64,000 bases of DNA from Rhodospirillaceae bacterium. Lineage in GTDB: Bacteria; Pseudomonadota; Alphaproteobacteria; UBA8366; Aestuariispiraceae. The notes below the pieces were generated by a model, which was not told the DNA's origin, ran no database searches, and saw only the letters and a list, made by a program, of their open reading frames with translations. Shown here in pieces: positions 1 to 64,000 of the stretch (positions within the stretch are counted from its first letter, which is position 1; each line of letters begins with the position of its first letter). The DNA lies in the NCBI GenBank assembly GCA_002709955.1, contig PAQY01000007.1, forward strand, positions 124,001-188,000, in the 5' to 3' direction. Made by a program: the position numbers and the translations under genes.

Positions 1-768
1 GCGTTTGTAACAGCCTGCGATCTCAAAGAACGTCCCCGCACCCGTTTCCATCGGGGCATCATCCCAGGTCAGATGGGGCGCTGCGGCATTCGGCCCTGTC
101 GGCAATAGGGGCACGATGGCGGGATAGTCGCCGCCATATTCCGGCGTTCCTTCAATGCCGGTATGGAAAATATCGGCCACAATATCGCACTTGCGGATGC
201 CAGGTTCCATCTTTGCGGCGATCACGCCATGCATGCGGTCCACGATCTTCGCGGCCTTACGCATATATGCGATTTCAGTTTCCGACTTGATGCCGCGCTG
301 CCAGTTCACCAATCCTGTCGTATCGACAAATTTTGCATTCGGCAGGTGTTGTTGCAGGGATTGAAACGCCTTGGCAGAGAAGTAGTAATTGTCCATCTCA
401 ATGCCGATGCGCAGTCCGCCCCAGCCGCGATCTTCGATAATACCCGACAGTTGATCCATCGGGTGGCGCTCTGTGGATTGCACATAGATATCAGGATAGG
501 ACAGGACGTGATCGTCGTTCATGTAAACCGTGCGATAGGCACCGTTGGCATCTTGATTGCGCCCCCACCAGATTGGCAGCCCATCCGGTGGCACCAGGAC
601 GCCCTGATGAACATAAAACGACCAACCGTCATATCCGGTCAGCCAGGACATGTTGGACGGGTCGGTCACCCAAAGCAGATCAACGCCCTTGGCGTCCATG
701 GCCTTGCGGGTCTTGGCCAGACGCGTGGCATATTCCGCAGCAGAGAAGGGCAGATCGGTTCCCGGCAT
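1..768 (-). CDS. doeA: Ectoine hydrolase DoeA (M24 peptidase family), C-terminus cut off by window edge
   Basis: Partial: only the first 256 codons lie in the window. The visible part is a creatinase/prolidase-type N-terminal domain followed by the start of the M24 pita-bread fold (IKSETEIAYMRKAAKIVD near residue 160). In the DoeA/EutD family this enzyme hydrolyses the ectoine ring to N-acetyl-diaminobutyrate in the cytoplasm. M24 proteins resemble each other, so the specific call rests on the neighbours: an AsnC regulator, an aldehyde dehydrogenase, a class III aminotransferase and a DoeB-type deacetylase. The start is placed at 768 because GGAG at 778-775 sits six bases upstream; an in-frame ATG at 780 has no good ribosome site. 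It is divergent from doeX across about 117 bp. The metal ligands lie beyond the left edge and cannot be checked. Confidence 0.85.
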   Translation of the reverse strand, partial: MPGTDLPFSAAEYATRLAKTRKAMDAKGVDLLWVTDPSNMSWLTGYDGWSFYVHQGVLVPPDGLPIWWGRNQDANGAYRTVYMNDDHVLSYPDIYVQSTERHPMDQLSGIIEDRGWGGLRIGIEMDNYYFSAKAFQSLQQHLPNAKFVDTTGLVNWQRGIKSETEIAYMRKAAKIVDRMHGVIAAKMEPGIRKCDIVADIFHTGIEGTPEYGGDYPAIVPLLPTGPNAAAPHLTWDDAPMETGAGTFFEIAGCYKR

Positions 769-885
769 ATATTTCTCCATTCACAAAGGGATCATCACAA
801 AGCGATGTTTTGAAACTGTGCTACGACTTGTGGCGCGTGACAAGTGCCCGTGCCGACGCCACAATCGGCAAAAAAGGAAAGCGGC

Positions 886-1389
886 ATGACCAGTCTGGAT
901 GATCGTGATTTAAAAATTTTGACCATATTACAAACCGAGGGGCGTCTGACAAAGGCGGCCCTGGCGGAGCGTGTCAACCTGTCCCCCGCCGCTTGTTGGG
1001 AGCGTTTGCAGCGTCTGGAACGGGCGGGAATCATCATCGGATATGAGGCCAGGATCAATCCAAAACTGTTGACCGGTGCAGCAGAAGTTTTGATGTCTGT
1101 TGAACTGGAAAGCCATCGTTCCAGCGACTTTCAGGCCTTCGAAAAGGGAATAGAGACGATCCCTGAAGTGGTCGAATGCTGGGCTGTCGGGGGGGGCATT
1201 GATTACATGCTTCGGGTGGTGACCCAGGACATCGCTGCCTATCAGACCCTGGTCGATGAAATGCTGTCTGCGGGGTTTGGTGTAAAGCGCTATTACAGCT
1301 ATGTCGTCACCAAATCCATCAAGCGAACAGCCGTCCCGTTGGACCTTCTGGACCTCAATGAACCGAAGAATCGTCGGTCTGCCTCCTGA
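886..1389 (+). CDS. doeX: Lrp/AsnC family transcriptional regulator DoeX
   Basis: A 167-residue Lrp/AsnC protein. The N-terminal helix-turn-helix reads DRDLKILTILQTEGRLTKAA then LAERVNLSPAACWERLQRLE, and a C-terminal ligand-sensing RAM domain follows (VVECWAVGGGIDYMLRVV). Start ATG 886 is chosen over an upstream in-frame GTG at 844 because AAAGGAAA at 873-880 fits as ribosome site. In ectoine-degrading bacteria the AsnC member of the cluster (DoeX, AsnC) senses a catabolic intermediate and controls the ectoine genes. Its place between doeA and the rest suggests it controls both directions from the 769-885 gap. The ligand is inferred from context only. Confidence 0.85.
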   Translation: MTSLDDRDLKILTILQTEGRLTKAALAERVNLSPAACWERLQRLERAGIIIGYEARINPKLLTGAAEVLMSVELESHRSSDFQAFEKGIETIPEVVECWAVGGGIDYMLRVVTQDIAAYQTLVDEMLSAGFGVKRYYSYVVTKSIKRTAVPLDLLDLNEPKNRRSAS

Positions 1390-1609
1390 AATATCGGTGA
1401 AACACCGTCCAATCCCTTTCCCTTACATCGGTTCTTCGCCGCAATCTGATCTATGGTAGCGGCATCTGAGTAATCTACCCATCCGCTTTCCGGGGCATCC
1501 TGCGGGCACACAGCGCGCACACGGTGTTCTGGCTTGTTGTTTTTCGCAAACCATCGCCGCAGATGTCACCATCTGCACGGGGTTTGCTCTATCGAATCAG
1601 TGAGGTGCC

Positions 1610-3103
1610 ATGTCGCAGGAATTGTCCTCTCCGCCGGATCGTTTGTTCAATGCGTCCCTGTTTCAAACAGCCAGCTTCATTGATGGCCAATGGGTCAATG
1701 CCGCGTCGGGGAAGACGATCGCTGTCACCGATCCAGGCAATGGCGCGGTGATCGGTCATGTGGCCGCAATGAGTGCACAGGAAAGCCGCAAGGCCGTGGA
1801 TGCGGCGCATCGGGCATTTCCGGCCTGGTCTGTGATGTTACCCCAGGATCGCGCCGCCCTGTTGCGGCGATGGTTTGATCTGGTGAACGAAGCCCGGGAA
1901 GATCTGGCGACCCTGATGGTGATGGAACAGGGGAAGCCAATTTCAGAGGCGCGGGGCGAAATCGCCTATGCGGCGTCCTTCATGGAATTCTATGCCGAAG
2001 AAACCAAGCGCCCGAATATTGAAGGTGTGACATCTCACCTGCCGGATGCAGAAGTTGAATTGTGGCGCGAACCCGTTGGCGTCGCGGCCCTGATCACCCC
2101 CTGGAATTTTCCCTGTGCGATGATCACCCGCAAGGCGACCGCGGCCATGGCGGCGGGCTGCACCGTTGTTGTGCATCCGTCCAAGGAAACCCCCTTTTCA
2201 GCACTGGCCCTGGCCGAGACGGCGCGCCGCGCGGGCATTCCACCCGGTGTCTTCAATGTCGTGACGGGGGAGCCTGAAACCATTGTCACCCCCTGGACCG
2301 ACGATACCCGCGTGCGGGCGCTGTCTTTCACCGGGTCGACGGAAATCGGGCAATTGCTGTATGCCCGCAGCGCCAAGACGGTGAAGCGTCTGGTGCTGGA
2401 ACTGGGCGGGCATGCGCCGTTTATCGTGTTTGACGATGCAGACCTGGATCGCGCCGTGGACAGCGCCATTGCTGCGAAATTCGCAACGTCGGGTCAGGAC
2501 TGTCTGGGGGCCAACCGGTTCTATGTTCAGCGGGGCGTCTATGCGGACTTCTGTGAGCGATTCGCAGCACGTACCGCGGCGCTTACTGTCGCGTATGGCA
2601 TGGATGACCCGGATATCGGGGCATTGATGAATGAGCGCGCGGTTGCTAAGCAGGAAGCCCATGTTGCAGATGCCCTGTCCAAAGGGGCGCGCTGTCTGGT
2701 GGGCGGTGCCCGGCATGAGCAGGGGCCGCTATTCTATCAACCGACCGTCCTGGTCGACGTGCCAGCGGATGCCCTGATCTTTCAGGAAGAGACCTTCGGT
2801 CCCGTCGCAGCGATTGCACCTTTTGACACTGAAGGGGCTATTCTGGAACGGGCAAATGACACAGAATATGGATTGATCGCCTATATGCATACGATCGATC
2901 CGCGGCGCATATTTCGCATGAGCCGGGGCCTGCAATACGGCATGGTCGCGGTGAACAGAACGAAGGTGACGGGCGCCCCTATTCCGTTTGGCGGGATGAA
3001 ACAGTCCGGTCTTGGTCGCGAAGGCGCACGCCAGGGCATGGAAGCCTTTACTGATGTTAAATATGTCTGCCGCGACTACGGCGACCTAACCCTTGTGGAG
3101 TGA
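1610..3103 (+). CDS. doeC: NAD(P)-dependent aldehyde dehydrogenase, aspartate-semialdehyde dehydrogenase DoeC type
   Basis: A 497-residue aldehyde dehydrogenase of the succinate-semialdehyde (GabD) branch. Visible motifs are the fold motif ITPWNFPCAM near 162-171, the nucleotide-loop FTGSTEIG at 240-247, the general-base Glu264 in LELGGHAP and the catalytic Cys298 in SGQDCLGANR. In the ectoine pathway DoeC oxidises L-aspartate-beta-semialdehyde to aspartate. By sequence alone it could equally be called succinate-semialdehyde dehydrogenase; the DoeD-type aminotransferase that follows within a few bases favours the ectoine role. Start ATG 1610 follows a GAGG-like site. The stop codon lies just upstream of the doeD start, so the two are probably translated together. 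Confidence 0.85.
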   Translation: MSQELSSPPDRLFNASLFQTASFIDGQWVNAASGKTIAVTDPGNGAVIGHVAAMSAQESRKAVDAAHRAFPAWSVMLPQDRAALLRRWFDLVNEAREDLATLMVMEQGKPISEARGEIAYAASFMEFYAEETKRPNIEGVTSHLPDAEVELWREPVGVAALITPWNFPCAMITRKATAAMAAGCTVVVHPSKETPFSALALAETARRAGIPPGVFNVVTGEPETIVTPWTDDTRVRALSFTGSTEIGQLLYARSAKTVKRLVLELGGHAPFIVFDDADLDRAVDSAIAAKFATSGQDCLGANRFYVQRGVYADFCERFAARTAALTVAYGMDDPDIGALMNERAVAKQEAHVADALSKGARCLVGGARHEQGPLFYQPTVLVDVPADALIFQEETFGPVAAIAPFDTEGAILERANDTEYGLIAYMHTIDPRRIFRMSRGLQYGMVAVNRTKVTGAPIPFGGMKQSGLGREGARQGMEAFTDVKYVCRDYGDLTLVE

Positions 3104-3108
3104 TTGAT

Positions 3109-4479
3109 ATGTTAAGAAACGAGCCGCTAGAAGAATGGGACCGGGATCACTTTTTTCACCCGTCCACCGCAATGGGTGCCCATGCGCGGGGGGAGACGCC
3201 CCACCGCATTATTGAATCCGGTAAAGGCGTTTATATCACAGATGCCGAAGGCAATAGCTGCCTGGATGCGTTTGCGGGCCTGTATTGCGTGAATGTCGGG
3301 TATGGCCGGACAGAGATCGCCGATGCGATTTCCGAACAGGCGCATGAACTGGCCTATTATCATGCCTATGTCGGTCATGCGTCCAAGCCTGCCATTCGCC
3401 TGTCGAAGATGATCGCGGATCGCGCCCCGGAAGGCATGAACCACACCTATTTCGGCCTGTCGGGTTCCGATGCGAACGAGACCAATATCAAGCTGGTCTG
3501 GTATGCCAATAACATCATGGGGCGCCCGGAGAAGAAGAAGATCATCTCCCGCTGGCGGGGCTATCATGGGTCGGGGATCATGACGGGGTCACTGACCGGC
3601 TTGGCACTGTTCCACAATGCGTTTGATTTGCCGCGTGCGCCGATCCTGCATACTGAAGCACCGTATTATTATCGCCGGGAAAACCTGGATCAGTCGCCAG
3701 AGGAATTTGCGCAGCATTGCGCTGATAAGCTGGAAGAAATGATCCTGGCTGAAGGCCCGGATACGGTTGCTGCCTTTATCGGGGAACCGGCGATGGGAAC
3801 AGGTGGACTGGTGCCGCCACCCCCCGGTTACTGGCAGAAAATTCAGGCGATCCTGGATAAATATGATGTCATGTTAATCGCTGATGAGGTCGTCACCGGC
3901 TTTGGGCGGCTGGGCAGCATGTTCGGTTCCGCCCATTACGGAATGAAGCCTGATATCATCACCATCGCCAAGGGTCTGACCTCTGCCTATGCGCCGCTGT
4001 CCGGATCGATTATTTCTGACAAATTATGGGCGATCCTGGAGCAGGGGTCTGACAAGATGGGCGCGATTGGCCATGGCTGGACCTATTCCGCCCATCCGAT
4101 TTGTGCCGCTGCCGGTGTTGCCAATCTGAACCTGGTGGACAAGCTGGGCCTGGTTGAAAATGCCGGAACTGTCGGGGCCTATCTGAACAAGACTATGAAG
4201 CAGGCATTGGCCGACCATCCCCATGTCGGGGAAGTGCGCGGTGAAGGCCTGATGTGCGCGGTTGAATTTGTCGATGACAAGGCAGATCGCGTGTTCTTTG
4301 ATCCGGCCAAGAAAATGGGCCCGGCCTTGTCAGCGGCGGCGCTGGAGCGTGGATTGATCACGCGGGCGATGCCACAGGGGGATATCCTGGGGTTTGCCCC
4401 CCCGCTATGCGTGACCAAGGACGAAGCCGACACGATTGTTGCAAAGACAGTCGAGGCGGTGAAAGCTGTGTTGGGTTAA
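3109..4479 (+). CDS. doeD: Diaminobutyrate transaminase DoeD, class III aminotransferase
   Basis: A class III PLP-dependent aminotransferase of 456 residues. The PLP-binding Asp/Glu pair is in LIADEVVTGFGR (259-260) and the Schiff-base lysine is Lys288 in TIAKGLTS. DoeD converts L-2,4-diaminobutyrate to aspartate semialdehyde, which DoeC then oxidises. Start ATG 3109 is preferred because GTGGAG at 3095-3100 fits as ribosome site; an in-frame GTG at 3100 overlaps the doeC stop. The gene is followed by an unusual short direct-repeat block and then doeB. Other omega-aminotransferase substrates cannot be excluded by sequence, but the operon is specific. Confidence 0.85.
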   Translation: MLRNEPLEEWDRDHFFHPSTAMGAHARGETPHRIIESGKGVYITDAEGNSCLDAFAGLYCVNVGYGRTEIADAISEQAHELAYYHAYVGHASKPAIRLSKMIADRAPEGMNHTYFGLSGSDANETNIKLVWYANNIMGRPEKKKIISRWRGYHGSGIMTGSLTGLALFHNAFDLPRAPILHTEAPYYYRRENLDQSPEEFAQHCADKLEEMILAEGPDTVAAFIGEPAMGTGGLVPPPPGYWQKIQAILDKYDVMLIADEVVTGFGRLGSMFGSAHYGMKPDIITIAKGLTSAYAPLSGSIISDKLWAILEQGSDKMGAIGHGWTYSAHPICAAAGVANLNLVDKLGLVENAGTVGAYLNKTMKQALADHPHVGEVRGEGLMCAVEFVDDKADRVFFDPAKKMGPALSAAALERGLITRAMPQGDILGFAPPLCVTKDEADTIVAKTVEAVKAVLG

Positions 4480-4518
4480 GTCTATTAGATTAAGTCTGTA
4501 AGATTAAGTCTGGGAAAA
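4477..4518 (+). repeat. Three tandem 14-bp direct repeats between doeD and doeB
   Basis: Units at 4477-4490, 4491-4504 and 4505-4518 all begin TAAGTCT and the first two end AGAT. The doeD stop codon TAA is the first three bases of unit one. The block carries extra stops and ends just before the doeB ribosome site (AAGGGG at 4517-4522). It looks like slipped-strand expansion in the spacer; no regulatory role is evident. Confidence 0.75.
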
Positions 4519-4528
4519 GGGGACCTGT

Positions 4529-5518
4529 ATGGCGAGCAACCCAATTTCGCCAACCGTTGATTTTGATCAGGATGGTGTGCAGCATGGGTTTCTAAGGTTA
4601 CCCTATTCCCACGACGAATCCGCATGGGGATCGATCATGATCCCTGTCACAGTGGTCAAGAACGGCAGCGGCCCAACTGCCGTCCTGACCGGGGCCAATC
4701 ATGGTGATGAATATGAAGGCGCGATTGCCCTGTATGACCTGGCATCGCGTATTGACCCCCAGGATGTCACAGGGCGGATCATCATTGTTCCGGCCTTCAA
4801 CTATCCGGCCTTTTTGAACAAGTCACGAACCTCGCCGATTGATGGGGGAAACCTGAACCGAACCTTCCCCGGTCGCGCGGATGGCACGGTTACGGAAAAA
4901 ATCGCGGACTTTTTCCAGAATCAGATTCTGGCCCGGGCGGATTATGTGCTGGATATTCATTCCGGCGGTAAGACCTTGGATTTTGTCCCCTTCGCGGCGG
5001 CTCACTTTCTGTCTGACCAATCCCAACAGGCCCGCTGTGTGGAGGCGATGAAGGCGTTTAATGCGCCCTATTCCCTGATGCTGTTGGAGATTGATTCTGT
5101 TGGCATGTATGACACGGCGGCGGAAAATCTGGGTCTGGTCTTTGTCTCCACCGAATTGGGCGGTGGCGGGTCTTCCAGCGCGCGCACCGTTGGGATTGCC
5201 CGCAAGGGGATTGAGAATTTCCTGAAACATGCGGAAATCCTGCCAGGTGAGTTGGAGATCGGGCCGACGATCAATCTGGATATGCCAGACAACCGCTGTT
5301 ACGTATCCTGCGACACACCGGGCCTGATCGAATATAAGGTCGATCTGGGCGCGACTGTTGAGGAAGGCCAGTTGATTGCCGTGGTGCATGAAATCACCCG
5401 CACGGGGCGTCCGCCAGCCCTATATTTCGCAGGGATTTCAGGCATTTTCACCGGGCGTCACTTCCCGGGCATGATCGGGATGGGCGATATCGTTGCGGTT
5501 ATTGCGGTGCCGGTTTGA
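4529..5518 (+). CDS. doeB: N-acetyl-L-2,4-diaminobutyrate deacetylase DoeB
   Basis: A 329-residue protein of the succinylglutamate desuccinylase/aspartoacylase zinc carboxypeptidase family. The zinc site is recognisable as H58xxE61 in TGANHGDEYEG and His144 in LDIHSGGKT; the substrate-loop NLNRTFPG lies at 108-115. DoeB removes the acetyl group from N-alpha-acetyl-diaminobutyrate made by DoeA, giving diaminobutyrate for DoeD. It is the last gene of the forward ectoine run. Its 3' end overlaps by 20 bp the end of the convergent transporter gene. Cytoplasmic; no signal peptide is seen. Confidence 0.88.
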   Translation: MASNPISPTVDFDQDGVQHGFLRLPYSHDESAWGSIMIPVTVVKNGSGPTAVLTGANHGDEYEGAIALYDLASRIDPQDVTGRIIIVPAFNYPAFLNKSRTSPIDGGNLNRTFPGRADGTVTEKIADFFQNQILARADYVLDIHSGGKTLDFVPFAAAHFLSDQSQQARCVEAMKAFNAPYSLMLLEIDSVGMYDTAAENLGLVFVSTELGGGGSSSARTVGIARKGIENFLKHAEILPGELEIGPTINLDMPDNRCYVSCDTPGLIEYKVDLGATVEEGQLIAVVHEITRTGRPPALYFAGISGIFTGRHFPGMIGMGDIVAVIAVPV

Positions 5519-6437
5519 AGATGCGCTGGTAATATGGGGCCAGCAGGGACGGCATGATATACATCGGCATCTGCCAGATCGCGAAATACAGGAAGATATC
5601 GGGATGGGACCCGGCGGGCAAAACCGCCAGGAGTATGCCGACATTGCGATTGGCACAGATGAACCCGATGCTGGCCCCGATACGTGCCCCGAAAATGCGC
5701 CCTGCCAGGCTGCTGAGGCCCAATAGCAGGAAATAGGCGGTAAAGGCGATTGCGATAACGCCTAAAACAAAGTCTGTTTCGGATATTAAACGGGCGGTGA
5801 CCCCGTCCATGATGGCAATCGAAAACAGCACCAAAATAAAGACAATAGACAGGTCCAACGCTGCCTTGGCATGCGTGATCCGGCTTTGTCCTATAAGTTT
5901 CTGTAGAACGAATGCGGATCCAACCGCGCTGCCAACAAAGATGCTGAGGTCTATGCTCCAGCTAATGGGATCGATGCCCAGATCCAAATCCAATAGGTGC
6001 AAGGCGATGAAGGGCAGGGTGAAGGGCACCAGCGCCATGGCGACAATCATGATCAGCAGGGCAAGCTTGTCATCCAGCCCCAATAACTGTGCCAGGGACG
6101 GCGTTGACATCAGGGGGGCCGCGCCCGCCATCAGGATCAGGGCAATCATCAACCCCTGACCGGGTGGCAGGGCACTCAGAATCCCCCAGCACAGAACGGG
6201 TGTGATCACCAACAACCAGACCACTGTGGCGATCAGGGCCGTTGGCCTGCGCAACAACAGTACGGATTGCAGAAAATCAATCCGCAGGGCCGCCAGAAAC
6301 AGCAACAGCCACACGGCCGGTCCCAATGCCGGGCGACAGAATTGCGCCAGTCCCGGAGCAATCAGTCCAATGCAGACGCCCAATGCCAACAGCAATGGTG
6401 CCTTGCGGGAGAGGTACAAAAGGGTGCGGCGCAACAT
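5499..6437 (-). CDS. Bile acid:sodium symporter-like (BASS superfamily) membrane protein
   Basis: A 312-residue very hydrophobic protein with about nine or ten predicted membrane spans and short loops. It resembles the bile acid:sodium symporter / arsenite-permease-like superfamily in length and in the small-residue-rich motif GASIGFICANRNVGILLAVLP in the C-terminal half, like the crossing-helix region of these carriers. The substrate is unknown. It is not obviously part of the ectoine pathway: it lies on the opposite strand and converges on doeB with a 20-bp overlap of the two coding ends. A conserved but uncharacterised family member is the safest reading. Confidence 0.6.
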   Translation of the reverse strand: MLRRTLLYLSRKAPLLLALGVCIGLIAPGLAQFCRPALGPAVWLLLFLAALRIDFLQSVLLLRRPTALIATVVWLLVITPVLCWGILSALPPGQGLMIALILMAGAAPLMSTPSLAQLLGLDDKLALLIMIVAMALVPFTLPFIALHLLDLDLGIDPISWSIDLSIFVGSAVGSAFVLQKLIGQSRITHAKAALDLSIVFILVLFSIAIMDGVTARLISETDFVLGVIAIAFTAYFLLLGLSSLAGRIFGARIGASIGFICANRNVGILLAVLPAGSHPDIFLYFAIWQMPMYIMPSLLAPYYQRIFKPAPQ

Positions 6438-6712
6438 GAAATGCCTTAACGAATGAGCGTGGCCTCGTTCTATCAGAATTTCCCTGAAGCACCATAATCA
6501 ATGCGGCACAGGCCCTTGGCGTTTGGGTCTTAAAATGCCATATCCGTGTATATACAATGGTCATTGGCAATGCCACGATGTCTGTGACGGGACAAATCTT
6601 TAAGTGGTAATACCAGTTGAAGGGGCATTGTATAGGCCGTAGGATGGCCGTTAATAAGATGACCCTATAATATCAATGGTCTCATTTTAGGGAATGGAAG
6701 GGTGGCTTTTAT

Positions 6713-7714
6713 ATGGCCGATCTGATCGATCCGTTCGGGCGCGAAATTGAATATCTCCGGATCTCCGTAACCGATCGTTGCGATTTTCGCTGTGTCTATT
6801 GCATGTCGGAAGATATGACCTTTTTGCCAAAGTCAGAGATTCTGACATTGGAGGAACTGGATCGTGTGTCTTCCGCCTTTATTGGCATGGGCGTGCGGAA
6901 ATTACGCATTACCGGCGGGGAGCCCCTGGTTCGACGCAACATCATGTCCTTGTTCAAATCCCTTGGGCGGCACCTGGAAACAGGCGCGCTGGAGGAATTG
7001 ACACTGACCACCAATGGCAGCCAGTTGGCGAAATATGCCGATGATCTGTATGCCTGTGGCGTGCGGCGCGTGAATGTGTCGATTGACACGCTGGATCCTC
7101 AGAAATTTGTGGAAATCACGCGCTGGGGCAAGTTTGATCAGGTGATGGCTGGCCTTCAGGCGGCAAAGCGTGCGGGTCTTAAGGTCAAGATCAATGCCGT
7201 CGCGCTGAAGGGTGTCAATGATGTTGAAATCCATGATCTGGTCGCCTGGTGCGGTGGGGAAGGCTTCGACCTGACCTTTATTGAGGTCATGCCAATGGGC
7301 GACATCGGCAATGAAAACCGGATTGATCAATATTGGCCATTAAGCATGGTGCGTGCCGATCTGGCAAAGCGCTGGACCCTGGAAGACAGCGACTATGCGA
7401 CAGGCGGTCCTGCGCGGTATGTGACGGTCAAGGAAACCGGCGGGCGGGTTGGTTTTATTACGCCCCTGACCCATAACTTCTGTGAAAGCTGTAATCGGGT
7501 TCGACTGAGCTGTACCGGCACCCTGTATATGTGTCTGGGTCAAGAGGATGCGGCTGATTTGCGGACCCCCTTGCGGGCGTCTGAAGCCAATCATCTGGTT
7601 GAGGATGCGATCCGGGAGGCGATAACCCGCAAACCAAAGGGCCACGATTTTATCATCGACCGCCGCCGTGGTGCGAAAAGCGTGTCGCGGCATATGAGTG
7701 TCACCGGGGGATAA
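6713..7714 (+). CDS. moaA: GTP 3',8-cyclase MoaA
   Basis: A 333-residue radical SAM enzyme starting molybdenum-cofactor synthesis (GTP to 3',8-cyclo-GTP, completed by MoaC). The radical SAM cluster is Cys23, Cys27 and Cys30 in CDFRCVYC, and the second, GTP-binding 4Fe-4S cluster is Cys257, Cys260 and Cys274. The glycine motif ITGGEPL is present and the chain ends with the Gly-Gly tail typical of MoaA. Start ATG 6713 has a purine-rich site (GGAAGGG) upstream. No other moa/moe gene is in the window; downstream genes encode a small unknown and an iron-sulfur protein, which fits a molybdoenzyme context. Confidence 0.95.
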
Positions 7715-7720
7715 GGATCA

Positions 7721-7981
7721 ATGTCCATCCCTCCTTTGCCGGGCGAAATGCGTGTTTATGCCCTGGATTGCTATCCAGACCCAAAGGCCGATCCAACTGT
7801 TGTAATGATCGTCTGTGCCATCAGCGAGCAGATGGCGATACAGCATGCCTTCGATCATCCAAATGCCAGCCAGTATCAGGCGGTTCAATTGCATCCGGGC
7901 AAAAAGCACCGTAAGGCCCCGGGGATGCAGGCCGGTGTCCATGGCTTTGTCAATTGGTCGGCTTTCAAGGCGCTGGGGTAA
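7721..7981 (+). CDS. Small conserved-looking protein of unknown function downstream of moaA
   Basis: An 86-residue soluble protein with no recognised domain. The start ATG 7721 is supported by a good ribosome site (AAGGA at 7713-7717), and only 6 bp separate it from the moaA stop, so it is very probably translated from the same mRNA. The sequence is rich in His, Pro and Gln in the second half (NASQYQAVQLHPGKKHRK) with no cysteine pair, membrane segment or signal. Its position between moaA and a polyferredoxin suggests a link to molybdoenzyme biology, but this is inference. Confidence 0.6.
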   Translation: MSIPPLPGEMRVYALDCYPDPKADPTVVMIVCAISEQMAIQHAFDHPNASQYQAVQLHPGKKHRKAPGMQAGVHGFVNWSAFKALG

Positions 7982-8009
7982 ACCAAACGATAGAAAAGCG
8001 ATATAGTGC

Positions 8010-10037
8010 ATGAAAATGGGTGATAAAACGGTTCTGGTCTGTGATTGCGCCAAGACGATGCCATTGGATGGTGCTGCCATCGCCAAGGCCTGTGGTGCGG
8101 AAAGCTGTACCGTCCACCACCTGTTATGCCGGGACCAGATCGGCCGTGTTGTAGAGGCCGGTCGGAACGGCGATGTCATCGTCGCCTGTACCCAGGAAGG
8201 CGCGGCCTTTACCGAAGCGTTGGACGAACAGGGCCTGACCCCGGACCTGCAATTGGCCAATATCCGGGAATTTGCTGGCTGGTCCAAGGAGGCTAAATCC
8301 GCAACCCCCAAGATTGCTGCCCTGCTGGCCGAAGCCGCCCTGAAGGCACCGGATGTTTCGACCGTCAGCATGGAATCCGGGGGAATCTGTCTGGTATATG
8401 GGGCGGGGCAGGTCGCCTTGGATGCGGCGCGCCAGTTGAATGGGCGCATGACCGTTTCTCTGCTGTTGACGGATGTCGGGGACCTGATGCCGCTGGGCCT
8501 TATGGACCTGATGACCGCAACCGGACGCATTGCCAGTGCCGCAGGGCATCTGGGTGACTTTGAAATCAATGTGAATAGCTACGCGCCACTAAATCCATCA
8601 TCCCGGGATCAGTTGTCATTTGGTCTGTACAGCAATGGTGCTGCGGCGAAATGTGATGTCATTCTGGATCTGTCTGGTCGTGCGCCCCTGTTTACAAATC
8701 ATGAACGCCGGGATGGCTATCTGCGCGCAGACCCCAAAGATCCGGTTGCGGTGCAGAAGGCGATCTTTGCCGCATCCGATCTGGTCGGGGAATTTGAAAA
8801 GCCACGATACGTCAACTTTCGCAGTGACCTGTGTGCCCATTCCCGCAGCCAGATTACGGGCTGTACCCGGTGTCTGGATGTGTGTCCGGCCGGCGCAATC
8901 TCTCCGGCAGGTGATGCGGTATCGATTGATCCCTATCTGTGCGGGGGCTGTGGCAGTTGTAACAGTGTCTGCCCGACCCAGGCCGCATCCTATGCCTATC
9001 CCAGTGATCAGCATTTATTGACCCGCGCCAAGACACTGTTATCCACCTATTTGAAGGCGGGGGGCACGCGGGCGGTTCTGGTGGTACATGCCGCAGAACA
9101 TGGCTTTGGCATGATGGAAGCCAGCGCCCGTTTTGGACGTGGCCTGCCGTCGCGCGCTATTCCGCTGGCGGTGCATGAGCCGACCCAGATTGGCGCTGAA
9201 TTCCTGTTGTCCACCTTTGCCTTTGGCGCGGATCGTGTCGTCATTCTGGTGCCACAGAAACATCGGGATGAATTGGATGGGCTGGCGCAACAGGCTGGGT
9301 TGGCAGAATCGATCCTGTCCGGCCTGGACTATCAATCCGGGCTGGTGACGGTTCTGGTGGAAGATGACCCCGATGCGCTGGAAGCGGCGCTGTATGATCC
9401 GCCGAAGGTGAAGAAAGGGCTTAAACCCCCGTCTGCCTCCCTGCCACAACCGGAAAAACGCACGAATATGCGCCTGGCTGCAGAACATCTGCGCAAGAAT
9501 GCACCCGGCCCGACGGATATGATCAGCCTGCCGCCCGGCAGCGCCTTTGGTACCATCAATGTTGATGTGGAGGGCTGTACATTGTGTCTGGCCTGTGTTG
9601 GGGCCTGCCCGACCAATGCGCTGGCGGATAATCCAGACAAGCCGCAACTGTCCTTCCAGGAAAGCGCCTGCATTCAATGTGGCCTGTGCAAGAATACCTG
9701 TCCTGAAAAGGTGATCACGTTGGAATCCCGGTATCGCTTTGGCGAAAAAGCCAACGACCGTGTGGTGATCAAGGAAGAGGAACCCTTTGAATGCATCTCC
9801 TGTGGCAAGGCGTTCGCGTCTAAATCCACCATCGAAAAAATGATTGAGACCTTAAGCGGCAAACATTGGATGTTTGAAGGGGCCGGTGCGGATCGCCTGA
9901 AAATGTGTGAGGATTGCCGTGTTCAATCCGTTTTTAACGATTCCCCGCAAATGGCGTCCGGTCAGCGCCCGAAAGTCCGCACAACGGAAGATTATCTGGC
10001 CGCGCGCGACCGGGGCGAAACGGGTGATCTGGACTAA
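8010..10037 (+). CDS. Multi-cluster 4Fe-4S polyferredoxin with N-terminal nucleotide-binding-like domain
   Basis: A 675-residue soluble protein. The first half (1-280) carries ICLVYGAGQVALDAARQLN near 130-150, a Rossmann-like glycine motif. Two 2x[4Fe-4S] ferredoxin modules follow: Cys285/288/292 with Cys311/314/317/321, and Cys523/526/529/533 with Cys554/557/560/564. A C-terminal CxxC pair near 595-598 and another near 632-635 look like a zinc ribbon. Proteins of this length and layout are found near molybdenum formate dehydrogenase genes in proteobacteria (recalled, not searched), which agrees with moaA just upstream. The reaction is unknown; electron transfer or cofactor delivery to a molybdoenzyme is likely. 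ATG 8010 and ATG 8016 are both possible starts. Confidence 0.8.
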   Translation: MKMGDKTVLVCDCAKTMPLDGAAIAKACGAESCTVHHLLCRDQIGRVVEAGRNGDVIVACTQEGAAFTEALDEQGLTPDLQLANIREFAGWSKEAKSATPKIAALLAEAALKAPDVSTVSMESGGICLVYGAGQVALDAARQLNGRMTVSLLLTDVGDLMPLGLMDLMTATGRIASAAGHLGDFEINVNSYAPLNPSSRDQLSFGLYSNGAAAKCDVILDLSGRAPLFTNHERRDGYLRADPKDPVAVQKAIFAASDLVGEFEKPRYVNFRSDLCAHSRSQITGCTRCLDVCPAGAISPAGDAVSIDPYLCGGCGSCNSVCPTQAASYAYPSDQHLLTRAKTLLSTYLKAGGTRAVLVVHAAEHGFGMMEASARFGRGLPSRAIPLAVHEPTQIGAEFLLSTFAFGADRVVILVPQKHRDELDGLAQQAGLAESILSGLDYQSGLVTVLVEDDPDALEAALYDPPKVKKGLKPPSASLPQPEKRTNMRLAAEHLRKNAPGPTDMISLPPGSAFGTINVDVEGCTLCLACVGACPTNALADNPDKPQLSFQESACIQCGLCKNTCPEKVITLESRYRFGEKANDRVVIKEEEPFECISCGKAFASKSTIEKMIETLSGKHWMFEGAGADRLKMCEDCRVQSVFNDSPQMASGQRPKVRTTEDYLAARDRGETGDLD

Positions 10038-10134
10038 TCGATCGCACTATCGCTGGAAAATGGAATAGAGACGCAATAGACTCCGCAACAACAATTCTGT
10101 TCTGATGATTGTCTGTTTGAAAGGACAAGGGATC

Positions 10135-11049
10135 GTGAGTCGTCTTGATGCTGCTAAATGTGTCCAGGTTGCTGTTCCAGATTGTGCCCCCGTTGATTGC
10201 GTGCTGGTGCCAAAGGCCAAGGATATCGGGGCCTTTAGCGTTCGCCGCGTATTACCCGCAGCGGAGCGCCGTTCGGTAGGGCCCTTTGTTTTCTTTGATC
10301 AGATGGGCCCCGCCGTCTTTGAAAATGATACCTATCTGGATGTCCGCCCGCATCCCCATATTGGCCTTTCGACCATTACATGGCTGATCGAAGGGGAAAT
10401 CCTGCATCGGGACAGTCTGGGCTATGTCCAACCCATTCGCCCGGGGGAGGTCAACTGGATGACTGCGGGGTCGGGTATTGTGCATTCTGAGCGCACACCA
10501 GACGAAAGCCGTCATGCAGGCAGCAAAATCTATGGCATTCAGACCTGGATCGCGCTGCCAAAAGATCAGGAAGAAATCGATCCATCTTTTCAGCATTATG
10601 CGGCGGCGGATATTCCCTGGATCGACGGGCCCGGATATCGCATCGGATTGATCGTCGGGGATGCCTGGGGCCACAGTTCACCGGTGGAAACCCCTTCTGA
10701 AACGCTGTATGCCGATATCAGCATGGAGGCCGACGCCACAGTGGACTTGCCGACCGCAACGGAAGAACGCGCTGTTTACATCCTGTCTGGATCGATCGAG
10801 ATTGCCGGTACGGTGTTTGAAAGCGACCGCATGGTTGTTCTGCATACCGGTGTGTCGGTCAGTGTGACGGCGCAGGAGAATACCCGCCTGATGCTGTGTG
10901 GCGGCGCGCCTTTGGACGGCCCGCGCCACATGTTCTGGAACTTTGTGTCCAGCCGCAAGGATCGGATCGATCAAGCCAAAACAGATTGGCAGGAAGGGCG
11001 GTTCGCGCCTGTCACTGGAGAAGTGGATTTCATTCCACTGCCCGGTTGA
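10135..11049 (+). CDS. Pirin family protein (bicupin)
   Basis: A pirin-like bicupin of about 304 residues. The N-terminal half has the signature RRVLPAAERRSVGPFVFFDQMGP and the iron-ligand histidine cluster in VRPHPHIGLSTITWLIEG, then the motif VNWMTAGSGIVHSER. Pirins bind iron, and some have quercetinase activity; the role here is unknown. Two starts are possible: GTG 10135, with AGGA at 10122-10125 nine bases upstream, and ATG 10105 with no ribosome site. GTG is preferred. It lies 97 bp after the polyferredoxin gene, same strand; common transcription is possible but not shown. Confidence 0.85.
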   Translation: MSRLDAAKCVQVAVPDCAPVDCVLVPKAKDIGAFSVRRVLPAAERRSVGPFVFFDQMGPAVFENDTYLDVRPHPHIGLSTITWLIEGEILHRDSLGYVQPIRPGEVNWMTAGSGIVHSERTPDESRHAGSKIYGIQTWIALPKDQEEIDPSFQHYAAADIPWIDGPGYRIGLIVGDAWGHSSPVETPSETLYADISMEADATVDLPTATEERAVYILSGSIEIAGTVFESDRMVVLHTGVSVSVTAQENTRLMLCGGAPLDGPRHMFWNFVSSRKDRIDQAKTDWQEGRFAPVTGEVDFIPLPG

Positions 11050-11064
11050 ATGCGCCCCTGATCC

Positions 11065-11418
11065 TTACGGTTCCAGTTCTGAAATCAGGATGCCATTTTC
11101 GTCATAGATCCGCAGAATTTCCGCACCGGATTTGGTCCGGATATGCAAATACAGGCGACCGGGTTGGCTGTTGACTTCCAGGATTGTCCCCATGCCCGTT
11201 ATCGGCGCAGCCTGGGGAATTGACGGTGCGGTATCAGCCTGTTCCGTGACCAGGGCATCACTATGCTTGCCGGACTTTGTCATAATACCGTATATCATGC
11301 CGCCGACGGCAAGGATGATTAATGCGCCAAGGGTCGCAACAACAATAACGATGCCGCGATTGTTGCGGATGACGCTTTCCGCCTTTTCGTCTGGCGGTGG
11401 GGTTGGATCGGCAGGCAT
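11065..11418 (-). CDS. Small single-pass membrane protein, DUF6476-like
   Basis: A 117-residue protein with one predicted membrane span at about 23-46 (GIVIVVATLGALIILAVGGM), a short proline-rich cytoplasmic N-terminus and a C-terminal periplasmic beta-rich domain (GTILEVNSQPGRLYLHIRTK). It matches in size, topology and place the DUF6476 family found next to rluD and rpoH in alphaproteobacteria. The function is unknown. It is divergent from rluD, with only 48 bp between the two starts, so the two promoters must overlap or lie inside the coding regions. Confidence 0.7.
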   Translation of the reverse strand: MPADPTPPPDEKAESVIRNNRGIVIVVATLGALIILAVGGMIYGIMTKSGKHSDALVTEQADTAPSIPQAAPITGMGTILEVNSQPGRLYLHIRTKSGAEILRIYDENGILISELEP

Positions 11419-11466
11419 AAGTGATAATCCTTAAATCTGATAGGGCGTGGCCAAAGGGCGGTATCT

Positions 11467-12531
11467 GTGATCGATAGCAAGACAGAAGGTGAAGTGCCAG
11501 AGGTTGATGGCGATCTGGATGAAGATAATGCGATCTTCAACAGTTCGGTACCGGATAGTGGCGGCAGTCTGGTCGATCTGGTGGTATCTGAGGAACAAGC
11601 CGGTGCCCGGTTGGACCGTTACCTTGCTGATTCCCTGCCAGACCTGTCGCGCAGCCGCGTTCAGGCCTTGTTGCGCGCAGATTGTGTGCGTATGGGCAGT
11701 GGCCGCGTTGTCACCGATGCCTCTGGTCGTGTGAAAATGGGGGAGCGGTATAGTGTTGCTGTTCCACCGCCTGAAGCGGCCGTGCCGGAAGCGCAGAACA
11801 TTCCCCTGGATGTCGTGTTCGAAGATCAGCATTTAATCGTGGTCAACAAGCCGGCCGGTATGGTGGTACATCCAGCGCCGGGCAATTGGGATGGCACGCT
11901 AGTGAATGCCCTTTTACATCATTGCGGCGAAAGCTTGCAGGGAATCGGCGGCGTGCTGCGGCCAGGTATTGTGCATCGGATCGATAAGGATACGTCCGGT
12001 CTGTTGGTGGTGGCAAAGTCCGATAAGACCCATGCTGGTCTGGCGGCCTTGTTTGCGGCCCATGATATTGATCGGCGGTATCGGGCCTTGGTGATTGGCG
12101 TGCCTGATACATTGCGCGGTACGATTGATCAGAATATTGGCCGCCATCCAACCGACAGGGTGCGTTTCGCGCCTGTTGGCCCGCATTCCGGCAAATCGGC
12201 AATTACGCATTATCGTGTCCTGGGGCAGGCGGATTTATCGGTCTGTCTGGTGGAATGCACCCTGGAAACTGGCCGAACCCACCAGATCCGCGTCCACATG
12301 ACGGCAATGGGCCACCCCTTGATCGGGGATCGCCTGTATAATAAAACCACCCGCACCCGCAGGGCCGCATTGACGCGGGAACGGCGCGAGGCAATTGATG
12401 CCTTCCCCCGTCAGGCGCTGCATGCACAGTCATTGGGATTTGCGCATCCGATCACGGGGAAAGATTTATTGTTTGAAGCTGCACCGCCGGAGGATTTTAT
12501 CGAGTTACAGGGCGTGTTGGGCATCGCCTAG
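11467..12531 (+). CDS. rluD: RluA-family 23S rRNA pseudouridine synthase, RluD type
   Basis: A 354-residue pseudouridine synthase. An S4 RNA-binding domain lies at about 47-105 (ARLDRYLADSLPDLSRSRVQ), followed by the RluA catalytic domain with the catalytic Asp173 in VHRIDKDTSGLL. RluD-type enzymes modify uridines of helix 69 of 23S rRNA; RluC-like specificity cannot be ruled out. The start is GTG 11467. The N-terminal 40 residues before the S4 domain are acidic and of low complexity, longer than in many homologs, so a later start is possible. The gene precedes rpoH, a common alphaproteobacterial order. Confidence 0.88.
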   Translation: MIDSKTEGEVPEVDGDLDEDNAIFNSSVPDSGGSLVDLVVSEEQAGARLDRYLADSLPDLSRSRVQALLRADCVRMGSGRVVTDASGRVKMGERYSVAVPPPEAAVPEAQNIPLDVVFEDQHLIVVNKPAGMVVHPAPGNWDGTLVNALLHHCGESLQGIGGVLRPGIVHRIDKDTSGLLVVAKSDKTHAGLAALFAAHDIDRRYRALVIGVPDTLRGTIDQNIGRHPTDRVRFAPVGPHSGKSAITHYRVLGQADLSVCLVECTLETGRTHQIRVHMTAMGHPLIGDRLYNKTTRTRRAALTRERREAIDAFPRQALHAQSLGFAHPITGKDLLFEAAPPEDFIELQGVLGIA

Positions 12532-12691
12532 AGGATACTGGTTGCGCGTTGTCATTGGATCGTCGTCACACAGCCACAGTTTCGCCTTAATAACGGGCGA
12601 TTATACGATCATCAGAGAATGGTACTGATGGATGATCCGTGCCGCTCACGAACAGGTGATGTAAAATGCGCAAACATCCGTGCCGTCCCAT

Positions 12692-12724
12692 CTTGAATTA
12701 AGGGGCGTTCATTCCTATCTGTAG
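12692..12724 (+). promoter_or_regulatory. Candidate sigma-32 (heat-shock) promoter of rpoH
   Basis: CTTGAA at 12692-12697, a 16-base spacer, then CCTATCTGTA at 12714-12723. This agrees well with the alphaproteobacterial RpoH consensus (CTTG, then a C-pyrimidine-TATnT element). It lies about 50 bp before the rpoH start and implies positive autoregulation. A matching element precedes clpB at 36327-36356. Confidence 0.65.
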
Positions 12725-12772
12725 ACTGCGGTAGAGTGGCCTCTTGGCCCGTACATTGGGGAGACTATAGAC

Positions 12773-13660
12773 ATGAGCAATACAGCGAATATTCCTGTTT
12801 TAACGCCGGAGGGTAATCTTCAGCGCTATCTGGATGAAATCCGTAAGTTCCCAATGCTTGAACAGGAACAGGAATACATGCTGGCCAAAAGCTGGCGGGA
12901 GCATGGGGACCGGGATGCAGCGCATCAATTGGTCACCAGCCATTTGCGCCTGGTGGCTAAAATTGCGATGGGCTATCGCGGCTATGGTCTGCCTGTTGCC
13001 GAACTGATTTCAGAGGGCAATGTCGGTATGATGCAGGCCGTGAAGCGGTTTGATCCTGAACGGGGGTTCCGACTGGCAACCTATGCGATGTGGTGGATTC
13101 GCGCCGCGATCCAGGAATATATCCTGCATTCCTGGTCGCTGGTCAAAATGGGGACGACCGCAGCCCAGAAGAAACTGTTCTTCAACCTGCGCAAAATTAA
13201 AGGTCGCTTGCAGGCCTTCGATGAAGGCGACCTGCATCCCGATACAGTTGCAAAGATTGCGCAGGAACTGGACGTGCCGGAACAGGATGTGGTTTCGATG
13301 AACCGACGTCTGGCCGGCGGTGATAACTCACTGAACGCCCCATTGCGCGCGGATAGTGAAGGCGAATGGCAGGACTGGCTGGAAGACGATACGGACAGCC
13401 AGGAAACAGTCCTTGGCGAAAGTGAAGAATTGACCCAACGCCGTGGCATGCTTCAAGAGGCAATGAGCGGCCTGAACGATCGGGAACGCCATATCCTGTC
13501 GGAGCGCCGCCTGAGCGACGAGCCAAAAACCTTGGAAGATCTGAGCCAGGAATATGGCATCAGCCGCGAACGGGTGCGACAAATTGAGGTGCGGGCGTTT
13601 GAAAAACTACAGCGCTCTATGCGGAACAAGGCGATCGATCAGAACATCCAGACGGTTTAA
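12773..13660 (+). CDS. rpoH: RNA polymerase sigma factor RpoH (sigma-32)
   Basis: A 295-residue group-3 sigma factor. Region 2 reads GLPVAELISEGNVGMMQAVKRF then FRLATYAMWWIRAAIQEYIL, and the RpoH-specific box QKKLFFNLR is at 132-140. Region 4 ends with the helix-turn-helix SQEYGISRERVRQIEVRAFEKL near 262. It directs core polymerase to chaperone and protease promoters such as the clpB gene in this window. Start ATG 12773 is preceded by GGGGAG. It has a heat-shock-type promoter just upstream and a strong terminator 40 bp downstream, so it is probably a single-gene unit with read-in from rluD. Confidence 0.96.
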   Translation: MSNTANIPVLTPEGNLQRYLDEIRKFPMLEQEQEYMLAKSWREHGDRDAAHQLVTSHLRLVAKIAMGYRGYGLPVAELISEGNVGMMQAVKRFDPERGFRLATYAMWWIRAAIQEYILHSWSLVKMGTTAAQKKLFFNLRKIKGRLQAFDEGDLHPDTVAKIAQELDVPEQDVVSMNRRLAGGDNSLNAPLRADSEGEWQDWLEDDTDSQETVLGESEELTQRRGMLQEAMSGLNDRERHILSERRLSDEPKTLEDLSQEYGISRERVRQIEVRAFEKLQRSMRNKAIDQNIQTV

Positions 13661-13700
13661 TTCTGGTCGATCCCAAGTAACCGCGCACCACACTAAAGAG

Positions 13701-13735
13701 CCGCCGTTGATTGAAGGATCGACGGCGGTTTTTCC
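13701..13735 (+). terminator. Rho-independent terminator of rpoH
   Basis: An 11-bp stem pairs CCGCCGTTGAT (13701-13711) with ATCGACGGCGG (13718-13728), with one G-T wobble and a 6-base loop, followed by TTTTTCCTTTT. It sits between convergent rpoH and the leftward 4-TM gene, whose stop is at 13742. Confidence 0.88.
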
Positions 13736-13741
13736 TTTTGA

Positions 13742-14386
13742 TTATTGTTTTTTGAATTCCTCGTAGGTTTCGTCATCCATTGCCTCTTCCCGGGCCCGCT
13801 CCATGGCTTCTTCTTCTTCGGTTTCAGCGGTTTCATCATCTGTGATGGGCCCTGCCTCTAGTTCAGCGAGCTCATCTAGGGGGGCCTTGCCACGGACTTG
13901 GGTGCCCCATTCCTTTTCCATTTCCTTTTGTTTTTCGCGCATCGTGCGGCGGCGCATTTCCATCGACAGGCTGAGATAGCGCAGGACCATCAGCGGCACG
14001 ATCCAATGAATGATCCAGCCAATCGTCGCAGACCCCAGCATGATCAACCAGTTTATCGGGTTTTGCAGCAGATCGATGGCTGACGACAGACTGATTTCGC
14101 CCTTCCATAATTCCAGCGCAACGATCAACGCCCCGGCCAGATTGGCCCAGGCCACCGTTTTCGTGGCATGGCGTCGGGGATGGGTATCAATCAGATAGGC
14201 GACACCAGTTGGGATCATCCCGATGGTAAGCAAAAGTACGGTTTCCTTGAACAGGACGGTCATCAGGATCGAACAGATCATCACAAATGTGAAAAACCCC
14301 GCAGACCGCTTGGGCTTTCCATTCGCTTGGCCTTGTGCAGGATCGTTTTGTGCGCCCGCATTCTTTTTCTTGGGTGCCTGTGCCAT
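13742..14386 (-). CDS. Predicted 4-TM membrane protein with long acidic cytoplasmic tail, unknown function
   Basis: A 214-residue protein of unknown family. After a Lys/Gln-rich N-terminus there are four predicted membrane spans at about 31-48, 49-66, 78-94 and 113-137. A basic helix (MEMRRRTMREKQKEMEKEW, about 142-160) follows, then a Glu/Asp-rich tail of about 50 residues ending EEFKKQ. Both termini are probably cytoplasmic. It lies 61 bp downstream of the pseudokinase on the same strand, suggesting co-transcription and a shared role. Nothing identifies a substrate or enzymatic activity. Confidence 0.75.
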   Translation of the reverse strand: MAQAPKKKNAGAQNDPAQGQANGKPKRSAGFFTFVMICSILMTVLFKETVLLLTIGMIPTGVAYLIDTHPRRHATKTVAWANLAGALIVALELWKGEISLSSAIDLLQNPINWLIMLGSATIGWIIHWIVPLMVLRYLSLSMEMRRRTMREKQKEMEKEWGTQVRGKAPLDELAELEAGPITDDETAETEEEEAMERAREEAMDDETYEEFKKQ

Positions 14387-14447
14387 TGCTACCTGCTGCT
14401 CCCGCTAGGCCGAATGCGTGTCAGGGGTCTGTTTATGCGCGCAATCT

Positions 14448-16475
14448 TCATATGAATGCCCAAAACCCTGCCAGGGTGATTGCAGCAACACAGCATAACA
14501 GCGAAGTCGCAGAGGCCAATTGTCCGCCATATTCTTCCGCTAGAAGTTCCTTGTTATGGATGTCGCGCATTAACGCAATAAGGTCATGTGTTGTTCGGGC
14601 ATACTGCATGCTTGCATGATCGAATTCTGTCTTGTCCTCGGAAACCTCTTTCGTATCGTCAATGACGTCCAGAAGTTCCTGCATCCGTCCGGACTTTGCC
14701 GCCTTGCGCAGTTTTCCGCGTACTTTCTTGCGCCGGTCCCGGCTGAAAAATCGGTTGATGGCAGGTTCCAGCAGTTTTGCCGATGTCTCGCATAAATGGG
14801 GAAACTTGATATTGCGATGCATCGTATCCTGCAGACTGGCCAGGATTTTGACCTGCGCCAGGCGGCCTTCTTCTTCATCCGCCCCACGATCAATATCGCG
14901 TAATTCGCCCCCGATGGCGCGTTTGAAGCCGGTTCCCAGAAAGGCGGCGATATGGCGATCAATCAGGCGCTTTGGCGGGCTATCCCCCATGCACAATCGT
15001 TCAAAAGCGGGTACCAGATGATCAACGGAGGGAATATAATCCCGCTCGAATAAGGTGGATTGGCAGGGCATTGACGAATTCAGCTCGTAAATAACCCGTT
15101 CAATGCCAAACCCCAATGTTGTCTGATTCAATACGGCGCGGACTTTATCCAATCGATTGGTATTGCGCAGATGGGTGGGATGAAGCTTTTTCTGTTGTTC
15201 CATCCAGAAAGAAACCAAACCCATGGATAAAACAGAGTTGAACAATTGCCGCGCAGAGGATTCTTCGGCGAAAGAGGCGATGAAGGTGCCAATACCGTCA
15301 ACCGTTGCCGAAAGCTCTTTCAATCGGATCGGTCCTTCAGGGTCCAGGGCAATCAGAATGCGGGCGATCAGGCGATCCTGATTGTCACTGCCCCCGCTTT
15401 TCGCCAGATTGACTGCTTCAATTCGATCCTCTTCCCCCAGTGACCGCCGCAACCAGGTGTCCAGCGCACCACTGTTGATCAGAATGGCGGCCTGGTCCCA
15501 ATTTTTGTGCATCGCATTGGCGACTTCGCGCGCGGTTGAATAGTCTTTTCCGGCAATGGTCAGGCCGCGTGATCCCTTTGACGGCATGGTCTGTTGCTTC
15601 GGGGACAGACGTCGCCCATTCAGCCACAGGCCAAGCTCGTCCAATGTCCATCGTTCTGCGGGATCATCATTTAACAGCCCGCGCAATGGTTCCATCATGG
15701 TCAGAGAGACGCGGTGGTTTTGAACCAGCGCGCCATAGGACCCCATTGTCAATTTCAGGCGCAGAATTTCTTCATCTGTATAGCCCACCAAAGGACTATT
15801 TCCGGTCAACAGGGCCAGGATTGTAACGCCCAGAGCATAAAGGTCGTTTTCAGAACCACCTTCCCCTCGTCCCGCCGCCGTTGCCAACGAACATTCCAGT
15901 GTTTCGTATGCGATTGGATTGGTGATGCCAGGCAATGACGAAAAACATTCTCCGATCATCATCTCCTGTTTTTCGGGGCCCCGATAAAACAGGTTATCCG
16001 GGCGCAACATCCGATGATACAGCCCGAAACCGTGCATTTCCCGCAGGATCTGTGTTGCCGGATCAATGAAATGGCGGGTAACCAGCTCTTCCTGCATGGG
16101 GGCGCGGGGTGTTTCCAGATTCGTAAATACGCGCTCTCCACCGGGGCGTTCCATAATGACTACTGGACAGCGCCTGCCCTCTGGCGGCCAATCGATTACA
16201 TCCCAATCCAGACACCGAACCAGACTGCGATGATCGATGCGCCGCATCATGCCGACCGCTTCCAGGCGGGGCGGCAGCTTGGGGTCACAGATCAGGGCAT
16301 ACAGGGCGCGTTTGGAATCTCTTTTATGCAGGCAGTGATAGGCAACTGCGGGCTGGGAATCGAGGGCAGGGAGAGGTTTTGAAGAATCGACGTCATAGCG
16401 GTCTCTGACGTCGATGATGCGCCCGGTTGTCATGGCAGGTTCAGATGCGCCGCCACCGCTTACCTTCAGCGCCAT
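14448..16475 (-). CDS. Tail-anchored protein kinase-like protein, predicted pseudokinase
   Basis: A 675-residue protein whose residues about 40-290 follow the Ser/Thr kinase fold. The catalytic loop is H154-R-M-L-R-P-D-N161 in place of HRDLKPxN, so the catalytic Asp is Met and Lys is Arg. The DFG metal motif is replaced by GEC (about 175-177), and no clear VAIK lysine is seen. The structural Asp211 of subdomain IX (NDLYALGVTILALLTG) is kept. Residues 310-640 are helical and unassigned. The last about 20 residues (ATSLLCCVAAITLAGFWAFI) form a membrane anchor. The likely role is a membrane-tethered scaffold or regulator. It precedes the 4-TM gene by 61 bp and follows purA by 130 bp. Confidence 0.8.
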   Translation of the reverse strand: MALKVSGGGASEPAMTTGRIIDVRDRYDVDSSKPLPALDSQPAVAYHCLHKRDSKRALYALICDPKLPPRLEAVGMMRRIDHRSLVRCLDWDVIDWPPEGRRCPVVIMERPGGERVFTNLETPRAPMQEELVTRHFIDPATQILREMHGFGLYHRMLRPDNLFYRGPEKQEMMIGECFSSLPGITNPIAYETLECSLATAAGRGEGGSENDLYALGVTILALLTGNSPLVGYTDEEILRLKLTMGSYGALVQNHRVSLTMMEPLRGLLNDDPAERWTLDELGLWLNGRRLSPKQQTMPSKGSRGLTIAGKDYSTAREVANAMHKNWDQAAILINSGALDTWLRRSLGEEDRIEAVNLAKSGGSDNQDRLIARILIALDPEGPIRLKELSATVDGIGTFIASFAEESSARQLFNSVLSMGLVSFWMEQQKKLHPTHLRNTNRLDKVRAVLNQTTLGFGIERVIYELNSSMPCQSTLFERDYIPSVDHLVPAFERLCMGDSPPKRLIDRHIAAFLGTGFKRAIGGELRDIDRGADEEEGRLAQVKILASLQDTMHRNIKFPHLCETSAKLLEPAINRFFSRDRRKKVRGKLRKAAKSGRMQELLDVIDDTKEVSEDKTEFDHASMQYARTTHDLIALMRDIHNKELLAEEYGGQLASATSLLCCVAAITLAGFWAFI

Positions 16476-16605
16476 CGTATATCATTCCCCATCGAAAAGC
16501 CTGCCCGCGCGTCGATCAGACGCTATAACAGCAGCTATCACGATTCGTGTCGAATCAAAGGTTCCGTTTACGCGGAATGCCCCAATTTGGGCCCTTTACT
16601 GGAGC

Positions 16606-17898
16606 CTATCCTTCGAATGGATCGCGCACGCGGATCGTGTCGTCCCGTTCCGGGCTGGTGGACAACAGCGCAACCGGGGTTTCGATCAGTTCTTCGATGC
16701 GGCGGATATACTTGATCGCGGTGGCTGGCAAATCAGCCCAACTGCGCGCACCATAGGTGCTTTCGTCCCAGCCTTCCAGCGTCTCATAGATTGGTTCAGC
16801 GCGCGCCTGAAGGGCTGTGGAGGCTGGCAGGTGGTCGTATTCACGCCCATCGATGCGATAGCCCGTGCAGACATTCAGGCTTTCCAGGCCATCCAGAACA
16901 TCCAGCTTGGTCAAGGCAATGCCATTGACGCCACCCACTTTCATCGCCTGGCGTACCAGGACGGCATCAAACCAGCCACAGCGGCGCTTGCGCCCCGTCA
17001 CCACACCGAATTCGCGCCCGCGTTCGCCCAGCCGCTCCCCAATGGCATCGGTCAGTTCCGTTGGGAAGGGACCTGAGCCTACGCGGGTTGTATAGGCCTT
17101 GGTGATCCCCAGAATATAGCCCAATCCACCCGGACCCATGCCAGAGCCGGTGGCGGCCTGACCCGATCCGGTATTGGAGGAGGTGACAAACGGGTAGGTG
17201 CCATGATCAACATCCAGCATGACGCCCTGTGCGCCTTCAAACAGGATGCGATGGCCCTTGCGGCGCATATCGTCCAGTTTTTTCCAAACAACGCCTGCAT
17301 AAGGCAACAGTTTGGGGGCAATTTCTTCCAGTTCCGCAATCACTTGTACGGGATCGACAGGGGCGACCCCCATGCCTTTCAGCAAGGCATTGTGGTGGGA
17401 TAACAGGACGTCCACCCGATCCGGCAGGGTGGCAGGATCCGCCAAGTCACAAACACGAATGGCCCGGCGGGCAACCTTATCTTCATAGGCCGGGCCGATG
17501 CCCCGCCCGGTCGTACCAATTTTACCCTCACCGCGCGCCAGTTCCCGTGCCTTGTCCAACTCGCGATGGACCGGCAGGATCAGCGCAGCGTTTTCAGCCA
17601 GCAGCAGAGTTGATGGGCTGACAGAGACACCCTGCGCCCGGATGCGTTCAATTTCTTCCATCAGGGCCCAGGGGTCGACCACGACGCCATTGCCGATGAT
17701 CGACAGCTTGCCCTTGCGCACTACGCCGGACGGCAGCAGGCTTAATTTATAGACCTTGCCGTCGATGACCAGGGTATGACCGGCATTGTGACCGCCCTGA
17801 AACCGCACCACCACATCGGCGCGTTCTGACAGCCAGTCCACAATCTTGCCTTTGCCTTCGTCGCCCCATTGAGAGCCGATAACCACTACATTCGTCAT
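16606..17898 (-). CDS. purA: Adenylosuccinate synthetase PurA
   Basis: A 430-residue enzyme that joins IMP and aspartate with GTP to form adenylosuccinate in AMP synthesis. The N-terminal P-loop signature [14 protein letters not shown] includes the catalytic Asp, and [13 protein letters not shown] carries the catalytic His. Also present are [14 protein letters not shown] near 130 and the GTP-binding motif near the C-terminus ([14 protein letters not shown]). Length is normal for the bacterial family. It lies 32 bp downstream of hisZ on the same strand, a frequent pair in alphaproteobacteria. Confidence 0.97.
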
Positions 17899-17930
17899 CG
17901 CGTTTGTCCTTGCGCCTGATCGGAAATTGA

Positions 17931-19091
17931 TTAGTCGAGAGGGCAGGGCGTATCACCCTGCGCCGGATCATAATAATGCGTGCAATCCAGTCGTCGGGCT
18001 TCTGCCTGAATGTCTGATACAGCCGTAAGACCCGACAGCGTGCACCAGCCTGCCTGTCGCAAGGCGGCTGCCTGTTTGGGTTTCGTGTTTGCGGGCAGAT
18101 AGACCGTGACCGGTCGCGCGGCTGCGGGGACCGCGCGCAGCACAGAATCAAGATACAGGGAAAAGCCTGTGGCTGGTTCGGTCTTGGTGCCATCAGACCC
18201 AGCACTATAGCGACCGCCACGCCCCAATTCGCCCCGCACACCCTTGGCAAACAGGGTGAAGCTCAATCCGGTCTGATATTCAAAACCGCGATGTTCGACG
18301 GGATCGACCGTTAAGGCCAGGTTCGGCACGGCGTCTTTCAACAGGTCCATCACCCGCGCCAGCCGGGCGCGTTCTGCCTGTGCCGCCGGGGGCAGCGGGA
18401 TATTGTTTAACTTCTCCAGGGCGCGCCGGGCCAGGCCGGACGCATCCAACAGCGCCCCCAGCCGCGTTGCGGCCTCTCCCCCCAGGGCGGCCACATCATG
18501 GGCATCCTTGCGGTCCAGCGCCAACCGGGCGTCCTTTCGGGTTTTGGCATCCAGGCCCAGATCGTCAAACACGGCAGGCACGATTGTCGGCAGGCTTAAG
18601 TCCACGGACAGATCCCTGGCCCCAACAGCATGTAAGGCATCGGCGGCAACAGCGATGATTTCAGCATCCGCCTCTGCCTGATCCGCGCCATAGATTTCAC
18701 AGCCCGCCTGGGTCACCTGACGTTCCGGGCGCAATTGCGATCCGCGCACGCGCAGCACCGGCCCGGCATAACACAGGCGCAGGGGGCGGGGGGCCTTGAT
18801 CAGACGGGATGTGGCGATGCGCGCGACCTGAACCGTCATGTCGGCGCGCACCCCCATCATGCGTTGGGATACCGGGTCCATCAGGCGGAATGTATGGGGG
18901 GCGGTGGCCGTTCCCGCACCATCCAACAGGCTGTCTTCAAATTCCACCAAGGGCGGGTCGACGCGACGATAGGCAGAGGCCCGAAAACGATCTATCAGGC
19001 CACGCATAACCGTTGCCTCGCGCGTTGCCTCTGGGGGCAGAACATCGCGCAGGCCATCGGGAAGCAGCGTCTTTGAAGGGCCGTCAGTCAT
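17931..19091 (-). CDS. hisZ: ATP phosphoribosyltransferase regulatory subunit HisZ
   Basis: A 386-residue HisRS-like protein without the tRNA anticodon-binding function. The N-terminus ([20 protein letters not shown]) and motif 2 region ([16 protein letters not shown]) resemble class II histidyl-tRNA synthetase, but the length and degenerate C-terminus are those of HisZ, which activates the short form of HisG in histidine synthesis. A normal HisRS is unlikely because the HisRS signature motifs and anticodon domain are not seen. hisG is not in the window. It heads the hisZ-purA pair. Confidence 0.9.
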
Positions 19092-19203
19092 TGTTCAAAC
19101 ATGTACCATTGGGAATTTTTGGAAACCGGCACTGTGGTAGCGGGTTTGTCCCCCTTGGGCAAGCGGAACCCGCGGATTTCCAAACCTGTGGCGTGGCTTA
19201 CCC

Positions 19204-20442
19204 TCAGCCGTCTTTCATGATTTTACGCAGCGGGATGCTTTCATCGGCCAGGGCGGCGGGGTCTGGATTAACACCCCGTTCCATCATCATCTGGGCCATG
19301 CGAACATCTTTTGCGATGGCGGATCCTTTGCCAAAGCCTGCGACCCCGATCAACGTATCGCCTTCCAGACAGAAGAAGATCTGTGCGCCATCCTCATATC
19401 GACCCCGTGTGACGATCTTTTCGGCGCGATGGGGCAGGCCGGCGGTTTGCAGGGTCCAATCAAATTGGTCGGACCACAGCCAGGGCACAGGCGCATAGGC
19501 TTCGGGTTTGCCACAAATGGACCGGGCAACGGTGCGGGCCTGCATATCCGCATTCTGCCAGCTTTCCAGCCGGATTGCTGCGCCATAGCGCGGGTTGTTC
19601 CCACAGGCACAGTCGCCGGTCGCATAGATGCCGGGTACATTGGTCGCACCGAATTCATCCACCAGAATGCCATCGCCGCAGTCAACCCCGGCTGATTTGG
19701 CCAGGTCGATACCGGGCGCGATCCCAATACCGATCACGACCGCATCGGCGGGCAGGATGCTGCCATCTTCGAATCGGATGCCGGTGACATGATCGCTGCC
19801 TTCAAACGCCTGGATGCGGGCGTTCAGGAGGATTTTGATGCCATTTTCTTCATGCAGGCGGGAAACAGCCGCTGCGACCTCTTCTGGGATGGAACGGCCA
19901 AGAATGCGCGGCGCACCTTCCAGAACGGTGACATCACAGTCTTTCTGGCGCGCGGTCGCGGCTGTTTCCAGGCCAATGAAGCCCCCGCCAATAACAACGA
20001 TCTTTGCGCCGGGTGTCAGGGCTTTGCCCAGTTCCGCACTGTCATCCAGGGTTCGGACAACATGAATGCCCGCCAGATCAGCGCCCGGCAGGGGCAGGCG
20101 TTTGACCACGCCGCCTGTTGCGAAAATCAACGCATCAAAGCTGTGGGATGTTCCATCGTCCAGCGTGACCGTATGGGCATCCGCATCAATTGCTTCAACC
20201 GTCTTACCGGTCATCAGCGTGATGTTCTGCTGCTGGTAAAAGTCAGCTTCGTACAAGAAGCAATGATCGGCCGTCTTGTCGCCTTTCAGCACCGCCTTGG
20301 ACAGCGGCGGGCGCTCATAGGGGGGATGTGCCTCAGCCCCGATCAGGGTGATGTCCCCCTGAAACCCTTCCTGACGCAACAGGGCCGCGGCGCGGCCGCC
20401 ACTTTGCCCGGCACCGACGATAACAACAGACTTAACCGACAT
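19204..20442 (-). CDS. NAD(P)H:ferredoxin/rubredoxin reductase-type FAD oxidoreductase
   Basis: A 412-residue two-dinucleotide-binding flavoprotein. The FAD motif is VVIVGAGQSGGRAAALLR at 6-23, and the second Rossmann motif (NADH) is VVIGGGFIGLETAATARQ near 150. The ATG-type motif GIYATGDCA near 270 binds FAD. It matches the ferredoxin reductase of dioxygenase and P450 systems (BenC/ThcD-like) in domain order and length. No ferredoxin or oxygenase gene is adjacent, so its partner is unknown. It is 112 bp upstream of hisZ on the same strand. Confidence 0.85.
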   Translation of the reverse strand: MSVKSVVIVGAGQSGGRAAALLRQEGFQGDITLIGAEAHPPYERPPLSKAVLKGDKTADHCFLYEADFYQQQNITLMTGKTVEAIDADAHTVTLDDGTSHSFDALIFATGGVVKRLPLPGADLAGIHVVRTLDDSAELGKALTPGAKIVVIGGGFIGLETAATARQKDCDVTVLEGAPRILGRSIPEEVAAAVSRLHEENGIKILLNARIQAFEGSDHVTGIRFEDGSILPADAVVIGIGIAPGIDLAKSAGVDCGDGILVDEFGATNVPGIYATGDCACGNNPRYGAAIRLESWQNADMQARTVARSICGKPEAYAPVPWLWSDQFDWTLQTAGLPHRAEKIVTRGRYEDGAQIFFCLEGDTLIGVAGFGKGSAIAKDVRMAQMMMERGVNPDPAALADESIPLRKIMKDG

Positions 20443-20482
20443 AGACGCTCACTTTTCTGCGGTAACGAAGCTAGACCTGTGA

Positions 20483-21241
20483 TCAATCGCGATAAACGGG
20501 CTCTTCCTCGTCCAGGATATCGCGCAGGGCGTTGAAATGCTTTTCTGCGGCACCTGGATAGGCGGCCCATTGACCAGCGGTTTTCTCTGCCACTTCATGG
20601 CTGGCAATGTTCAAGTCACGCCCGCTGGACAGGGCCAGGAACAGCGTTTCACAGGCACGTTCAAAGAAGAACAGTTCATCAAAGGCTTCCGCGACAGTGT
20701 TTCCAACCGTCATGACGCCATGCTGGCCCATCAGGAGGACGCGCTTGTCCCCCAAAACGGTGGACAGACGCTCTGCCTCGTCGCCCAGCCCCATGCCATC
20801 ATAGTGGTTGTCGACGGCAACACGGTTATAGAACCGCATCGTGGTCTGGTCGATGGGGGGAATGGACGTATCTTTCAGGGCCGACAAAGCGGTCGCATAT
20901 TTTGAATGGACATGCAGGATACAGCGCGCCTGGGGGTTGTTCCGGTGCATGGCCCCATGGATGCAATAGGCGGTCGGGTCGACGGCATCACCCATGCCCT
21001 CCGGCGCGACCTCAGTATTCAACAGCAGAAGGTCGCTGGCGCGCATTTTTGAGAAATGGCGGCCATAGGGATTGATCAGGAAATCCGTGCCATCGTCTGA
21101 TACGACCAGGCTGAAGTGATTGGCCACAGCCTCATGCATATTCAATCGCGCGGTCCAGCGAAACGCGCAGGCCAAATCTTCCCGTTCAGACTGATACGCC
21201 AGAGAGTGGGTTTTCGCGGCGGAGAATGCACTGACAGACAT
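20483..21241 (-). CDS. Class II aldolase/adducin family protein
   Basis: A 252-residue metal-dependent aldolase-fold protein. The zinc ligands are in RCILHVHSKYATAL and MGQHGVMTVG, with the family motif NPYGRHFSKMRASDLLLL near 60. Members include L-fuculose-phosphate aldolase, and many uncharacterised ones act on other substrates. Start ATG 21241 is chosen because AGGAGG lies at the right distance; a longer in-frame extension to 21355 has no such site. It is divergent from the ABC ATPase gene and 40 bp upstream of the flavoprotein, possibly in one transcript. The substrate cannot be named. Confidence 0.85.
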   Translation of the reverse strand: MSVSAFSAAKTHSLAYQSEREDLACAFRWTARLNMHEAVANHFSLVVSDDGTDFLINPYGRHFSKMRASDLLLLNTEVAPEGMGDAVDPTAYCIHGAMHRNNPQARCILHVHSKYATALSALKDTSIPPIDQTTMRFYNRVAVDNHYDGMGLGDEAERLSTVLGDKRVLLMGQHGVMTVGNTVAEAFDELFFFERACETLFLALSSGRDLNIASHEVAEKTAGQWAAYPGAAEKHFNALRDILDEEEPVYRD

Positions 21242-21432
21242 GGTTTTGAACCTCCTCGTTGAGGGTCGGAATTTCAGATATCGTCGAAAAGAGTGATCGT
21301 TCATCCCATTTTGCGCAATCAAATTCAATACTGCAAGGTCCTGACGAATGGGCATGCTGTTCAGTTTCCGAAGTGCCAGCCTTGCCCCCTAAAGAAAATG
21401 TCGCATCCGGTTAGTGAGAATCCACCTTGTTG

Positions 21433-21449
21433 ATGTAACTATATAACAT
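21433..21449. promoter_or_regulatory. Candidate Zur-like operator upstream of the His-rich ABC operon
   Basis: A 17-base imperfect dyad, ATGTAAC-TAT-ATAACAT, 18 bp before the GTG start of the ATPase gene. It resembles alphaproteobacterial Zur boxes (ATGTTATA-type inverted repeats) and probably overlaps the promoter -10. The evidence is sequence similarity from memory plus the metal-binding look of the operon. Confidence 0.4.
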
Positions 21450-21466
21450 TATAGTCTGGGGATAGG

Positions 21467-22153
21467 GTGATTTCGCAGCAATTGATTGGGATACCGACCG
21501 TGATTTTAGCATCAAACAGTATTGTTGTCCGTCGCGGCGAGTCGCCACCGCTGTACCTTCCGGACCTGTCCATTGCATCCGGGGCACAGCTTCTGCTGAT
21601 GGGACCATCTGGGTCGGGAAAGACGACATTGCTGTCCGTATTGGCGGGATTACTGCCGCCGACGGAAGGCAATGTCCTGCTGGAACAGCAGAATTTTTAT
21701 GCCCTGTCGTCTGTTGCACGGGACCGCATTCGGGGGAAAACCTTTGGGTTCATCTTCCAGACGCTGCATCTGCTCCCGTCGCTGACAGTGGCCCAGAATG
21801 TCATGCTGGCAGCAGACATGGCGAAGGTCGCGGTAGAACCCGGACGTTTGGAGGACCTCTTAGCGAAGCTGGGTCTGGCCGATAAGGCGGATCGAAAGTC
21901 CGCAGCCCTGAGCCAGGGCGAACAGCAACGCGCCGCCATTGCCCGGGCTGTTTTGCTGCGCCCGAAATTGTTAATCGCGGATGAGCCCACATCGGCCCTA
22001 GATGATGCCAATACGGACGCTGTTGTCACGCTGCTTCAGGATCAGGCGACGGAGACTGGGGCTGCGCTGTTGATCGCCACCCATGACGCCAGGCTTTTGG
22101 ATCGTTTCGACACTGTGGTGACGCTGAAAACACAGGGAGGGCCTGTATCATGA
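21467..22153 (+). CDS. ABC transporter ATP-binding protein, LolD/MacB-type
   Basis: A 228-residue ABC ATPase. Walker A is MGPSGSGKTTLLSV, the signature is LSQGEQQRAAIARAV and Walker B is KLLIADEPTSALDD. It belongs to the LolD/DevA/MacB branch that pairs with FtsX-type permeases. Start GTG 21467 has a GGGGATAGG site just upstream; an in-frame GTG at 21500 is an alternative. Its stop overlaps the start of the permease gene by four bases (ATGA), so the two are translationally coupled. Confidence 0.9.
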   Translation: MISQQLIGIPTVILASNSIVVRRGESPPLYLPDLSIASGAQLLLMGPSGSGKTTLLSVLAGLLPPTEGNVLLEQQNFYALSSVARDRIRGKTFGFIFQTLHLLPSLTVAQNVMLAADMAKVAVEPGRLEDLLAKLGLADKADRKSAALSQGEQQRAAIARAVLLRPKLLIADEPTSALDDANTDAVVTLLQDQATETGAALLIATHDARLLDRFDTVVTLKTQGGPVS

Positions 22154-23487
22154 ATGCGGTTTCCCTTGCCGTTGCGGCCATTCGCGCCCGCCCGCTGCAA
22201 TCGGCTTTGTGCATTCTGTCGGCGACATTGGGCAGTGCCTTGCTGGTTCTGGTGTTTCTGCTGTCCCAAACCATTGCGTCTGGTTTTCAGCGCAATGCAG
22301 AAGGAATTGATATCGTCGCGGGTGCGAAGGGAAGCCCCCTGCAATTGGTGCTGTCGTCGGTTTATCATGCGGATGTTCCGGCCGGAAATATTGAAATGTC
22401 CGATTATCTGGCCTTGCAGAGGGACCGCCATGTGCGCCAGGCGATACCCCTGGCACTCGGCGACAATTATCAGGGCTGGCGGATGGTGGGCAGTACACCT
22501 GACTATCTAAAGCTTTATCAGGCTGAATTTGCACAGGGTCAGGTTTTCGCACAGCCGTTTGAAGCGGTTGTCGGCGCGGCGACCGGCATGAAACTGGGCG
22601 AAAGCTTCGCCGCCCGTCATGGCTTTGCAGCTGACAGCAACGATATCCATGATGCCGCTATGTACACCGTAACCGGTGTGTTGAAGCCGACAGGAACAGT
22701 GCTGGACAAGCTGATCATCACCAGTATGGAAAGTGTCCAGACGTTGCATTCCGGGCATCATCATGAAGACCATGAAGACGCGCAGGCAGAAGGACACGAA
22801 AAACATGATGATCATGATGCACACGATCATGATGAAGCACACGACCATGATGCGCACGACCATGATGCCCATGACCATGATGAAGCACACGACCATGATG
22901 CACACGATCATGATGAAGCAGCCGAAGAAGCGCTGGGCCATCAGGTTACGGCGGTCCTGATCAAGACCCGCAGCCCGATTGATCGGATGAATCTGCCACG
23001 TCAGATCAATCAGTCCTCTGATCTGCTTGCCGCCGTGCCCTCGCTGGAAATGGCGCGGTTGACCAAGAGTCTTGGGATCGGCAAGACCTTGATTCTTGCG
23101 CTGGGTGTCGGGTTTGTCGTGCTTTCGGCCCTTATTCTTCTTGCGTCTCTCGCCTCCAGCCTGGCGGTGCGGCGATATGATCTTGCGGTTCTCAGGGTTC
23201 TGGGGGCAAGTCCCGGAAAACTGCTGCTGACCGTCGTGGCGGAAGCGGTGTTGTTAAGCGGGGTCGGAACGGTGATCGGATTGGCGGTTGGGCATGGGGT
23301 CGGCTATATCGCCGCATTGAATATCGATACCCTTCAAGGCATAGTTCTGCCAGAGACGTTTCTGCAGGTGCATGTCCTTGATGGTGTGTTCCTGTTGCTG
23401 GGACTGGTAATTGGGATAACAGCCTCTTTGATCCCCGCGATTTCCGCTGCGCGGACAGATATTGCGGGATTATTGGCGAAAGGGTGA
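22150..23487 (+). CDS. FtsX-type ABC transporter permease with His/Asp-rich periplasmic segment
   Basis: A 445-residue permease of the FtsX/MacB type: one N-terminal span at about 15-40, a large periplasmic domain, and three C-terminal spans (about 318-342, 360-395, 410-432). Residues about 200-258 are a low-complexity run of His, Asp, Glu and Ala built on the unit HDHDAHDHDEA, with about 20 histidines, so it very probably binds Zn or another soft-to-borderline metal. The DNA of this run (22803-22920) is itself a tandem repeat. The gene overlaps the ATPase gene by 4 bp and the next gene begins 2 bp after its stop. The transported substrate is unknown; a metal or metal-lipoprotein role is suggested. 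Confidence 0.85.
   Translation: MNAVSLAVAAIRARPLQSALCILSATLGSALLVLVFLLSQTIASGFQRNAEGIDIVAGAKGSPLQLVLSSVYHADVPAGNIEMSDYLALQRDRHVRQAIPLALGDNYQGWRMVGSTPDYLKLYQAEFAQGQVFAQPFEAVVGAATGMKLGESFAARHGFAADSNDIHDAAMYTVTGVLKPTGTVLDKLIITSMESVQTLHSGHHHEDHEDAQAEGHEKHDDHDAHDHDEAHDHDAHDHDAHDHDEAHDHDAHDHDEAAEEALGHQVTAVLIKTRSPIDRMNLPRQINQSSDLLAAVPSLEMARLTKSLGIGKTLILALGVGFVVLSALILLASLASSLAVRRYDLAVLRVLGASPGKLLLTVVAEAVLLSGVGTVIGLAVGHGVGYIAALNIDTLQGIVLPETFLQVHVLDGVFLLLGLVIGITASLIPAISAARTDIAGLLAKG
22803..22920 (+). repeat. Tandem repeat encoding the His/Asp-rich segment
   Basis: Repeating units on the theme CAYGAYCATGATGMACAC fill about 118 bp inside the permease gene. The reading frame stays open and synonymous changes (CAC/CAT, GAC/GAT) occur between units, so the protein pattern is kept while the DNA varies. 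The copy number is likely to vary between strains. Confidence 0.85.
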
Positions 23488-23489
23488 TA

Positions 23490-24011
23490 ATGCGGAAAAT
23501 CCTGGCAGTGCTGATGTTTCTATGCGCGTCGCCGCCAGCCTTTGCCCTGTCGCAGGAAGAAGGAAGCCTGCATGGCACCAAGACGATCCTGGATTACATT
23601 GGCGATTATGTTGATGTGCCCCCCGGTGCGTTGGATTGGAAGGTCCTTGGGTCCACCAATGAGGTTCAGATCCAGACAAAAACCGATGATGGCTATGATT
23701 TGATTTATCAAAAGCCGGAATTTCAATCGGATGTGATGGCACTGGACGGGAAAGAGATCACCATAAAGGGATATATGTTTCCCCTGGACCAGACAGAAGA
23801 TCAGCGCCTGTTCCTGTTTGGACCATTTCCGATGAGCTGCCCCTATCAGTATCATGTTGGGCCGGCTTTGGTTCTGGAAGTCCATGCCCAGGATCATCCC
23901 GTCGCCTTCAGCTATGACCCGGTGCAATTGACTGGCACGTTGGAACTGGTGCCAGAGGATAAGGAATATAGTGTCTTTTATCGCCTGACGGATGCCAAGC
24001 AGGTCCATTGA
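23490..24011 (+). CDS. DUF3299-like exported protein
   Basis: A 173-residue secreted or periplasmic protein with a clear signal peptide (MRKILAVLMFLCASPPAFA, cleavage after about residue 19). The mature part includes the DUF3299-type motif KEITIKGYMFPLDQ and FGPFPMSCPYQYHVGPALVLEV, with one conserved Cys-Pro. Start ATG 23490 is preferred over GTG 23484, which overlaps the permease stop. It forms a three-gene operon with the ATPase and permease. ATPase/FtsX/DUF3299 sets occur in zinc-regulated operons of other proteobacteria such as Vibrio zrg (recalled), supporting a metal function. Confidence 0.75.
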   Translation: MRKILAVLMFLCASPPAFALSQEEGSLHGTKTILDYIGDYVDVPPGALDWKVLGSTNEVQIQTKTDDGYDLIYQKPEFQSDVMALDGKEITIKGYMFPLDQTEDQRLFLFGPFPMSCPYQYHVGPALVLEVHAQDHPVAFSYDPVQLTGTLELVPEDKEYSVFYRLTDAKQVH

Positions 24012-24048
24012 CTGCGTGTTGAGAATTTCACTTGCTGTCGCACGCCCC

Positions 24049-24076
24049 TTGACCCTATAGGGGTCTCGGCTATTTT
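24049..24076 (+). promoter_or_regulatory. Candidate sigma-70 promoter of ispB
   Basis: TTGACC at 24049-24054 and TATTTT at 24071-24076, separated by 16 bases, 58 bp before the TTG start of the prenyl synthase gene. A short palindrome GACCC-TATAG-GGGTC (24051-24065) overlaps the -35 element. Confidence 0.4.
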
Positions 24077-24133
24077 GAGCAGTGACCTGATAGGGGAACG
24101 CGCGTCAATTGCTTTCACGTTGGAGATACGGTC

Positions 24134-25165
24134 TTGGCGACCATTTTACCGCTTACTGATAAGAAATCGGCATCCAAGCAAGATGATCGGCCGTCGCTTG
24201 ACGCCCTGTTGGGGCTGGTTGAAGGCGACCTGAAAAAGGTCAATCAGCATATCCTGGATAATATGAAGAGCCCCGTTGCGCTGATCCCGCAATTGGCTGG
24301 GCATATTATTGCGTCGGGCGGTAAACGCCTGCGCCCGGTGCTGACCCTGGCATCGGCGAATTTGTGCGGTTATACGGGCCAGCGCCATATTGGTCTGGCC
24401 GCCTGTGTGGAATTTATCCATACCGCGACCCTGCTGCATGATGATGTTGTCGATGAAAGCGACCTGCGCCGGGGCCAGGCCAGTGCGAATGCGATCTGGG
24501 GCAATGAGGCCAGCGTGCTGGTGGGCGATTTCCTATTTTCGCGATCCTTCCAACTGATGACAGCCGATGGGTCGTTGCAGGTTCTGCGCATTCTGTCCGA
24601 TGCCTCCGCCGTGATTGCGGAAGGGGAGGTCCTGCAGTTGATGACGGCCAATGAGCCGACAACGACGGAAGAGGCCTATCTGGAAGTTATCCGATCAAAG
24701 ACCGCGAAACTTTTCGCCGCAGCGACCCGCATTGGTGCCGTGGTGGCCGAGCGCCCCCAGGCCGAGGAAGAGGCGCTGGAAAGCTATGGCATGAATATCG
24801 GCATCGCCTTTCAATTGATTGATGATGTGCTGGATTATTCTGCTGACCAGCTAAAGCTGGGCAAGACTGTGGGCGATGATTTCCGGGAAGGCAAAGTGAC
24901 CTTACCGGTCATTCTGGCCTATCGTCGGGGCAATGATGAGGAGCGGGCCTTCTGGCATCGCACGATTGCCGAAATGGACCAGAAAGACGGCGATCTGGAA
25001 GAAGCCATGCGCCTGATGACATCCCATGGCACGCTGGATGACTCCGTGGATCGCGCCCGTCATTATTGCAGCATCGCCCGCGACGCCCTGGGCATTTTCC
25101 AGAATGGACCAACCAAGGAAGCCATGACCGATCTGGTCGATTTTATCATTGATCGGGCTTATTGA
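24134..25165 (+). CDS. ispB: Polyprenyl diphosphate synthase (octaprenyl/decaprenyl, ubiquinone side chain)
   Basis: A 343-residue trans-prenyltransferase. The first Asp-rich motif is LLHDDVVDES near 97 and the second is QLIDDVLDYS near 226. The length and the KRLRPVLTL motif match IspB/DdsA-type synthases that make the ubiquinone tail from IPP; chain length cannot be read reliably. The start is TTG 24134 with GGAG at 24122-24125; no ATG is available before the conserved region. It stands alone between the DUF3299 operon and the nucleotide-sugar dehydrogenase, with its own candidate promoter. Confidence 0.93.
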   Translation: MATILPLTDKKSASKQDDRPSLDALLGLVEGDLKKVNQHILDNMKSPVALIPQLAGHIIASGGKRLRPVLTLASANLCGYTGQRHIGLAACVEFIHTATLLHDDVVDESDLRRGQASANAIWGNEASVLVGDFLFSRSFQLMTADGSLQVLRILSDASAVIAEGEVLQLMTANEPTTTEEAYLEVIRSKTAKLFAAATRIGAVVAERPQAEEEALESYGMNIGIAFQLIDDVLDYSADQLKLGKTVGDDFREGKVTLPVILAYRRGNDEERAFWHRTIAEMDQKDGDLEEAMRLMTSHGTLDDSVDRARHYCSIARDALGIFQNGPTKEAMTDLVDFIIDRAY

Positions 25166-25209
25166 TTGGCACCATTTGCGCCGGTTACATTCCTGCCACT
25201 TGGCTTTGT

Positions 25210-25238
25210 TTGACACAACCGACCGCTGGGCGGATATA
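25210..25238 (+). promoter_or_regulatory. Candidate sigma-70 promoter of the nucleotide-sugar dehydrogenase gene
   Basis: Consensus -35 TTGACA at 25210-25215, a 17-base spacer and a -10 GATATA at 25233-25238, 39 bp before the start codon. Confidence 0.5.
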
Positions 25239-25277
25239 TGCCGTATTGTATGACGGCACTAAAAGGCGCGGGCTATA

Positions 25278-26531
25278 ATGTTTGAAAATCCTACTGTATC
25301 GGTCATTGGACTTGGCTATGTCGGCTTACCGCTGGCGGTTGCGCTGGCGCGGCATTTTGATGTCATCGGGTTTGATATCAATCGGGAACGGGTTGCAGAA
25401 TTGCGCGCCGGGCATGATCGAACCGGGGAATTAAGCGCGGGCGAATTGGCCGATTCCACCCTGGAATACATAGCCGACGAAAGCTTTCTGTCCGAAGCGC
25501 ATATCCATATCGTAACCGTGCCAACCCCTGTCGGGCCCGATAACAAACCAGATCTGCGGGCTGTTGAATCGGCCAGTCGGACGGTTGGGCGTCATTTGAA
25601 AATGGGCATGGTCGTGGTTTATGAATCGACCGTCTATCCCGGCGTTACGGAAGATTTCTGTGGTCCGATTCTAGAGGAAGAATCCGGCCTGACATCGGGG
25701 CAGGACTTTTTCCTGGGCTATTCCCCGGAACGGATCAATCCCGGTGATAAGGTCCACCGCGTTGATTTGATCACCAAGGTTGTCGCAGGGCAGACCGATA
25801 CAGTCAGTCAACTTCTGGCCCGTCTGTATGGCACGATGAATGGCAATAATATCTTTGTTGCCCGTGACATTCGCACGGCGGAGGCATCCAAGGTCATCGA
25901 AAACGCCCAACGCGATATCAACATCGCCTTCGTTAATGAAATCGCGACGATCTTCCAGAAAATGGGAATTTCCGTCCATGACGTTCTGGAAGCGGCTGGG
26001 ACGAAATGGAATTTCCTGCCCTTCACGCCGGGCTTGGTCGGGGGGCATTGCATCGGGGTGGACCCCTATTATCTGGCCCATGCGGCACAGCAGTTGAATA
26101 TTGAGCCCAAGGTGATCCTGGCCGGGCGCAGCATTAATGACGGCATGGCGCATCGGATTGCCGATAACATCGACGCGCAACTATCCGGCCCGTCAAAAAT
26201 TCTGGTGCTGGGCATCGCGTTCAAGGAAAACGTGCCCGATATCCGCAATTCCAAGGTCGCAGATCTGATCGCCAGGCTGGCCGTGCATGGTCACACAGTT
26301 GATGTCTTCGACCCAATGGCCGATGCCGCGGAAACCAAACATGAATATGATATCAACCTGGTTGCAGAACCCGCCACAGGCTATGACGCCGTCGTCGGGG
26401 CCGTGGCGCATTCTGCCTTTAATCAGTTGTCCCTGCGTAAGCTGGCTAAACCAGACGGGCTGATCGCGGATATCAAGGCGATCTGGCGTCAACGGGGCGT
26501 GCCTGATGGCATGACCTATTGGACGCTGTAG
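25278..26531 (+). CDS. Nucleotide-sugar dehydrogenase, UDP-N-acetylhexosamine 6-dehydrogenase (TviB/WbpO type)
   Basis: A 417-residue enzyme of the UDP-glucose/GDP-mannose dehydrogenase family. The N-terminal NAD motif is VSVIGLGYVGLPLAVAL at 7-23, and the catalytic nucleophile is Cys258 in LVGGHCIGVDPYYL. The sequence EAAGTKWNFLPFTPG resembles the TviB/WbpO branch acting on UDP-HexNAc rather than UDP-glucose. It would make a uronic acid sugar for surface polysaccharide. No epimerase or glycosyltransferase is adjacent, although an O-antigen-ligase-like gene lies 16 kb away. Confidence 0.88.
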   Translation: MFENPTVSVIGLGYVGLPLAVALARHFDVIGFDINRERVAELRAGHDRTGELSAGELADSTLEYIADESFLSEAHIHIVTVPTPVGPDNKPDLRAVESASRTVGRHLKMGMVVVYESTVYPGVTEDFCGPILEEESGLTSGQDFFLGYSPERINPGDKVHRVDLITKVVAGQTDTVSQLLARLYGTMNGNNIFVARDIRTAEASKVIENAQRDINIAFVNEIATIFQKMGISVHDVLEAAGTKWNFLPFTPGLVGGHCIGVDPYYLAHAAQQLNIEPKVILAGRSINDGMAHRIADNIDAQLSGPSKILVLGIAFKENVPDIRNSKVADLIARLAVHGHTVDVFDPMADAAETKHEYDINLVAEPATGYDAVVGAVAHSAFNQLSLRKLAKPDGLIADIKAIWRQRGVPDGMTYWTL

Positions 26532-26541
26532 GCCCTTCGCC

Positions 26542-27375
26542 TCAGACGCGCGCCCAGATATCTTCGGCCCAGCCTTTGATTTGCAGGGATTCTTCCCAGC
26601 GGTCGGACAATTCATAGCCGTCTGCGCCGGTGATAGCATATTCGGGCGGGCCCAGTTCGGTCAGGAAGATCAGGGTGTCGTCGGGGCCGTGGCGGCCCTT
26701 CCAGGATGCGATGCCTTCTTCCCACCAGGATTTATACAAATCGACCCATTTCTGACTCTGGGGGAAGTGCAGGGGGACCTGAACCTGTTCGCGGGAGGAT
26801 ACGCGCCCCTGGAAGCAATCGGCGCGGGCCAGGATCTGGCTGATATAGCCCTGGTCCCGATCGTTTAAGGGATACCAGAATTCCCGGTCGATCAGATAAT
26901 GGGACAGGTCCGCACAGATCGGCATATCGGGCACACGCTCCATCAATTGCAGCGTATAGAACAGGTCATTGGTCAGGCAGTTGCGGTGGGTTTCAAACAG
27001 GATCGGCATGCCGACCTGATCCGACATCTCCATCCAGCGATGCACCACATCCACGCCTTCCTCAACAGTGAAGGGCATAACCTCCCCGATGATATTGACG
27101 ACAACCGCATTGGCCGCTTTCGCCGCCTCCAGGATTGGCAGGAACCCTTCCACCGTCTTGGGGAAGGCATTGATCATACAGCCCAGCTTGTGCTGTTCAA
27201 ACAGCGGGCGGGTGCGTTCAATCGTTTCCAAATCAGACTTTGCCAGATCCAGGCACATGCCGTCGAAACCAGCTTCCGCGACCATGGCAAAGGCTTCTTC
27301 GTCAGACCGCTCCACCCCATCCGGGCGCCGCAGTTCCATCGCCCAGCGGGATTGGTACACTTCCAGTTTTTGCAT
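26542..27375 (-). CDS. Sugar phosphate isomerase/epimerase-like TIM barrel protein
   Basis: A 277-residue xylose-isomerase-like (AP endonuclease 2) TIM barrel. Putative metal-ligand positions include Glu and His in ILFETHRNCLTNDL, Asp and His in ICADLSHYLID, and Glu in LTELGPPEYAI. The substrate is unknown. Its start overlaps the stop of the upstream desaturase gene by one base (TAATG), so the two proteins are probably made in equal amount and act in the same pathway. The pair is transcribed away from a LysR-type regulator. Confidence 0.8.
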   Translation of the reverse strand: MQKLEVYQSRWAMELRRPDGVERSDEEAFAMVAEAGFDGMCLDLAKSDLETIERTRPLFEQHKLGCMINAFPKTVEGFLPILEAAKAANAVVVNIIGEVMPFTVEEGVDVVHRWMEMSDQVGMPILFETHRNCLTNDLFYTLQLMERVPDMPICADLSHYLIDREFWYPLNDRDQGYISQILARADCFQGRVSSREQVQVPLHFPQSQKWVDLYKSWWEEGIASWKGRHGPDDTLIFLTELGPPEYAITGADGYELSDRWEESLQIKGWAEDIWARV

Positions 27376-28349
27376 TATTCAGCCGCCTGCGGTTGGGTTT
27401 GGGACAGGTTGATCTCTACCTCGCCATCGCGGGTTTCCGGGCCCTTCATCAATTTCCGGATGAAACGCCACTGGAATGCCAGATAGCCGGTCGTCGGTGG
27501 TTCATAGCCGGCATGTTTCACCAGTTCCGCATGCAGCGCGGGCAGGGCGTGGAACGGCACGGCGGGGAAGGTATGGTGGGCCGTGTGATATTGCATGTTC
27601 CAGGCCATCCAGCGGAAAATCCACCAGGTCTTGATCGTGCGGGTATTGTGCACGGTGTCATTCTCATGCGTCAGGCCGGTATGTTCGGCAATGTTCTGAA
27701 CGTTCTGGAAAATCTTCATGGCGAACATGGGACCGATCCAGTAAATCACCGCTGCCCATGTCTGGAAATACAGAGATGCCGCAATCACGACTGCATAGCC
27801 CAACAGGTGCAGCCGCGATTCCAGCACAACCTTGCGGGTCTGCTTTTCGGTGAAATAGGGCGCGGTTTTGCCCATGGCGACGATAAACAGGCGCTTGATG
27901 CGACCGGTCCAATAGGTGATGCCGATCAGATAAGGCAGATAGCTGGCCAGATCATAGGGGCCGCCCCGGCTGATCAGTTCCGGGTCATTGTCCCAATCCT
28001 GGGTATGGCGATGGTGTTCAAAATGGTACCAACGCTCATAATCGCGGGGATACAGTTGAACGAACCCGGTGATGCGGTTGAAGACATCGTTGACCCAGCG
28101 GGTTTTGAACGCCGTGTAGTGGTTGAATTCGTGCTGGGCCGCGAACAGGAAATTCAGCAGCACCCCGTGGGCAATAAAGAACGGCACGGCCCACCAGGTT
28201 CCCCAGGTCATATACAGCCCAAAACCGGTCAGGCCGATGGCCCCAAAATGGCTGGCGGTTTGAATCGCGCCTTTCAGGTCTGATCGTTTGCAAAGCTCCC
28301 GCATCCGGGCGGGCGGGATCAGGTTTTTGCGCCCAACGAAATCTTCCAT
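27375..28349 (-). CDS. Fatty acid desaturase-like membrane diiron enzyme
   Basis: A 324-residue integral membrane protein with the three His boxes of the desaturase/hydroxylase superfamily: H73EFNH77, H109FEHHRH115 and Q253YHTAHH259. About four hydrophobic spans surround them (for example 36-72 and 183-215). Such enzymes use a diiron centre and O2 to desaturate or hydroxylate lipids or small molecules. The substrate may not be a fatty acid, since the coupled neighbour is a sugar isomerase-like TIM barrel. Start ATG 28349 has GGGGATGAGAG upstream. It is divergent from the LysR gene across 113 bp. Confidence 0.85.
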   Translation of the reverse strand: MEDFVGRKNLIPPARMRELCKRSDLKGAIQTASHFGAIGLTGFGLYMTWGTWWAVPFFIAHGVLLNFLFAAQHEFNHYTAFKTRWVNDVFNRITGFVQLYPRDYERWYHFEHHRHTQDWDNDPELISRGGPYDLASYLPYLIGITYWTGRIKRLFIVAMGKTAPYFTEKQTRKVVLESRLHLLGYAVVIAASLYFQTWAAVIYWIGPMFAMKIFQNVQNIAEHTGLTHENDTVHNTRTIKTWWIFRWMAWNMQYHTAHHTFPAVPFHALPALHAELVKHAGYEPPTTGYLAFQWRFIRKLMKGPETRDGEVEINLSQTQPQAAE

Positions 28350-28412
28350 CTCTCATCCCCAATTTCAGTGCGTGTGAATGACTTTCTTGTTCTCACTGTA
28401 GCAAATCTATAA

Positions 28413-28460
28413 CGTCGAAAAATCATATTGTATCAATCTAAAGATTAGGAAATATCGACG
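28413..28460. promoter_or_regulatory. Candidate LysR operator region between desaturase and regulator genes
   Basis: A perfect 12-bp palindrome AATCTAAAGATT lies at 28435-28446. An outer inverted repeat CGTCGA (28413-28418) / TCGACG (28455-28460) flanks it. The location between divergent genes, one of them encoding a LysR regulator, is typical for such operators. Confidence 0.45.
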
Positions 28461-28462
28461 TA

Positions 28463-29404
28463 ATGGCACAGCCAAGTTTTCAGGGACAGGTCGGGGACGC
28501 TGATATCAAGCTGCTGCGGGTCTTCAAAACCGTGGTGGAATGTGGCGGCTTTACCGCAGCAGAGGCGGAACTTGGTCTGGCCCGATCCACGATATCAACC
28601 CATATCGCCAATCTGGAAACCCGCCTGGGGTTGCGATTGTGTGAACGTGGGCGGGGTGGCTTTGCCCTGACAGAGGAAGGGCGGCTGGTCTTTCAGGAGG
28701 TCGTGCGCCTGATGACGGCACTGGATTCCTTTCGCGCCCAAGTATCGACGGCGCAACGGCGTTTGGTCGGGGAATTCAACCTGGCGATCATTGATGGCAT
28801 TCTGACCCTGCCGGAAATCCCGATTTCGGAAACCCTGTCCCGGTTTCGGGCCAAGGCACCGGATGTCCATATCACCATCAGCGTTTTGAGCACGGACGAG
28901 ATGGAAAGGCGTTTGCTGGACGGGACCGTGCATCTTGCCTTCTGTGCCATGCACCGCCCAAAATCCGGACTGGCCTACAGCCATGTCGCCAAAGAGGTCC
29001 AGTCTGTCTATTGCGGCAGGCTGCACCCCTTGTATTCCAAGCCTGATGAGTTGATTGGATTGGAGGATCTGACGCGACCGGACTATGTCGGACGAACTTT
29101 TCAGGACACGCTGAGAACCCGCGAAAAGCCTTTCCGGACCGGCCCTGCGGCTAGTGCCAATAATCTGGAAGCTATCTTGATCCTGTTACAAACCGGGCGG
29201 TATCTGGGATTGATGCCCGATCAATGCGCAGCCCCCTGGGTGGCGGCCGGTCAGATTCGCGCCTTGCGCCCGGACCTGACGCGGGTGGAGCAGGATTTTG
29301 CCCTGGTCACCCGCGACACGAAACGCCCCGCGCCGGTGATTGAGGCGTTTCAGAAAACCTACCGTGAGGAAGTATCAAAACAGAACGCTGCCCAAATGGC
29401 TTAA
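28463..29404 (+). CDS. LysR family transcriptional regulator
   Basis: A 313-residue LysR-type regulator. The N-terminal winged helix-turn-helix reads LLRVFKTVVECGGFTAAEAELG then ARSTISTHIANLETRLGLRL, with a C-terminal effector-binding domain (about 100-300). It is divergent from the desaturase/TIM-barrel operon and very likely controls it; the inducer is unknown. The C-terminal 30 bp of the gene overlap the end of the convergent TauE-like gene. Confidence 0.9.
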   Translation: MAQPSFQGQVGDADIKLLRVFKTVVECGGFTAAEAELGLARSTISTHIANLETRLGLRLCERGRGGFALTEEGRLVFQEVVRLMTALDSFRAQVSTAQRRLVGEFNLAIIDGILTLPEIPISETLSRFRAKAPDVHITISVLSTDEMERRLLDGTVHLAFCAMHRPKSGLAYSHVAKEVQSVYCGRLHPLYSKPDELIGLEDLTRPDYVGRTFQDTLRTREKPFRTGPAASANNLEAILILLQTGRYLGLMPDQCAAPWVAAGQIRALRPDLTRVEQDFALVTRDTKRPAPVIEAFQKTYREEVSKQNAAQMA

Positions 29405-30112
29405 CCCCCCGATCAACAGCAGGATCAGCACAAGGCGGCGGAAATTACGGTCGCTGGTGTGACGATAGGTATAAATCCCCAGCAAGGCACCTAATACGCC
29501 GCAGCCCATTGCAATCAGAATGCTGGATCCGGCAAGGTCGTCAAACCGCCCATAAAAACTGTGCCCGATCAGGGCTATGCCCAATACGACCAGATTGAAT
29601 GGTTGAAAGACGCCCCGCTGTTCATCCTTGGTCCAGCCTCGCAAGCCTGTCCAGATGGTTGGAATGGGCCCAGACATGCTGGCGGCACCGCCAAAAAATC
29701 CCCCCAGAAAGCCAATCAGACCATCGGCGCGACGTCCACCCCCCTGGATGATCGGTGGCGTTTTCACCGCCAATCCATAGCCGCAATACAGGATCAGCAG
29801 GATGCCCAATCCCCCTTTTGCGACATCGACATCCAGATAGGACAGGGCGGCAATGCCCATCGGCAAACCGATCAAACCACCTGCAATAAACGGCCACAGC
29901 CGCGCCATGCGCACGCCATGTCGAATAAAGCCCAAGGTTATCACATGGCTGGTTACCCCGATCAGGGCCGCCATAGGCACGGCGACCTGGGGCGGCATGA
30001 CATGCAGCCAGAAGGCCAGCGCGATCAGCGCTGCGCCCAGGCCTGTCAGGCCGCCAATATACCCGGCAGCCCCTGCACCAATCGCAAATATGAGGAGATC
30101 ACTTCCTTCCAT
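29375..30112 (-). CDS. TauE/SafE family sulfite exporter-like permease
   Basis: A 245-residue protein with about seven or eight predicted membrane spans and the family's repeated glycine-rich motifs (GGLTGLGAALIALAFWL near 20 and GGFFGGAASMSGP near 137). Family members export sulfite, sulfoacetate or related anions; the substrate here is unknown. It converges with the LysR gene, overlapping by 30 bp, and is divergent from the hydrolase gene. No sulfonate gene is adjacent. Confidence 0.8.
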   Translation of the reverse strand: MEGSDLLIFAIGAGAAGYIGGLTGLGAALIALAFWLHVMPPQVAVPMAALIGVTSHVITLGFIRHGVRMARLWPFIAGGLIGLPMGIAALSYLDVDVAKGGLGILLILYCGYGLAVKTPPIIQGGGRRADGLIGFLGGFFGGAASMSGPIPTIWTGLRGWTKDEQRGVFQPFNLVVLGIALIGHSFYGRFDDLAGSSILIAMGCGVLGALLGIYTYRHTSDRNFRRLVLILLLIGGLSHLGSVLF

Positions 30113-30166
30113 CGTTCGGGCAAGGTAGGGTTCCTTTCGTCACTGGTCAAATTCTATGGAGTGGTA

Positions 30167-30943
30167 ATGTCGGTTTTAGATCTTTCTTTTTCAGAAGCAG
30201 GGGACGGGCCGCCTCTGGTCATCCTGCACGGCCTGTTCGGAAACAAACGCAATTGGGGGGCGATATCCCGGGTTCTGGCGAAATCCTATCGTGTTTTGTC
30301 GGTTGATCTGCGCAATCACGGCGAATCACCCTGGGATGATGAAATGAGCTATCCTGCCATGGCAGGCGATGTCGCAGGCTTAATTGAAAAGCAGATTGGC
30401 GGCCCAACCCGTTTGATTGGCCATTCCATGGGCGGCAAGGCGTCGATGATTCTGGCACTAGAACAGCCGGATCTGGTGGAAAGACTGGTGGTCGCTGATA
30501 TTCCACCAGCGCCGCGCGACAGTGGCTTGATGGCTTATATCACTGCCATGCAGGGATTGGATGTCGCGGCGATGACACGCCGGTCTGAAGCCGAAGACGC
30601 CCTGGCCCCGGCCATCCCGGAAAAAATGATTCGCACCTTCCTGGCCCAGAACTTAGCCCCAACAGATGGCGGGGGGCTTACCTGGAAGATCAATCTGGAT
30701 GTGATCGAAAAGGCGATGCCCAATATTGAAGGATTCCCGGATATCGACAGCGATCATGCCTTTGAAAAGCCCAGCTTGCATCTGACTGGGGCGAATTCTA
30801 CCCATGTCCTGCCGCGCCACCATGCGGAAATACAGCGTCTGTTTCCCAATTCAGAGATTGAAGCGATCCCCGATGCAGGGCACTGGTTACATGCGGAACA
30901 GCCCGCCTTGTTTCTGGATGCTGTGGAGAGTTTTCTGTCTTGA
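30167..30943 (+). CDS. Alpha/beta hydrolase, YbfF-like esterase
   Basis: A 258-residue alpha/beta hydrolase. The nucleophile elbow is LIGHSMGGKASM with Ser as nucleophile, the oxyanion loop is VILHGLFGNKRNW, and the C-terminal catalytic His is in DAGHWLHAEQ. It resembles YbfF-type thioesterase/esterases. Start ATG 30167 is chosen because GGAG lies at 30158-30161 and homologous sequence begins here; the frame is open further upstream but runs antisense through the TauE-like gene. Its TGA overlaps the TTG start of recQ. Confidence 0.88.
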   Translation: MSVLDLSFSEAGDGPPLVILHGLFGNKRNWGAISRVLAKSYRVLSVDLRNHGESPWDDEMSYPAMAGDVAGLIEKQIGGPTRLIGHSMGGKASMILALEQPDLVERLVVADIPPAPRDSGLMAYITAMQGLDVAAMTRRSEAEDALAPAIPEKMIRTFLAQNLAPTDGGGLTWKINLDVIEKAMPNIEGFPDIDSDHAFEKPSLHLTGANSTHVLPRHHAEIQRLFPNSEIEAIPDAGHWLHAEQPALFLDAVESFLS

Positions 30944-32733
30944 CCCAGTTGCCTGAAGAAGTCCTGTCCTCGGTCTTTGGATATCCAAGCTTCCGACCGG
31001 GGCAGAGGGAGATTGTTGATCGCTTGCTGTCGGGTACCCATACCCTGACGGTGATGCCGACCGGGGCGGGGAAATCCCTGTGCTATCAGGTGCCCGCCCT
31101 GATGTTGGATCGCCCGACCATCGTTGTGTCCCCGCTTGTCGCCTTGATGGATGATCAGGTGGCGGGCCTGCGGGCCAATGGTGTTGATGCGGCCTGCATT
31201 CATTCCGGGCAATCGCGCGACCAGAATGTGGATCAATGGCTGCGCGTCGCAAAAGGGGGCGCGAAAATCCTGTATATGTCGCCCGAACGCCTTATGACGC
31301 CGCGCATGATCGGTGCCTTGCAAAAGCTGGATCCTGCCCTTTTTGTGATTGATGAGGCGCATTGTATCTCCAAATGGGGGGCCAGCTTCCGACCGGATTA
31401 CGAGATGTTGTCAACGCTGCCGGACCATTTCCCCAAGGCGACGGTCAGCGCCTTTACCGCAACCGCCGATGTGGCGACCCGGCGCGATATTGCGGAAAAG
31501 CTGTTCCGGGGGCGCGGTGATACCGTGGTGCATGGCTTTGATCGCCCCAATCTGAGCCTGACCGTGGTTCCAAAGACCCATTGGAAAAAACAGGTGTTGA
31601 GCTTTCTGGAGGATCGCAAGGATCAGTCCGGCATCGTCTATTGCCTGTCACGTCGCCTGACCGATGAAGTCGCCGAAGCCCTGTCAGCGGAAGGGTATCG
31701 CGCCCTGCCGTATCATGCGGGCCTGCCATCTGAACAACGCAAGGAAAACCAGGATATCTTCATGTCGGAATCTGCCGTCGTGATGGTCGCCACCATCGCC
31801 TTTGGGATGGGGATTGATAAGCCGGACATCCGCTATGTTTTTCACACCAATCTGCCCGGCAGTATGGAAGCCTATTATCAGGAAATCGGGCGCGCGGGGC
31901 GCGATGGCCTGCCGTCGGATGTGTGGATGCTGTATGGCCTGGATGATCTGCGCATGCGCCGCCAATTCATCGATCAGGATGGCCAGGACGAGGATCATAA
32001 GCGCCGCGAACATAAGCGGTTGGATGCCCTGCTTGCCTATTGCGAGGCGACGCAATGCCGCCGCGCGACGCTGCTGTCCTATTTTGGGGAAGACCCGGAA
32101 CCCTGTGGCAATTGCGATACCTGTCTGTATCCGCCGGTCGTGATTGATGGCACGCGGGAAGCACAAATGCTGCTGTCTGCCATTCTACGCACGGGTGAAA
32201 GTTTCGGCACGGCCCATATCATCGATGTGCTGCGCGGCGCAAAGACCGCAAAGATCGAAGAACGCGGGCATGACACGCTGCCTACCTATGGCGTGGGTTC
32301 TGAACATCCAAAGCAATACTGGCAGGCCTTTATTCGCCAGGCGGTTGCGGGCGGGTATCTGTCGATCAATATTGAAGGCTTCGGCGGTTTGGTGCTGACC
32401 CGCAAGGGGCAGGCTGTGCTGCGCGGGGATGAAGCATTCCTATACCGCGAAATTCCAAAATCCAAGAAATCAGAGCGTTCGGAACGCCGCGCGGTTTCGC
32501 TGGAAGGCGTCGATCCAGATCTGCTGGCGGCCCTGAAGGCGTTGCGCCGGGACCTGGCCCAGGAACGCAATGTTCCCGCCTATGTCATTTTCGCCGATGC
32601 CACTCTGCATGACATGTGCCGCCTGCGCCCCGAAACGCTGGACCAGATGGCGATGGTCAGCGGCGTGGGTCCAAAGAAGCTGGAAGATTTCGGAACACAG
32701 TTTCTGCGCGCGATTGCCAGGGTTGATGCGTAG
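30940..32733 (+). CDS. recQ: ATP-dependent DNA helicase RecQ
   Basis: A 597-residue RecQ helicase. Walker A is MPTGAGKS at 39-46 and Walker B is VIDEAHC. The zinc site has the usual cysteines (CRRATLLSYFGEDPE then CGNCDTC), and an HRDC-type domain is at about 515-595 (PAYVIFADATLHDM). The start is TTG 30940, overlapping the previous stop (TTGA). Unusually, the aromatic-rich loop reads SKWGASFRPDY rather than the common SQWGHDFRPEY, with loss of the loop histidine. Role: unwinding recombination intermediates. Confidence 0.95.
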   Translation: MTQLPEEVLSSVFGYPSFRPGQREIVDRLLSGTHTLTVMPTGAGKSLCYQVPALMLDRPTIVVSPLVALMDDQVAGLRANGVDAACIHSGQSRDQNVDQWLRVAKGGAKILYMSPERLMTPRMIGALQKLDPALFVIDEAHCISKWGASFRPDYEMLSTLPDHFPKATVSAFTATADVATRRDIAEKLFRGRGDTVVHGFDRPNLSLTVVPKTHWKKQVLSFLEDRKDQSGIVYCLSRRLTDEVAEALSAEGYRALPYHAGLPSEQRKENQDIFMSESAVVMVATIAFGMGIDKPDIRYVFHTNLPGSMEAYYQEIGRAGRDGLPSDVWMLYGLDDLRMRRQFIDQDGQDEDHKRREHKRLDALLAYCEATQCRRATLLSYFGEDPEPCGNCDTCLYPPVVIDGTREAQMLLSAILRTGESFGTAHIIDVLRGAKTAKIEERGHDTLPTYGVGSEHPKQYWQAFIRQAVAGGYLSINIEGFGGLVLTRKGQAVLRGDEAFLYREIPKSKKSERSERRAVSLEGVDPDLLAALKALRRDLAQERNVPAYVIFADATLHDMCRLRPETLDQMAMVSGVGPKKLEDFGTQFLRAIARVDA

Positions 32734-32735
32734 GG

Positions 32736-33518
32736 TCAGGGGATTGCATAGACCCTGACATCTGTGCAGGTATGGCGCGTGTTGGATACGATATCGGCCA
32801 CGCCATAGGCAGATCCGCTGCCATCGATACACAGGAATGTCAGATAGGCGGCCATTGCGCTTTCCCCTCCAAAGTCAGGATTGGCGAGGGCTTTTTCCAG
32901 GTCTGGAATAGACCGGGACAGTTTGGTTTCAAACGCAATGGGATCATAAAAAACCTCTGGCAAGGCGGCGTGCTCTATCCGGAATTCCACTGCACCACTG
33001 TCTGGAAACAGGAAGGCGAGATCCAGGGGGTGGGATCGCATGATAGAATTATGATCGGTGAAAGTGATGTAGTGCCCGTTTCCAGCCTGAATCGATGCAT
33101 TTAAGGTTTTAAGGTTGTTGGGTTGCGTGTCGCGCCAGACGCATGGACCTGCGGGGCGTGCGATCAGGTCCAGACGTCGATACTGATTTGCGCTTAACAA
33201 GCGGGTCAAAAGAGTCCGTTTGTTCAGCACCGCCATTTCGTCATTATAGCTGGACAGGCAGTAGAGGGGCAGGGAATCTGTGTAGGCAAAGCTTACAACA
33301 GAATCGATGCGATCGCCGGGCTTGTGGGTCAGATGGGTCCGGCGGGTTGCGCCCCAAACCTGACCATCCTTCACACAGATATGCGGCAGGGGATAGGATT
33401 CGATATAGCGCGGGCGCGGATGCGCCAAGGTGCTTTTTTCAAATTCAGGTTCCAGAAAAACAGAAAGGCGCGCGCCATCGGCAATTGCGGCGGCAAGATG
33501 CGGATTTGCTTTTCCCAT
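32736..33518 (-). CDS. Protein of unknown function
   Basis: A 260-residue soluble protein without a recognised domain, signal peptide or membrane span. Start ATG 33518 (MGKANPHLAAAI) is chosen because GGAG lies about seven bases upstream; a frame extension to 33593 would read through a terminator hairpin at 33571-33601. Its tail converges on recQ, with only 2 bp between the stops. Ser, His and Asp occur in several motifs (TDHNSIMRSH), but no catalytic pattern is clear. Confidence 0.65.
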   Translation of the reverse strand: MGKANPHLAAAIADGARLSVFLEPEFEKSTLAHPRPRYIESYPLPHICVKDGQVWGATRRTHLTHKPGDRIDSVVSFAYTDSLPLYCLSSYNDEMAVLNKRTLLTRLLSANQYRRLDLIARPAGPCVWRDTQPNNLKTLNASIQAGNGHYITFTDHNSIMRSHPLDLAFLFPDSGAVEFRIEHAALPEVFYDPIAFETKLSRSIPDLEKALANPDFGGESAMAAYLTFLCIDGSGSAYGVADIVSNTRHTCTDVRVYAIP

Positions 33519-33570
33519 CGATAGTCTCCGGCTGTGACGCAGAACCGTATTCGGCTTTGTGCTTAAAGAA

Positions 33571-33601
33571 AAGGCGCGGAAGTATAGAACCACCGCGCCT
33601 T
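33571..33601 (-). terminator. Rho-independent terminator of clpB
   Basis: A 9-bp perfect stem AAGGCGCGG (33571-33579) / CCGCGCCTT (33593-33601) with a 13-base loop. Read leftward it is followed by TTCTTT. It separates clpB from the gene ending at 32736. Confidence 0.8.
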
Positions 33602-33624
33602 CTCTAAAAAATCAGCAAATGCTG

Positions 33625-36222
33625 TTATGCGGCCTCTGCCTCGATCTCGCGCCCGTTCAGCACCAGATGCCCGTTGCTGGCCCCGACCGTGACGGTATCG
33701 CCCTCATTCAGGCTGCCATCCAGGATCAGATTGGCCAGCGGGTTTTGCAGATGCTTCTGAATTACCCGCTTCAATGGGCGTGCGCCATAGACCGGATCAT
33801 ACCCCGCATTGCCCAACCACATCAGGGCAGCAGGATCGACCGTCAGAGTGATCTTGCGATCTTTCAGCAGGGCCCGCAGGTGGTCCAGTTGGATATCCAC
33901 GATGCCCGACATATTCTCCCGCGACAGGCGACGGAACAGCAGGATTTCGTCCAACCGGTTCAAAAATTCCGGTCGGAAGGCATGGCGGACTACTTCCATA
34001 ACCTGTGGGCGTACCGCTTCGACATCCTCACCGTCTTTCTGGTCGGCCAAGTATTCCGCACCAAGATTCGACGTCAGGATGATCAGCACATTGCGGAAAT
34101 CCACCGTGCGGCCCTGTCCATCGGTCAGGCGTCCATCGTCCAGGACCTGCAGTAACACATTGAAAACATCCGGATGCGCCTTTTCGATCTCATCGAACAG
34201 GATCACCTGATAGGGTCTGCGCCGCACGGCTTCGGTCAGGGCACCGCCTTCGTCATAGCCAACATAGCCCGGTGGCGCACCGATCAGGCGAGAGACGGAA
34301 TGCTTTTCCATATATTCCGACATGTCGATGCGGATCATGGCCTGGTCATCATCGAACAGGAAATCCGCCAGTGTTTTGGTAAGTTCCGTCTTCCCGACAC
34401 CGGTTGGGCCCAGAAACAGGAAACTGCCAATGGGTCGATTGGGGTCCTGAAGACCCGCACGGGCACGGCGCACCGCGCTGGATATTGCGGTGATTGCCTG
34501 ACTTTGGCCAATCACGCGTTTGCCCAGCAGGGATTCCATTTGCAAAAGCTTTTCGCGTTCACCCTCCAGCATCTTGTCGACAGGAATACCGGTCCAGCGT
34601 GACACGATGGATGCGATATCTTGATCGCGCACTTCTTCTTCCAGCATCGACCCTGTGCCTTGGGTTTCCGCGGCTGCAAGCTTGGCTTCCAGGTCGGGGA
34701 TGACGCCATAGGCCAGCTCGCCTGCACGGTCATATCGGCCTTCCCGTTGCGCGGTCGCCAGTTCACTGCGCGCTGAATCCAGTTTTTCCTTCAGACCCTG
34801 GGCCGCGTTCAGCTTGCCTTTCTCGGCCTGCCATTGGGCGGTCAGGGTGGCGGACTGCTCTTCAAGATCGCTCAATTCCGCTTGCAGTTTTTCCAGCCGA
34901 TCCTTGGACGCCTTATCGGTTTCCTTTTTCAGGGCCTCGCGTTCGATCTTCAACTGGATGATGCGCCGATCCAATTCGTCGATGGCTTCTGGTTTGCTGT
35001 CGACTTCCATGCGCAGGCGCGACGCGGCCTCATCCACAAGGTCAATCGCCTTATCCGGCAGGAACCGGTCGGTGATATAGCGATTGGACAAGATAGCAGC
35101 CGCGACAATCGCCGCATCGGTGATGCGAACCCCGTGGTGAAGCTCATACTTTTCCTTCAGGCCACGCAGGATCGAAATTGTGTCTTCCACAGAAGGTTCC
35201 GCGACAAAGACAGTCTGGAACCGGCGGGCCAGGGCAGCATCCTTTTCGATATGCTTGCGATATTCATTCAGGGTCGTGGCCCCGACGCAATGCAATGCCC
35301 CCCGCGCTAGGGCGGGTTTCAGCATATTGGACGCATCCATTGACCCTTCGGCACTGCCCGCGCCGACAAGTGTGTGCAATTCGTCAATAAAGACGATGAT
35401 GCTGCCTGCGGCGGCCTCAATTTCTTCCAGCACGGCTTTCAGGCGCTCTTCAAATTCACCGCGGAATTTCGCGCCTGCCACCATAGAAGCCAGGTCCAGC
35501 GCCATCAGGCGCTTGTCGCGCAGGGTTTCGGGCACGTCACCGGCAACGATACGCTGGGCCAGGCCCTCGATAATCGCGGTCTTACCGACACCCGGTTCCC
35601 CGATCAATACGGGGTTGTTTTTGGTGCGGCGGGACAGGACCTGAATGGTGCGGCGGATTTCTTCGTCACGCCCGATCACGGGATCCAATTTCCCATCCCG
35701 CGCCACTTGTGTCAGGTCGCGCGCATATTTCTTAAGCGCGTCATATTTGCTCTCTGCGGAGGCTGAATCGGCCGTGCGGCCCTGGCGCATGTCTTTGATT
35801 GCCGCATTCAAGGCCTGGGGTTTCACATTCGCTGTGCCAAGGATTTTCGCAGATTCTGTCCCTTGAGCCAGGGCCAGGGCCAGCAGAAGAATTTCTGTTG
35901 TGACGAAACTGTCGCCATTTTTCTCTGCGGTCGTTTCTGCAGAATCCAGAACCTTGGCCAGGGCTGTGTCCAGATGCAGCCCCCCCGCGCCAGCGCCTTG
36001 CACTTTTGGCAGTTTCGCAATGGCCTGGGTAACACTGGTCAGGGCCTGTTTGGCATCGCCACCGGCGGCAGAAATCAGGTTGGCCGCCATGCCTTCTTCG
36101 TCATCCAGCAGGGCTTTCAACAGGTGTTCCGGGGTCAGCCGCTGGTTATCTTCCCGCACGGCAATTGTTTGCGCGGCCTGAATAAACCCGCGCGCGCGTT
36201 CAGTGAATTTTTCTATGTTCAT
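33625..36222 (-). CDS. clpB: ATP-dependent disaggregase chaperone ClpB
   Basis: An 865-residue Hsp100 protein that rescues aggregated proteins together with DnaK. The N-terminal domain lies at 1-150, the first AAA+ module has Walker A GEPGVGKT at 208-215, and the coiled-coil M-domain is at about 410-530 ([19 protein letters not shown]). The second AAA+ module has [10 protein letters not shown] near 610. Length and order are normal. It carries a heat-shock-type promoter about 105 bp upstream and a terminator 24 bp after the stop, indicating a monocistronic RpoH-controlled unit. Confidence 0.97.
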
Positions 36223-36326
36223 CGTCAGTAACCTCTCGTTTCCGTCTCCCTCTTTGAGGCAAGACCGGTATAGGAGTTATCGTTTCCGTCATGATGGGAC
36301 CCGCTGGGCGGCATCCCCACGATATC

Positions 36327-36356
36327 TATATGGGTAAGCACAGATTATGCCACAAG
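36327..36356 (-). promoter_or_regulatory. Candidate sigma-32 (heat-shock) promoter of clpB
   Basis: On the minus strand CTTGTG (36356-36351), a 16-base spacer, and CCCATATA (36334-36327). This is the same architecture as the rpoH promoter and close to the sigma-32 consensus CTTGAA / CCCATnT. The leader to the clpB start is about 100 nt. Confidence 0.65.
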
Positions 36357-36484
36357 GTTTGCCAACAGGCCTGTTGACGAATCTTACAATTGGCTGTGTC
36401 TGTTTTACAAAAACTCCATTCGTCTGTTGATGGAACTAATGATAAGAGAAACCATACATTTTCTGTATGAAAAGGATGAACCCC

Positions 36485-37075
36485 ATGGTCGCCATTCGTG
36501 AAACATTGCCAATACATCCTGATCAGGTGACGCGCGATACCGTGGTCGATTTCATCATTGAGATGTTCCATCACATGGGCAGCCAGGATTATCTGGGGGA
36601 AGCGATCAGTCAGGGTGAGCATGGTATTCAATGCGCCATTATGGCCGATCAGCTGGAGAGCAAGGATACACTGACCGCTGCGGCCCTGCTGCATGACCTT
36701 GGACATTTCCTGCATACCCGCGCCGAAGATTGCGCCGATCATGGAATTGATGCGCAGCATGAAGATTATGGTGCTGATTTTCTGGCCCGGTTCTATCCCC
36801 CGGCCGTCAGTGAGCCGGTGCGCCTGCATGTGAATGCGAAACGGTATTTATGCGCAGTTGAGCCTGACTATTTCAATCGGCTGTCGCAGGCATCCATTCA
36901 CAGTCTGGCACTGCAGGGTGGCCCGCTGCAGGGCGACGCGCTGGAAGCCTTTGCCGCCAATCCGTATCGACAGGACGCGGTCACATTGAGGCGCTGTGAC
37001 GAGGGGGCAAAAGTACCCAATCTGTCATTGCCCGATATTGAAACTTTTCGGCCCCTCTTGATACGCGTGCTCTAA
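36485..37075 (+). CDS. PhnZ/TmpB-like HD-domain diiron oxygenase
   Basis: A 196-residue HD-domain protein. Putative diiron ligands are His46, His70-Asp71 in LLHDLGH, His92, His115 and Asp172. The Tyr36xxGlu39 pair in DYLGE is the feature of the mixed-valence PhnZ/TmpB branch, and the spacing agrees with PhnZ as I recall it. The SLxLQGG segment near 140-146 also fits the substrate pocket. Known relatives cleave organophosphonates such as 2-amino-1-hydroxyethylphosphonate with O2. No PhnY-like partner, phosphonate transporter or phosphonate lyase is nearby, so the substrate is uncertain. ATG 36485 is chosen with AAGGA at 36472-36476; ATG 36467 is also in frame. Confidence 0.8.
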   Translation: MVAIRETLPIHPDQVTRDTVVDFIIEMFHHMGSQDYLGEAISQGEHGIQCAIMADQLESKDTLTAAALLHDLGHFLHTRAEDCADHGIDAQHEDYGADFLARFYPPAVSEPVRLHVNAKRYLCAVEPDYFNRLSQASIHSLALQGGPLQGDALEAFAANPYRQDAVTLRRCDEGAKVPNLSLPDIETFRPLLIRVL

Positions 37076-40000
37076 TCAATTGCTGGAATGTCCCAGCGCT
37101 GGCCCGCCAACAGCATTTCTGACAATTTGTCTGCGGGTTGCGGGGTTGCGAAAAAGAACCCCTGACCATATTCGCAGTTCAAGGCCTTCAGCTTCCGCAG
37201 ATGGCGGTCTGATTCCACACCTTCTGCAATAATATCCATGCCCAGACTGTGGGCAAGCAGAATGATCGAGCGGATAATTTCCATATTTTCAGCTTTTTCA
37301 TCCATGCTGACGACAAAAGACCGGTCGATCTTTAAGGTATCGAAGGGGAACCGGTGCAGGTAGCTTAGTGATGAATAGCCGGTTCCAAAATCATCGATAG
37401 ACAATGCTACGCCCAATTCTTTCAGGTCGACTAGAATCCGGGACGTGATTTCCGGATTCATCATGATCATGCTTTCGGTGACTTCCAGTTTCAATTGCGA
37501 TCCGCTGATCCCTTCGCGGGCCAGTATCAGTTCTATCTCCCGCACCATGTCGGGGTCCTGTAACTGCCGACCCGACAGGTTCACACTGATTGTCTTGGGT
37601 GCTTTGGCCCCCAATGTATCATCCCATTTCTTGAGTTGGCGGCAGGCCAGGCGCAAGGCCGCCGTGCCAATAGCGTTGATCAGGCCGGTATCTTCCGCCA
37701 GGGGAATAAAGTCCGCGGGGACCACGGTGCCACGATCTGGATGTCGCCACCGGGCAAGGGCCTCGACACCGGCGATTTCACCCGTTTCAAAACTGATGAT
37801 TGGTTGATAATACATTTCAATTTCGTCGCGATCCACGGCACGGCGCAAGTCATTTTCCAACTGCATCTGGGTGATGGCGCGGGTCTGCATCTGGGAATCG
37901 AAAATGGCTGTTGATGATTGCCCCTTTGCCTTGGCCTTGTACATCGCGATATCGGCGGCGCGCAGCATTTCTTCGGCATCGGAAAACCCTTTGCTGGGCG
38001 TTGCGATCCCGACACAGGCAGAGGTGAAAATTTCCTGGTCCCCGATCTGGAAGGCTGCTGCCAGATCCGATTGTAACCAATGCACGGTATCCAGGGCTTC
38101 TTCCTGTGATCCGATGCTGGTCAGCAGGATGCCAAACTCATCACCAGACAGGCGGGCAATGGAATCACCGGCCTTCAAAACCGTTTCCAATCGGCGGGCA
38201 ACTTTGATCAGCAAGGCATCGCCCAAATCATGACCCAGTGAATCATTAATCACTTTGAACCGGTCCAGGTCTAACAGCAGCACCGCATATTTGTCTTGGG
38301 CCGTATCTGGATGGCGCCGACGTTCCTGTTCAATTCGGTCCAGGAACAGGGCGCGGTTGGGCAATCCTGTGACGGGATCATACAGCGCGTCCCGGATCAG
38401 TTTCTCTTCCGTGCGTTTGCGTTCAGTTATATCGGTTAAAGAACCGGTCAGTCGCACGGCTTCCCCGGTGTCGTCCCGCACGGCAATGGCCCGGGCCAAG
38501 GCCCACAAATAATCTCCATTCGCATGCAAAATACGAAATCGCGATTGCAGATGATCGGTGCGGCCATTCAAATGCGCATCGATATCCATTTGCAATTCTT
38601 CAATATCTTTTGGATGCACCCGATCAAACCAGTCATGCGATTTTTCCGAAATTGGATCCTTGCCCAGCCCCAGCATGTCGCGCCAGCGTGGCGATGTGTA
38701 CAAATGGTCTTCCTGGATATTCCAGTCCCACAGGCCATCATTGGCACCGGCAGCGGCAAGTGCATAGCGTTCTTCGGATCGGCGCAAGGCTTCGCTGGTG
38801 CGTTCACGGTCGCTGATATCGGTATAGGTGATCACCAAGTCACGATCGCCCATGGTGCTGAATGAAACCTGGACCCAGCGGTCGTTGCTCAGGCGAACAA
38901 ATTCAGTATCTGGTGTCGAACTGGCCTCAGCCGTGTTGACGCCCTGGTTGTCCATCAGTCGATCCAAAGCCGCCCGCAATGCCACCGCATCATTTCCGTG
39001 CAATGCAATATCGATGACGTCACGCAGGGACATACCGATGGATATCTTGCCTGGATCGATGGTGAACAGGTCCAGGAACCGGTTGTTCCAATTCAGAAGG
39101 GTACCCTTGTCATCCAATGCGGTCAGGCCATCACTCATATTATCGAATGTGGACTTTATAAGGGCCGCGGCAGCCGCCTTTTCCCGCTCTTCCCGGCGTC
39201 GGTCGGTGACATCCAGATACAGGGATACCAGCATTCCATCAGGAGATTTTAAACGCCTGATCTCTATCAATCGGCCATCAGGAAGCGTTTCTTCCGTCGT
39301 GTCTGTAGAAGCCCGCGCTAGCATGGCCAGGCGATCTGCAATGAAAGCTTCCGGGTCCGATACGTCGCCGAACTCACCCCGTTCCAGGCGCAGACGCATG
39401 ATCTGTTCCGCTGGCACGGGTGTCTTAAACTGGTCTTTTGGCAGCCCATACAAGGTGTAAAAATGGTCGTTACAGGCAACCAAAGTCAAATCCGGGTCGA
39501 CGATTGTGATCCCCTCGGCCATGCGTTCAACCATGGTCTGCATCAAAGACCGTTCACGACTTAAGGCATGTTTTCTGCGACTGGTGGCGCTGGCGGAAAA
39601 CAGGACAGCTAAAATCAGGCCACCGACGATAACGCTGCCAAGGCGCAGACTGTTGCCCAATTCATCGGATGGACCCCCCTGAAATCTTTCATTGGCCTGC
39701 CAGGTAAAAGAAATGTTCAGGCCGTCTTTGTTGATCTGTGTCGTCAGGTTGGCCTGTGCCCCGTCAATCGGGGATGTCTCATGAATAACATGATCACGGT
39801 CCTGGATTGTAACAGAGACACCATCGGGCAGGGACTGCATCAGAATGCTGCGGGTCAGTTTCGTTAGGTTCAGGAGGCCCAGCACGATCCCATTATCGCC
39901 TTGGCAGACAGTGATCGGGGCCATGATACCATTTTTGCCACGATATCCCGGACCAATCGTCGGGTCGTTTTCAGATTGAAAGCCTTCGCTAACGGTTTGG

Positions 40001-40503
40001 ACAAAGGCAGGCACCGCGGTCAGGTCCAGGCCTGCGAACAGCGTATCGGGCGCGCCGTCGGCGTGAAGAACGATAAAACCATCGCCGGTCTGCGCGCTGG
40101 GCAAATGATCTGGCCCCAGCATCGTGACCCCAATGCGGGATTCGAAGCTGGCGCGGTCTTGCGCTGGAATCCAGATCGCATAGGCCAAACCATCAAAGGA
40201 AATGGACCTTTGACGGCGGTACATCAAACTGGATTCCAGGGCAAAGATTGCGTCAAACCGCGTGTTATCACGCTCAGACCCTTCGGGCAGGCTGCGCGCA
40301 AAGGCGTATAATTGCAGTTGATCGCGTTCCAGGGCACCAGACACCATTCGCGTGATGTCATTGGCTTCCTGAGAGACTAGATTCGACCAGTGTTTTTCGG
40401 AATACCGGTCCACTTGCCATGCTGCAAACCATCCCGCACCAATGGTTAAAGTTGCGATCAGGATCGCAAACCAATACCACCCAGTGGCTAGGCGTTGCCG
40501 CAC
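37072..40503 (-). CDS. CHASE-PAS-GGDEF-EAL membrane protein (cyclic-di-GMP signalling)
   Basis: A 1143-residue membrane sensor. One span is at about 10-30, a CHASE-like periplasmic domain at about 70-250, and a second span at about 285-306. Three PAS-type domains follow at about 325-440, 447-565 and 575-700. A GGDEF domain (705-865) carries SGDEF at 786-790 instead of GGDEF. The EAL domain (890-1130) is intact, with E914-A-L, the catalytic DDFGTGYSSL near 1038 and AEGVES near 1094. It probably degrades c-di-GMP; the variant GGDEF may be inactive or sense GTP. The start is GTG 40503. Its 3' end overlaps the convergent oxygenase gene by 4 bp. Confidence 0.92.
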   Translation of the reverse strand: MRQRLATGWYWFAILIATLTIGAGWFAAWQVDRYSEKHWSNLVSQEANDITRMVSGALERDQLQLYAFARSLPEGSERDNTRFDAIFALESSLMYRRQRSISFDGLAYAIWIPAQDRASFESRIGVTMLGPDHLPSAQTGDGFIVLHADGAPDTLFAGLDLTAVPAFVQTVSEGFQSENDPTIGPGYRGKNGIMAPITVCQGDNGIVLGLLNLTKLTRSILMQSLPDGVSVTIQDRDHVIHETSPIDGAQANLTTQINKDGLNISFTWQANERFQGGPSDELGNSLRLGSVIVGGLILAVLFSASATSRRKHALSRERSLMQTMVERMAEGITIVDPDLTLVACNDHFYTLYGLPKDQFKTPVPAEQIMRLRLERGEFGDVSDPEAFIADRLAMLARASTDTTEETLPDGRLIEIRRLKSPDGMLVSLYLDVTDRRREEREKAAAAALIKSTFDNMSDGLTALDDKGTLLNWNNRFLDLFTIDPGKISIGMSLRDVIDIALHGNDAVALRAALDRLMDNQGVNTAEASSTPDTEFVRLSNDRWVQVSFSTMGDRDLVITYTDISDRERTSEALRRSEERYALAAAGANDGLWDWNIQEDHLYTSPRWRDMLGLGKDPISEKSHDWFDRVHPKDIEELQMDIDAHLNGRTDHLQSRFRILHANGDYLWALARAIAVRDDTGEAVRLTGSLTDITERKRTEEKLIRDALYDPVTGLPNRALFLDRIEQERRRHPDTAQDKYAVLLLDLDRFKVINDSLGHDLGDALLIKVARRLETVLKAGDSIARLSGDEFGILLTSIGSQEEALDTVHWLQSDLAAAFQIGDQEIFTSACVGIATPSKGFSDAEEMLRAADIAMYKAKAKGQSSTAIFDSQMQTRAITQMQLENDLRRAVDRDEIEMYYQPIISFETGEIAGVEALARWRHPDRGTVVPADFIPLAEDTGLINAIGTAALRLACRQLKKWDDTLGAKAPKTISVNLSGRQLQDPDMVREIELILAREGISGSQLKLEVTESMIMMNPEITSRILVDLKELGVALSIDDFGTGYSSLSYLHRFPFDTLKIDRSFVVSMDEKAENMEIIRSIILLAHSLGMDIIAEGVESDRHLRKLKALNCEYGQGFFFATPQPADKLSEMLLAGQRWDIPAID

Positions 40504-40650
40504 AGGCGAATTCTCCCAAGATACAGACTGCTAGATACAAACTAATAGTGTGTCTGCCTTATTTGCGGCAGTTAGTCCAACAATCTTACAATGTTTGGTC
40601 AAGCGTTACGGGGATTGGATGCTGTCCAATCCTGGTGTAAAAGGCCGGTG

Positions 40651-41679
40651 ATGAAAACGAACCCTGATATAGCCAGAAAAAGCCGTGTAATGGATCGGCG
40701 GTTGAGCATCGCCCCGATGATGGACTGGACGGATCGGTTTGACCGATACTTCCTGCGTCTGATCACGCGGCACAGTCTGTTGTACACGGAAATGATCACC
40801 ACCGGGGCCCTGTTGCATGGCGATGCCCCGCGGTTTCTGGCGTTTGACGTGGCGGAACACCCGGTCGCCTGTCAATTGGGCGGGTCATCGCCCAAGGATC
40901 TGGCAACGGCCGCCCGAATGGTTGAACGCGCCGGATATGACGAGGTGAACCTGAATGTCGGTTGCCCGTCAGATCGTGTCCAGAATGGGCAATTCGGGGC
41001 CTGCCTGATGGCTGAGCCCCAATTGGTGCGCGACTGCGTGGCTGCGATGCGCGATGTTGTCTCCATCCCCGTGACGGTAAAATGTCGCATCGGGATCAAT
41101 GGCCGCGACAGATATCAGGATTTGGCGAATTTCATTGAGACTGTGCGGCAGGGCGGATGCGATACGTTCATCGTCCATGCCCGGATCGCGGTCCTGGAAG
41201 GGCTAAGCCCGAAGCAGAATCGTGAAATCCCACCGCTGCAATATGACGTGGTGCATCAGGTAAAGCGGGATTTTCCGTCCTTGTCGATCAGCCTGAATGG
41301 CGGGGTGCAGACTCTGGATCAGGCCCTTGTGCATCTATCGGACCTAGATGGTGTCATGATGGGGCGGGCTGCCTATCAGGATCCCTATTGTCTGGCACAG
41401 GCGGACTCTTTGATTTTTGGGGATTCGCCGGATCAACAAAAAAGTCGCCATAACATTGTGCGTTTAATGCTGCCCTATATTGAGGCGCAATGCCGTGACG
41501 GGATCGCGCTGCACCATATAACCCGGCACATTCTGGGCCTGTTCAATGGCCTGCCAGGGGCGCGGCGGTGGCGGCGTTTTCTGAGTGAAAATGCCTATAG
41601 CGCACAGGCGGGCCCTGAAATTGTTGAACAGGCAATGGCGCTGGTTCCAGAACAGCACGATACGTCGATGCTGGCCTAA
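40651..41679 (+). CDS. dusA: tRNA-dihydrouridine(20/20a) synthase DusA
   Basis: An FMN TIM-barrel enzyme of about 342 residues that reduces uridines 20/20a in the tRNA D-loop with NADPH. The N-terminal DusA signature is SIAPMMDWTDRFDRYFLR, and the catalytic Cys105 is in LNVGCPSDRVQNGQFG. The DusA-specific motif HARIAVLEGLSPKQNRE is near 190. Start ATG 40651 is placed 7 bp after AAGG (40641-40644); ATG 40690 is also possible. It is divergent from the GGDEF-EAL gene and overlaps the next convergent gene by 4 bp. Confidence 0.94.
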   Translation: MKTNPDIARKSRVMDRRLSIAPMMDWTDRFDRYFLRLITRHSLLYTEMITTGALLHGDAPRFLAFDVAEHPVACQLGGSSPKDLATAARMVERAGYDEVNLNVGCPSDRVQNGQFGACLMAEPQLVRDCVAAMRDVVSIPVTVKCRIGINGRDRYQDLANFIETVRQGGCDTFIVHARIAVLEGLSPKQNREIPPLQYDVVHQVKRDFPSLSISLNGGVQTLDQALVHLSDLDGVMMGRAAYQDPYCLAQADSLIFGDSPDQQKSRHNIVRLMLPYIEAQCRDGIALHHITRHILGLFNGLPGARRWRRFLSENAYSAQAGPEIVEQAMALVPEQHDTSMLA

Positions 41680-41930
41680 AGGCGGCCAATGCGCACCATG
41701 GCGGTATAGACTGCTTTGGCGACCTCTGACGGCTTGTATCGCCCGATTTCTATTGTCTCGCGGCCTGATTTCAGCATTTCTGGGTCGGGTTCTAGCGGCA
41801 CAATTCCCCATCCGGCATTGTTGATTGCCCGGATCACGGAATCTGCCTGTTTTGTATAATTCTCATTGAAAAATGTTCGGTCTGCCCGCTTGATCGCCTT
41901 GGCGATAATGGTGTGTATATCATCTGACAT
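41676..41930 (-). CDS. Small protein of unknown function
   Basis: An 84-residue soluble protein with no recognised domain. The start ATG 41930 (MSDDIHTIIAKAIK) is favoured since AAGGA lies about ten bases upstream; ATG 41939 is too close to that site. The sequence resembles a helical, slightly basic small protein (RADRTFFNENYTKQADSVIRA). It converges with dusA, overlapping by 4 bp. Codon use fits the neighbours, so I regard it as real, but nothing more can be said. Confidence 0.55.
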   Translation of the reverse strand: MSDDIHTIIAKAIKRADRTFFNENYTKQADSVIRAINNAGWGIVPLEPDPEMLKSGRETIEIGRYKPSEVAKAVYTAMVRIGRL

Positions 41931-42068
41931 GCGCGACATTTCCTTAAATGAGGAAAAACTTCCGCTCGATTCGGGTAAATAGAGCAAGCATTCTGGCCTG
42001 CCAGAGTTTGGTCGTACTGCGCAATAAACAGGATGGACAGCCACTCTTATTAAGGGCAATTAGGGTCC

Positions 42069-43367
42069 ATGTATTTTCTGATCACCCCTAGGCTGCGGAT
42101 CCCGTTGACGCTTCTTGTCGTTGCCTGCTGCCTTGGTGGTTTGGTGCAACCCAAGATTTTATCCGTTTACGTCTTTGTCAGTGCAGCCATGGCGGCTATT
42201 GGTGTCCTGTGGGCCGCCAGAGACGCATCGTGGCGAAATGCATGTTGGATGAAATCGCGTGTTGGCCTGTCTGTCGGGCTTTTGTTTCTGATCGTTGCCA
42301 GCATTTCGCTTTTTTGGTTTGTACCACAGGACTCGCTGCCAGTGGACCGCGTGGGAAAGTTGGCGGCGATGGGGCTTTCCCTATTTTTGCTTTTGGTGGT
42401 TCCGGTCGGACACTTAACAGTTCGGGCAATCGCAGCGGGACTTCTTATCGGGATGGCCCTAGTGGCCGTTGTTCTAATTGAGAATGGCCTGATTGGATAC
42501 CTTGGCACTATTTTTGTCGGTCCGCCAAATACGGGGGAGTACGATAATTTCTATAAGGCGCCTGCAACGATTCTGGCCATTTTGATATTTCCTGCATTCT
42601 TGCTGTATCGGTCGGTCGTCAGCGCTGGCGTCGCAACCAGATGGGGGGCGGGGCTGTATTGCATTGCGGTGCTGGGGGTTTTGCTGTCAGGGCATACAAC
42701 ATCCATCGCAGCGGTATTGATCGGTCTGTTGATCGCCATTGTCGCGCGATGGGCTCCGAAGAGTGTTGGGGGCCTCATCATACTTGGTGTGTTTCTGATG
42801 ATGACGGTGGTGCCCCTCGCCAATAGCCCCTCCAATGTCAATGCGCTGCTGTCTGCGACACAGAACCATTCCAGCCTGCAACATCGTGTTCTTATCCTGG
42901 ATTTTGCCCTGAAGAAGATCGACCAGTATCCGGTTCTGGGCTGGGGGCTGGACAGTGCGCGATCTTTGCCACAGGGATCGGATAGGATCGTGGATACACC
43001 CGACCGATTGCAGGGTCTGGACACCACCCTGTTGCATGAGGGAGTCGCCCGATTGGGCCAAAATCTTCCCCTTCATCCCCATAACATTCTTGTGCAGATA
43101 AGGCTTGAACTGGGATTGCCCGGCGTGGTGGCGACAGTGCTGGCCTTTGTTTTGATCATTGGCCGAATTGTCCGATTGCCGGGTGCATTGGATCGAAGCG
43201 TTTGCTTCGGGGGGCTGGTTGCTGCGATGGTGATTGCATCGGTCAGTTATGGGGCCTGGCAGACATGGTGGCTTGGCAGTATGGTGCTGATGACGTTCCT
43301 TTTTCGCATCGGTTTGCTGGGTTTGCCCGGTCGATCCCAGACGTCCGCGCACCACACTCGTTTTTAG
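42069..43367 (+). CDS. O-antigen ligase/polymerase-like membrane protein (Wzy_C family)
   Basis: A 432-residue protein with about ten to twelve predicted membrane spans. The large periplasmic loop near residues 270-355 has the Wzy_C/WaaL-type sequence QHRVLILDFALKKIDQYP then LGWGLDSAR and the histidine motif LPLHPHNILVQIRLELG. Such proteins ligate or polymerise O-antigen or related glycans in the periplasm. No other glycan gene is adjacent, and the closest sugar gene is the nucleotide-sugar dehydrogenase at 25278. The next gene begins 10 bp downstream, so it may share a transcript with an aminotransferase. Confidence 0.82.
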   Translation: MYFLITPRLRIPLTLLVVACCLGGLVQPKILSVYVFVSAAMAAIGVLWAARDASWRNACWMKSRVGLSVGLLFLIVASISLFWFVPQDSLPVDRVGKLAAMGLSLFLLLVVPVGHLTVRAIAAGLLIGMALVAVVLIENGLIGYLGTIFVGPPNTGEYDNFYKAPATILAILIFPAFLLYRSVVSAGVATRWGAGLYCIAVLGVLLSGHTTSIAAVLIGLLIAIVARWAPKSVGGLIILGVFLMMTVVPLANSPSNVNALLSATQNHSSLQHRVLILDFALKKIDQYPVLGWGLDSARSLPQGSDRIVDTPDRLQGLDTTLLHEGVARLGQNLPLHPHNILVQIRLELGLPGVVATVLAFVLIIGRIVRLPGALDRSVCFGGLVAAMVIASVSYGAWQTWWLGSMVLMTFLFRIGLLGLPGRSQTSAHHTRF

Positions 43368-43376
43368 GGTATATCC

Positions 43377-44555
43377 ATGCCGGTTTCTTTAAACCCCAAT
43401 GTTTCCGCAACAGCAGAACCCCCGATTCCAGAAGCGATGTCCTGGTTGGCGGAGGCTGGAATTACGCCGCAGCGCCCGCTTTTGAATCTGGCGCAAGCCG
43501 TGCCAAGCTATCCCCCGGCGGATCGCTTGCGGGATGCGATGGCGCGTGCGGCGCAAAAAGTTGAGACGGCATTTTACACGCCAATTCTGGGCATAGAGCC
43601 GCTGAGAGAACGATTCGCTGAGACACTGTCGCGGGATTATGCCGGGCAGGTTGATCCTGATGATGTGGCGATCAGCGCGGGGGGAAACCATGCTTTCTGC
43701 ATGGCAGTTATGGCTCTGGCTGGGCCCGGCGATGAAATCATTGTCCCACAGCCTTGTTATTTTAATCACGAAATGTGGTGCACGATGCAGGGCATTCGGG
43801 TCGTGCCTCTTCCCTGTCATGCTGGACCAGCGGGGCTTTTGCCGGATCCCAAGGTAGCGAAGTCACTGATTGGTCCGCGTACACGGGCTATTTTGCTGGT
43901 CAGTCCGAACAATCCGACAGGAACGGTTTACAGCCCGGAATTGATACAGGCTTTTTTTGATCTGGCCCACCAAAACCAGATTGCCTTGCTGATCGACGAA
44001 ACCTATCGGGATTTTCTACCCGATGGGCCGCCGCCCCATGGCCTGTTCAAGGATCCCCGATGGCGGGGTGGTTTTGTGCATCTGTACAGTTTTTCGAAGG
44101 CCTATAGCCTAACTGGATATCGTGTTGGCGCACTGACAGCGGGACCCCGTATCATGGCGGCAATTGGCAAAATCGCCGATACAGTGACGATTTGTCCAAG
44201 CCATATCGGGCAGTTGGCGGCGTTGTATGGTCTGGAGCATCTGGCGGAATGGAAGCGCCAGCGGCGGGATGAAATGATCAATCGCGTTGTGGCGCTGGAT
44301 CAGGCCTTTGCGCAAAATCCAGGTGGATACCGCTTGCGATCCAGGGGTGCCTTCTTTGCCTATCTGGAACATCCATATCCAGACAGGTCCGCAGCGGATG
44401 TCGCACGTATGCTAGTTCGCGATCAGGCAATATTCATGCTGCCTGGGCCAATCTTTGGGATTGGACAGGATCGGTATCTGCGCGCCGCCTTTGCCAATGT
44501 GGATGAAGCTGGGATTCATGCTTTATCCAGTCGTCTGATTGCACATTCAGGTTGA
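43377..44555 (+). CDS. Class I/II (fold type I) PLP-dependent aminotransferase
   Basis: A 392-residue aspartate-aminotransferase-fold enzyme. The PLP Schiff-base lysine is Lys241 in LYSFSKAYSLTGYRVG, with NNPTGTVY near 179 and the phosphate-binding Arg248 in the GYRVG motif. The family includes aspartate, aromatic and other amino-acid aminotransferases; substrate unclear. It starts 10 bp after the O-antigen-ligase-like gene, although that gene's function seems unrelated. It is followed by a 388-bp gap before the peptide ABC operon. Confidence 0.88.
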   Translation: MPVSLNPNVSATAEPPIPEAMSWLAEAGITPQRPLLNLAQAVPSYPPADRLRDAMARAAQKVETAFYTPILGIEPLRERFAETLSRDYAGQVDPDDVAISAGGNHAFCMAVMALAGPGDEIIVPQPCYFNHEMWCTMQGIRVVPLPCHAGPAGLLPDPKVAKSLIGPRTRAILLVSPNNPTGTVYSPELIQAFFDLAHQNQIALLIDETYRDFLPDGPPPHGLFKDPRWRGGFVHLYSFSKAYSLTGYRVGALTAGPRIMAAIGKIADTVTICPSHIGQLAALYGLEHLAEWKRQRRDEMINRVVALDQAFAQNPGGYRLRSRGAFFAYLEHPYPDRSAADVARMLVRDQAIFMLPGPIFGIGQDRYLRAAFANVDEAGIHALSSRLIAHSG

Positions 44556-44943
44556 CGAATGGAACTTTGCATTAATTTGAAATTTAGGATCGTTTCCAGC
44601 TGTGAAGCGCACCAGAATGACGCTAATTGTACAATTTATGTGAAATTCTGACCATACAGCTTCCATTTTTTCCCGCACTGTTTAAAGTATGATGATCGCG
44701 TGTCACTGTTGAAAGTGTTTCGATACTTTCATGTTTTGGCCTGTGGTTAGGGAAATTGAGGGAGAGGGCAGGCTTTACTGATTGGTGCCGAATGACGATG
44801 ACTGACAATGCAAACAACAAGGATGGCATTGAGTTGTCGTGCATATTGGGCCACACTCTTCATCAAATAAGATTACACTGTCACCGCGGGAGGCATTTGC
44901 GGCAGGCAGGTGCAACCGTGCAACTCGTCTTGGGAGAATGTGA
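44556..44943. promoter_or_regulatory. Long intergenic leader before the peptide ABC operon, with two palindromes
   Basis: A 388-bp stretch without a supported gene. It contains a perfect 12-bp palindrome AATTGTACAATT (44625-44636) and an inverted repeat TGAAAGT (44710-44716) / ACTTTCA (44725-44731), both possible regulator sites. A small open frame at 44756-44947 has no ribosome site and no protein-like pattern. The promoter of the binding-protein gene must lie here. Confidence 0.45.
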
Positions 44944-46599
44944 ATGAATTATCGGGATCGGAATGGAAAGCCGCTACACAAAGCCATCGGCATGTGGGCG
45001 GAAGAAGCGCGCTCTGGTGCGCTGGGACGTCGGGAATTTCTCGCCTTGGCGACAGCATTCGGTGCGACCACTGCTGCTGCTTATGGCATGCTGGGCTTGG
45101 CTGTGCCGAAACAGGCAAAAGCGGAGACCCCTAAAAAAGGTGGCGTTTTGCGGGTTGGCGCGAACGTGCGCCGTATCGACGATCCGCGCACGTTTGACTG
45201 GTCGGAAATGGCCAATGTGGCGCGTCAGTTCTGCGAGCCTCTGGTGCTGTACACCACCGACTATACGTTTGAGCCCTGGTTGCTGGAAGACTGGTCCGTC
45301 AATGATGATGCGACCGAATATGTGCTGAATGTCCGCAAGGGTGTGACCTGGAATAATGGCGACATGCTGACCGCGGAAGATGTTGCCCATAACATTACAC
45401 GTTGGTGCGAGAAGGCCGTAGAAGGTAACTCAATGGCGGCCCGTATGTCGTCACTGATCGACCCGGATACCGGCAAGGCGTCCGAAGGGGCGATTAAGAT
45501 TGTCGATGAACATACCGTGAAGTTGACGCTGAATCAGCCCGACATCACGATTATCCCAGGTATGGTCGACTATCCGGCGCTGATTGTGCACCGTGATTTC
45601 GACAAGAATGGCGCTAAGCTGGGCGAATGGCCGGTTGGAACGGGCGCATTTGAATTGGTCTCGCTGGAAGTTGGCGCGCGCGCCGAGGTCAAGCGTCGGA
45701 CCAATGGCACCTGGTGGCGTGGTGAATGCTATCTGGATGGCATCACCTGGACCGATTATGGTACCGATCCTTCCGCTATGGTTGCCGCTTATGAATCCGG
45801 TGAAGTTCAGTTGAACTATGAATCAACGGCAGATTTCGTTGAAGTCCTGGACAGCCTGGGCACGCTTGTGAAGTCTGAAGCGATCACCGCAGCGACGATC
45901 ACATGCCGCACCAACACGGACAACAAGCCTTATGATGATGTTCGTGTGCGTCGGGCGTTGCAGTTGGGTGTTGATAACAATGTCGTTCTGGCATTGGGCT
46001 ATGCCGGTCTGGGTACCGTCGCTGAAAACCATCACGTTGCGCCAATTCACCCGGAATACTTTCCTTTGACGCCGTTCAAGCGTGATCCGGAAGAAGCACG
46101 CCGTCTGATGACGGAAGCCGGTATGATGGATTACGAACACGAGCTGATCACGATTGACGATGATTATCGCCGGAATTCCGGGGATGCGATCGCTGCTCAA
46201 TTGCGGGAATGCGGGTTCCAGATTAAACGGACGATCCTGCCTGGTTCCACTTTCTGGAACGATTGGACCAAGTATCCGTATTCAATCACGAACTGGAACA
46301 TGCGCCCGCTGGGTGTTCAGGTCTTGAGCCTGGCCTATCGCTCTGGCGAAGCCTGGAACGAGTCTGCCCATAAAAACCCAGAGTTTGATGCGGCTTTGGG
46401 CAAGGCGCTGACCATCGCGGATGCTGAGGAACGTAAGGTTCTTATGGAAGGCATCGAACGGATGCTCCAGGAAAGCGGTGTCGTTGTTCAGCCTTACTGG
46501 CGTGCGGTGTATTGCCACCACACCCCGGCCCTTAAAGGCTATAAAATGCAGCAGACAATGGAACAGCATTTCCATGATGCATGGCTAGACGAAGCGTAA
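44944..46599 (+). CDS. Peptide/nickel-type ABC transporter substrate-binding protein (SBP family 5)
   Basis: A 551-residue periplasmic binding protein. A twin-arginine signal is visible: GRREFL with Arg29-Arg30, a hydrophobic stretch from 32 to 54, and a probable cleavage after AKA at about 60. The mature part matches the family-5 solute-binding fold ([19 protein letters not shown], and [20 protein letters not shown] near 335). The substrate is unknown: oligopeptide, opine or similar. It is the first gene of a four-gene operon with two permeases and a fused ATPase, and is followed by a strong hairpin. Confidence 0.93.
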
Positions 46600-46613
46600 G
46601 CGTTCATTTTCAG

Positions 46614-46644
46614 CAGGAGGGGTCTATCTGACCCCTCCTGTTTT
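46614..46644 (+). terminator. Intra-operon hairpin terminator/attenuator after the binding-protein gene
   Basis: A perfect 11-bp GC-rich stem, CAGGAGGGGTC (46614-46624) / GACCCCTCCTG (46630-46640), 5-base loop, then TTTTCG. It lies between the binding-protein and permease genes. It would stop most transcripts or stabilise the upstream part, giving excess binding protein. Confidence 0.85.
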
Positions 46645-46733
46645 CGCTTATATTCGTTTTTGCTTAGGGGATAGGGGCCGAATCGGTCCCTAATACAGGT
46701 CCTATCCGCACTTCACGCAGTTGGGGGGAGCCG

Positions 46734-47771
46734 ATGCTTCGTTTGTTAGCCAATCGTTTTGGGGCCATGCTTCTGACGATGCTGTGCCTGACGCTCATTG
46801 TTTTTTTTCTGGTCAATCTGGAACCGAACCTTCGGAAACTTTCCATCAGCCAGACCAATATGCGCGCCTCTGATGAAATGATTGAGCGTTGGTTGGACTA
46901 TAACGGGTATCGTGAACCATTCCTGGAACGCTATGCGCAGTGGTTGGGTGTTATGAAAAAGCAACCCGCGCGTGACGTTGATACGGGAGAACCGAAACCA
47001 AGATTCTCCTTCTGTGATGAGCCACCAGTTGCGACCTATTCCGGGATTCTGCAAGGGAATCTGGGGTGTTCGACGATGTTTCGACAACCGATTCATGAAC
47101 GATTGCTCCCGGCATTACAATCTACCGGTATTTTGATGTTCTGGGTTATGGCAACGATGGTTCCATCCGCACTGGTAATTGGAATACTTGCGGGTATGCG
47201 TGAAGGGACGAATACGGATCGCACACTGTCTGTCGTGTCCATCACCTCCACGGCAACACCGGAATATGTGTCGGGTGTTGTGTTTACGGTTATATTTGCC
47301 TCCTGGTTAGGATGGCTTAACGGGTCGGCGGTGACCGCCACCACACAGGGGGTGTCGGTCTATAATTTTGCCCTGCCTGTGATGACGATGGCGATATATG
47401 GCATGGGCTATATCGCGCGTATGACGCGGGCCTCTATGGCAGAGGTTATGACGTCGCAGTATATCCGCACCGCGCGGCTGAAGGGGTTGAAGTTTCACAC
47501 CGTTGTGCTGCGCCATGCGTTGCGCAACGCACTGATCGCGCCATTCACGGTAATCATGCTGCAATTCCCCTGGTTGTTGACGGGCGTTGTCATTGTCGAG
47601 GTGATGTTCCGCTATCAAGGTTTCGGCTGGGTGTTGGTTGAAGCCGCAGGAAACAACGACATCGATATGCTGTTAAGCTGTTCAATCGTTTCGGTTCTGG
47701 TCGTTCTGTCGACCCAGATGATATCCGATATTGGATATGCCTACCTCAATCCTCGAATTCGCGTGAGATAG
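46734..47771 (+). CDS. ABC transporter permease, DppB/OppB family
   Basis: A 345-residue inner-membrane permease with the BPD_transp_1 fold: one N-terminal span, a periplasmic segment and about five further spans. The EAA-like cytoplasmic loop is near 245 (YIRTARLKGLKFHTVVLRHALR). The first periplasmic segment is longer than usual, with an insertion (about 75-110) rich in charges and containing two cysteines, which might form a disulfide. It is followed directly by the second permease gene. Confidence 0.93.
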   Translation: MLRLLANRFGAMLLTMLCLTLIVFFLVNLEPNLRKLSISQTNMRASDEMIERWLDYNGYREPFLERYAQWLGVMKKQPARDVDTGEPKPRFSFCDEPPVATYSGILQGNLGCSTMFRQPIHERLLPALQSTGILMFWVMATMVPSALVIGILAGMREGTNTDRTLSVVSITSTATPEYVSGVVFTVIFASWLGWLNGSAVTATTQGVSVYNFALPVMTMAIYGMGYIARMTRASMAEVMTSQYIRTARLKGLKFHTVVLRHALRNALIAPFTVIMLQFPWLLTGVVIVEVMFRYQGFGWVLVEAAGNNDIDMLLSCSIVSVLVVLSTQMISDIGYAYLNPRIRVR

Positions 47772-47780
47772 GAGGCAGCT

Positions 47781-48932
47781 ATGGAATATGTCGGATTTGG
47801 ACAAATTGTCCTTGGTATTCTCACGCAGCTGATTCCTGTCTGGATCGCGATTTTTGTCGTGATGGGGCTCAGCTGGACGTTTCACCGCAAGCTGTCGCTG
47901 TATGGCCGAATTTATGAAAGCCCGGCGGGATTGATCGGCTTGTTCATCGTATTCTTCTGGCTGTTCTGCGCGCTTTTTGCGGATCTGATTTCACCGTTCG
48001 ATCCGTTGGAGCAGTTCGCAATTCTGAAGAATAAGGGTCCCGGTGTTATCGAACCGACCACCGGTTTGGTACAGTATCTGGGCGGGGACAAATTTGGTCG
48101 GGACGTCTTTAGCCGGATGATTTCGGGCAGCCAGATTGTCATGGTCATTGCGCCTGCTGCGACAATGTTTGCTTTTGTCGTCGGTATCTCCCTGGGCCTT
48201 CCCGCAGGGTATTACCGGGGCAAGATCGACAGTATTCTGTCCTTTCTGGCCAATATGGTTCTGGCCTTTCCGGTCATCCTGTTGTTCTACCTGTTGGTGA
48301 CCCCTGGGATCAGAGAAACCGCCCTGCCGCAATCCATGGCCGGTGTGTTCTTTATTTTCCCGATCCTGTTTTTCGGCATGTTGTTTTACAGCCGCTTTCG
48401 GGAACGCCCGCAAAAGCTGATGTGGCAGCTTGCCATCGTGCTGATCTTCGGGGGTTGGGTCTATATCAGCCTGGTGTTTGATGCGGACCCGTTCGGTGTC
48501 TTGTCGCTGGAACCCAATGAACTAAACATTTTCGTGGCGGTGGTTTTCGCTTCCAGCCCCGGTGTGTTCCGGATCGTGCGGGGCCTGACGATGGATATCG
48601 CCACCCGGGACTATGTCGCCGCTGCACAGACACGGGGCGAAATTCCCTTTTATGTCATGTTGTGGGAAATCCTGCCCAACGCCCGTGGCCCCCTGATTGT
48701 CGATGCCTGTCTTCGGATCGGATATACGACCATTCTGCTTGGGACATTGGGGTATTTCGGATTGGGCCTGGTGCCTGAAAGCCCGGATTGGGGGACAACG
48801 ATCAAGGAAGGCAGTCGCTTGCTGCGCCTGTATTATCATCCTGCGCTGCCCCCCGCTATTGCCCTGATGTCATTCGTTCTGGGTCTTAACTTGCTTGCTG
48901 ATGCGCTGCGCGAGCAGTCGCTCAAGGATTAG
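47781..48932 (+). CDS. ABC transporter permease, DppC/OppC family
   Basis: A 383-residue permease of the DppC branch. It has an additional N-terminal span (about 8-33, IVLGILTQLIPVWIAIFVVM) before the usual N-terminal motif YGRIYESPAGLIGLFIVFF. Among the core spans is an inserted hydrophobic segment (about 170-235) and the EAA loop RDYVAAAQTRGEIPFYVMLWEI near 277. It is longer than typical DppC proteins of about 300 residues. It lies 9 bp downstream of the DppB-like gene. Confidence 0.92.
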   Translation: MEYVGFGQIVLGILTQLIPVWIAIFVVMGLSWTFHRKLSLYGRIYESPAGLIGLFIVFFWLFCALFADLISPFDPLEQFAILKNKGPGVIEPTTGLVQYLGGDKFGRDVFSRMISGSQIVMVIAPAATMFAFVVGISLGLPAGYYRGKIDSILSFLANMVLAFPVILLFYLLVTPGIRETALPQSMAGVFFIFPILFFGMLFYSRFRERPQKLMWQLAIVLIFGGWVYISLVFDADPFGVLSLEPNELNIFVAVVFASSPGVFRIVRGLTMDIATRDYVAAAQTRGEIPFYVMLWEILPNARGPLIVDACLRIGYTTILLGTLGYFGLGLVPESPDWGTTIKEGSRLLRLYYHPALPPAIALMSFVLGLNLLADALREQSLKD

Positions 48933-48941
48933 GAGGTCACC

Positions 48942-51047
48942 ATGGTAGAGCCTATTCTGGAGATCAAAGACCTGAACATTTCGTTCTTCACCCGGGCCGG
49001 GGAAATCCCTGCTGTGATGGATTTTTCCTGCACGGTGATGCCCGGTGAAACCATGGGGCTGGTAGGAGAGTCCGGCTGCGGCAAGTCCACCGTGTCCCTG
49101 GGGATCATGGGGGATCTGGGTAAGAACGGCCGTATCATGAGCGGGTCCATCAAATTCAAAGGCAAGGACCTGACCCAGATTTCGGATGAGGAATATCGCC
49201 ATCTGCGCGGCAACGAGATTGCGATGATCTATCAGGAGCCGATGGCGTCGCTGAATCCCGCGATGAAGATTGGTCGGCAGTTGATGGAAGTGCCAATGCT
49301 TCACGAAGGGAAGTCCCAATCGGAAGCAGCGGATATGGTGATTGAGATTCTGGGGGCGGTGAAGCTTCCCGATCCGCAACGTGTGTTTAATTCCTATCCA
49401 CACCAGCTTTCCGGGGGTCAGCAGCAACGTGTGGTGATCGCCATGGGTCTGTTATCCAAGCCATCGCTGTTGCTGTTGGACGAGCCGACAACGGCCCTGG
49501 ATGTAACCGTCGAAGCCGGTATCGTCGAATTGGTGAAGGAACTGGCGGAAAATTATGGCACATCCATGATTTTCGTGTCCCACAATCTGGGCCTGATCCT
49601 GGATACCTGTGACCGTATCACGGTCATGTATTCTGGCGAGGCTGTGGAAACCGGATCCATCAAAGGCGTCTTTGATCAGATGCGCCATCCCTATACCAAG
49701 GGGTTGTTGAATTCGATCCCATTACCGGGTGCCGATAAGAACCAGCGTCCCTTGGTGCCGATACGCGGGCAATTGCCGCTGCCGCACCAGCGTCCGCGCG
49801 GATGCAACTTTGGCCCACGCTGTGATCATTTCAAGGCCGATATTTGCGATGCCGGTGATGTTCATATGTCCGTGGTTTCTGAGGATGACCGCCATTTCAG
49901 CAGATGCGAGCGGATCAACGAGATTGATTGGGATGCGCCGCCCGAAGAGCATATCATTTCTGAACCGGTGAAATCCGGTGACGTCGTTCTGGACGTCAAG
50001 AAGCTAAAGAAATGGTATGAGGTCGGCGGGGGCTCAATCTTTGGCGGAAGCCGACATCTGACGGTTAAGGCCAATGAGGATATATCCTTGCAGGCCCGCG
50101 AAGCGGAAACCGTCGCGATCGTTGGGGAATCTGGATGTGGAAAATCCACATTGGCGAAAATCCTTCTGGGATTGGAAACATCCACGGCCGGCGATGCTGT
50201 CTTAAGTGGTCAGGAAATCGGCAGGATCGCCGTGAACCAACGCACCAGTCGCACAGTCGCGTCGATCCAGATGATATTCCAGAATCCGTTTGATACCCTT
50301 AATCCCAGCCAATCCGTGGGTGGACAGATCATCCGAACCCTGGAGAAGTTTAAAATCGGGGACAATACAGAGGCCCGAACGCAGCGCATGCTGGAATTGC
50401 TGGATCTGGTGAAATTGCCCCGTGAATTCGCAACCCGCATGCCGCGCCAGTTATCGGGTGGTCAGAAACAGCGTATTGGCATCGCCCGGGCCTTTGCTGG
50501 CGAACCGCAAGTTGTTGTCGCTGATGAGCCGGTATCTGCCCTGGACGTTTCCGTTCAGGCGGCGGTGACGGAACTGCTGATGGATATTCAGCGGCAATCC
50601 CGCACGACCATGCTGTTCATCAGTCATGATATGTCTGTTGTTCGGTATCTGGCCGACCGCGTTGTGGTGATGTATCTGGGGCATATTGTGGAGACGGGAT
50701 CAACAGAACAGGTGTTCAGCCCGCCCTATCATCCCTATACGGAGGCCCTGCTGTCGGCGGTGCCGATTGCAGACACATCGGTGCAGAAACGTCGCATCGT
50801 CCTGGAAGGAGATATTCCGTCCGCGTTGAACCCGCCAAAGGGCTGTCCTTTTGTCACACGGTGTCAGCGTCGTGATTCCGTGCCAAATGATCGATGCAAC
50901 ACTGAGGTGCCCAAGCAGGTGAAGCTGGGGGATGGGCATTACGTGAAATGTCACCTGGCACAGGATATCTTTGACAAGATGGAACCGGTGATCGTGGTGA
51001 ATTCAAAGCGATCTGATCAGAAAGCGCCTAGCCAACCCAGTGCGTAA
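48942..51047 (+). CDS. Fused DppD/DppF-type ABC transporter ATP-binding protein
   Basis: A 701-residue ATPase with two complete ABC modules in one chain. Module one has Walker A VGESGCGKSTVSL, signature LSGGQQQRVVIAMGL and Walker B LLLLDEPTTALD. Module two has VGESGCGKSTLAK, LSGGQKQRIGIARAF and VVADEPVSALDV. Each ends with the oligopeptide-type C-terminal cysteine motif (CNFGPRCDHF and CPFVTRCQRRD), which may bind an iron-sulfur cluster. It powers the importer formed with the two permeases. It begins 9 bp after the second permease gene. Confidence 0.94.
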   Translation: MVEPILEIKDLNISFFTRAGEIPAVMDFSCTVMPGETMGLVGESGCGKSTVSLGIMGDLGKNGRIMSGSIKFKGKDLTQISDEEYRHLRGNEIAMIYQEPMASLNPAMKIGRQLMEVPMLHEGKSQSEAADMVIEILGAVKLPDPQRVFNSYPHQLSGGQQQRVVIAMGLLSKPSLLLLDEPTTALDVTVEAGIVELVKELAENYGTSMIFVSHNLGLILDTCDRITVMYSGEAVETGSIKGVFDQMRHPYTKGLLNSIPLPGADKNQRPLVPIRGQLPLPHQRPRGCNFGPRCDHFKADICDAGDVHMSVVSEDDRHFSRCERINEIDWDAPPEEHIISEPVKSGDVVLDVKKLKKWYEVGGGSIFGGSRHLTVKANEDISLQAREAETVAIVGESGCGKSTLAKILLGLETSTAGDAVLSGQEIGRIAVNQRTSRTVASIQMIFQNPFDTLNPSQSVGGQIIRTLEKFKIGDNTEARTQRMLELLDLVKLPREFATRMPRQLSGGQKQRIGIARAFAGEPQVVVADEPVSALDVSVQAAVTELLMDIQRQSRTTMLFISHDMSVVRYLADRVVVMYLGHIVETGSTEQVFSPPYHPYTEALLSAVPIADTSVQKRRIVLEGDIPSALNPPKGCPFVTRCQRRDSVPNDRCNTEVPKQVKLGDGHYVKCHLAQDIFDKMEPVIVVNSKRSDQKAPSQPSA

Positions 51048-51080
51048 TATTATGTGATCCTGCGGATACCGCCTGCCGGA

Positions 51081-51860
51081 TCAACGCCATAGATCCAGGT
51101 ATCTTTGGGCAATTGTCTGCATCGTTTCACGCCCGAAGCTGGGGTCATGTCCGGCATGGATTGTGGTCGCCGGAATTTCCAGCAGGCGTTCCAGGGTCGC
51201 AATATACTGATCCAGGTTCGCCCCGGGCAGGGTTTCTATCAAGGGGCCGTCATAGATCGCGTCCCCGGAAAACAGGGTGCCTGTCTCAGCCTCCCACAGT
51301 CCGATGCTGCCGGGGGAATGGCCCGGCAGATGCAGTATTTCAAAGCGTCGATTGCCCAGGTCAATGATATCCCCGGCTTCAACCGGGGTGATTGTGTTCT
51401 TTACCCCCTGCAACTCATAGCCCCGAAGGTCGAAGTCCTTGCGGGGGATCGCGGTGACCAGAATATCGGGCAGTATATAACCGGATGCTTCAATTTTGTC
51501 CGCCACATCCGGTTCGATCGTGTCCTTTGTTAAACCCGCGAAATTGCTGTTATCTGTGTTGCGCAGCAAGTCTGCTTCCAGGGAATGCACCAGGCATTCG
51601 TCAAATTCATGATGGCCGCCGACATGATCGTAATGGGTATGGGTGGCGACCGCCTTGACGGGCTTATCCAACAAATCCCGCGCGGCCTGTGTCAGGCTGG
51701 CAATGCCCAGGCCGGTATCGATCATAAGATCAAATTCCCGCCCGCGCACATGCCAGATGTTACAGCGGATCAGCGGGTCGACATAAGGTTCCCACAGCAG
51801 GGTGATTGCATCATCGATTGTCTTGCGTTCAAACCAATGATCCGCAATTTTCAGGGTCAT
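51081..51860 (-). CDS. Metallo-beta-lactamase fold hydrolase
   Basis: A 259-residue metallo-beta-lactamase-fold protein. The metal motif is ATHTHYDHVGGHHEF near 94, followed by LPGHSPGSIGLW (His near 180) and the Asp in FSGDAIYDGP. It is likely a thioesterase or lactonase, substrate unknown. It is the last gene of the gentisate-type operon on the minus strand, 44 bp after the monooxygenase stop, so a link to the aromatic pathway is probable but not shown. Confidence 0.85.
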   Translation of the reverse strand: MTLKIADHWFERKTIDDAITLLWEPYVDPLIRCNIWHVRGREFDLMIDTGLGIASLTQAARDLLDKPVKAVATHTHYDHVGGHHEFDECLVHSLEADLLRNTDNSNFAGLTKDTIEPDVADKIEASGYILPDILVTAIPRKDFDLRGYELQGVKNTITPVEAGDIIDLGNRRFEILHLPGHSPGSIGLWEAETGTLFSGDAIYDGPLIETLPGANLDQYIATLERLLEIPATTIHAGHDPSFGRETMQTIAQRYLDLWR

Positions 51861-51904
51861 GCTGTCCTCCGGTTGGGCCGGATTTCTATCAGGTCGGATC
51901 GATT

Positions 51905-53113
51905 TCAGGTCGGATCAATGCTGGCCGCTTCGCTCAATCCACTGCCGCCATAAATCCATTCAATTTCATCATACCAGTCTTCGGTGGATTTCGCCCGCAT
52001 GATTGCATTGCGCAATGCCGCATGGGCCCCGTCGGGGTGATAGATATGATCCCCAATGGCGCGTGATTGCAATTGCACCCGCGCGGTGCGCAACAGGCGT
52101 CGGTTCTGATAGGCGGTAAGGGCGCGTTCCACATCGCCCGACAGGGCCTCCAACTGCGCGGTCAGGCACACGGCGTCTTCCATCGCCATGCAGGCCCCCT
52201 GGGCAAAATACTGCATCATCGGATGGGCTGCATCGCCCAGCAAGGCGACCCGCCCGTCAATCCAGTTGGTGATGGGGTCCCGGTCGCACAGGACCCATAA
52301 TTTCCAATCCTTGCCACGCTCTATAATTTCACGGGGCAGGGGATGGATATGTTCAAACCCGCGCCGCACTTCCTCATGGGTGACGGGCAGACCCGCGACG
52401 GGTTCCGGGGCATCATTGTGATAGGTGACGACCAGATTGAAGACCTTCCAGCCTGAAAGCGGGTAATGCACGATATGGCATTTCGGTCCGGCCCACAGTG
52501 TCGCGGCGTTCCAGCGCAGGTCTTCGGGCATCTGGTCTGTTGGAATGACGGAACGATAGGTCGTATGCCCAGATACACGCGGCGGCCCGTCTGCGGCCAG
52601 TTTGGTGCGAATTTTCGACCATAAGCCGTCAGCCCCGATCAAGGCCGCGCCGGTGACCCGTGATCCATCCGCCAGGATTGCCGTTGCGGTGGTGCCATCC
52701 TGATCATAATCCACGACTTCACTGCTGGTGCGCAATTCGACCAGCGGATGATCCTGACAGGCCTTCAGGAAAACACCATGCAGATCGCCGCGATGGACGA
52801 CGGCATAGGGATTCTTAAACCGTTTACGAAACCCTTCATCCAGGGGGATCTGACAGATCTGATCACCACTCATCGCATCCATAAGGCGCAGATTGTCCAC
52901 ATAAACGGCCATGCTGCGGGCTGTGTCACCAACCCCCAGATAATCAAAGGCATGAAAGGCATTCGGGCCAAGTTGGATGCCTGCGCCGATTTCCCCCAAT
53001 TTGGCGGACCGTTCCAGGACCAGGGATGGAATGCCTTTCTGCGCCAGGCCGCTGGCCAGGGCCAAGCCACCGATACCGCCACCTGCGATCAGAATGCGCG
53101 TTGTTTCTGTCAT
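51905..53113 (-). CDS. FAD-dependent aromatic monooxygenase (3-hydroxybenzoate 6-hydroxylase-like)
   Basis: A 402-residue group-A flavoprotein hydroxylase. The FAD Rossmann motif is ILIAGGGIGGLALASGL near 7, and the FAD/NAD motif GD in RVALLGDAAHPMMQYFAQGA is near 293. It is similar to 3-hydroxybenzoate 6-monooxygenases (NagX-like) and salicylate hydroxylases. The adjacent maleylpyruvate isomerase and fumarylpyruvate hydrolase genes favour a product that feeds the gentisate pathway. Specificity is not proved by sequence. It starts 29 bp after the isomerase stop. Confidence 0.85.
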   Translation of the reverse strand: MTETTRILIAGGGIGGLALASGLAQKGIPSLVLERSAKLGEIGAGIQLGPNAFHAFDYLGVGDTARSMAVYVDNLRLMDAMSGDQICQIPLDEGFRKRFKNPYAVVHRGDLHGVFLKACQDHPLVELRTSSEVVDYDQDGTTATAILADGSRVTGAALIGADGLWSKIRTKLAADGPPRVSGHTTYRSVIPTDQMPEDLRWNAATLWAGPKCHIVHYPLSGWKVFNLVVTYHNDAPEPVAGLPVTHEEVRRGFEHIHPLPREIIERGKDWKLWVLCDRDPITNWIDGRVALLGDAAHPMMQYFAQGACMAMEDAVCLTAQLEALSGDVERALTAYQNRRLLRTARVQLQSRAIGDHIYHPDGAHAALRNAIMRAKSTEDWYDEIEWIYGGSGLSEAASIDPT

Positions 53114-53142
53114 GTTGCGTTCCTCCCAGAACGGGTCGATTG

Positions 53143-53784
53143 CTATTCTGCGTCTGGCTGTGCGCCAGGTTGCGCCGCGGTAAAGGCAGGATGGTTGTCC
53201 ATCTGTGTCTGGATGGCGCGCAAGCGGGGCATATCCGACAGATCCACCTTAAAGCGGGCGGCGGAAAACAATTGTGGTGCCAGGCAGATATCCGCCAGAC
53301 CGGGCGTATCGCCAAAGCAGAACCGCGTTTCTGGTTGATCAGCCAGCAGCTGTTCGCAGGCCATCAACCCGTCGGTCAGCCAACGATGGATCCAGGCCAG
53401 CACACCCTCTTCGTCCAGTTTTAAATCCTGCCGCAGATAGCTCAGTACCCGAAGGTTTTGCAGGGGATGGATGTCGCAGGCGATCACCTGGGCGAACCCC
53501 CGCACCTTTGCGCGCCCAATTGGATCGCTGGGCAGGATCGGTGGTTGGGGGTGGGTTTCTTCCAACCATTCCAGAATGGCCATGGACTGGGTCAGGATGG
53601 TGCCATCCGTTTCCAATGCTGGGACCATGGCCTGGGGATTGATCTTGCGGAATGTGTCCGTCTTTTGCTCCCCCCCATTCCGGGTCAGGTGGATGGGGAT
53701 CATGTCCGGCGACAGACCCTTCAGATTGAATGCGATCCTGAGGCGGAAGGCAGCGGAGCTTCTAAAATAGCCATAATATTTCAT
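53143..53784 (-). CDS. maiA: Zeta-class glutathione transferase, maleylacetoacetate/maleylpyruvate isomerase
   Basis: A 213-residue zeta-class GST. The glutathione-activating Ser pair is in GYFRSSAAFRLRIAFNLK (SSxxxR motif), followed by INPQAMVPALE and the thioredoxin-fold loop LTQSMAILEWLEE. It isomerises maleylpyruvate (gentisate route) or maleylacetoacetate (homogentisate route) to the fumaryl form. The neighbouring 3-hydroxybenzoate-type hydroxylase favours maleylpyruvate. Its ATG overlaps the stop of the upstream fumarylacetoacetate-hydrolase-family gene by four bases (ATGA). Confidence 0.9.
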   Translation of the reverse strand: MKYYGYFRSSAAFRLRIAFNLKGLSPDMIPIHLTRNGGEQKTDTFRKINPQAMVPALETDGTILTQSMAILEWLEETHPQPPILPSDPIGRAKVRGFAQVIACDIHPLQNLRVLSYLRQDLKLDEEGVLAWIHRWLTDGLMACEQLLADQPETRFCFGDTPGLADICLAPQLFSAARFKVDLSDMPRLRAIQTQMDNHPAFTAAQPGAQPDAE

Positions 53785-54479
53785 TCCGGCTCTCCAACAG
53801 TCAGGTCCACGGGCTGTAAACCTTCAACAATGCCATGGATTTTATCACCTGGCACAACAGGCCCAACACCGGCGGGCGTGCCAGTATAGATCAGATCGCC
53901 TGGGACCAGATGATAGTATTTTGACAGGTCCGCAATCAATTCCGGGACAGAATGGATCAGATCACCCAGCGTGGCGTCTTGTTTGGTCTCACCATTTACA
54001 GCCAGTGTGATGCGTTGAGGTGCCAAGTTGGACGCATAGTCCTTGGCTTTCTTAATCGGCGCAATGATGGCGGATTGCTCAAAAGCCTTCCCCAGGTCCC
54101 AGGGGCGCTGTTTTGCCCGTGCGGCTAATTGCAGGTCGCGGCGGGTCATATCCAGACCAGCGGCATAGCCGTAAACGGCCTTCTCGGCATCGGTGACACG
54201 GGCCCGAAAGGCGGACGCACCAATCGCAACAACCAACTCCATTTCATAGTGGTAATTTTCCGTGCCCGGCGGATAGGGCACGGTCGCGCCGGACAAGACA
54301 ATGGCAGAGGACGGCTTGATAAAATAGAATGGTGCTTCCCGGTCTACGTCGACACCCATTTCTGCCGCATGGGCCGCATAATTGCGCCCAACACAGAATA
54401 TCCGGCCAACCGGATAGCGCGCGGCTTCCTGTTCCACGGGGACAGAGAATTCATTTTCGATGGTAAACAAAAGGCTCAC
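53781..54479 (-). CDS. Fumarylacetoacetate hydrolase family protein (fumarylpyruvate hydrolase-like)
   Basis: A 232-residue FAH-family hydrolase. The family metal site includes Glu-x-Glu in YHYEMELVVAIG near 92 and Asp in GYAAGLDMTRRDLQ; GRIFCVGRNYAAHAAEMG lies near 25. It would split fumarylpyruvate to fumarate and pyruvate, the last step of gentisate breakdown. Start is GTG 54479 with AGGAG eight bases upstream. It heads the operon and is divergent from a MarR regulator. Other FAH-family activities remain possible. Confidence 0.87.
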   Translation of the reverse strand: MSLLFTIENEFSVPVEQEAARYPVGRIFCVGRNYAAHAAEMGVDVDREAPFYFIKPSSAIVLSGATVPYPPGTENYHYEMELVVAIGASAFRARVTDAEKAVYGYAAGLDMTRRDLQLAARAKQRPWDLGKAFEQSAIIAPIKKAKDYASNLAPQRITLAVNGETKQDATLGDLIHSVPELIADLSKYYHLVPGDLIYTGTPAGVGPVVPGDKIHGIVEGLQPVDLTVGEPE

Positions 54480-54525
54480 GATACTGGCTCCTGGTCGTTT
54501 TGATACAGGTTGGCGATCAAAATTG

Positions 54526-54557
54526 TAAGTGTACTCTCTAATTTAATAAGTATACTG
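54526..54557. promoter_or_regulatory. Tandem near-palindromic operators, probable MarR sites
   Basis: TAAGTGTACTC (54526-54536) and TAAGTATACTG (54547-54557) are two copies of the palindrome AGTRTACT exactly 21 bp apart, two helical turns. They lie between the divergent FAH-family and marR genes. Confidence 0.6.
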
Positions 54558-54607
54558 TCAAATAAGAATATGCGCTCATTTTAATCCTTTTAAGGGTGGG
54601 AAACTCC

Positions 54608-55066
54608 ATGGCGGATATTACCAATATGCCGGGACATTTGATCCGCAGGCTGCACCAGATTTCGCAATCGGTTTTTGCGGAAAAGACCCAGGCTGCCGGG
54701 ATTGATTTAACCCCTGTCCAATATGCCGCCCTGAAAACGATCATCCGCAATCCTGGGATCGATCAGGCAACCTTGGCGGGGGCAATTGCCTATGACCGCG
54801 CCACAATTGGGGGTGTGGTTGACCGATTGGAGCGTAAGGCGTTGGTTCAACGTGTCCCCAAGGCCCAGGATCGACGCGCGCGGGCCTTGACAGCAACTGA
54901 GGTCGGACGACAGGTGGCAGAACGGGCGGAACCCGTGGTCACCGAAATTCAATCAGCCATGTTGGAAGGATTGGATGGTCAGGAGCGATCCCAGTTAATT
55001 GCTTTGTTGGATAAGGCAACACAGGCAGGCAACCAACGCAGCCGCGCTCCCTATATTGATATATAG
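54608..55066 (+). CDS. MarR family transcriptional regulator
   Basis: A 152-residue MarR regulator. The winged helix-turn-helix is GIDQATLAGAIAYDRATIGGVV then DRLERKALVQRVPKAQDRRA. The start ATG 54608 (MADITNMPGHLIRRL) is preferred over GTG 54596, which has no site; AAGGG lies upstream. It is divergent from the gentisate-type operon and probably represses it, derepressed by an aromatic ligand such as a hydroxybenzoate or a ring-cleavage intermediate. The two palindromes in the spacer support this. Confidence 0.88.
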   Translation: MADITNMPGHLIRRLHQISQSVFAEKTQAAGIDLTPVQYAALKTIIRNPGIDQATLAGAIAYDRATIGGVVDRLERKALVQRVPKAQDRRARALTATEVGRQVAERAEPVVTEIQSAMLEGLDGQERSQLIALLDKATQAGNQRSRAPYIDI

Positions 55067-55201
55067 TCCCATCGTGACGGGTGAAAATAACCACACGTTA
55101 TTATAAATCTGTCAGGCCTGATGAAAGAGTTGTAGTGCGGAATTCATTAAGTGGCTAAACTAACTATGGTTGTGGATGAACCTTAAAAAGAAAACACATT
55201 T

Positions 55202-58200
55202 ATGAAATTGAATAAAAGTATGAGCAGCCGGCCAATATTGCTGTCCTTGGGTTGCTTGATTTTAATTGCCGGTGGGCTGGTATCTTTTTTCACGTATCAG
55301 TATGAAAAAGAGAGCCTTTTCAATCAGGCATCGAAAGAACTGAATGTATCTGCCGATGCGTTCGTGCGGGCGTTGAATGATGTTTTTGAACCTGCCTTGG
55401 TTCTATCACGCACAATATCAGACTCTGGGATTTGGCGGGAAGACCCAGCCGGAAATGCGGATGCGTTCTTCAGTTTAACAACCGGCCCGGTGCGTCAGTT
55501 CGAACATCTGAATGGTGCCTTTATTGGCTTTCCGGACGGGCGGTTTTTTCATATCCAGAATTTGACCCTGACCGGTGCCCGGAATATGGAAAGGATCGCA
55601 ATTCACCGGCGGATCATCAGTGATCCTGTGAACCAGCCGCAGGGCGAATGGGAGTTATATAATCCGCACAGTCGGAAATGGGGTTATGATAAGACGGTCA
55701 GCGAACCTTTCGATCCCCGCACACGCCCCTGGTACATTGACGCGTTAAAGGCCAATGGTCCCGTATGGACCCAATCTTATGTCTTTGCGTCCAGTGGCCA
55801 GATCGGCGTTACCTATGCGCAACCGCTGTATGATGATACAGGCGCATTATGGGCCGTTTTAGGCATCGATCTGTCGCTAAACACCCTGTCGCGGACAATG
55901 CTTCAAACGGCTGATGATCTGGCCGGGATCGGCAATCTTGTATTTGCCACGGACCTTAGCAATCAAATGCTGGGCCATCCTGATTTCGTTGAACAAGCAG
56001 AAGAAATGAGGCGGGATACGGCAACGTTCTTTGCCCGTTACAGCGTACCGACCAGTTTTGAAAATACGGTACAGCGCGCCGCCAGTGTACCCGGTGAAAT
56101 CGTTCCCCTGTCCTTGGAGCATCGATCCTTTATTGCCGTAAAAGCCGTCCTGGACCCGGCAAAGGCAATGCCGTTGAATGTCTTTATTGCGCGGGATCTT
56201 GATGTTGTTCTGGCAGAGGCAGAGGCCGGGATGCAGCGGAGCGTGATCCTGTTGTTCAGCGCCATTTTGATTTTTGGCATCGTTGGCTTGTATGCCGTGA
56301 AATTGCGGGTGGAGGTCGTGGCCCGCGAACGCGCAGAAGCAGAGCTGATTGATGCGAAAGAAGTTGCTGAGGCTGCGACAAAGGCAAAATCCACATTCTT
56401 GGCCACGATGAGCCACGAAATTCGCACGCCGATGAATGGCGTTGTTTCCATGGCGGAATTATTGACATTGACGCGCCTGGATACCGAACAACGGCGTATG
56501 GCGGGCATTATCAACAATTCCGCAATGGCCCTGTTGACCATTATCAATGATATCCTGGATTTCTCCAAAATTGAGGCCGGGAAGATTGAAATTGAAATAA
56601 TCCCCTTCTCGCTAGCGGAAGTCGTCGATGGATGCGCGGAACTTCTGGCCCCCCGTGCGGATGAGCGTGGTCTGACATTTGCTGTGGAAATTGATCCCGC
56701 CCTGGTTGATCAGCGATTGGGCGATCCAACGCGCATTCGACAGGTTCTTCTGAATTTGGGCGGCAATGCCGTTAAGTTCACAGAGTCTGGGTCCGTAGAA
56801 ATAGTGGTCAGCCAAAGACCCCAGACTGAAGGCGAACAGGATGGAGATTGGTTGCGGTTCCAGGTGCAGGACACCGGGATCGGATTAACGCCGGAGCAAC
56901 AGGGTAAATTGTTCCAGGCCTTCGTGCAGGCAGATACGTCCACATCCCGAAAGTTCGGGGGGACCGGTCTGGGCCTGTCCATCTGTCAGCGCCTATGCAC
57001 GCTGATGGGGGGTGAAATATTTGTAATCAGCACGATTGGCCAGGGATCGACCTTCACCTTTGACTTGCCCCTCTCCCCGCAAGGAGAAGAGGCCCTGCGG
57101 TATCCGGCAGATCTGTCTGGCGCGCGGGTTTGTCTGGTTGGTCTGTCAGACAGGGTTGCTGACATCGCGACACGCTATTTGCATGCCACCAATGTGACGA
57201 AGGTTGTGACTGTAACGTCACCAAACGACCTAGATCCGGCGGTGGATCTTGTAATCGTTGATGCGTCTTATCCGCTGCCGGATGTCCGTGCCGCCATCAC
57301 GGTGATTGGATCACGCAGTGCGATTGCAGAATTGACTGCGACAGATCGGGCGAAGCTGGCGGGTATCCTGACCTATCCGTTGTCCAGGGAACCGTTATGG
57401 CATGTGGTCGCTGTCGCGCTGGGCCTTGAGGCAGCGGAGGTCCATCTGGAAAGGGAAGATCTGGCTTTCGCCCCCCCGGATGTTGAGGAAGCGCGCCGCG
57501 AAAATGCGTTGATTCTGGTGGCAGAAGATAATGAAACCAACCAGATCGTGATCCGCCAGATGCTCAGCAAAATGGGATTTGCCTGTGACCTGGCAGAGAA
57601 TGGGCAGGTCGCGCTGGATATGCTGGAACAGCCCGGCTATGGCCTGTTGCTGACTGATTTTAATATGCCCGTCATGGATGGGTTTGAACTCAGCCGCGCG
57701 GTCCGGGCGCAGGAAACGGGGTCGGGACGCCACTTACCCATTTTGGCCCTTACAGCGGATGCCCTGGCAGGCGCAGAACAGGCCTGTCGCGATGCCGGTA
57801 TGGATGGGTTTTTCACCAAACCAATCGACAGCCGCAAGCTGGGGGCGGCGCTGGCAGAATTCCTGCCCCAGGCATTGCCCTTGCGAAGATCCCAGGCAAA
57901 GGCGCAGCCGGACCCTGTTGAGTCATACGGCGCGGGTGATGCGGATTGGGACACCGACATCTTTGATGCAACACAGATGACAGAAGCATTCGGCAGTATC
58001 GATGCTGATGCAAAAGCCCTGATCAAGGATGCGGCGCAAGGGTGGCGCGGACGAATTGAAGAAATCGAGACTGCAATTGCGGCCGGGGATCAGCCTGCCG
58101 CGCGTCATGCAGCCCATGCCCTGAAGGGGGCGGCCCTGTCTGTTGGGGCAAAAAGATTGGGACGGTTGGCCAGCGATATTCAGGATGCCCTGGATGCGGG

Positions 58201-58291
58201 GGATATGGATATGGCCGGTATCCTTTCAGAAGTGCTGATGGAGTCATTAGATGAGTTTAATGCGGTCCTACCTAAGATTCTTGCTGTGTAG
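55202..58291 (+). CDS. Hybrid sensor histidine kinase, Cache-HisKA-HATPase-REC-Hpt
   Basis: A 1029-residue membrane hybrid kinase. A span at about 11-31 and another at 346-367 flank a Cache-type periplasmic sensor domain (about 40-330, with RPWYIDALKANGPVW). HisKA carries His405 in TMSHEIRTP, and the ATPase domain follows (GNAVKFTESG, DTGIGLTP, GGTGLGLS). After a degenerate receiver-like region (about 640-745) comes a full receiver with Asp819 (LLLTDFNMPVMDGF) and a C-terminal Hpt domain with His972 (HAAHALKGAALS). It is a complete four-step phosphorelay. The next gene encodes a single-receiver regulator 15 bp downstream and is its likely target. Confidence 0.95.
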   Translation: MKLNKSMSSRPILLSLGCLILIAGGLVSFFTYQYEKESLFNQASKELNVSADAFVRALNDVFEPALVLSRTISDSGIWREDPAGNADAFFSLTTGPVRQFEHLNGAFIGFPDGRFFHIQNLTLTGARNMERIAIHRRIISDPVNQPQGEWELYNPHSRKWGYDKTVSEPFDPRTRPWYIDALKANGPVWTQSYVFASSGQIGVTYAQPLYDDTGALWAVLGIDLSLNTLSRTMLQTADDLAGIGNLVFATDLSNQMLGHPDFVEQAEEMRRDTATFFARYSVPTSFENTVQRAASVPGEIVPLSLEHRSFIAVKAVLDPAKAMPLNVFIARDLDVVLAEAEAGMQRSVILLFSAILIFGIVGLYAVKLRVEVVARERAEAELIDAKEVAEAATKAKSTFLATMSHEIRTPMNGVVSMAELLTLTRLDTEQRRMAGIINNSAMALLTIINDILDFSKIEAGKIEIEIIPFSLAEVVDGCAELLAPRADERGLTFAVEIDPALVDQRLGDPTRIRQVLLNLGGNAVKFTESGSVEIVVSQRPQTEGEQDGDWLRFQVQDTGIGLTPEQQGKLFQAFVQADTSTSRKFGGTGLGLSICQRLCTLMGGEIFVISTIGQGSTFTFDLPLSPQGEEALRYPADLSGARVCLVGLSDRVADIATRYLHATNVTKVVTVTSPNDLDPAVDLVIVDASYPLPDVRAAITVIGSRSAIAELTATDRAKLAGILTYPLSREPLWHVVAVALGLEAAEVHLEREDLAFAPPDVEEARRENALILVAEDNETNQIVIRQMLSKMGFACDLAENGQVALDMLEQPGYGLLLTDFNMPVMDGFELSRAVRAQETGSGRHLPILALTADALAGAEQACRDAGMDGFFTKPIDSRKLGAALAEFLPQALPLRRSQAKAQPDPVESYGAGDADWDTDIFDATQMTEAFGSIDADAKALIKDAAQGWRGRIEEIETAIAAGDQPAARHAAHALKGAALSVGAKRLGRLASDIQDALDAGDMDMAGILSEVLMESLDEFNAVLPKILAV

Positions 58292-58306
58292 CTGGGGAGA
58301 TTGAAC

Positions 58307-58702
58307 ATGGCAGACATAAACTATGATACGAAACGAATTCTGGTGATCGAAGACGAAGTCCACATTCGAAAAATCATCTGTCGATTGTTACGACAGATTG
58401 GCTTTCGTTTGGTTGATGAAGCCGGGGATGGGGCCGAAGGATTTAAGACAATGTTGCGCGTTCAGCCCGATGTCATCCTGTGTGATATTCATATGGAGCC
58501 GGTGAACGGCATTACCTTTTTGCGAAAATTGCGGGCCTTGAGCCAACCAAAATATGCGTCCCAGCCGGTTATATTTTTGACAGGCGATACGGACAGCACG
58601 ACGGTCATTGCCGCCAAGGATTTGCGGGTCGACGGGTATCTGGTCAAACCCGTTTCATTGAATGCGCTGAAGGACCGGATAGAAGCAGTATTGTCCCGTT
58701 AG
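58307..58702 (+). CDS. CheY-like single-domain response regulator
   Basis: A 131-residue receiver-only protein. Phospho-acceptor Asp60 lies in VILCDIHMEP, acidic residues in VIEDE near 14-17 and Lys114 in YLVKPVS. Start ATG 58307 (MADINYDTKR) is preferred to TTG 58301 because GGGGAG lies eight bases upstream. It follows the hybrid kinase by 15 bp and is likely phosphorylated by its Hpt domain. The output partner is unknown. It ends one base before the convergent DUF2306-like gene. Confidence 0.93.
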   Translation: MADINYDTKRILVIEDEVHIRKIICRLLRQIGFRLVDEAGDGAEGFKTMLRVQPDVILCDIHMEPVNGITFLRKLRALSQPKYASQPVIFLTGDTDSTTVIAAKDLRVDGYLVKPVSLNALKDRIEAVLSR

Positions 58703-58703
58703 G

Positions 58704-59105
58704 TTAGGAGCCCCCGAACATCACTGCATGCATTGTGCGCCCCGGTAACAGGGTAAAGGCCCCGGTGATTAACAACGCTAAAAGGTATAGCTGGGACATC
58801 TGGTGTTTGTGCTTTGAAATTTCGCCCCGTCTGGCGGCCCTGATGCCGCTGAATAAGTAGAAGAGCACGACAATCGATAAAAGATGAATTGCGCTGAATG
58901 GCCCGAAAATCTTGAACTCGTGAATCCAGAAACTGCTTACCGCAACGATCACCATAAGGGTCACCCACAGGGTCCCTAAACCTTTATGAACCGGCGTACC
59001 CTTTGGCAAAATGAATTGGAATGCACCCAGTACCATGGCACCTATCGCAACAATCGCGTGGAGAGCGATGATGGTCCCATCGTTCCAAAGCGGGGTTAAT
59101 GTCAT
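58704..59105 (-). CDS. DUF2306-like small membrane protein
   Basis: A 133-residue membrane protein with four predicted spans at about 12-33, 44-63, 70-88 and 108-125. The conserved-looking segment is VHKGLGTLWVTLMV with His near 39 and HKHQMSQLYLLAL near 99, matching DUF2306-type proteins. The histidines near the membrane surface might bind haem or metal. Function unknown. It converges with the CheY-like gene with a 1-bp gap. Confidence 0.7.
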   Translation of the reverse strand: MTLTPLWNDGTIIALHAIVAIGAMVLGAFQFILPKGTPVHKGLGTLWVTLMVIVAVSSFWIHEFKIFGPFSAIHLLSIVVLFYLFSGIRAARRGEISKHKHQMSQLYLLALLITGAFTLLPGRTMHAVMFGGS

Positions 59106-59175
59106 GTCGCTTCTCCTTAAATTCGGGGAAGACTAAACCGTTTGCAGGGCTCCTTTAAGGGCGTATTATATGCGG

Positions 59176-59187
59176 AATATGCATATT
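59176..59187. promoter_or_regulatory. Perfect 12-bp palindrome upstream of a response-regulator gene
   Basis: AATATGCATATT in the spacer between the DUF2306-like gene and the response-regulator gene, 51 bp before its chosen start. Could be an operator; AT-rich palindromes of this length also arise by chance. Confidence 0.3.
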
Positions 59188-59237
59188 TGCATGAAGCCTG
59201 ATCCGTGCACACTAAGATGCGGCGTTCAACGGGGTCA

Positions 59238-59768
59238 ATGGGGGATTTCACAGTGGCCAGGAACTATGATTTTCGCAATTTGCGGGTGCTTGTTGTTGAT
59301 GACAGCCAGTTCATGATCCGCGTTGTTTCCAATATATTGGAAGCCTTGGGGGTTGGGTCCGTGTTTTCCGCGACATCAGGGCGCGATGGGTTTGAGACCG
59401 CGTGTCGCTATAGCCCGGACATCGTGATTTCCGATTGGGATATGGATGGGGGCGAGGGGCCGGAACTGGTCAGTCTGCTGCGCAATGATCCAAGTAGCCC
59501 CGATCCCTATGTGAATGTCATTATGCTGACAGGATATGCAGAAATGCGCCGGGTCATCGCTGCGCGCGACTTTGGCATTACCGAGTTTCTGTCCAAGCCA
59601 GTTTCCGCCAAGGCGCTGCATGCGCGCCTTGTTGCCCTGGTGGAACGCCCACGCCCCTTTGTGCGGGTAGGGCGGGATTATTTTGGACCGGATCGGCGCC
59701 GGGCTGCGAATGAAAGCTATTCGGGGGCGGAACGACGGGCGCCTGAAGATTTTGCAGATCTTGGATGA
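59238..59768 (+). CDS. Response regulator receiver protein with short basic C-terminal tail
   Basis: A 176-residue protein. The receiver has Asp66 in IVISDWDMDGG and Lys120 in FLSKPVS, with VVDDSQF near 20. A roughly 45-residue tail follows (GRDYFGPDRRRAANESYSGAERRAPED), basic and of no known domain; two Glu/Asp-Arg-Arg repeats appear in it. Start ATG 59238 is a choice among several in-frame starts (GTG 59205, GTG 59253). It overlaps the next gene by 4 bp (ATGA), which encodes an Hpt-type protein, so these two are translationally coupled partners. Confidence 0.88.
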   Translation: MGDFTVARNYDFRNLRVLVVDDSQFMIRVVSNILEALGVGSVFSATSGRDGFETACRYSPDIVISDWDMDGGEGPELVSLLRNDPSSPDPYVNVIMLTGYAEMRRVIAARDFGITEFLSKPVSAKALHARLVALVERPRPFVRVGRDYFGPDRRRAANESYSGAERRAPEDFADLG

Positions 59769-60286
59769 AAGAAAAGGCCATGAGCGCTGACGGGGACAAG
59801 TCCAAACCATCGAAGCCCAAAGGGAAGGCGGAGTTTTTTACGCCGACATCGCTGGCCAAAAAGGTTCCCACCATTGGTGGACCATCCGTTGACGAAGCCA
59901 TGCGACGCGCAGACGCTGCTGTCGCAGCAGTGGTGCAGGAATTTGAGGGTATTTTGGGGGAGGAACTGGACGAATTGGATGCCCTTATGTCCAGTTATAA
60001 GGTCTCACAGGATGAAGAAACCCTGAATAAATTGTTTCGCCGTGTGCACAATCTTCGCGGTCAGGGCACGACATTGGGCTTTCCCTTGATCACCCGGATC
60101 GGTACTTCATTTTGTTCCTACATGATTGAACGAAATCCAAACCGCCCGATAAAGCCATCTTTGATAGAACAGCATATCCAGGCCCTGCGTATCGTGTTGA
60201 AAGAGCGCAAGGCAAAGGAAGGGGATGCCGTTTCCCTGTCCGTCGCAACAGCATTGGAAGAAGTCGTGCGGCGCGAACTGATCTGA
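59765..60286 (+). CDS. Stand-alone Hpt (histidine phosphotransfer)-like protein
   Basis: A 173-residue soluble helical protein. The segment FRRVHNLRGQGTTLGFPLI has the Hpt pattern H-x-x-(K/R)-G-x-x-x-x-(L/G), with phosphorylatable His95, within about 60-150. The N-terminal 45 residues are Lys/Pro/Ser-rich and disordered. It starts at ATG 59765, overlapping the previous stop, or at ATG 59780. It is a likely phosphorelay partner for the receiver protein encoded just upstream and perhaps for the hybrid kinase upstream. It is also possible that it acts as a phosphate sink. Confidence 0.8.
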   Translation: MKEKAMSADGDKSKPSKPKGKAEFFTPTSLAKKVPTIGGPSVDEAMRRADAAVAAVVQEFEGILGEELDELDALMSSYKVSQDEETLNKLFRRVHNLRGQGTTLGFPLITRIGTSFCSYMIERNPNRPIKPSLIEQHIQALRIVLKERKAKEGDAVSLSVATALEEVVRRELI

Positions 60287-60525
60287 CCCAGGCGTCTGAA
60301 TCATATTTTCCATGCAAGTCGGAATGCCATATCAACGGTAACAATTCACCGATAAGAACCTGTATGCGCATCTGGTCCTGGATCGATCTGGCCCAGACGG
60401 GATTTGCGTCATAGCGTTTTAGGTCTAAGCTATTGAGAATGAAAATACGTCACGCGCTTGGGTGGGGATAATCATCCTTCTCCTTAAAGTGGACAGTGCG
60501 AATGAAACCATGCGGGGGATTTGTT

Positions 60526-63500
60526 ATGGCTGATCGGATCGACGTTCGGAAGCAGGATTTATTGGAAAAGGTACATGCCCTGATTGATGACCGCATCAAG
60601 AAGGAACAACGCGAACCTGCCCATGTCTTCACCACACACTATTACCGCAATGTCCCGCCGGAAGATATTTGCAATCGCGAACCAGAAGATCTGTATGGTG
60701 CCGCGATCTCCATGTGGACCTTTGGTCAGGAGCGCCCGCCCGGGAAACCCTGCATACGCGCCTATAATCCCCGATTTGAAAAGCACGGTTGGCATGCCAC
60801 CCATACGGTGATCGAAATCGTCAATGACGATATGCCATTTCTTGTCGACAGTGTGACGATGGAATTGGCACGCCAGATGTACACGGTGCATCTGGTTGTG
60901 CACCCCGTCTTTGGTGTTGAGCGGGATTCGAAAGGCAAGGCGCAGAATTTCCCCTCTAAATCAGCCAAAACGGAAGACTTCCCGCGCGAAAGTTTCATGC
61001 ATATTGAGGTTGATGAGCAATCCAACCCGGATGTGCTGAAGGCTATCGAAGATGGGATACGCTCGGTTCTGGACGATGTTCGCGCGACCGTTACGGATTG
61101 GCGCGATATGCGGGCGCAGACCCTGAAGATCGAAAAGCAACTCAGCAAAAATCCACCAAAGGGCATGGATAAAGCCCTGGTGTCTGAGACGGCGTCCTTC
61201 CTGAAATGGCTGCATGATGAACATTTCACGTTTATGGGCTACCGTGAAATTGACTATTTTGGCTCCGGGAAAAAGGCGCGTCTGGACATCGTGCCAGACA
61301 GCGGCCTTGGTATTCTAAAAGACCCGCAACGCCTTGTATTTGATGGGCTGCGCAATCTGGGCGCGCTTCCTGCTCAGATTCAGGCACAAATGCGCGCGCC
61401 GGACCTGGTTCGTATCACCAAAGCCAATAATCGTTCCACCGTTCATCGTCGTGTTCATATGGATACGATTGCGATCAAGAAGTTTGATGCGGATGGAGCC
61501 GTGGTTGGTGAACATCTGTTCATCGGATTGTTAACCTCTGTCGCCTATAACCAATCGCCGCGCGAAATCCCGCTGTTGCGGCAAAAGGTCAATGCGGTGA
61601 TCGAAGCGTCTGGTTTTGAACCCGGTGGCCATTCATCAAAGGCCCTGACGCATGTTCTGGAAAGCTATCCGCGTGATGAGCTGTTCCAGATTTCCGTGGA
61701 TCTGTTGAGCGATATTTCGCGCGGAATCCTGTTCCTGCAGGAACGCCAGCGGATTGCTGTTTTCCTGCGCCCCGACCCATTCCAGCGCTATATCTCCGCC
61801 CTGGTCTATGTACCGCGCGATCGCTTTTCTTCATCCTTGCGCAAGCTGATCGGCAGGCAACTGGGTAAGGAATTCAAGGGCCATATCGCCGCGCATTATA
61901 CGTTCATGACCGATGAACCGCTTACCCGTGTGCAGTTTATCGTCAAAACGCAACCCGGCAACGTACCTGATATCGACCGCAAGGAACTGGAAGAACATCT
62001 GGCCGATGTGACCCGCACCTGGGAAGATCGCCTGCAGCAGGCCCTGGTCGAAAATCTGGGTGAAGAGCGTGGTATGGGTCTGTTCCATCGTTATCGCGAA
62101 GCCTTCCCTCATGCCTATGCCGAAGTGTTCAATGTTCAGACAGCCTGCTATGACATAGAAAATGTGGAACAGGCGCTGGCCAATAACAGCCACCAGGTGA
62201 ACCTGTATCACCCGATTGAGGCTGGCGCGAACCAGCTGCGCTTTAAGATCTACAGCCCCAACAAGCCGCTGGTCCTCTCTGCGGTGATGCCCATGTTGGA
62301 AAATATGGGCGTCATGGTGATGGAAGAATTGCTGTATGAAATTCATCCGGCGGGGTCAAAGAACGTCCCCGGACGACTGATCACAGACCACACGTCTGAA
62401 TCCGATGAAAGGGATGCAGAGCAAAGCCTGTATCTTCACGATTTCGCCCTGGAAAGTAAGGATGGGCGCGACATCGATTTTGCCAGCGTGCGCGAGGTTT
62501 TCCACGAAAGCTTCCTGCAGGTCCTGTCGGGTGAGGTCGAAAGCGATGGTTTCAATCGATTGGTTCTGTCTGCCGGCCTGGCCTGGCGGGATGTGGTGAT
62601 CAGCCGGGCCTATTCAAAATATCTGCGTCAGGCCGGAATCCCCTTCTCTCAGGACTATATGGCCGAAACGCTGGCGAAGAATCCTGGCATTGTTCGCAAT
62701 CTGGCGAAATTGTTCACAACCCGCTTTGACCCGAATTTTACAGGGGACCGCGAAACTGCCTGCGCCGGATATGTTGCACAGATTGAAGCCGCGCTGGAGG
62801 ATGTCAGTAATCTGGACGAGGACCGGATCATCCGCCGTTTCCTGAATATGGTCCAGGTCACATTGCGCACGAATTTTTATCAGCCGGGACCAGACGGGCG
62901 ACCAAAGTCCTATGTGTCTTTGAAATTCGCCAGCCGGGATATTCTGGAAATTCCCCAGCCCGCGCCGTTGCGGGAAATTTTTGTCTATAGCCCGCGGTTT
63001 GAGGCCGTACATCTGCGCTTTGGCCTTGTTGCGCGCGGTGGGCTGCGATGGTCCGACCGGCGAGAGGATTTCCGCACAGAGGTCCTGGGCCTGGTAAAGG
63101 CACAGCAGGTGAAGAATGCAGTTATCGTGCCCGTCGGGTCCAAGGGTGGTTTCGTGTTGAAGAAGGCACCGCCCCCCTCTGACCGACAGGCATTCCAGCA
63201 GGAAGGGATAACCTGCTATCAGACCTTTATTTCCGGCATGCTGGACATCACCGATAATCTAGTGACCGGTGATTTGGTCCCGCCGTCGCATGTCGTGCGT
63301 CATGATCAGGATGACCCCTATCTGGTGGTCGCGGCAGACAAGGGTACAGCGACATTCTCTGATTACGCCAATGCGATTTCGCAACATTATGGTTTCTGGC
63401 TGGGGGATGCCTTCGCATCGGGGGGGTCGGCTGGCTATGATCATAAAAAGATGGGCATCACCGCCAAGGGCGGTTGGGAAGCTGTCAAACGCCATTTCCG

Positions 63501-64000
63501 AGAATTTGGTCACGATACCCAGACCCAGGATTTCAGTGTTGTCGGGATCGGGGATATGGGCGGCGACGTTTTTGGTAATGGGATGATCCTCAGTGAGCAT
63601 ATCTGCCTGAAAGTCGCCTTTAACCATCTGCATATCTTTATCGATCCGACTCCAGACCCCAAGAAGACCTTTATTGAGCGCAAACGCCTGTTTGATGCGG
63701 TGAAAGGGTGGGCGGATTATGACACCTCTCTGATCTCCAAAGGGGGAGGCATTTTTGATCGTTCCGCCAAGTCGATTAAATTGACGCCGGAAATGAAGGC
63801 CATGCTGGAGGTGACGGAAGATACGATGCCACCCGCGCAATTGATCCGGGCGGCACTGCGGATGCCGGTGGACTTGTTGTGGTTCGGCGGTATCGGGACC
63901 TATGTGAAACATACCGATGAAAGCAATGCGGATGTCGGGGATCGCGCCAATGATTCCCTGCGGGTCGATGCCGATGAAGTGCGCGCAAAGGTGATTGGGG
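60526..64000 (+). CDS. NAD-specific glutamate dehydrogenase, large (about 180 kDa) type, 3' end beyond window
   Basis: Partial: 1158 codons are visible, roughly the first 70 percent of a family of about 1600 residues. The N-terminal regulatory part includes ACT-like segments (residues about 80-520), then the catalytic region with GLRWSDRREDFRTEVLGLVKAQ near 845-865 and PVGSKGGFVLKK near 870, and the conserved VGIGDMGGDVFGNGMI near 1006. It oxidises glutamate to 2-oxoglutarate and ammonia with NAD, feeding amino-acid breakdown, which suits the ectoine and peptide uptake genes here. Start ATG 60526 has GGGGGA upstream. A 239-bp gap precedes it. Confidence 0.95.
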   Translation, partial: MADRIDVRKQDLLEKVHALIDDRIKKEQREPAHVFTTHYYRNVPPEDICNREPEDLYGAAISMWTFGQERPPGKPCIRAYNPRFEKHGWHATHTVIEIVNDDMPFLVDSVTMELARQMYTVHLVVHPVFGVERDSKGKAQNFPSKSAKTEDFPRESFMHIEVDEQSNPDVLKAIEDGIRSVLDDVRATVTDWRDMRAQTLKIEKQLSKNPPKGMDKALVSETASFLKWLHDEHFTFMGYREIDYFGSGKKARLDIVPDSGLGILKDPQRLVFDGLRNLGALPAQIQAQMRAPDLVRITKANNRSTVHRRVHMDTIAIKKFDADGAVVGEHLFIGLLTSVAYNQSPREIPLLRQKVNAVIEASGFEPGGHSSKALTHVLESYPRDELFQISVDLLSDISRGILFLQERQRIAVFLRPDPFQRYISALVYVPRDRFSSSLRKLIGRQLGKEFKGHIAAHYTFMTDEPLTRVQFIVKTQPGNVPDIDRKELEEHLADVTRTWEDRLQQALVENLGEERGMGLFHRYREAFPHAYAEVFNVQTACYDIENVEQALANNSHQVNLYHPIEAGANQLRFKIYSPNKPLVLSAVMPMLENMGVMVMEELLYEIHPAGSKNVPGRLITDHTSESDERDAEQSLYLHDFALESKDGRDIDFASVREVFHESFLQVLSGEVESDGFNRLVLSAGLAWRDVVISRAYSKYLRQAGIPFSQDYMAETLAKNPGIVRNLAKLFTTRFDPNFTGDRETACAGYVAQIEAALEDVSNLDEDRIIRRFLNMVQVTLRTNFYQPGPDGRPKSYVSLKFASRDILEIPQPAPLREIFVYSPRFEAVHLRFGLVARGGLRWSDRREDFRTEVLGLVKAQQVKNAVIVPVGSKGGFVLKKAPPPSDRQAFQQEGITCYQTFISGMLDITDNLVTGDLVPPSHVVRHDQDDPYLVVAADKGTATFSDYANAISQHYGFWLGDAFASGGSAGYDHKKMGITAKGGWEAVKRHFREFGHDTQTQDFSVVGIGDMGGDVFGNGMILSEHICLKVAFNHLHIFIDPTPDPKKTFIERKRLFDAVKGWADYDTSLISKGGGIFDRSAKSIKLTPEMKAMLEVTEDTMPPAQLIRAALRMPVDLLWFGGIGTYVKHTDESNADVGDRANDSLRVDADEVRAKVIG

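Follow-up and report, generated by a model that had tools for sequence, protein, structure and literature searches.

A three-gene operon resembling zinc-starvation transporters carries a histidine-rich tail inside its permease

The operon and its gene products

Within the window, by which we mean the whole stretch of 64,000 nucleotides that was analysed, three adjoining genes encode an ABC ATPase, a permease and a DUF3299 protein. Together they look like a known kind of zinc-starvation transporter, differing from it in that ZrgA, the histidine-rich zinc-binding protein that normally assists such systems, was not found in the genome by profile search and in that a histidine-rich tail lies inside the permease. 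The features of the locus are as follows.

21434..21450, + strand: Zur-type box TGTAACTATATAACATT with a GTAA-N5-TAAC core, upstream of the operon, with 14 fixed bases in common with the box upstream of znuA
21467..22153, + strand: ABC ATPase, 228 aa, start codon uncertain (PF00005, E 1.7e-33)
22150..23487, + strand: MacB/FtsX-type permease, ZrgB-like, 445 aa (PF02687, FtsX, and PF12704, MacB_PCD, both above the Pfam cut-off; AlphaFold model)
22618..22623, + strand: H157-G158, near-invariant histidine in the predicted periplasmic domain (H157 in 94/95 permeases)
22648..22650, + strand: H167, near-invariant histidine (94/95 permeases)
22747..22749, + strand: H200, invariant histidine at the start of the histidine run (95/95 permeases)
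22747..22923, + strand: His/Asp/Glu-rich run, residues 200-258, predicted to be disordered (composition, repeat structure, pLDDT)
23484..24011, + strand: DUF3299 protein, ZrgE/PA4066-like, 175 aa (PF11736; AlphaFold model)

Both pairs of adjoining genes, ATPase/permease and permease/DUF3299, overlap by 4 bp, and because of these overlaps we infer that the three genes form one operon. Together with the Pfam matches, the overlaps bear out the coupling of the permease to an ABC ATPase and a DUF3299-like gene that had been claimed in the original prediction. The ATPase matched LolD-, DevA- and FtsE-like models in NCBIfam, each under its own cut-off; its gene (21467-22153) lies outside the coordinates given in that prediction. 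The DUF3299 protein scored 26.8 bits against PF11736 (curated cut-off, 22 bits) and begins with a hydrophobic stretch that appeared signal-like when judged by eye. The best fold match of its AlphaFold model (pLDDT 88) was PDB 4hsp, which is PA4066 (E 2.6e-4, TM-score 0.42-0.48), a link that comes from the fold search only, as a PDB sequence search with the protein gave no match.

The permease has hydrophobic stretches at residues 20-38, 314-332, 345-376 and 413-431, and its AlphaFold model (pLDDT 75, pTM 0.60) contains four transmembrane helices with a large loop after the first. This layout and the FtsX and MacB_PCD domains place it in the MacB/FtsX permease superfamily, and a structure search with the model returned LolE, MacB and similar proteins, the best matches being LolCDE and MacB. 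In MacB proper, however, ATPase and permease are fused in one chain, whereas here they are encoded by two separate genes; the histidine run, three near-invariant histidines and the DUF3299 partner further set the present system apart from MacB/LolCDE permeases.

The 59 residues of the run include 20 histidines, 17 aspartates and 7 glutamates, in agreement with the earlier claim of about 20 histidines in about 59 residues of the periplasmic domain, while the permease outside the run has 7 histidines in 386 residues. At that background the binomial chance of at least 20 histidines in 59 residues is about 2e-20, or about 8e-18 after allowing for position. Residues 203-262 of the model have a pLDDT below 50. 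At the DNA level the run is a decayed tandem repeat with periods of 15, 33 and 48 bp (22813-22920), and its histidines are encoded by CAT (14) and CAC (6). Their conservation makes it possible that H157, H167 and H200 constitute a three-histidine metal site in the permease. One ZrgA-less genome, G651, has R157 and Q167 instead; it was omitted from one histidine count (n=31 ZrgA-less genomes) and included in the counts with n=32.

Promoter box and predicted control by Zur

In the whole genome, the only sites without a mismatch to the box pattern were the operon box and the znuA box, the two from which the pattern was built. A scan of the window allowing up to 3 mismatches gave one match versus 0.05 expected, and all 17 bases of the box are identical in two congeners. 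With up to 2 mismatches allowed, 8 sites were found in the genome, versus 14 for the reversed control; one of the six sites with 2 mismatches precedes a cobW/COG0523 gene by about 17 bp, a class of genes under Zur in other organisms (PMC6103462). A shorter pattern around the box was uninformative (30 sites versus 47 for the reversed control).

Box-like sites were enriched upstream of related proteobacterial operons (10/40 versus 34/1727 control stretches), while no box was seen in the stretch scanned for the other 30 of the 40. The operons of the window and its two congeners, which are not independent, are among these 40; leaving the congeners out gave 8/38 (p 1.5e-6). Locus L108 was left out, as its ATPase gene runs off the contig. 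Among the Bacteroidota relatives enrichment of the box was not found (1/60 versus 26/2588 controls), and a scan with the generic consensus TGTTATANTATAACA gave clear matches in only part of the relatives. In two loci, L043 and L044, the ATPase gene follows a znuA gene, so the promoter there must be further upstream. Among 107 related loci, nine contain a gene that is nearer to the host Zur than to the host's other FUR proteins, and four contain a znuA-like gene. Since the box is common to the operon and znuA, a weaker site precedes the cobW gene, and some operons of relatives adjoin znuA or a Zur-like gene, Zur likely controls the operon via the predicted box, as far as can be judged from sequence.

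The znuA gene of the same genome thus has the same kind of promoter box as the operon, and the host's own ZnuA, as in ZnuABC systems with a histidine-rich ZnuA loop, also has a His/Asp-rich loop. However, the permease of ZnuABC belongs to another family, and the operon has no ZnuA-type binding protein, the genome's only ZnuA match being located on another contig.

Exclusion of the histidine-rich tail and ZrgA

The parallel to Vibrio zrg operons that the original prediction had drawn was correct. PMC9817125 lists zrgC (ATPase), zrgB (permease), zrgE (DUF3299) and a separate zrgA (DUF2796), with the zrg genes listed all up under zinc limitation and zrgA repressed by Zur. The present genes correspond to the ZrgC ATPase, the ZrgB MacB-like permease with its large periplasmic domain and the ZrgE DUF3299 protein of Vibrio ZrgABCDE, which is Zur-controlled, and a Zur-type box is predicted here as well. 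The system of the window differs from it by the His/Asp run in the permease and by the absence of a ZrgA (PF10986) over the cut-off. Similarly, Pseudomonas aeruginosa PA4063-PA4066 has a separate ATPase, a MacB-type permease and a DUF3299 protein, PA4066, which the present one resembles; in contrast, a relative of PA4063 (ZrgA) was not found here, and the substrate there is argued to be pyochelin/cobalt. The putative operon of the window thus has the ABC ATPase, MacB/FtsX permease and DUF3299 protein of the Zrg/PA4063-PA4066 type, and no ZrgA gene was found in it.

In line with the claimed absence of a separate histidine-rich protein, a profile search of the whole genome with PF10986 gave no match over the cut-off; the three weak matches under it (best E 0.005), of which one falls within ZnuA, are all located on other contigs. 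The same model detected ZrgA over the cut-off in 14/31 genomes of the class set and 65/398 of the phylum set. Across 42 genomes from Group B relatives and congeners ZrgA was likewise not found, and control genomes gave no match either. The three-gene set is probably a ZrgA-less variant of Zrg (PA4064-PA4066-like) that is controlled by Zur and whose permease would have its own metal-gathering tail.

Members of this permease family, the named ones of which span alphaproteobacteria to Bacteroidota, were compared in 95 genomes, 63 with ZrgA and 32 without. At least 3 histidines in the segment after H200 were found in 0/63 ZrgA-bearing genomes (highest count, 2) versus 23/32 ZrgA-less genomes, the latter including two rows, G331 and G589, corrected by reading (uncorrected, 21/32). 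The permeases of these two were cut short by the profile, one stopping in or near the tail and the other entering masked bases, and their histidines were set to 6 each from the visible letters. When a small loop (residues 158-167) was added to the segment, the counts were 0/63 versus 26/32 (23/31 before correction, with one row dropped), G395, G507 and G579 reaching three histidines only when this loop was counted. For segment and loop together the difference persisted per genus-and-state cell (0/37 versus 20/25) and per family (0/22 versus 11/15). Within one 71-row clade of the tree a histidine-rich segment occurred in 0/63 ZrgA-bearing versus 7/8 ZrgA-less genomes, and two genera, g290 and g390, each hold both states, both in the expected direction. 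A tree-based test of independent pairs, run on a quick tree that has the window on a long branch, had too few events for significance: well supported branches gave about three informative pairs, each of which agreed with the prediction (p 0.25).

Most of the ZrgA proteins that were read have a histidine run of their own: 15 of the 18 contain at least 8 histidines within about 60 residues, and the other three contain 5-7. The mutual exclusion gives quantitative support to the view that the metal-handling function moved into the permease. The statement that FtsX/MacB permeases normally lack such a run, counted here within this permease family, stands for sampled relatives whose genomes contain ZrgA but fails for the ZrgA-less ones, in which the run is often present. 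Nine of the 32 ZrgA-less genomes, five of them from Group B, have fewer than 3 histidines in the segment, so neither ZrgA nor the tail is strictly needed and the run is not obligatory.

Possible roles of the tail and the transporter

Upon zinc shortage, release of Zur from the box at 21434-21450 would allow expression of the three coupled genes. In the MacB-type periplasmic domain H157, H167 and H200 may form a metal site, to which the disordered His/Asp tail starting at H200 would present zinc or a zinc-like ion gathered in the periplasm. Judging from the mutual exclusion, the tail would thereby do the job of the separate histidine-rich ZrgA of most sampled relatives. ATP hydrolysis by the ATPase would drive movement of the periplasmic domain, as described for MacB, taking metal inward or a metal complex outward. 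We tentatively suggest that the ZrgB-type permease serves as the metal receptor in its own right, with the three-histidine site in a MacB fold fed directly by the tail, and that ZrgA is a detachable gatherer whose histidine run arose anew in the permease several times upon loss of ZrgA. Since V. cholerae can do without the histidine-rich loop of ZrgA, in vivo and for growth (PMC9820375), the tail may be auxiliary.

How Zrg-type transporters with a MacB fold help in zinc starvation is disputed between zinc import (Vibrio) and chelate export (Pseudomonas). From a natural ZrgA-less version whose permease has the histidine run, one can see what part of ZrgA has to be retained and to what place the metal must be brought, and the putative three-histidine site becomes testable through point mutation. 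The operon is a good test case for metal handling by these poorly understood transporters. Export of the kind proposed for PA4063-PA4066, of a metal chelate or some other molecule required during zinc starvation, with the tail stripping or binding metal meanwhile, is conceivable though somewhat doubtful. It agrees with the MacB/LolCDE-type fold and with P. aeruginosa genetics, from which export of pyochelin/cobalt was argued (PMC11481552), whereas Vibrio genetics favour zinc acquisition (PMC9817125, PMC9820375).

It appears rather unlikely that the tail lies outside the transport path and instead adjusts the transporter as a metal sensor or buffer, shutting it down, for instance, once the periplasm is rich in zinc. 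The predicted disorder of the tail next to H200 would suit such a role, as would the dispensable ZrgA loop and the micromolar zinc sites of PA4063, which was proposed to be a chaperone or concentration sensor (PMC8561739); however, the V. cholerae operon requires ZrgA as a whole (PMC9820375), and the tail tracks the absence of whole ZrgA rather than of its loop.

That the run has no function and grew neutrally from GAT/CAT-type repeats in a loop that tolerates low-complexity sequence is improbable because the tail and ZrgA exclude each other, with no histidine-rich segment in any of the 63 permeases of ZrgA-bearing genomes. Its DNA is tandem and slippage-prone, the segment differs in length between congeners (65 versus 53 residues), and relatives have 0 to 38 histidines in it; yet distant lineages have a segment of the same His/Asp/Glu-rich make-up at the same position next to H200, and both histidine codons are in use. 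An ordinary MacB/LolCDE-like exporter without any tie to metals, which the best structural matches and the generic Pfam matches would allow, is hardly credible in view of the DUF3299 partner matching PA4066, the Zur-type box common with znuA and the three near-invariant histidines.

Operon and permease

In the genome under study (4.23 Mb in 24 contigs), an ABC ATPase, a MacB/FtsX-type (ZrgB-like) permease and a DUF3299 protein (ZrgE/PA4066-like) are encoded on the same strand, with a 4-bp overlap at each junction. The genome is probably alphaproteobacterial and hence of the Pseudomonadota: among the 10 records listed out of 114 that matched its adenylosuccinate synthase, those of Methylobacterium, Sinorhizobium and Azospirillum replicons shared 71-73% identity with it.

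Features of the operon and its surroundings (coordinates of the window)
20483-21355, minus strand: class II aldolase gene, upstream of the operon and divergent
21434-21450: Zur-type box TGTAACTATATAACATT, upstream of the operon
21467-22153, plus strand: ATPase, Pfam ABC_tran over cut-off
22150-23487, plus strand: permease, Pfam FtsX and MacB_PCD over cut-off
23484-24011, plus strand: DUF3299 protein, Pfam DUF3299 over cut-off
downstream of the operon: polyprenyl synthetase gene

Residues 200-258 of the permease comprise 20 His, 17 Asp and 7 Glu out of 59, and the remaining 386 residues contain only 7 His. This His-rich run, the tail, is situated in the large loop between hydrophobic stretches 1 and 2 and is predicted to be disordered, with pLDDT below 50 at residues 203-262 of an AlphaFold model of moderate quality (pLDDT 75, pTM 0.60) whose matches were LolE, MacB and similar permeases. 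The first residue of the tail, H200, was found in 95 of 95 sampled permeases, while H157 and H167 were each found in 94 of 95 (G651 being the sole exception at both positions). In an earlier permease set divided into two groups (see below), H157 and H200 were present in 91/91 Group B rows reaching these positions and in 13/13 Group A rows, and H167 in 88/91 and 13/13, respectively. The model has H157 after strand 152-156, H167 within strand 166-178 and H200 near the end of helix 193-201; we infer that the three residues form one metal site.

Histidine content of the tail in relatives

A DUF3299 match was found in 31 of 240 sampled genomes of the class, own genome included, and these were split into a high-scoring Group A and a low-scoring Group B, to which the window belongs. 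Ten Group B permeases were alignable over their length. The best 80 of at least 580 relatives in a scan of named genomes included three from Micavibrio (50-58% identity) and many from Bacteroidota, such as Algoriphagus, Pedobacter and Belliella; gammaproteobacteria and further alphaproteobacteria were also represented, along with a small number of other taxa. The comparison of tails drew on 92 permeases of Group B and 13 of Group A, one of the 92 (L195) ending before the segment that follows H200. The Group B segment had a median length of 39 and a maximum of 138 residues, and contained at least 3 His in 54/92, at least 8 in 28/92 and at least 15 in 18/92 permeases. The Group A segment had 27-31 residues and zero His in 12 of 13 permeases, the exception (L065) having 3 His; its genome gave no ZrgA match. 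At a further locus (L067, positions 1-828, of G191), the contig ends within a related permease, which carries a His/Asp repeat before its PTGTP motif and hence before rather than after H200; this genome also lacks a ZrgA match. In L328 (G331) a stop ends the permease frame shortly past a HEHEHE repeat in the tail, which is possibly a slippage-prone site.

Within the genus, the permease was found in three of the six genomes searched (own, G241 and G243, but not G240, G242 and G244), and the operon is therefore patchy. In G243, for which 7% contamination is listed, a stop interrupts the permease frame (L195) after 85 residues.

Mutual exclusion of ZrgA and the tail

ZrgA (PF10986), the separate His-rich protein of Zrg systems, was searched for in 398 genomes of the phylum, evenly drawn so as not to select cases, and exceeded the cut-off in 65 of them. 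A permease profile matched at E 1e-40 or better in 95 of the 398, own genome included; the permeases of all 95 were used, one of the two copies in G022 being taken. ZrgA was over cut-off in 63 of these 95 genomes, and the remaining 32 had no PF10986 match at E 0.001 or better. At least 3 His in the segment after H200 occurred in 0/63 genomes with ZrgA (highest count 2) compared to 23/32 genomes without it (Fisher p 4e-15), the latter figure including two rows corrected by eye (21/32 uncorrected). When the short H157-H167 loop was added to the segment, the numbers were 0/63 and 26/32 (23/31 before correction, with one row dropped), with 1/63 versus 27/32 at a threshold of 2 His and 0/63 versus 16/32 at a threshold of 8 His. 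Counted per genus-and-state cell they were 0/37 versus 20/25, and per family 0/22 versus 11/15. Moreover, both states occurred within two genera, each in the expected direction: in g290, G578, G331 and G589 have a tail and no ZrgA while G669 has ZrgA and no tail, and in g390, G638 has no ZrgA and 3 His while G644 has ZrgA and zero His in the segment. Nine genomes without ZrgA also have a His-poor segment, showing that the permease does occur where both ZrgA and the tail are missing.

ZrgA itself carried at least 8 His within some 60 residues in 15 of 18 loci counted and 5-7 in the other three (19 loci were read, L076 being left out due to a wrong frame). No ZrgA match was found in 42 further genomes (40 of the 80 named loci, L105 left out, and two congeners); this set includes no control match, and its weight therefore rests on the positives of the same model in the other genome sets. 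In another gene of the own genome (L082, G000:C16:53429-53506), a weak ZrgA-like match below cut-off (E 0.005) covers 27 profile positions.

A quick permease tree with insert columns removed gave three clades, although its details are unsure because of long branches, including that of the window. One clade consists of 13 Group B rows, the second of 10 ZrgA-less rows (at least 3 His in the segment in 7/10), and the third of 71 rows, in which every one of the 63 genomes with ZrgA is found together with 8 that lack it, 7 of these 8 having a tail. On this tree 5 changes were counted for ZrgA and 7 for the tail, or 7 and 9 with L065 and the two corrections. Since a strict independent-pair test had only about 3 informative pairs (all as predicted, zero against, p 0.25), shared descent may account for part of the signal.

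Probable zinc control and a putative metal route

The znuA promoter of the own genome (L035) contains TGTAATGATGTAACATT, which is identical to the operon box at 14 of 17 positions, a match with a chance expectation of 0.01 in this 6.9 kb locus. A pattern with free positions, built from both sites, found only these two at 0 mismatches. At 2 mismatches six more sites appeared, most of which are probably due to chance, since the total of 8 compares with 14 for a reversed control. One of the six, TGTAACTTTATAACATA, is located about 17 bp upstream of where a cobW/COG0523 gene probably begins (L205:266-1483, minus strand; G000:C11 near 339829), and PMC6103462 counts COG0523 genes among the members of Zur regulons; the other five were inspected by eye only. 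The core of the operon box differs by one change from GTTA-N5-TAAC, the motif used for Caulobacter (PMC4176598), and two congeners have the box with all 17 positions the same. Upstream of the relatives L155 and L162 the palindrome is perfect (14/14). Among proteobacterial Group B operons at least 11/14 positions were matched in 10/40, compared to 34/1727 control stretches, and enrichment was absent in Bacteroidota operons (1/60 versus 26/2588 controls). In L043 and L044 the ATPase gene is directly preceded by a znuA gene. The 107 loci searched included znuA-like genes in 4 and genes nearest the own genome's Zur in 9, and Pfam confirmed three FUR-family proteins and one ZnuA among these neighbours. 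A FUR-family protein adjoins znuBC in the own genome; its best NCBIfam match is Zur, below cut-off (81 versus 167 bits). Zur control of the operon is probable. The only ZnuA found in the own genome (L035, 3737-4750) has its own His/Asp-rich loop, similar in make-up to the permease tail.

In the mechanism we propose, the operon would be under Zur control, the permease would bind metal, the tail would hand this metal to the three-His site, and ATP hydrolysis would be coupled via a MacB-type mechanism. Vibrio zrgABCDE has been described (PMC9817125; PMC9820375), and operon function in V. cholerae required ZrgA but not its His-rich loop (PMC9820375). PA4063-PA4066 of P. aeruginosa has been argued to be a MacB-type exporter of pyochelin/cobalt (PMC11481552), and zinc sites of PA4063 are given in PMC8561739. 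Among the papers listed in searches of mainly non-subscription literature, none dealt with a Zrg system lacking ZrgA or with a ZrgB permease rich in His.

With a model of the DUF3299 protein, just one match fell below E 0.001, namely 4hsp, which PMC8561739 names as PA4066. A Cys-Pro pair (C119-P120; window 23838-23843) is invariant in 14 aligned Group B DUF3299-like proteins, and CPxC stands at this position in L098, L041 and L039; the alignment suggests that these residues may be a metal or thiol site. In L040 (2826-5240, minus strand) the gene order differs, the DUF3299-like gene being placed before those of the ATPase and permease.
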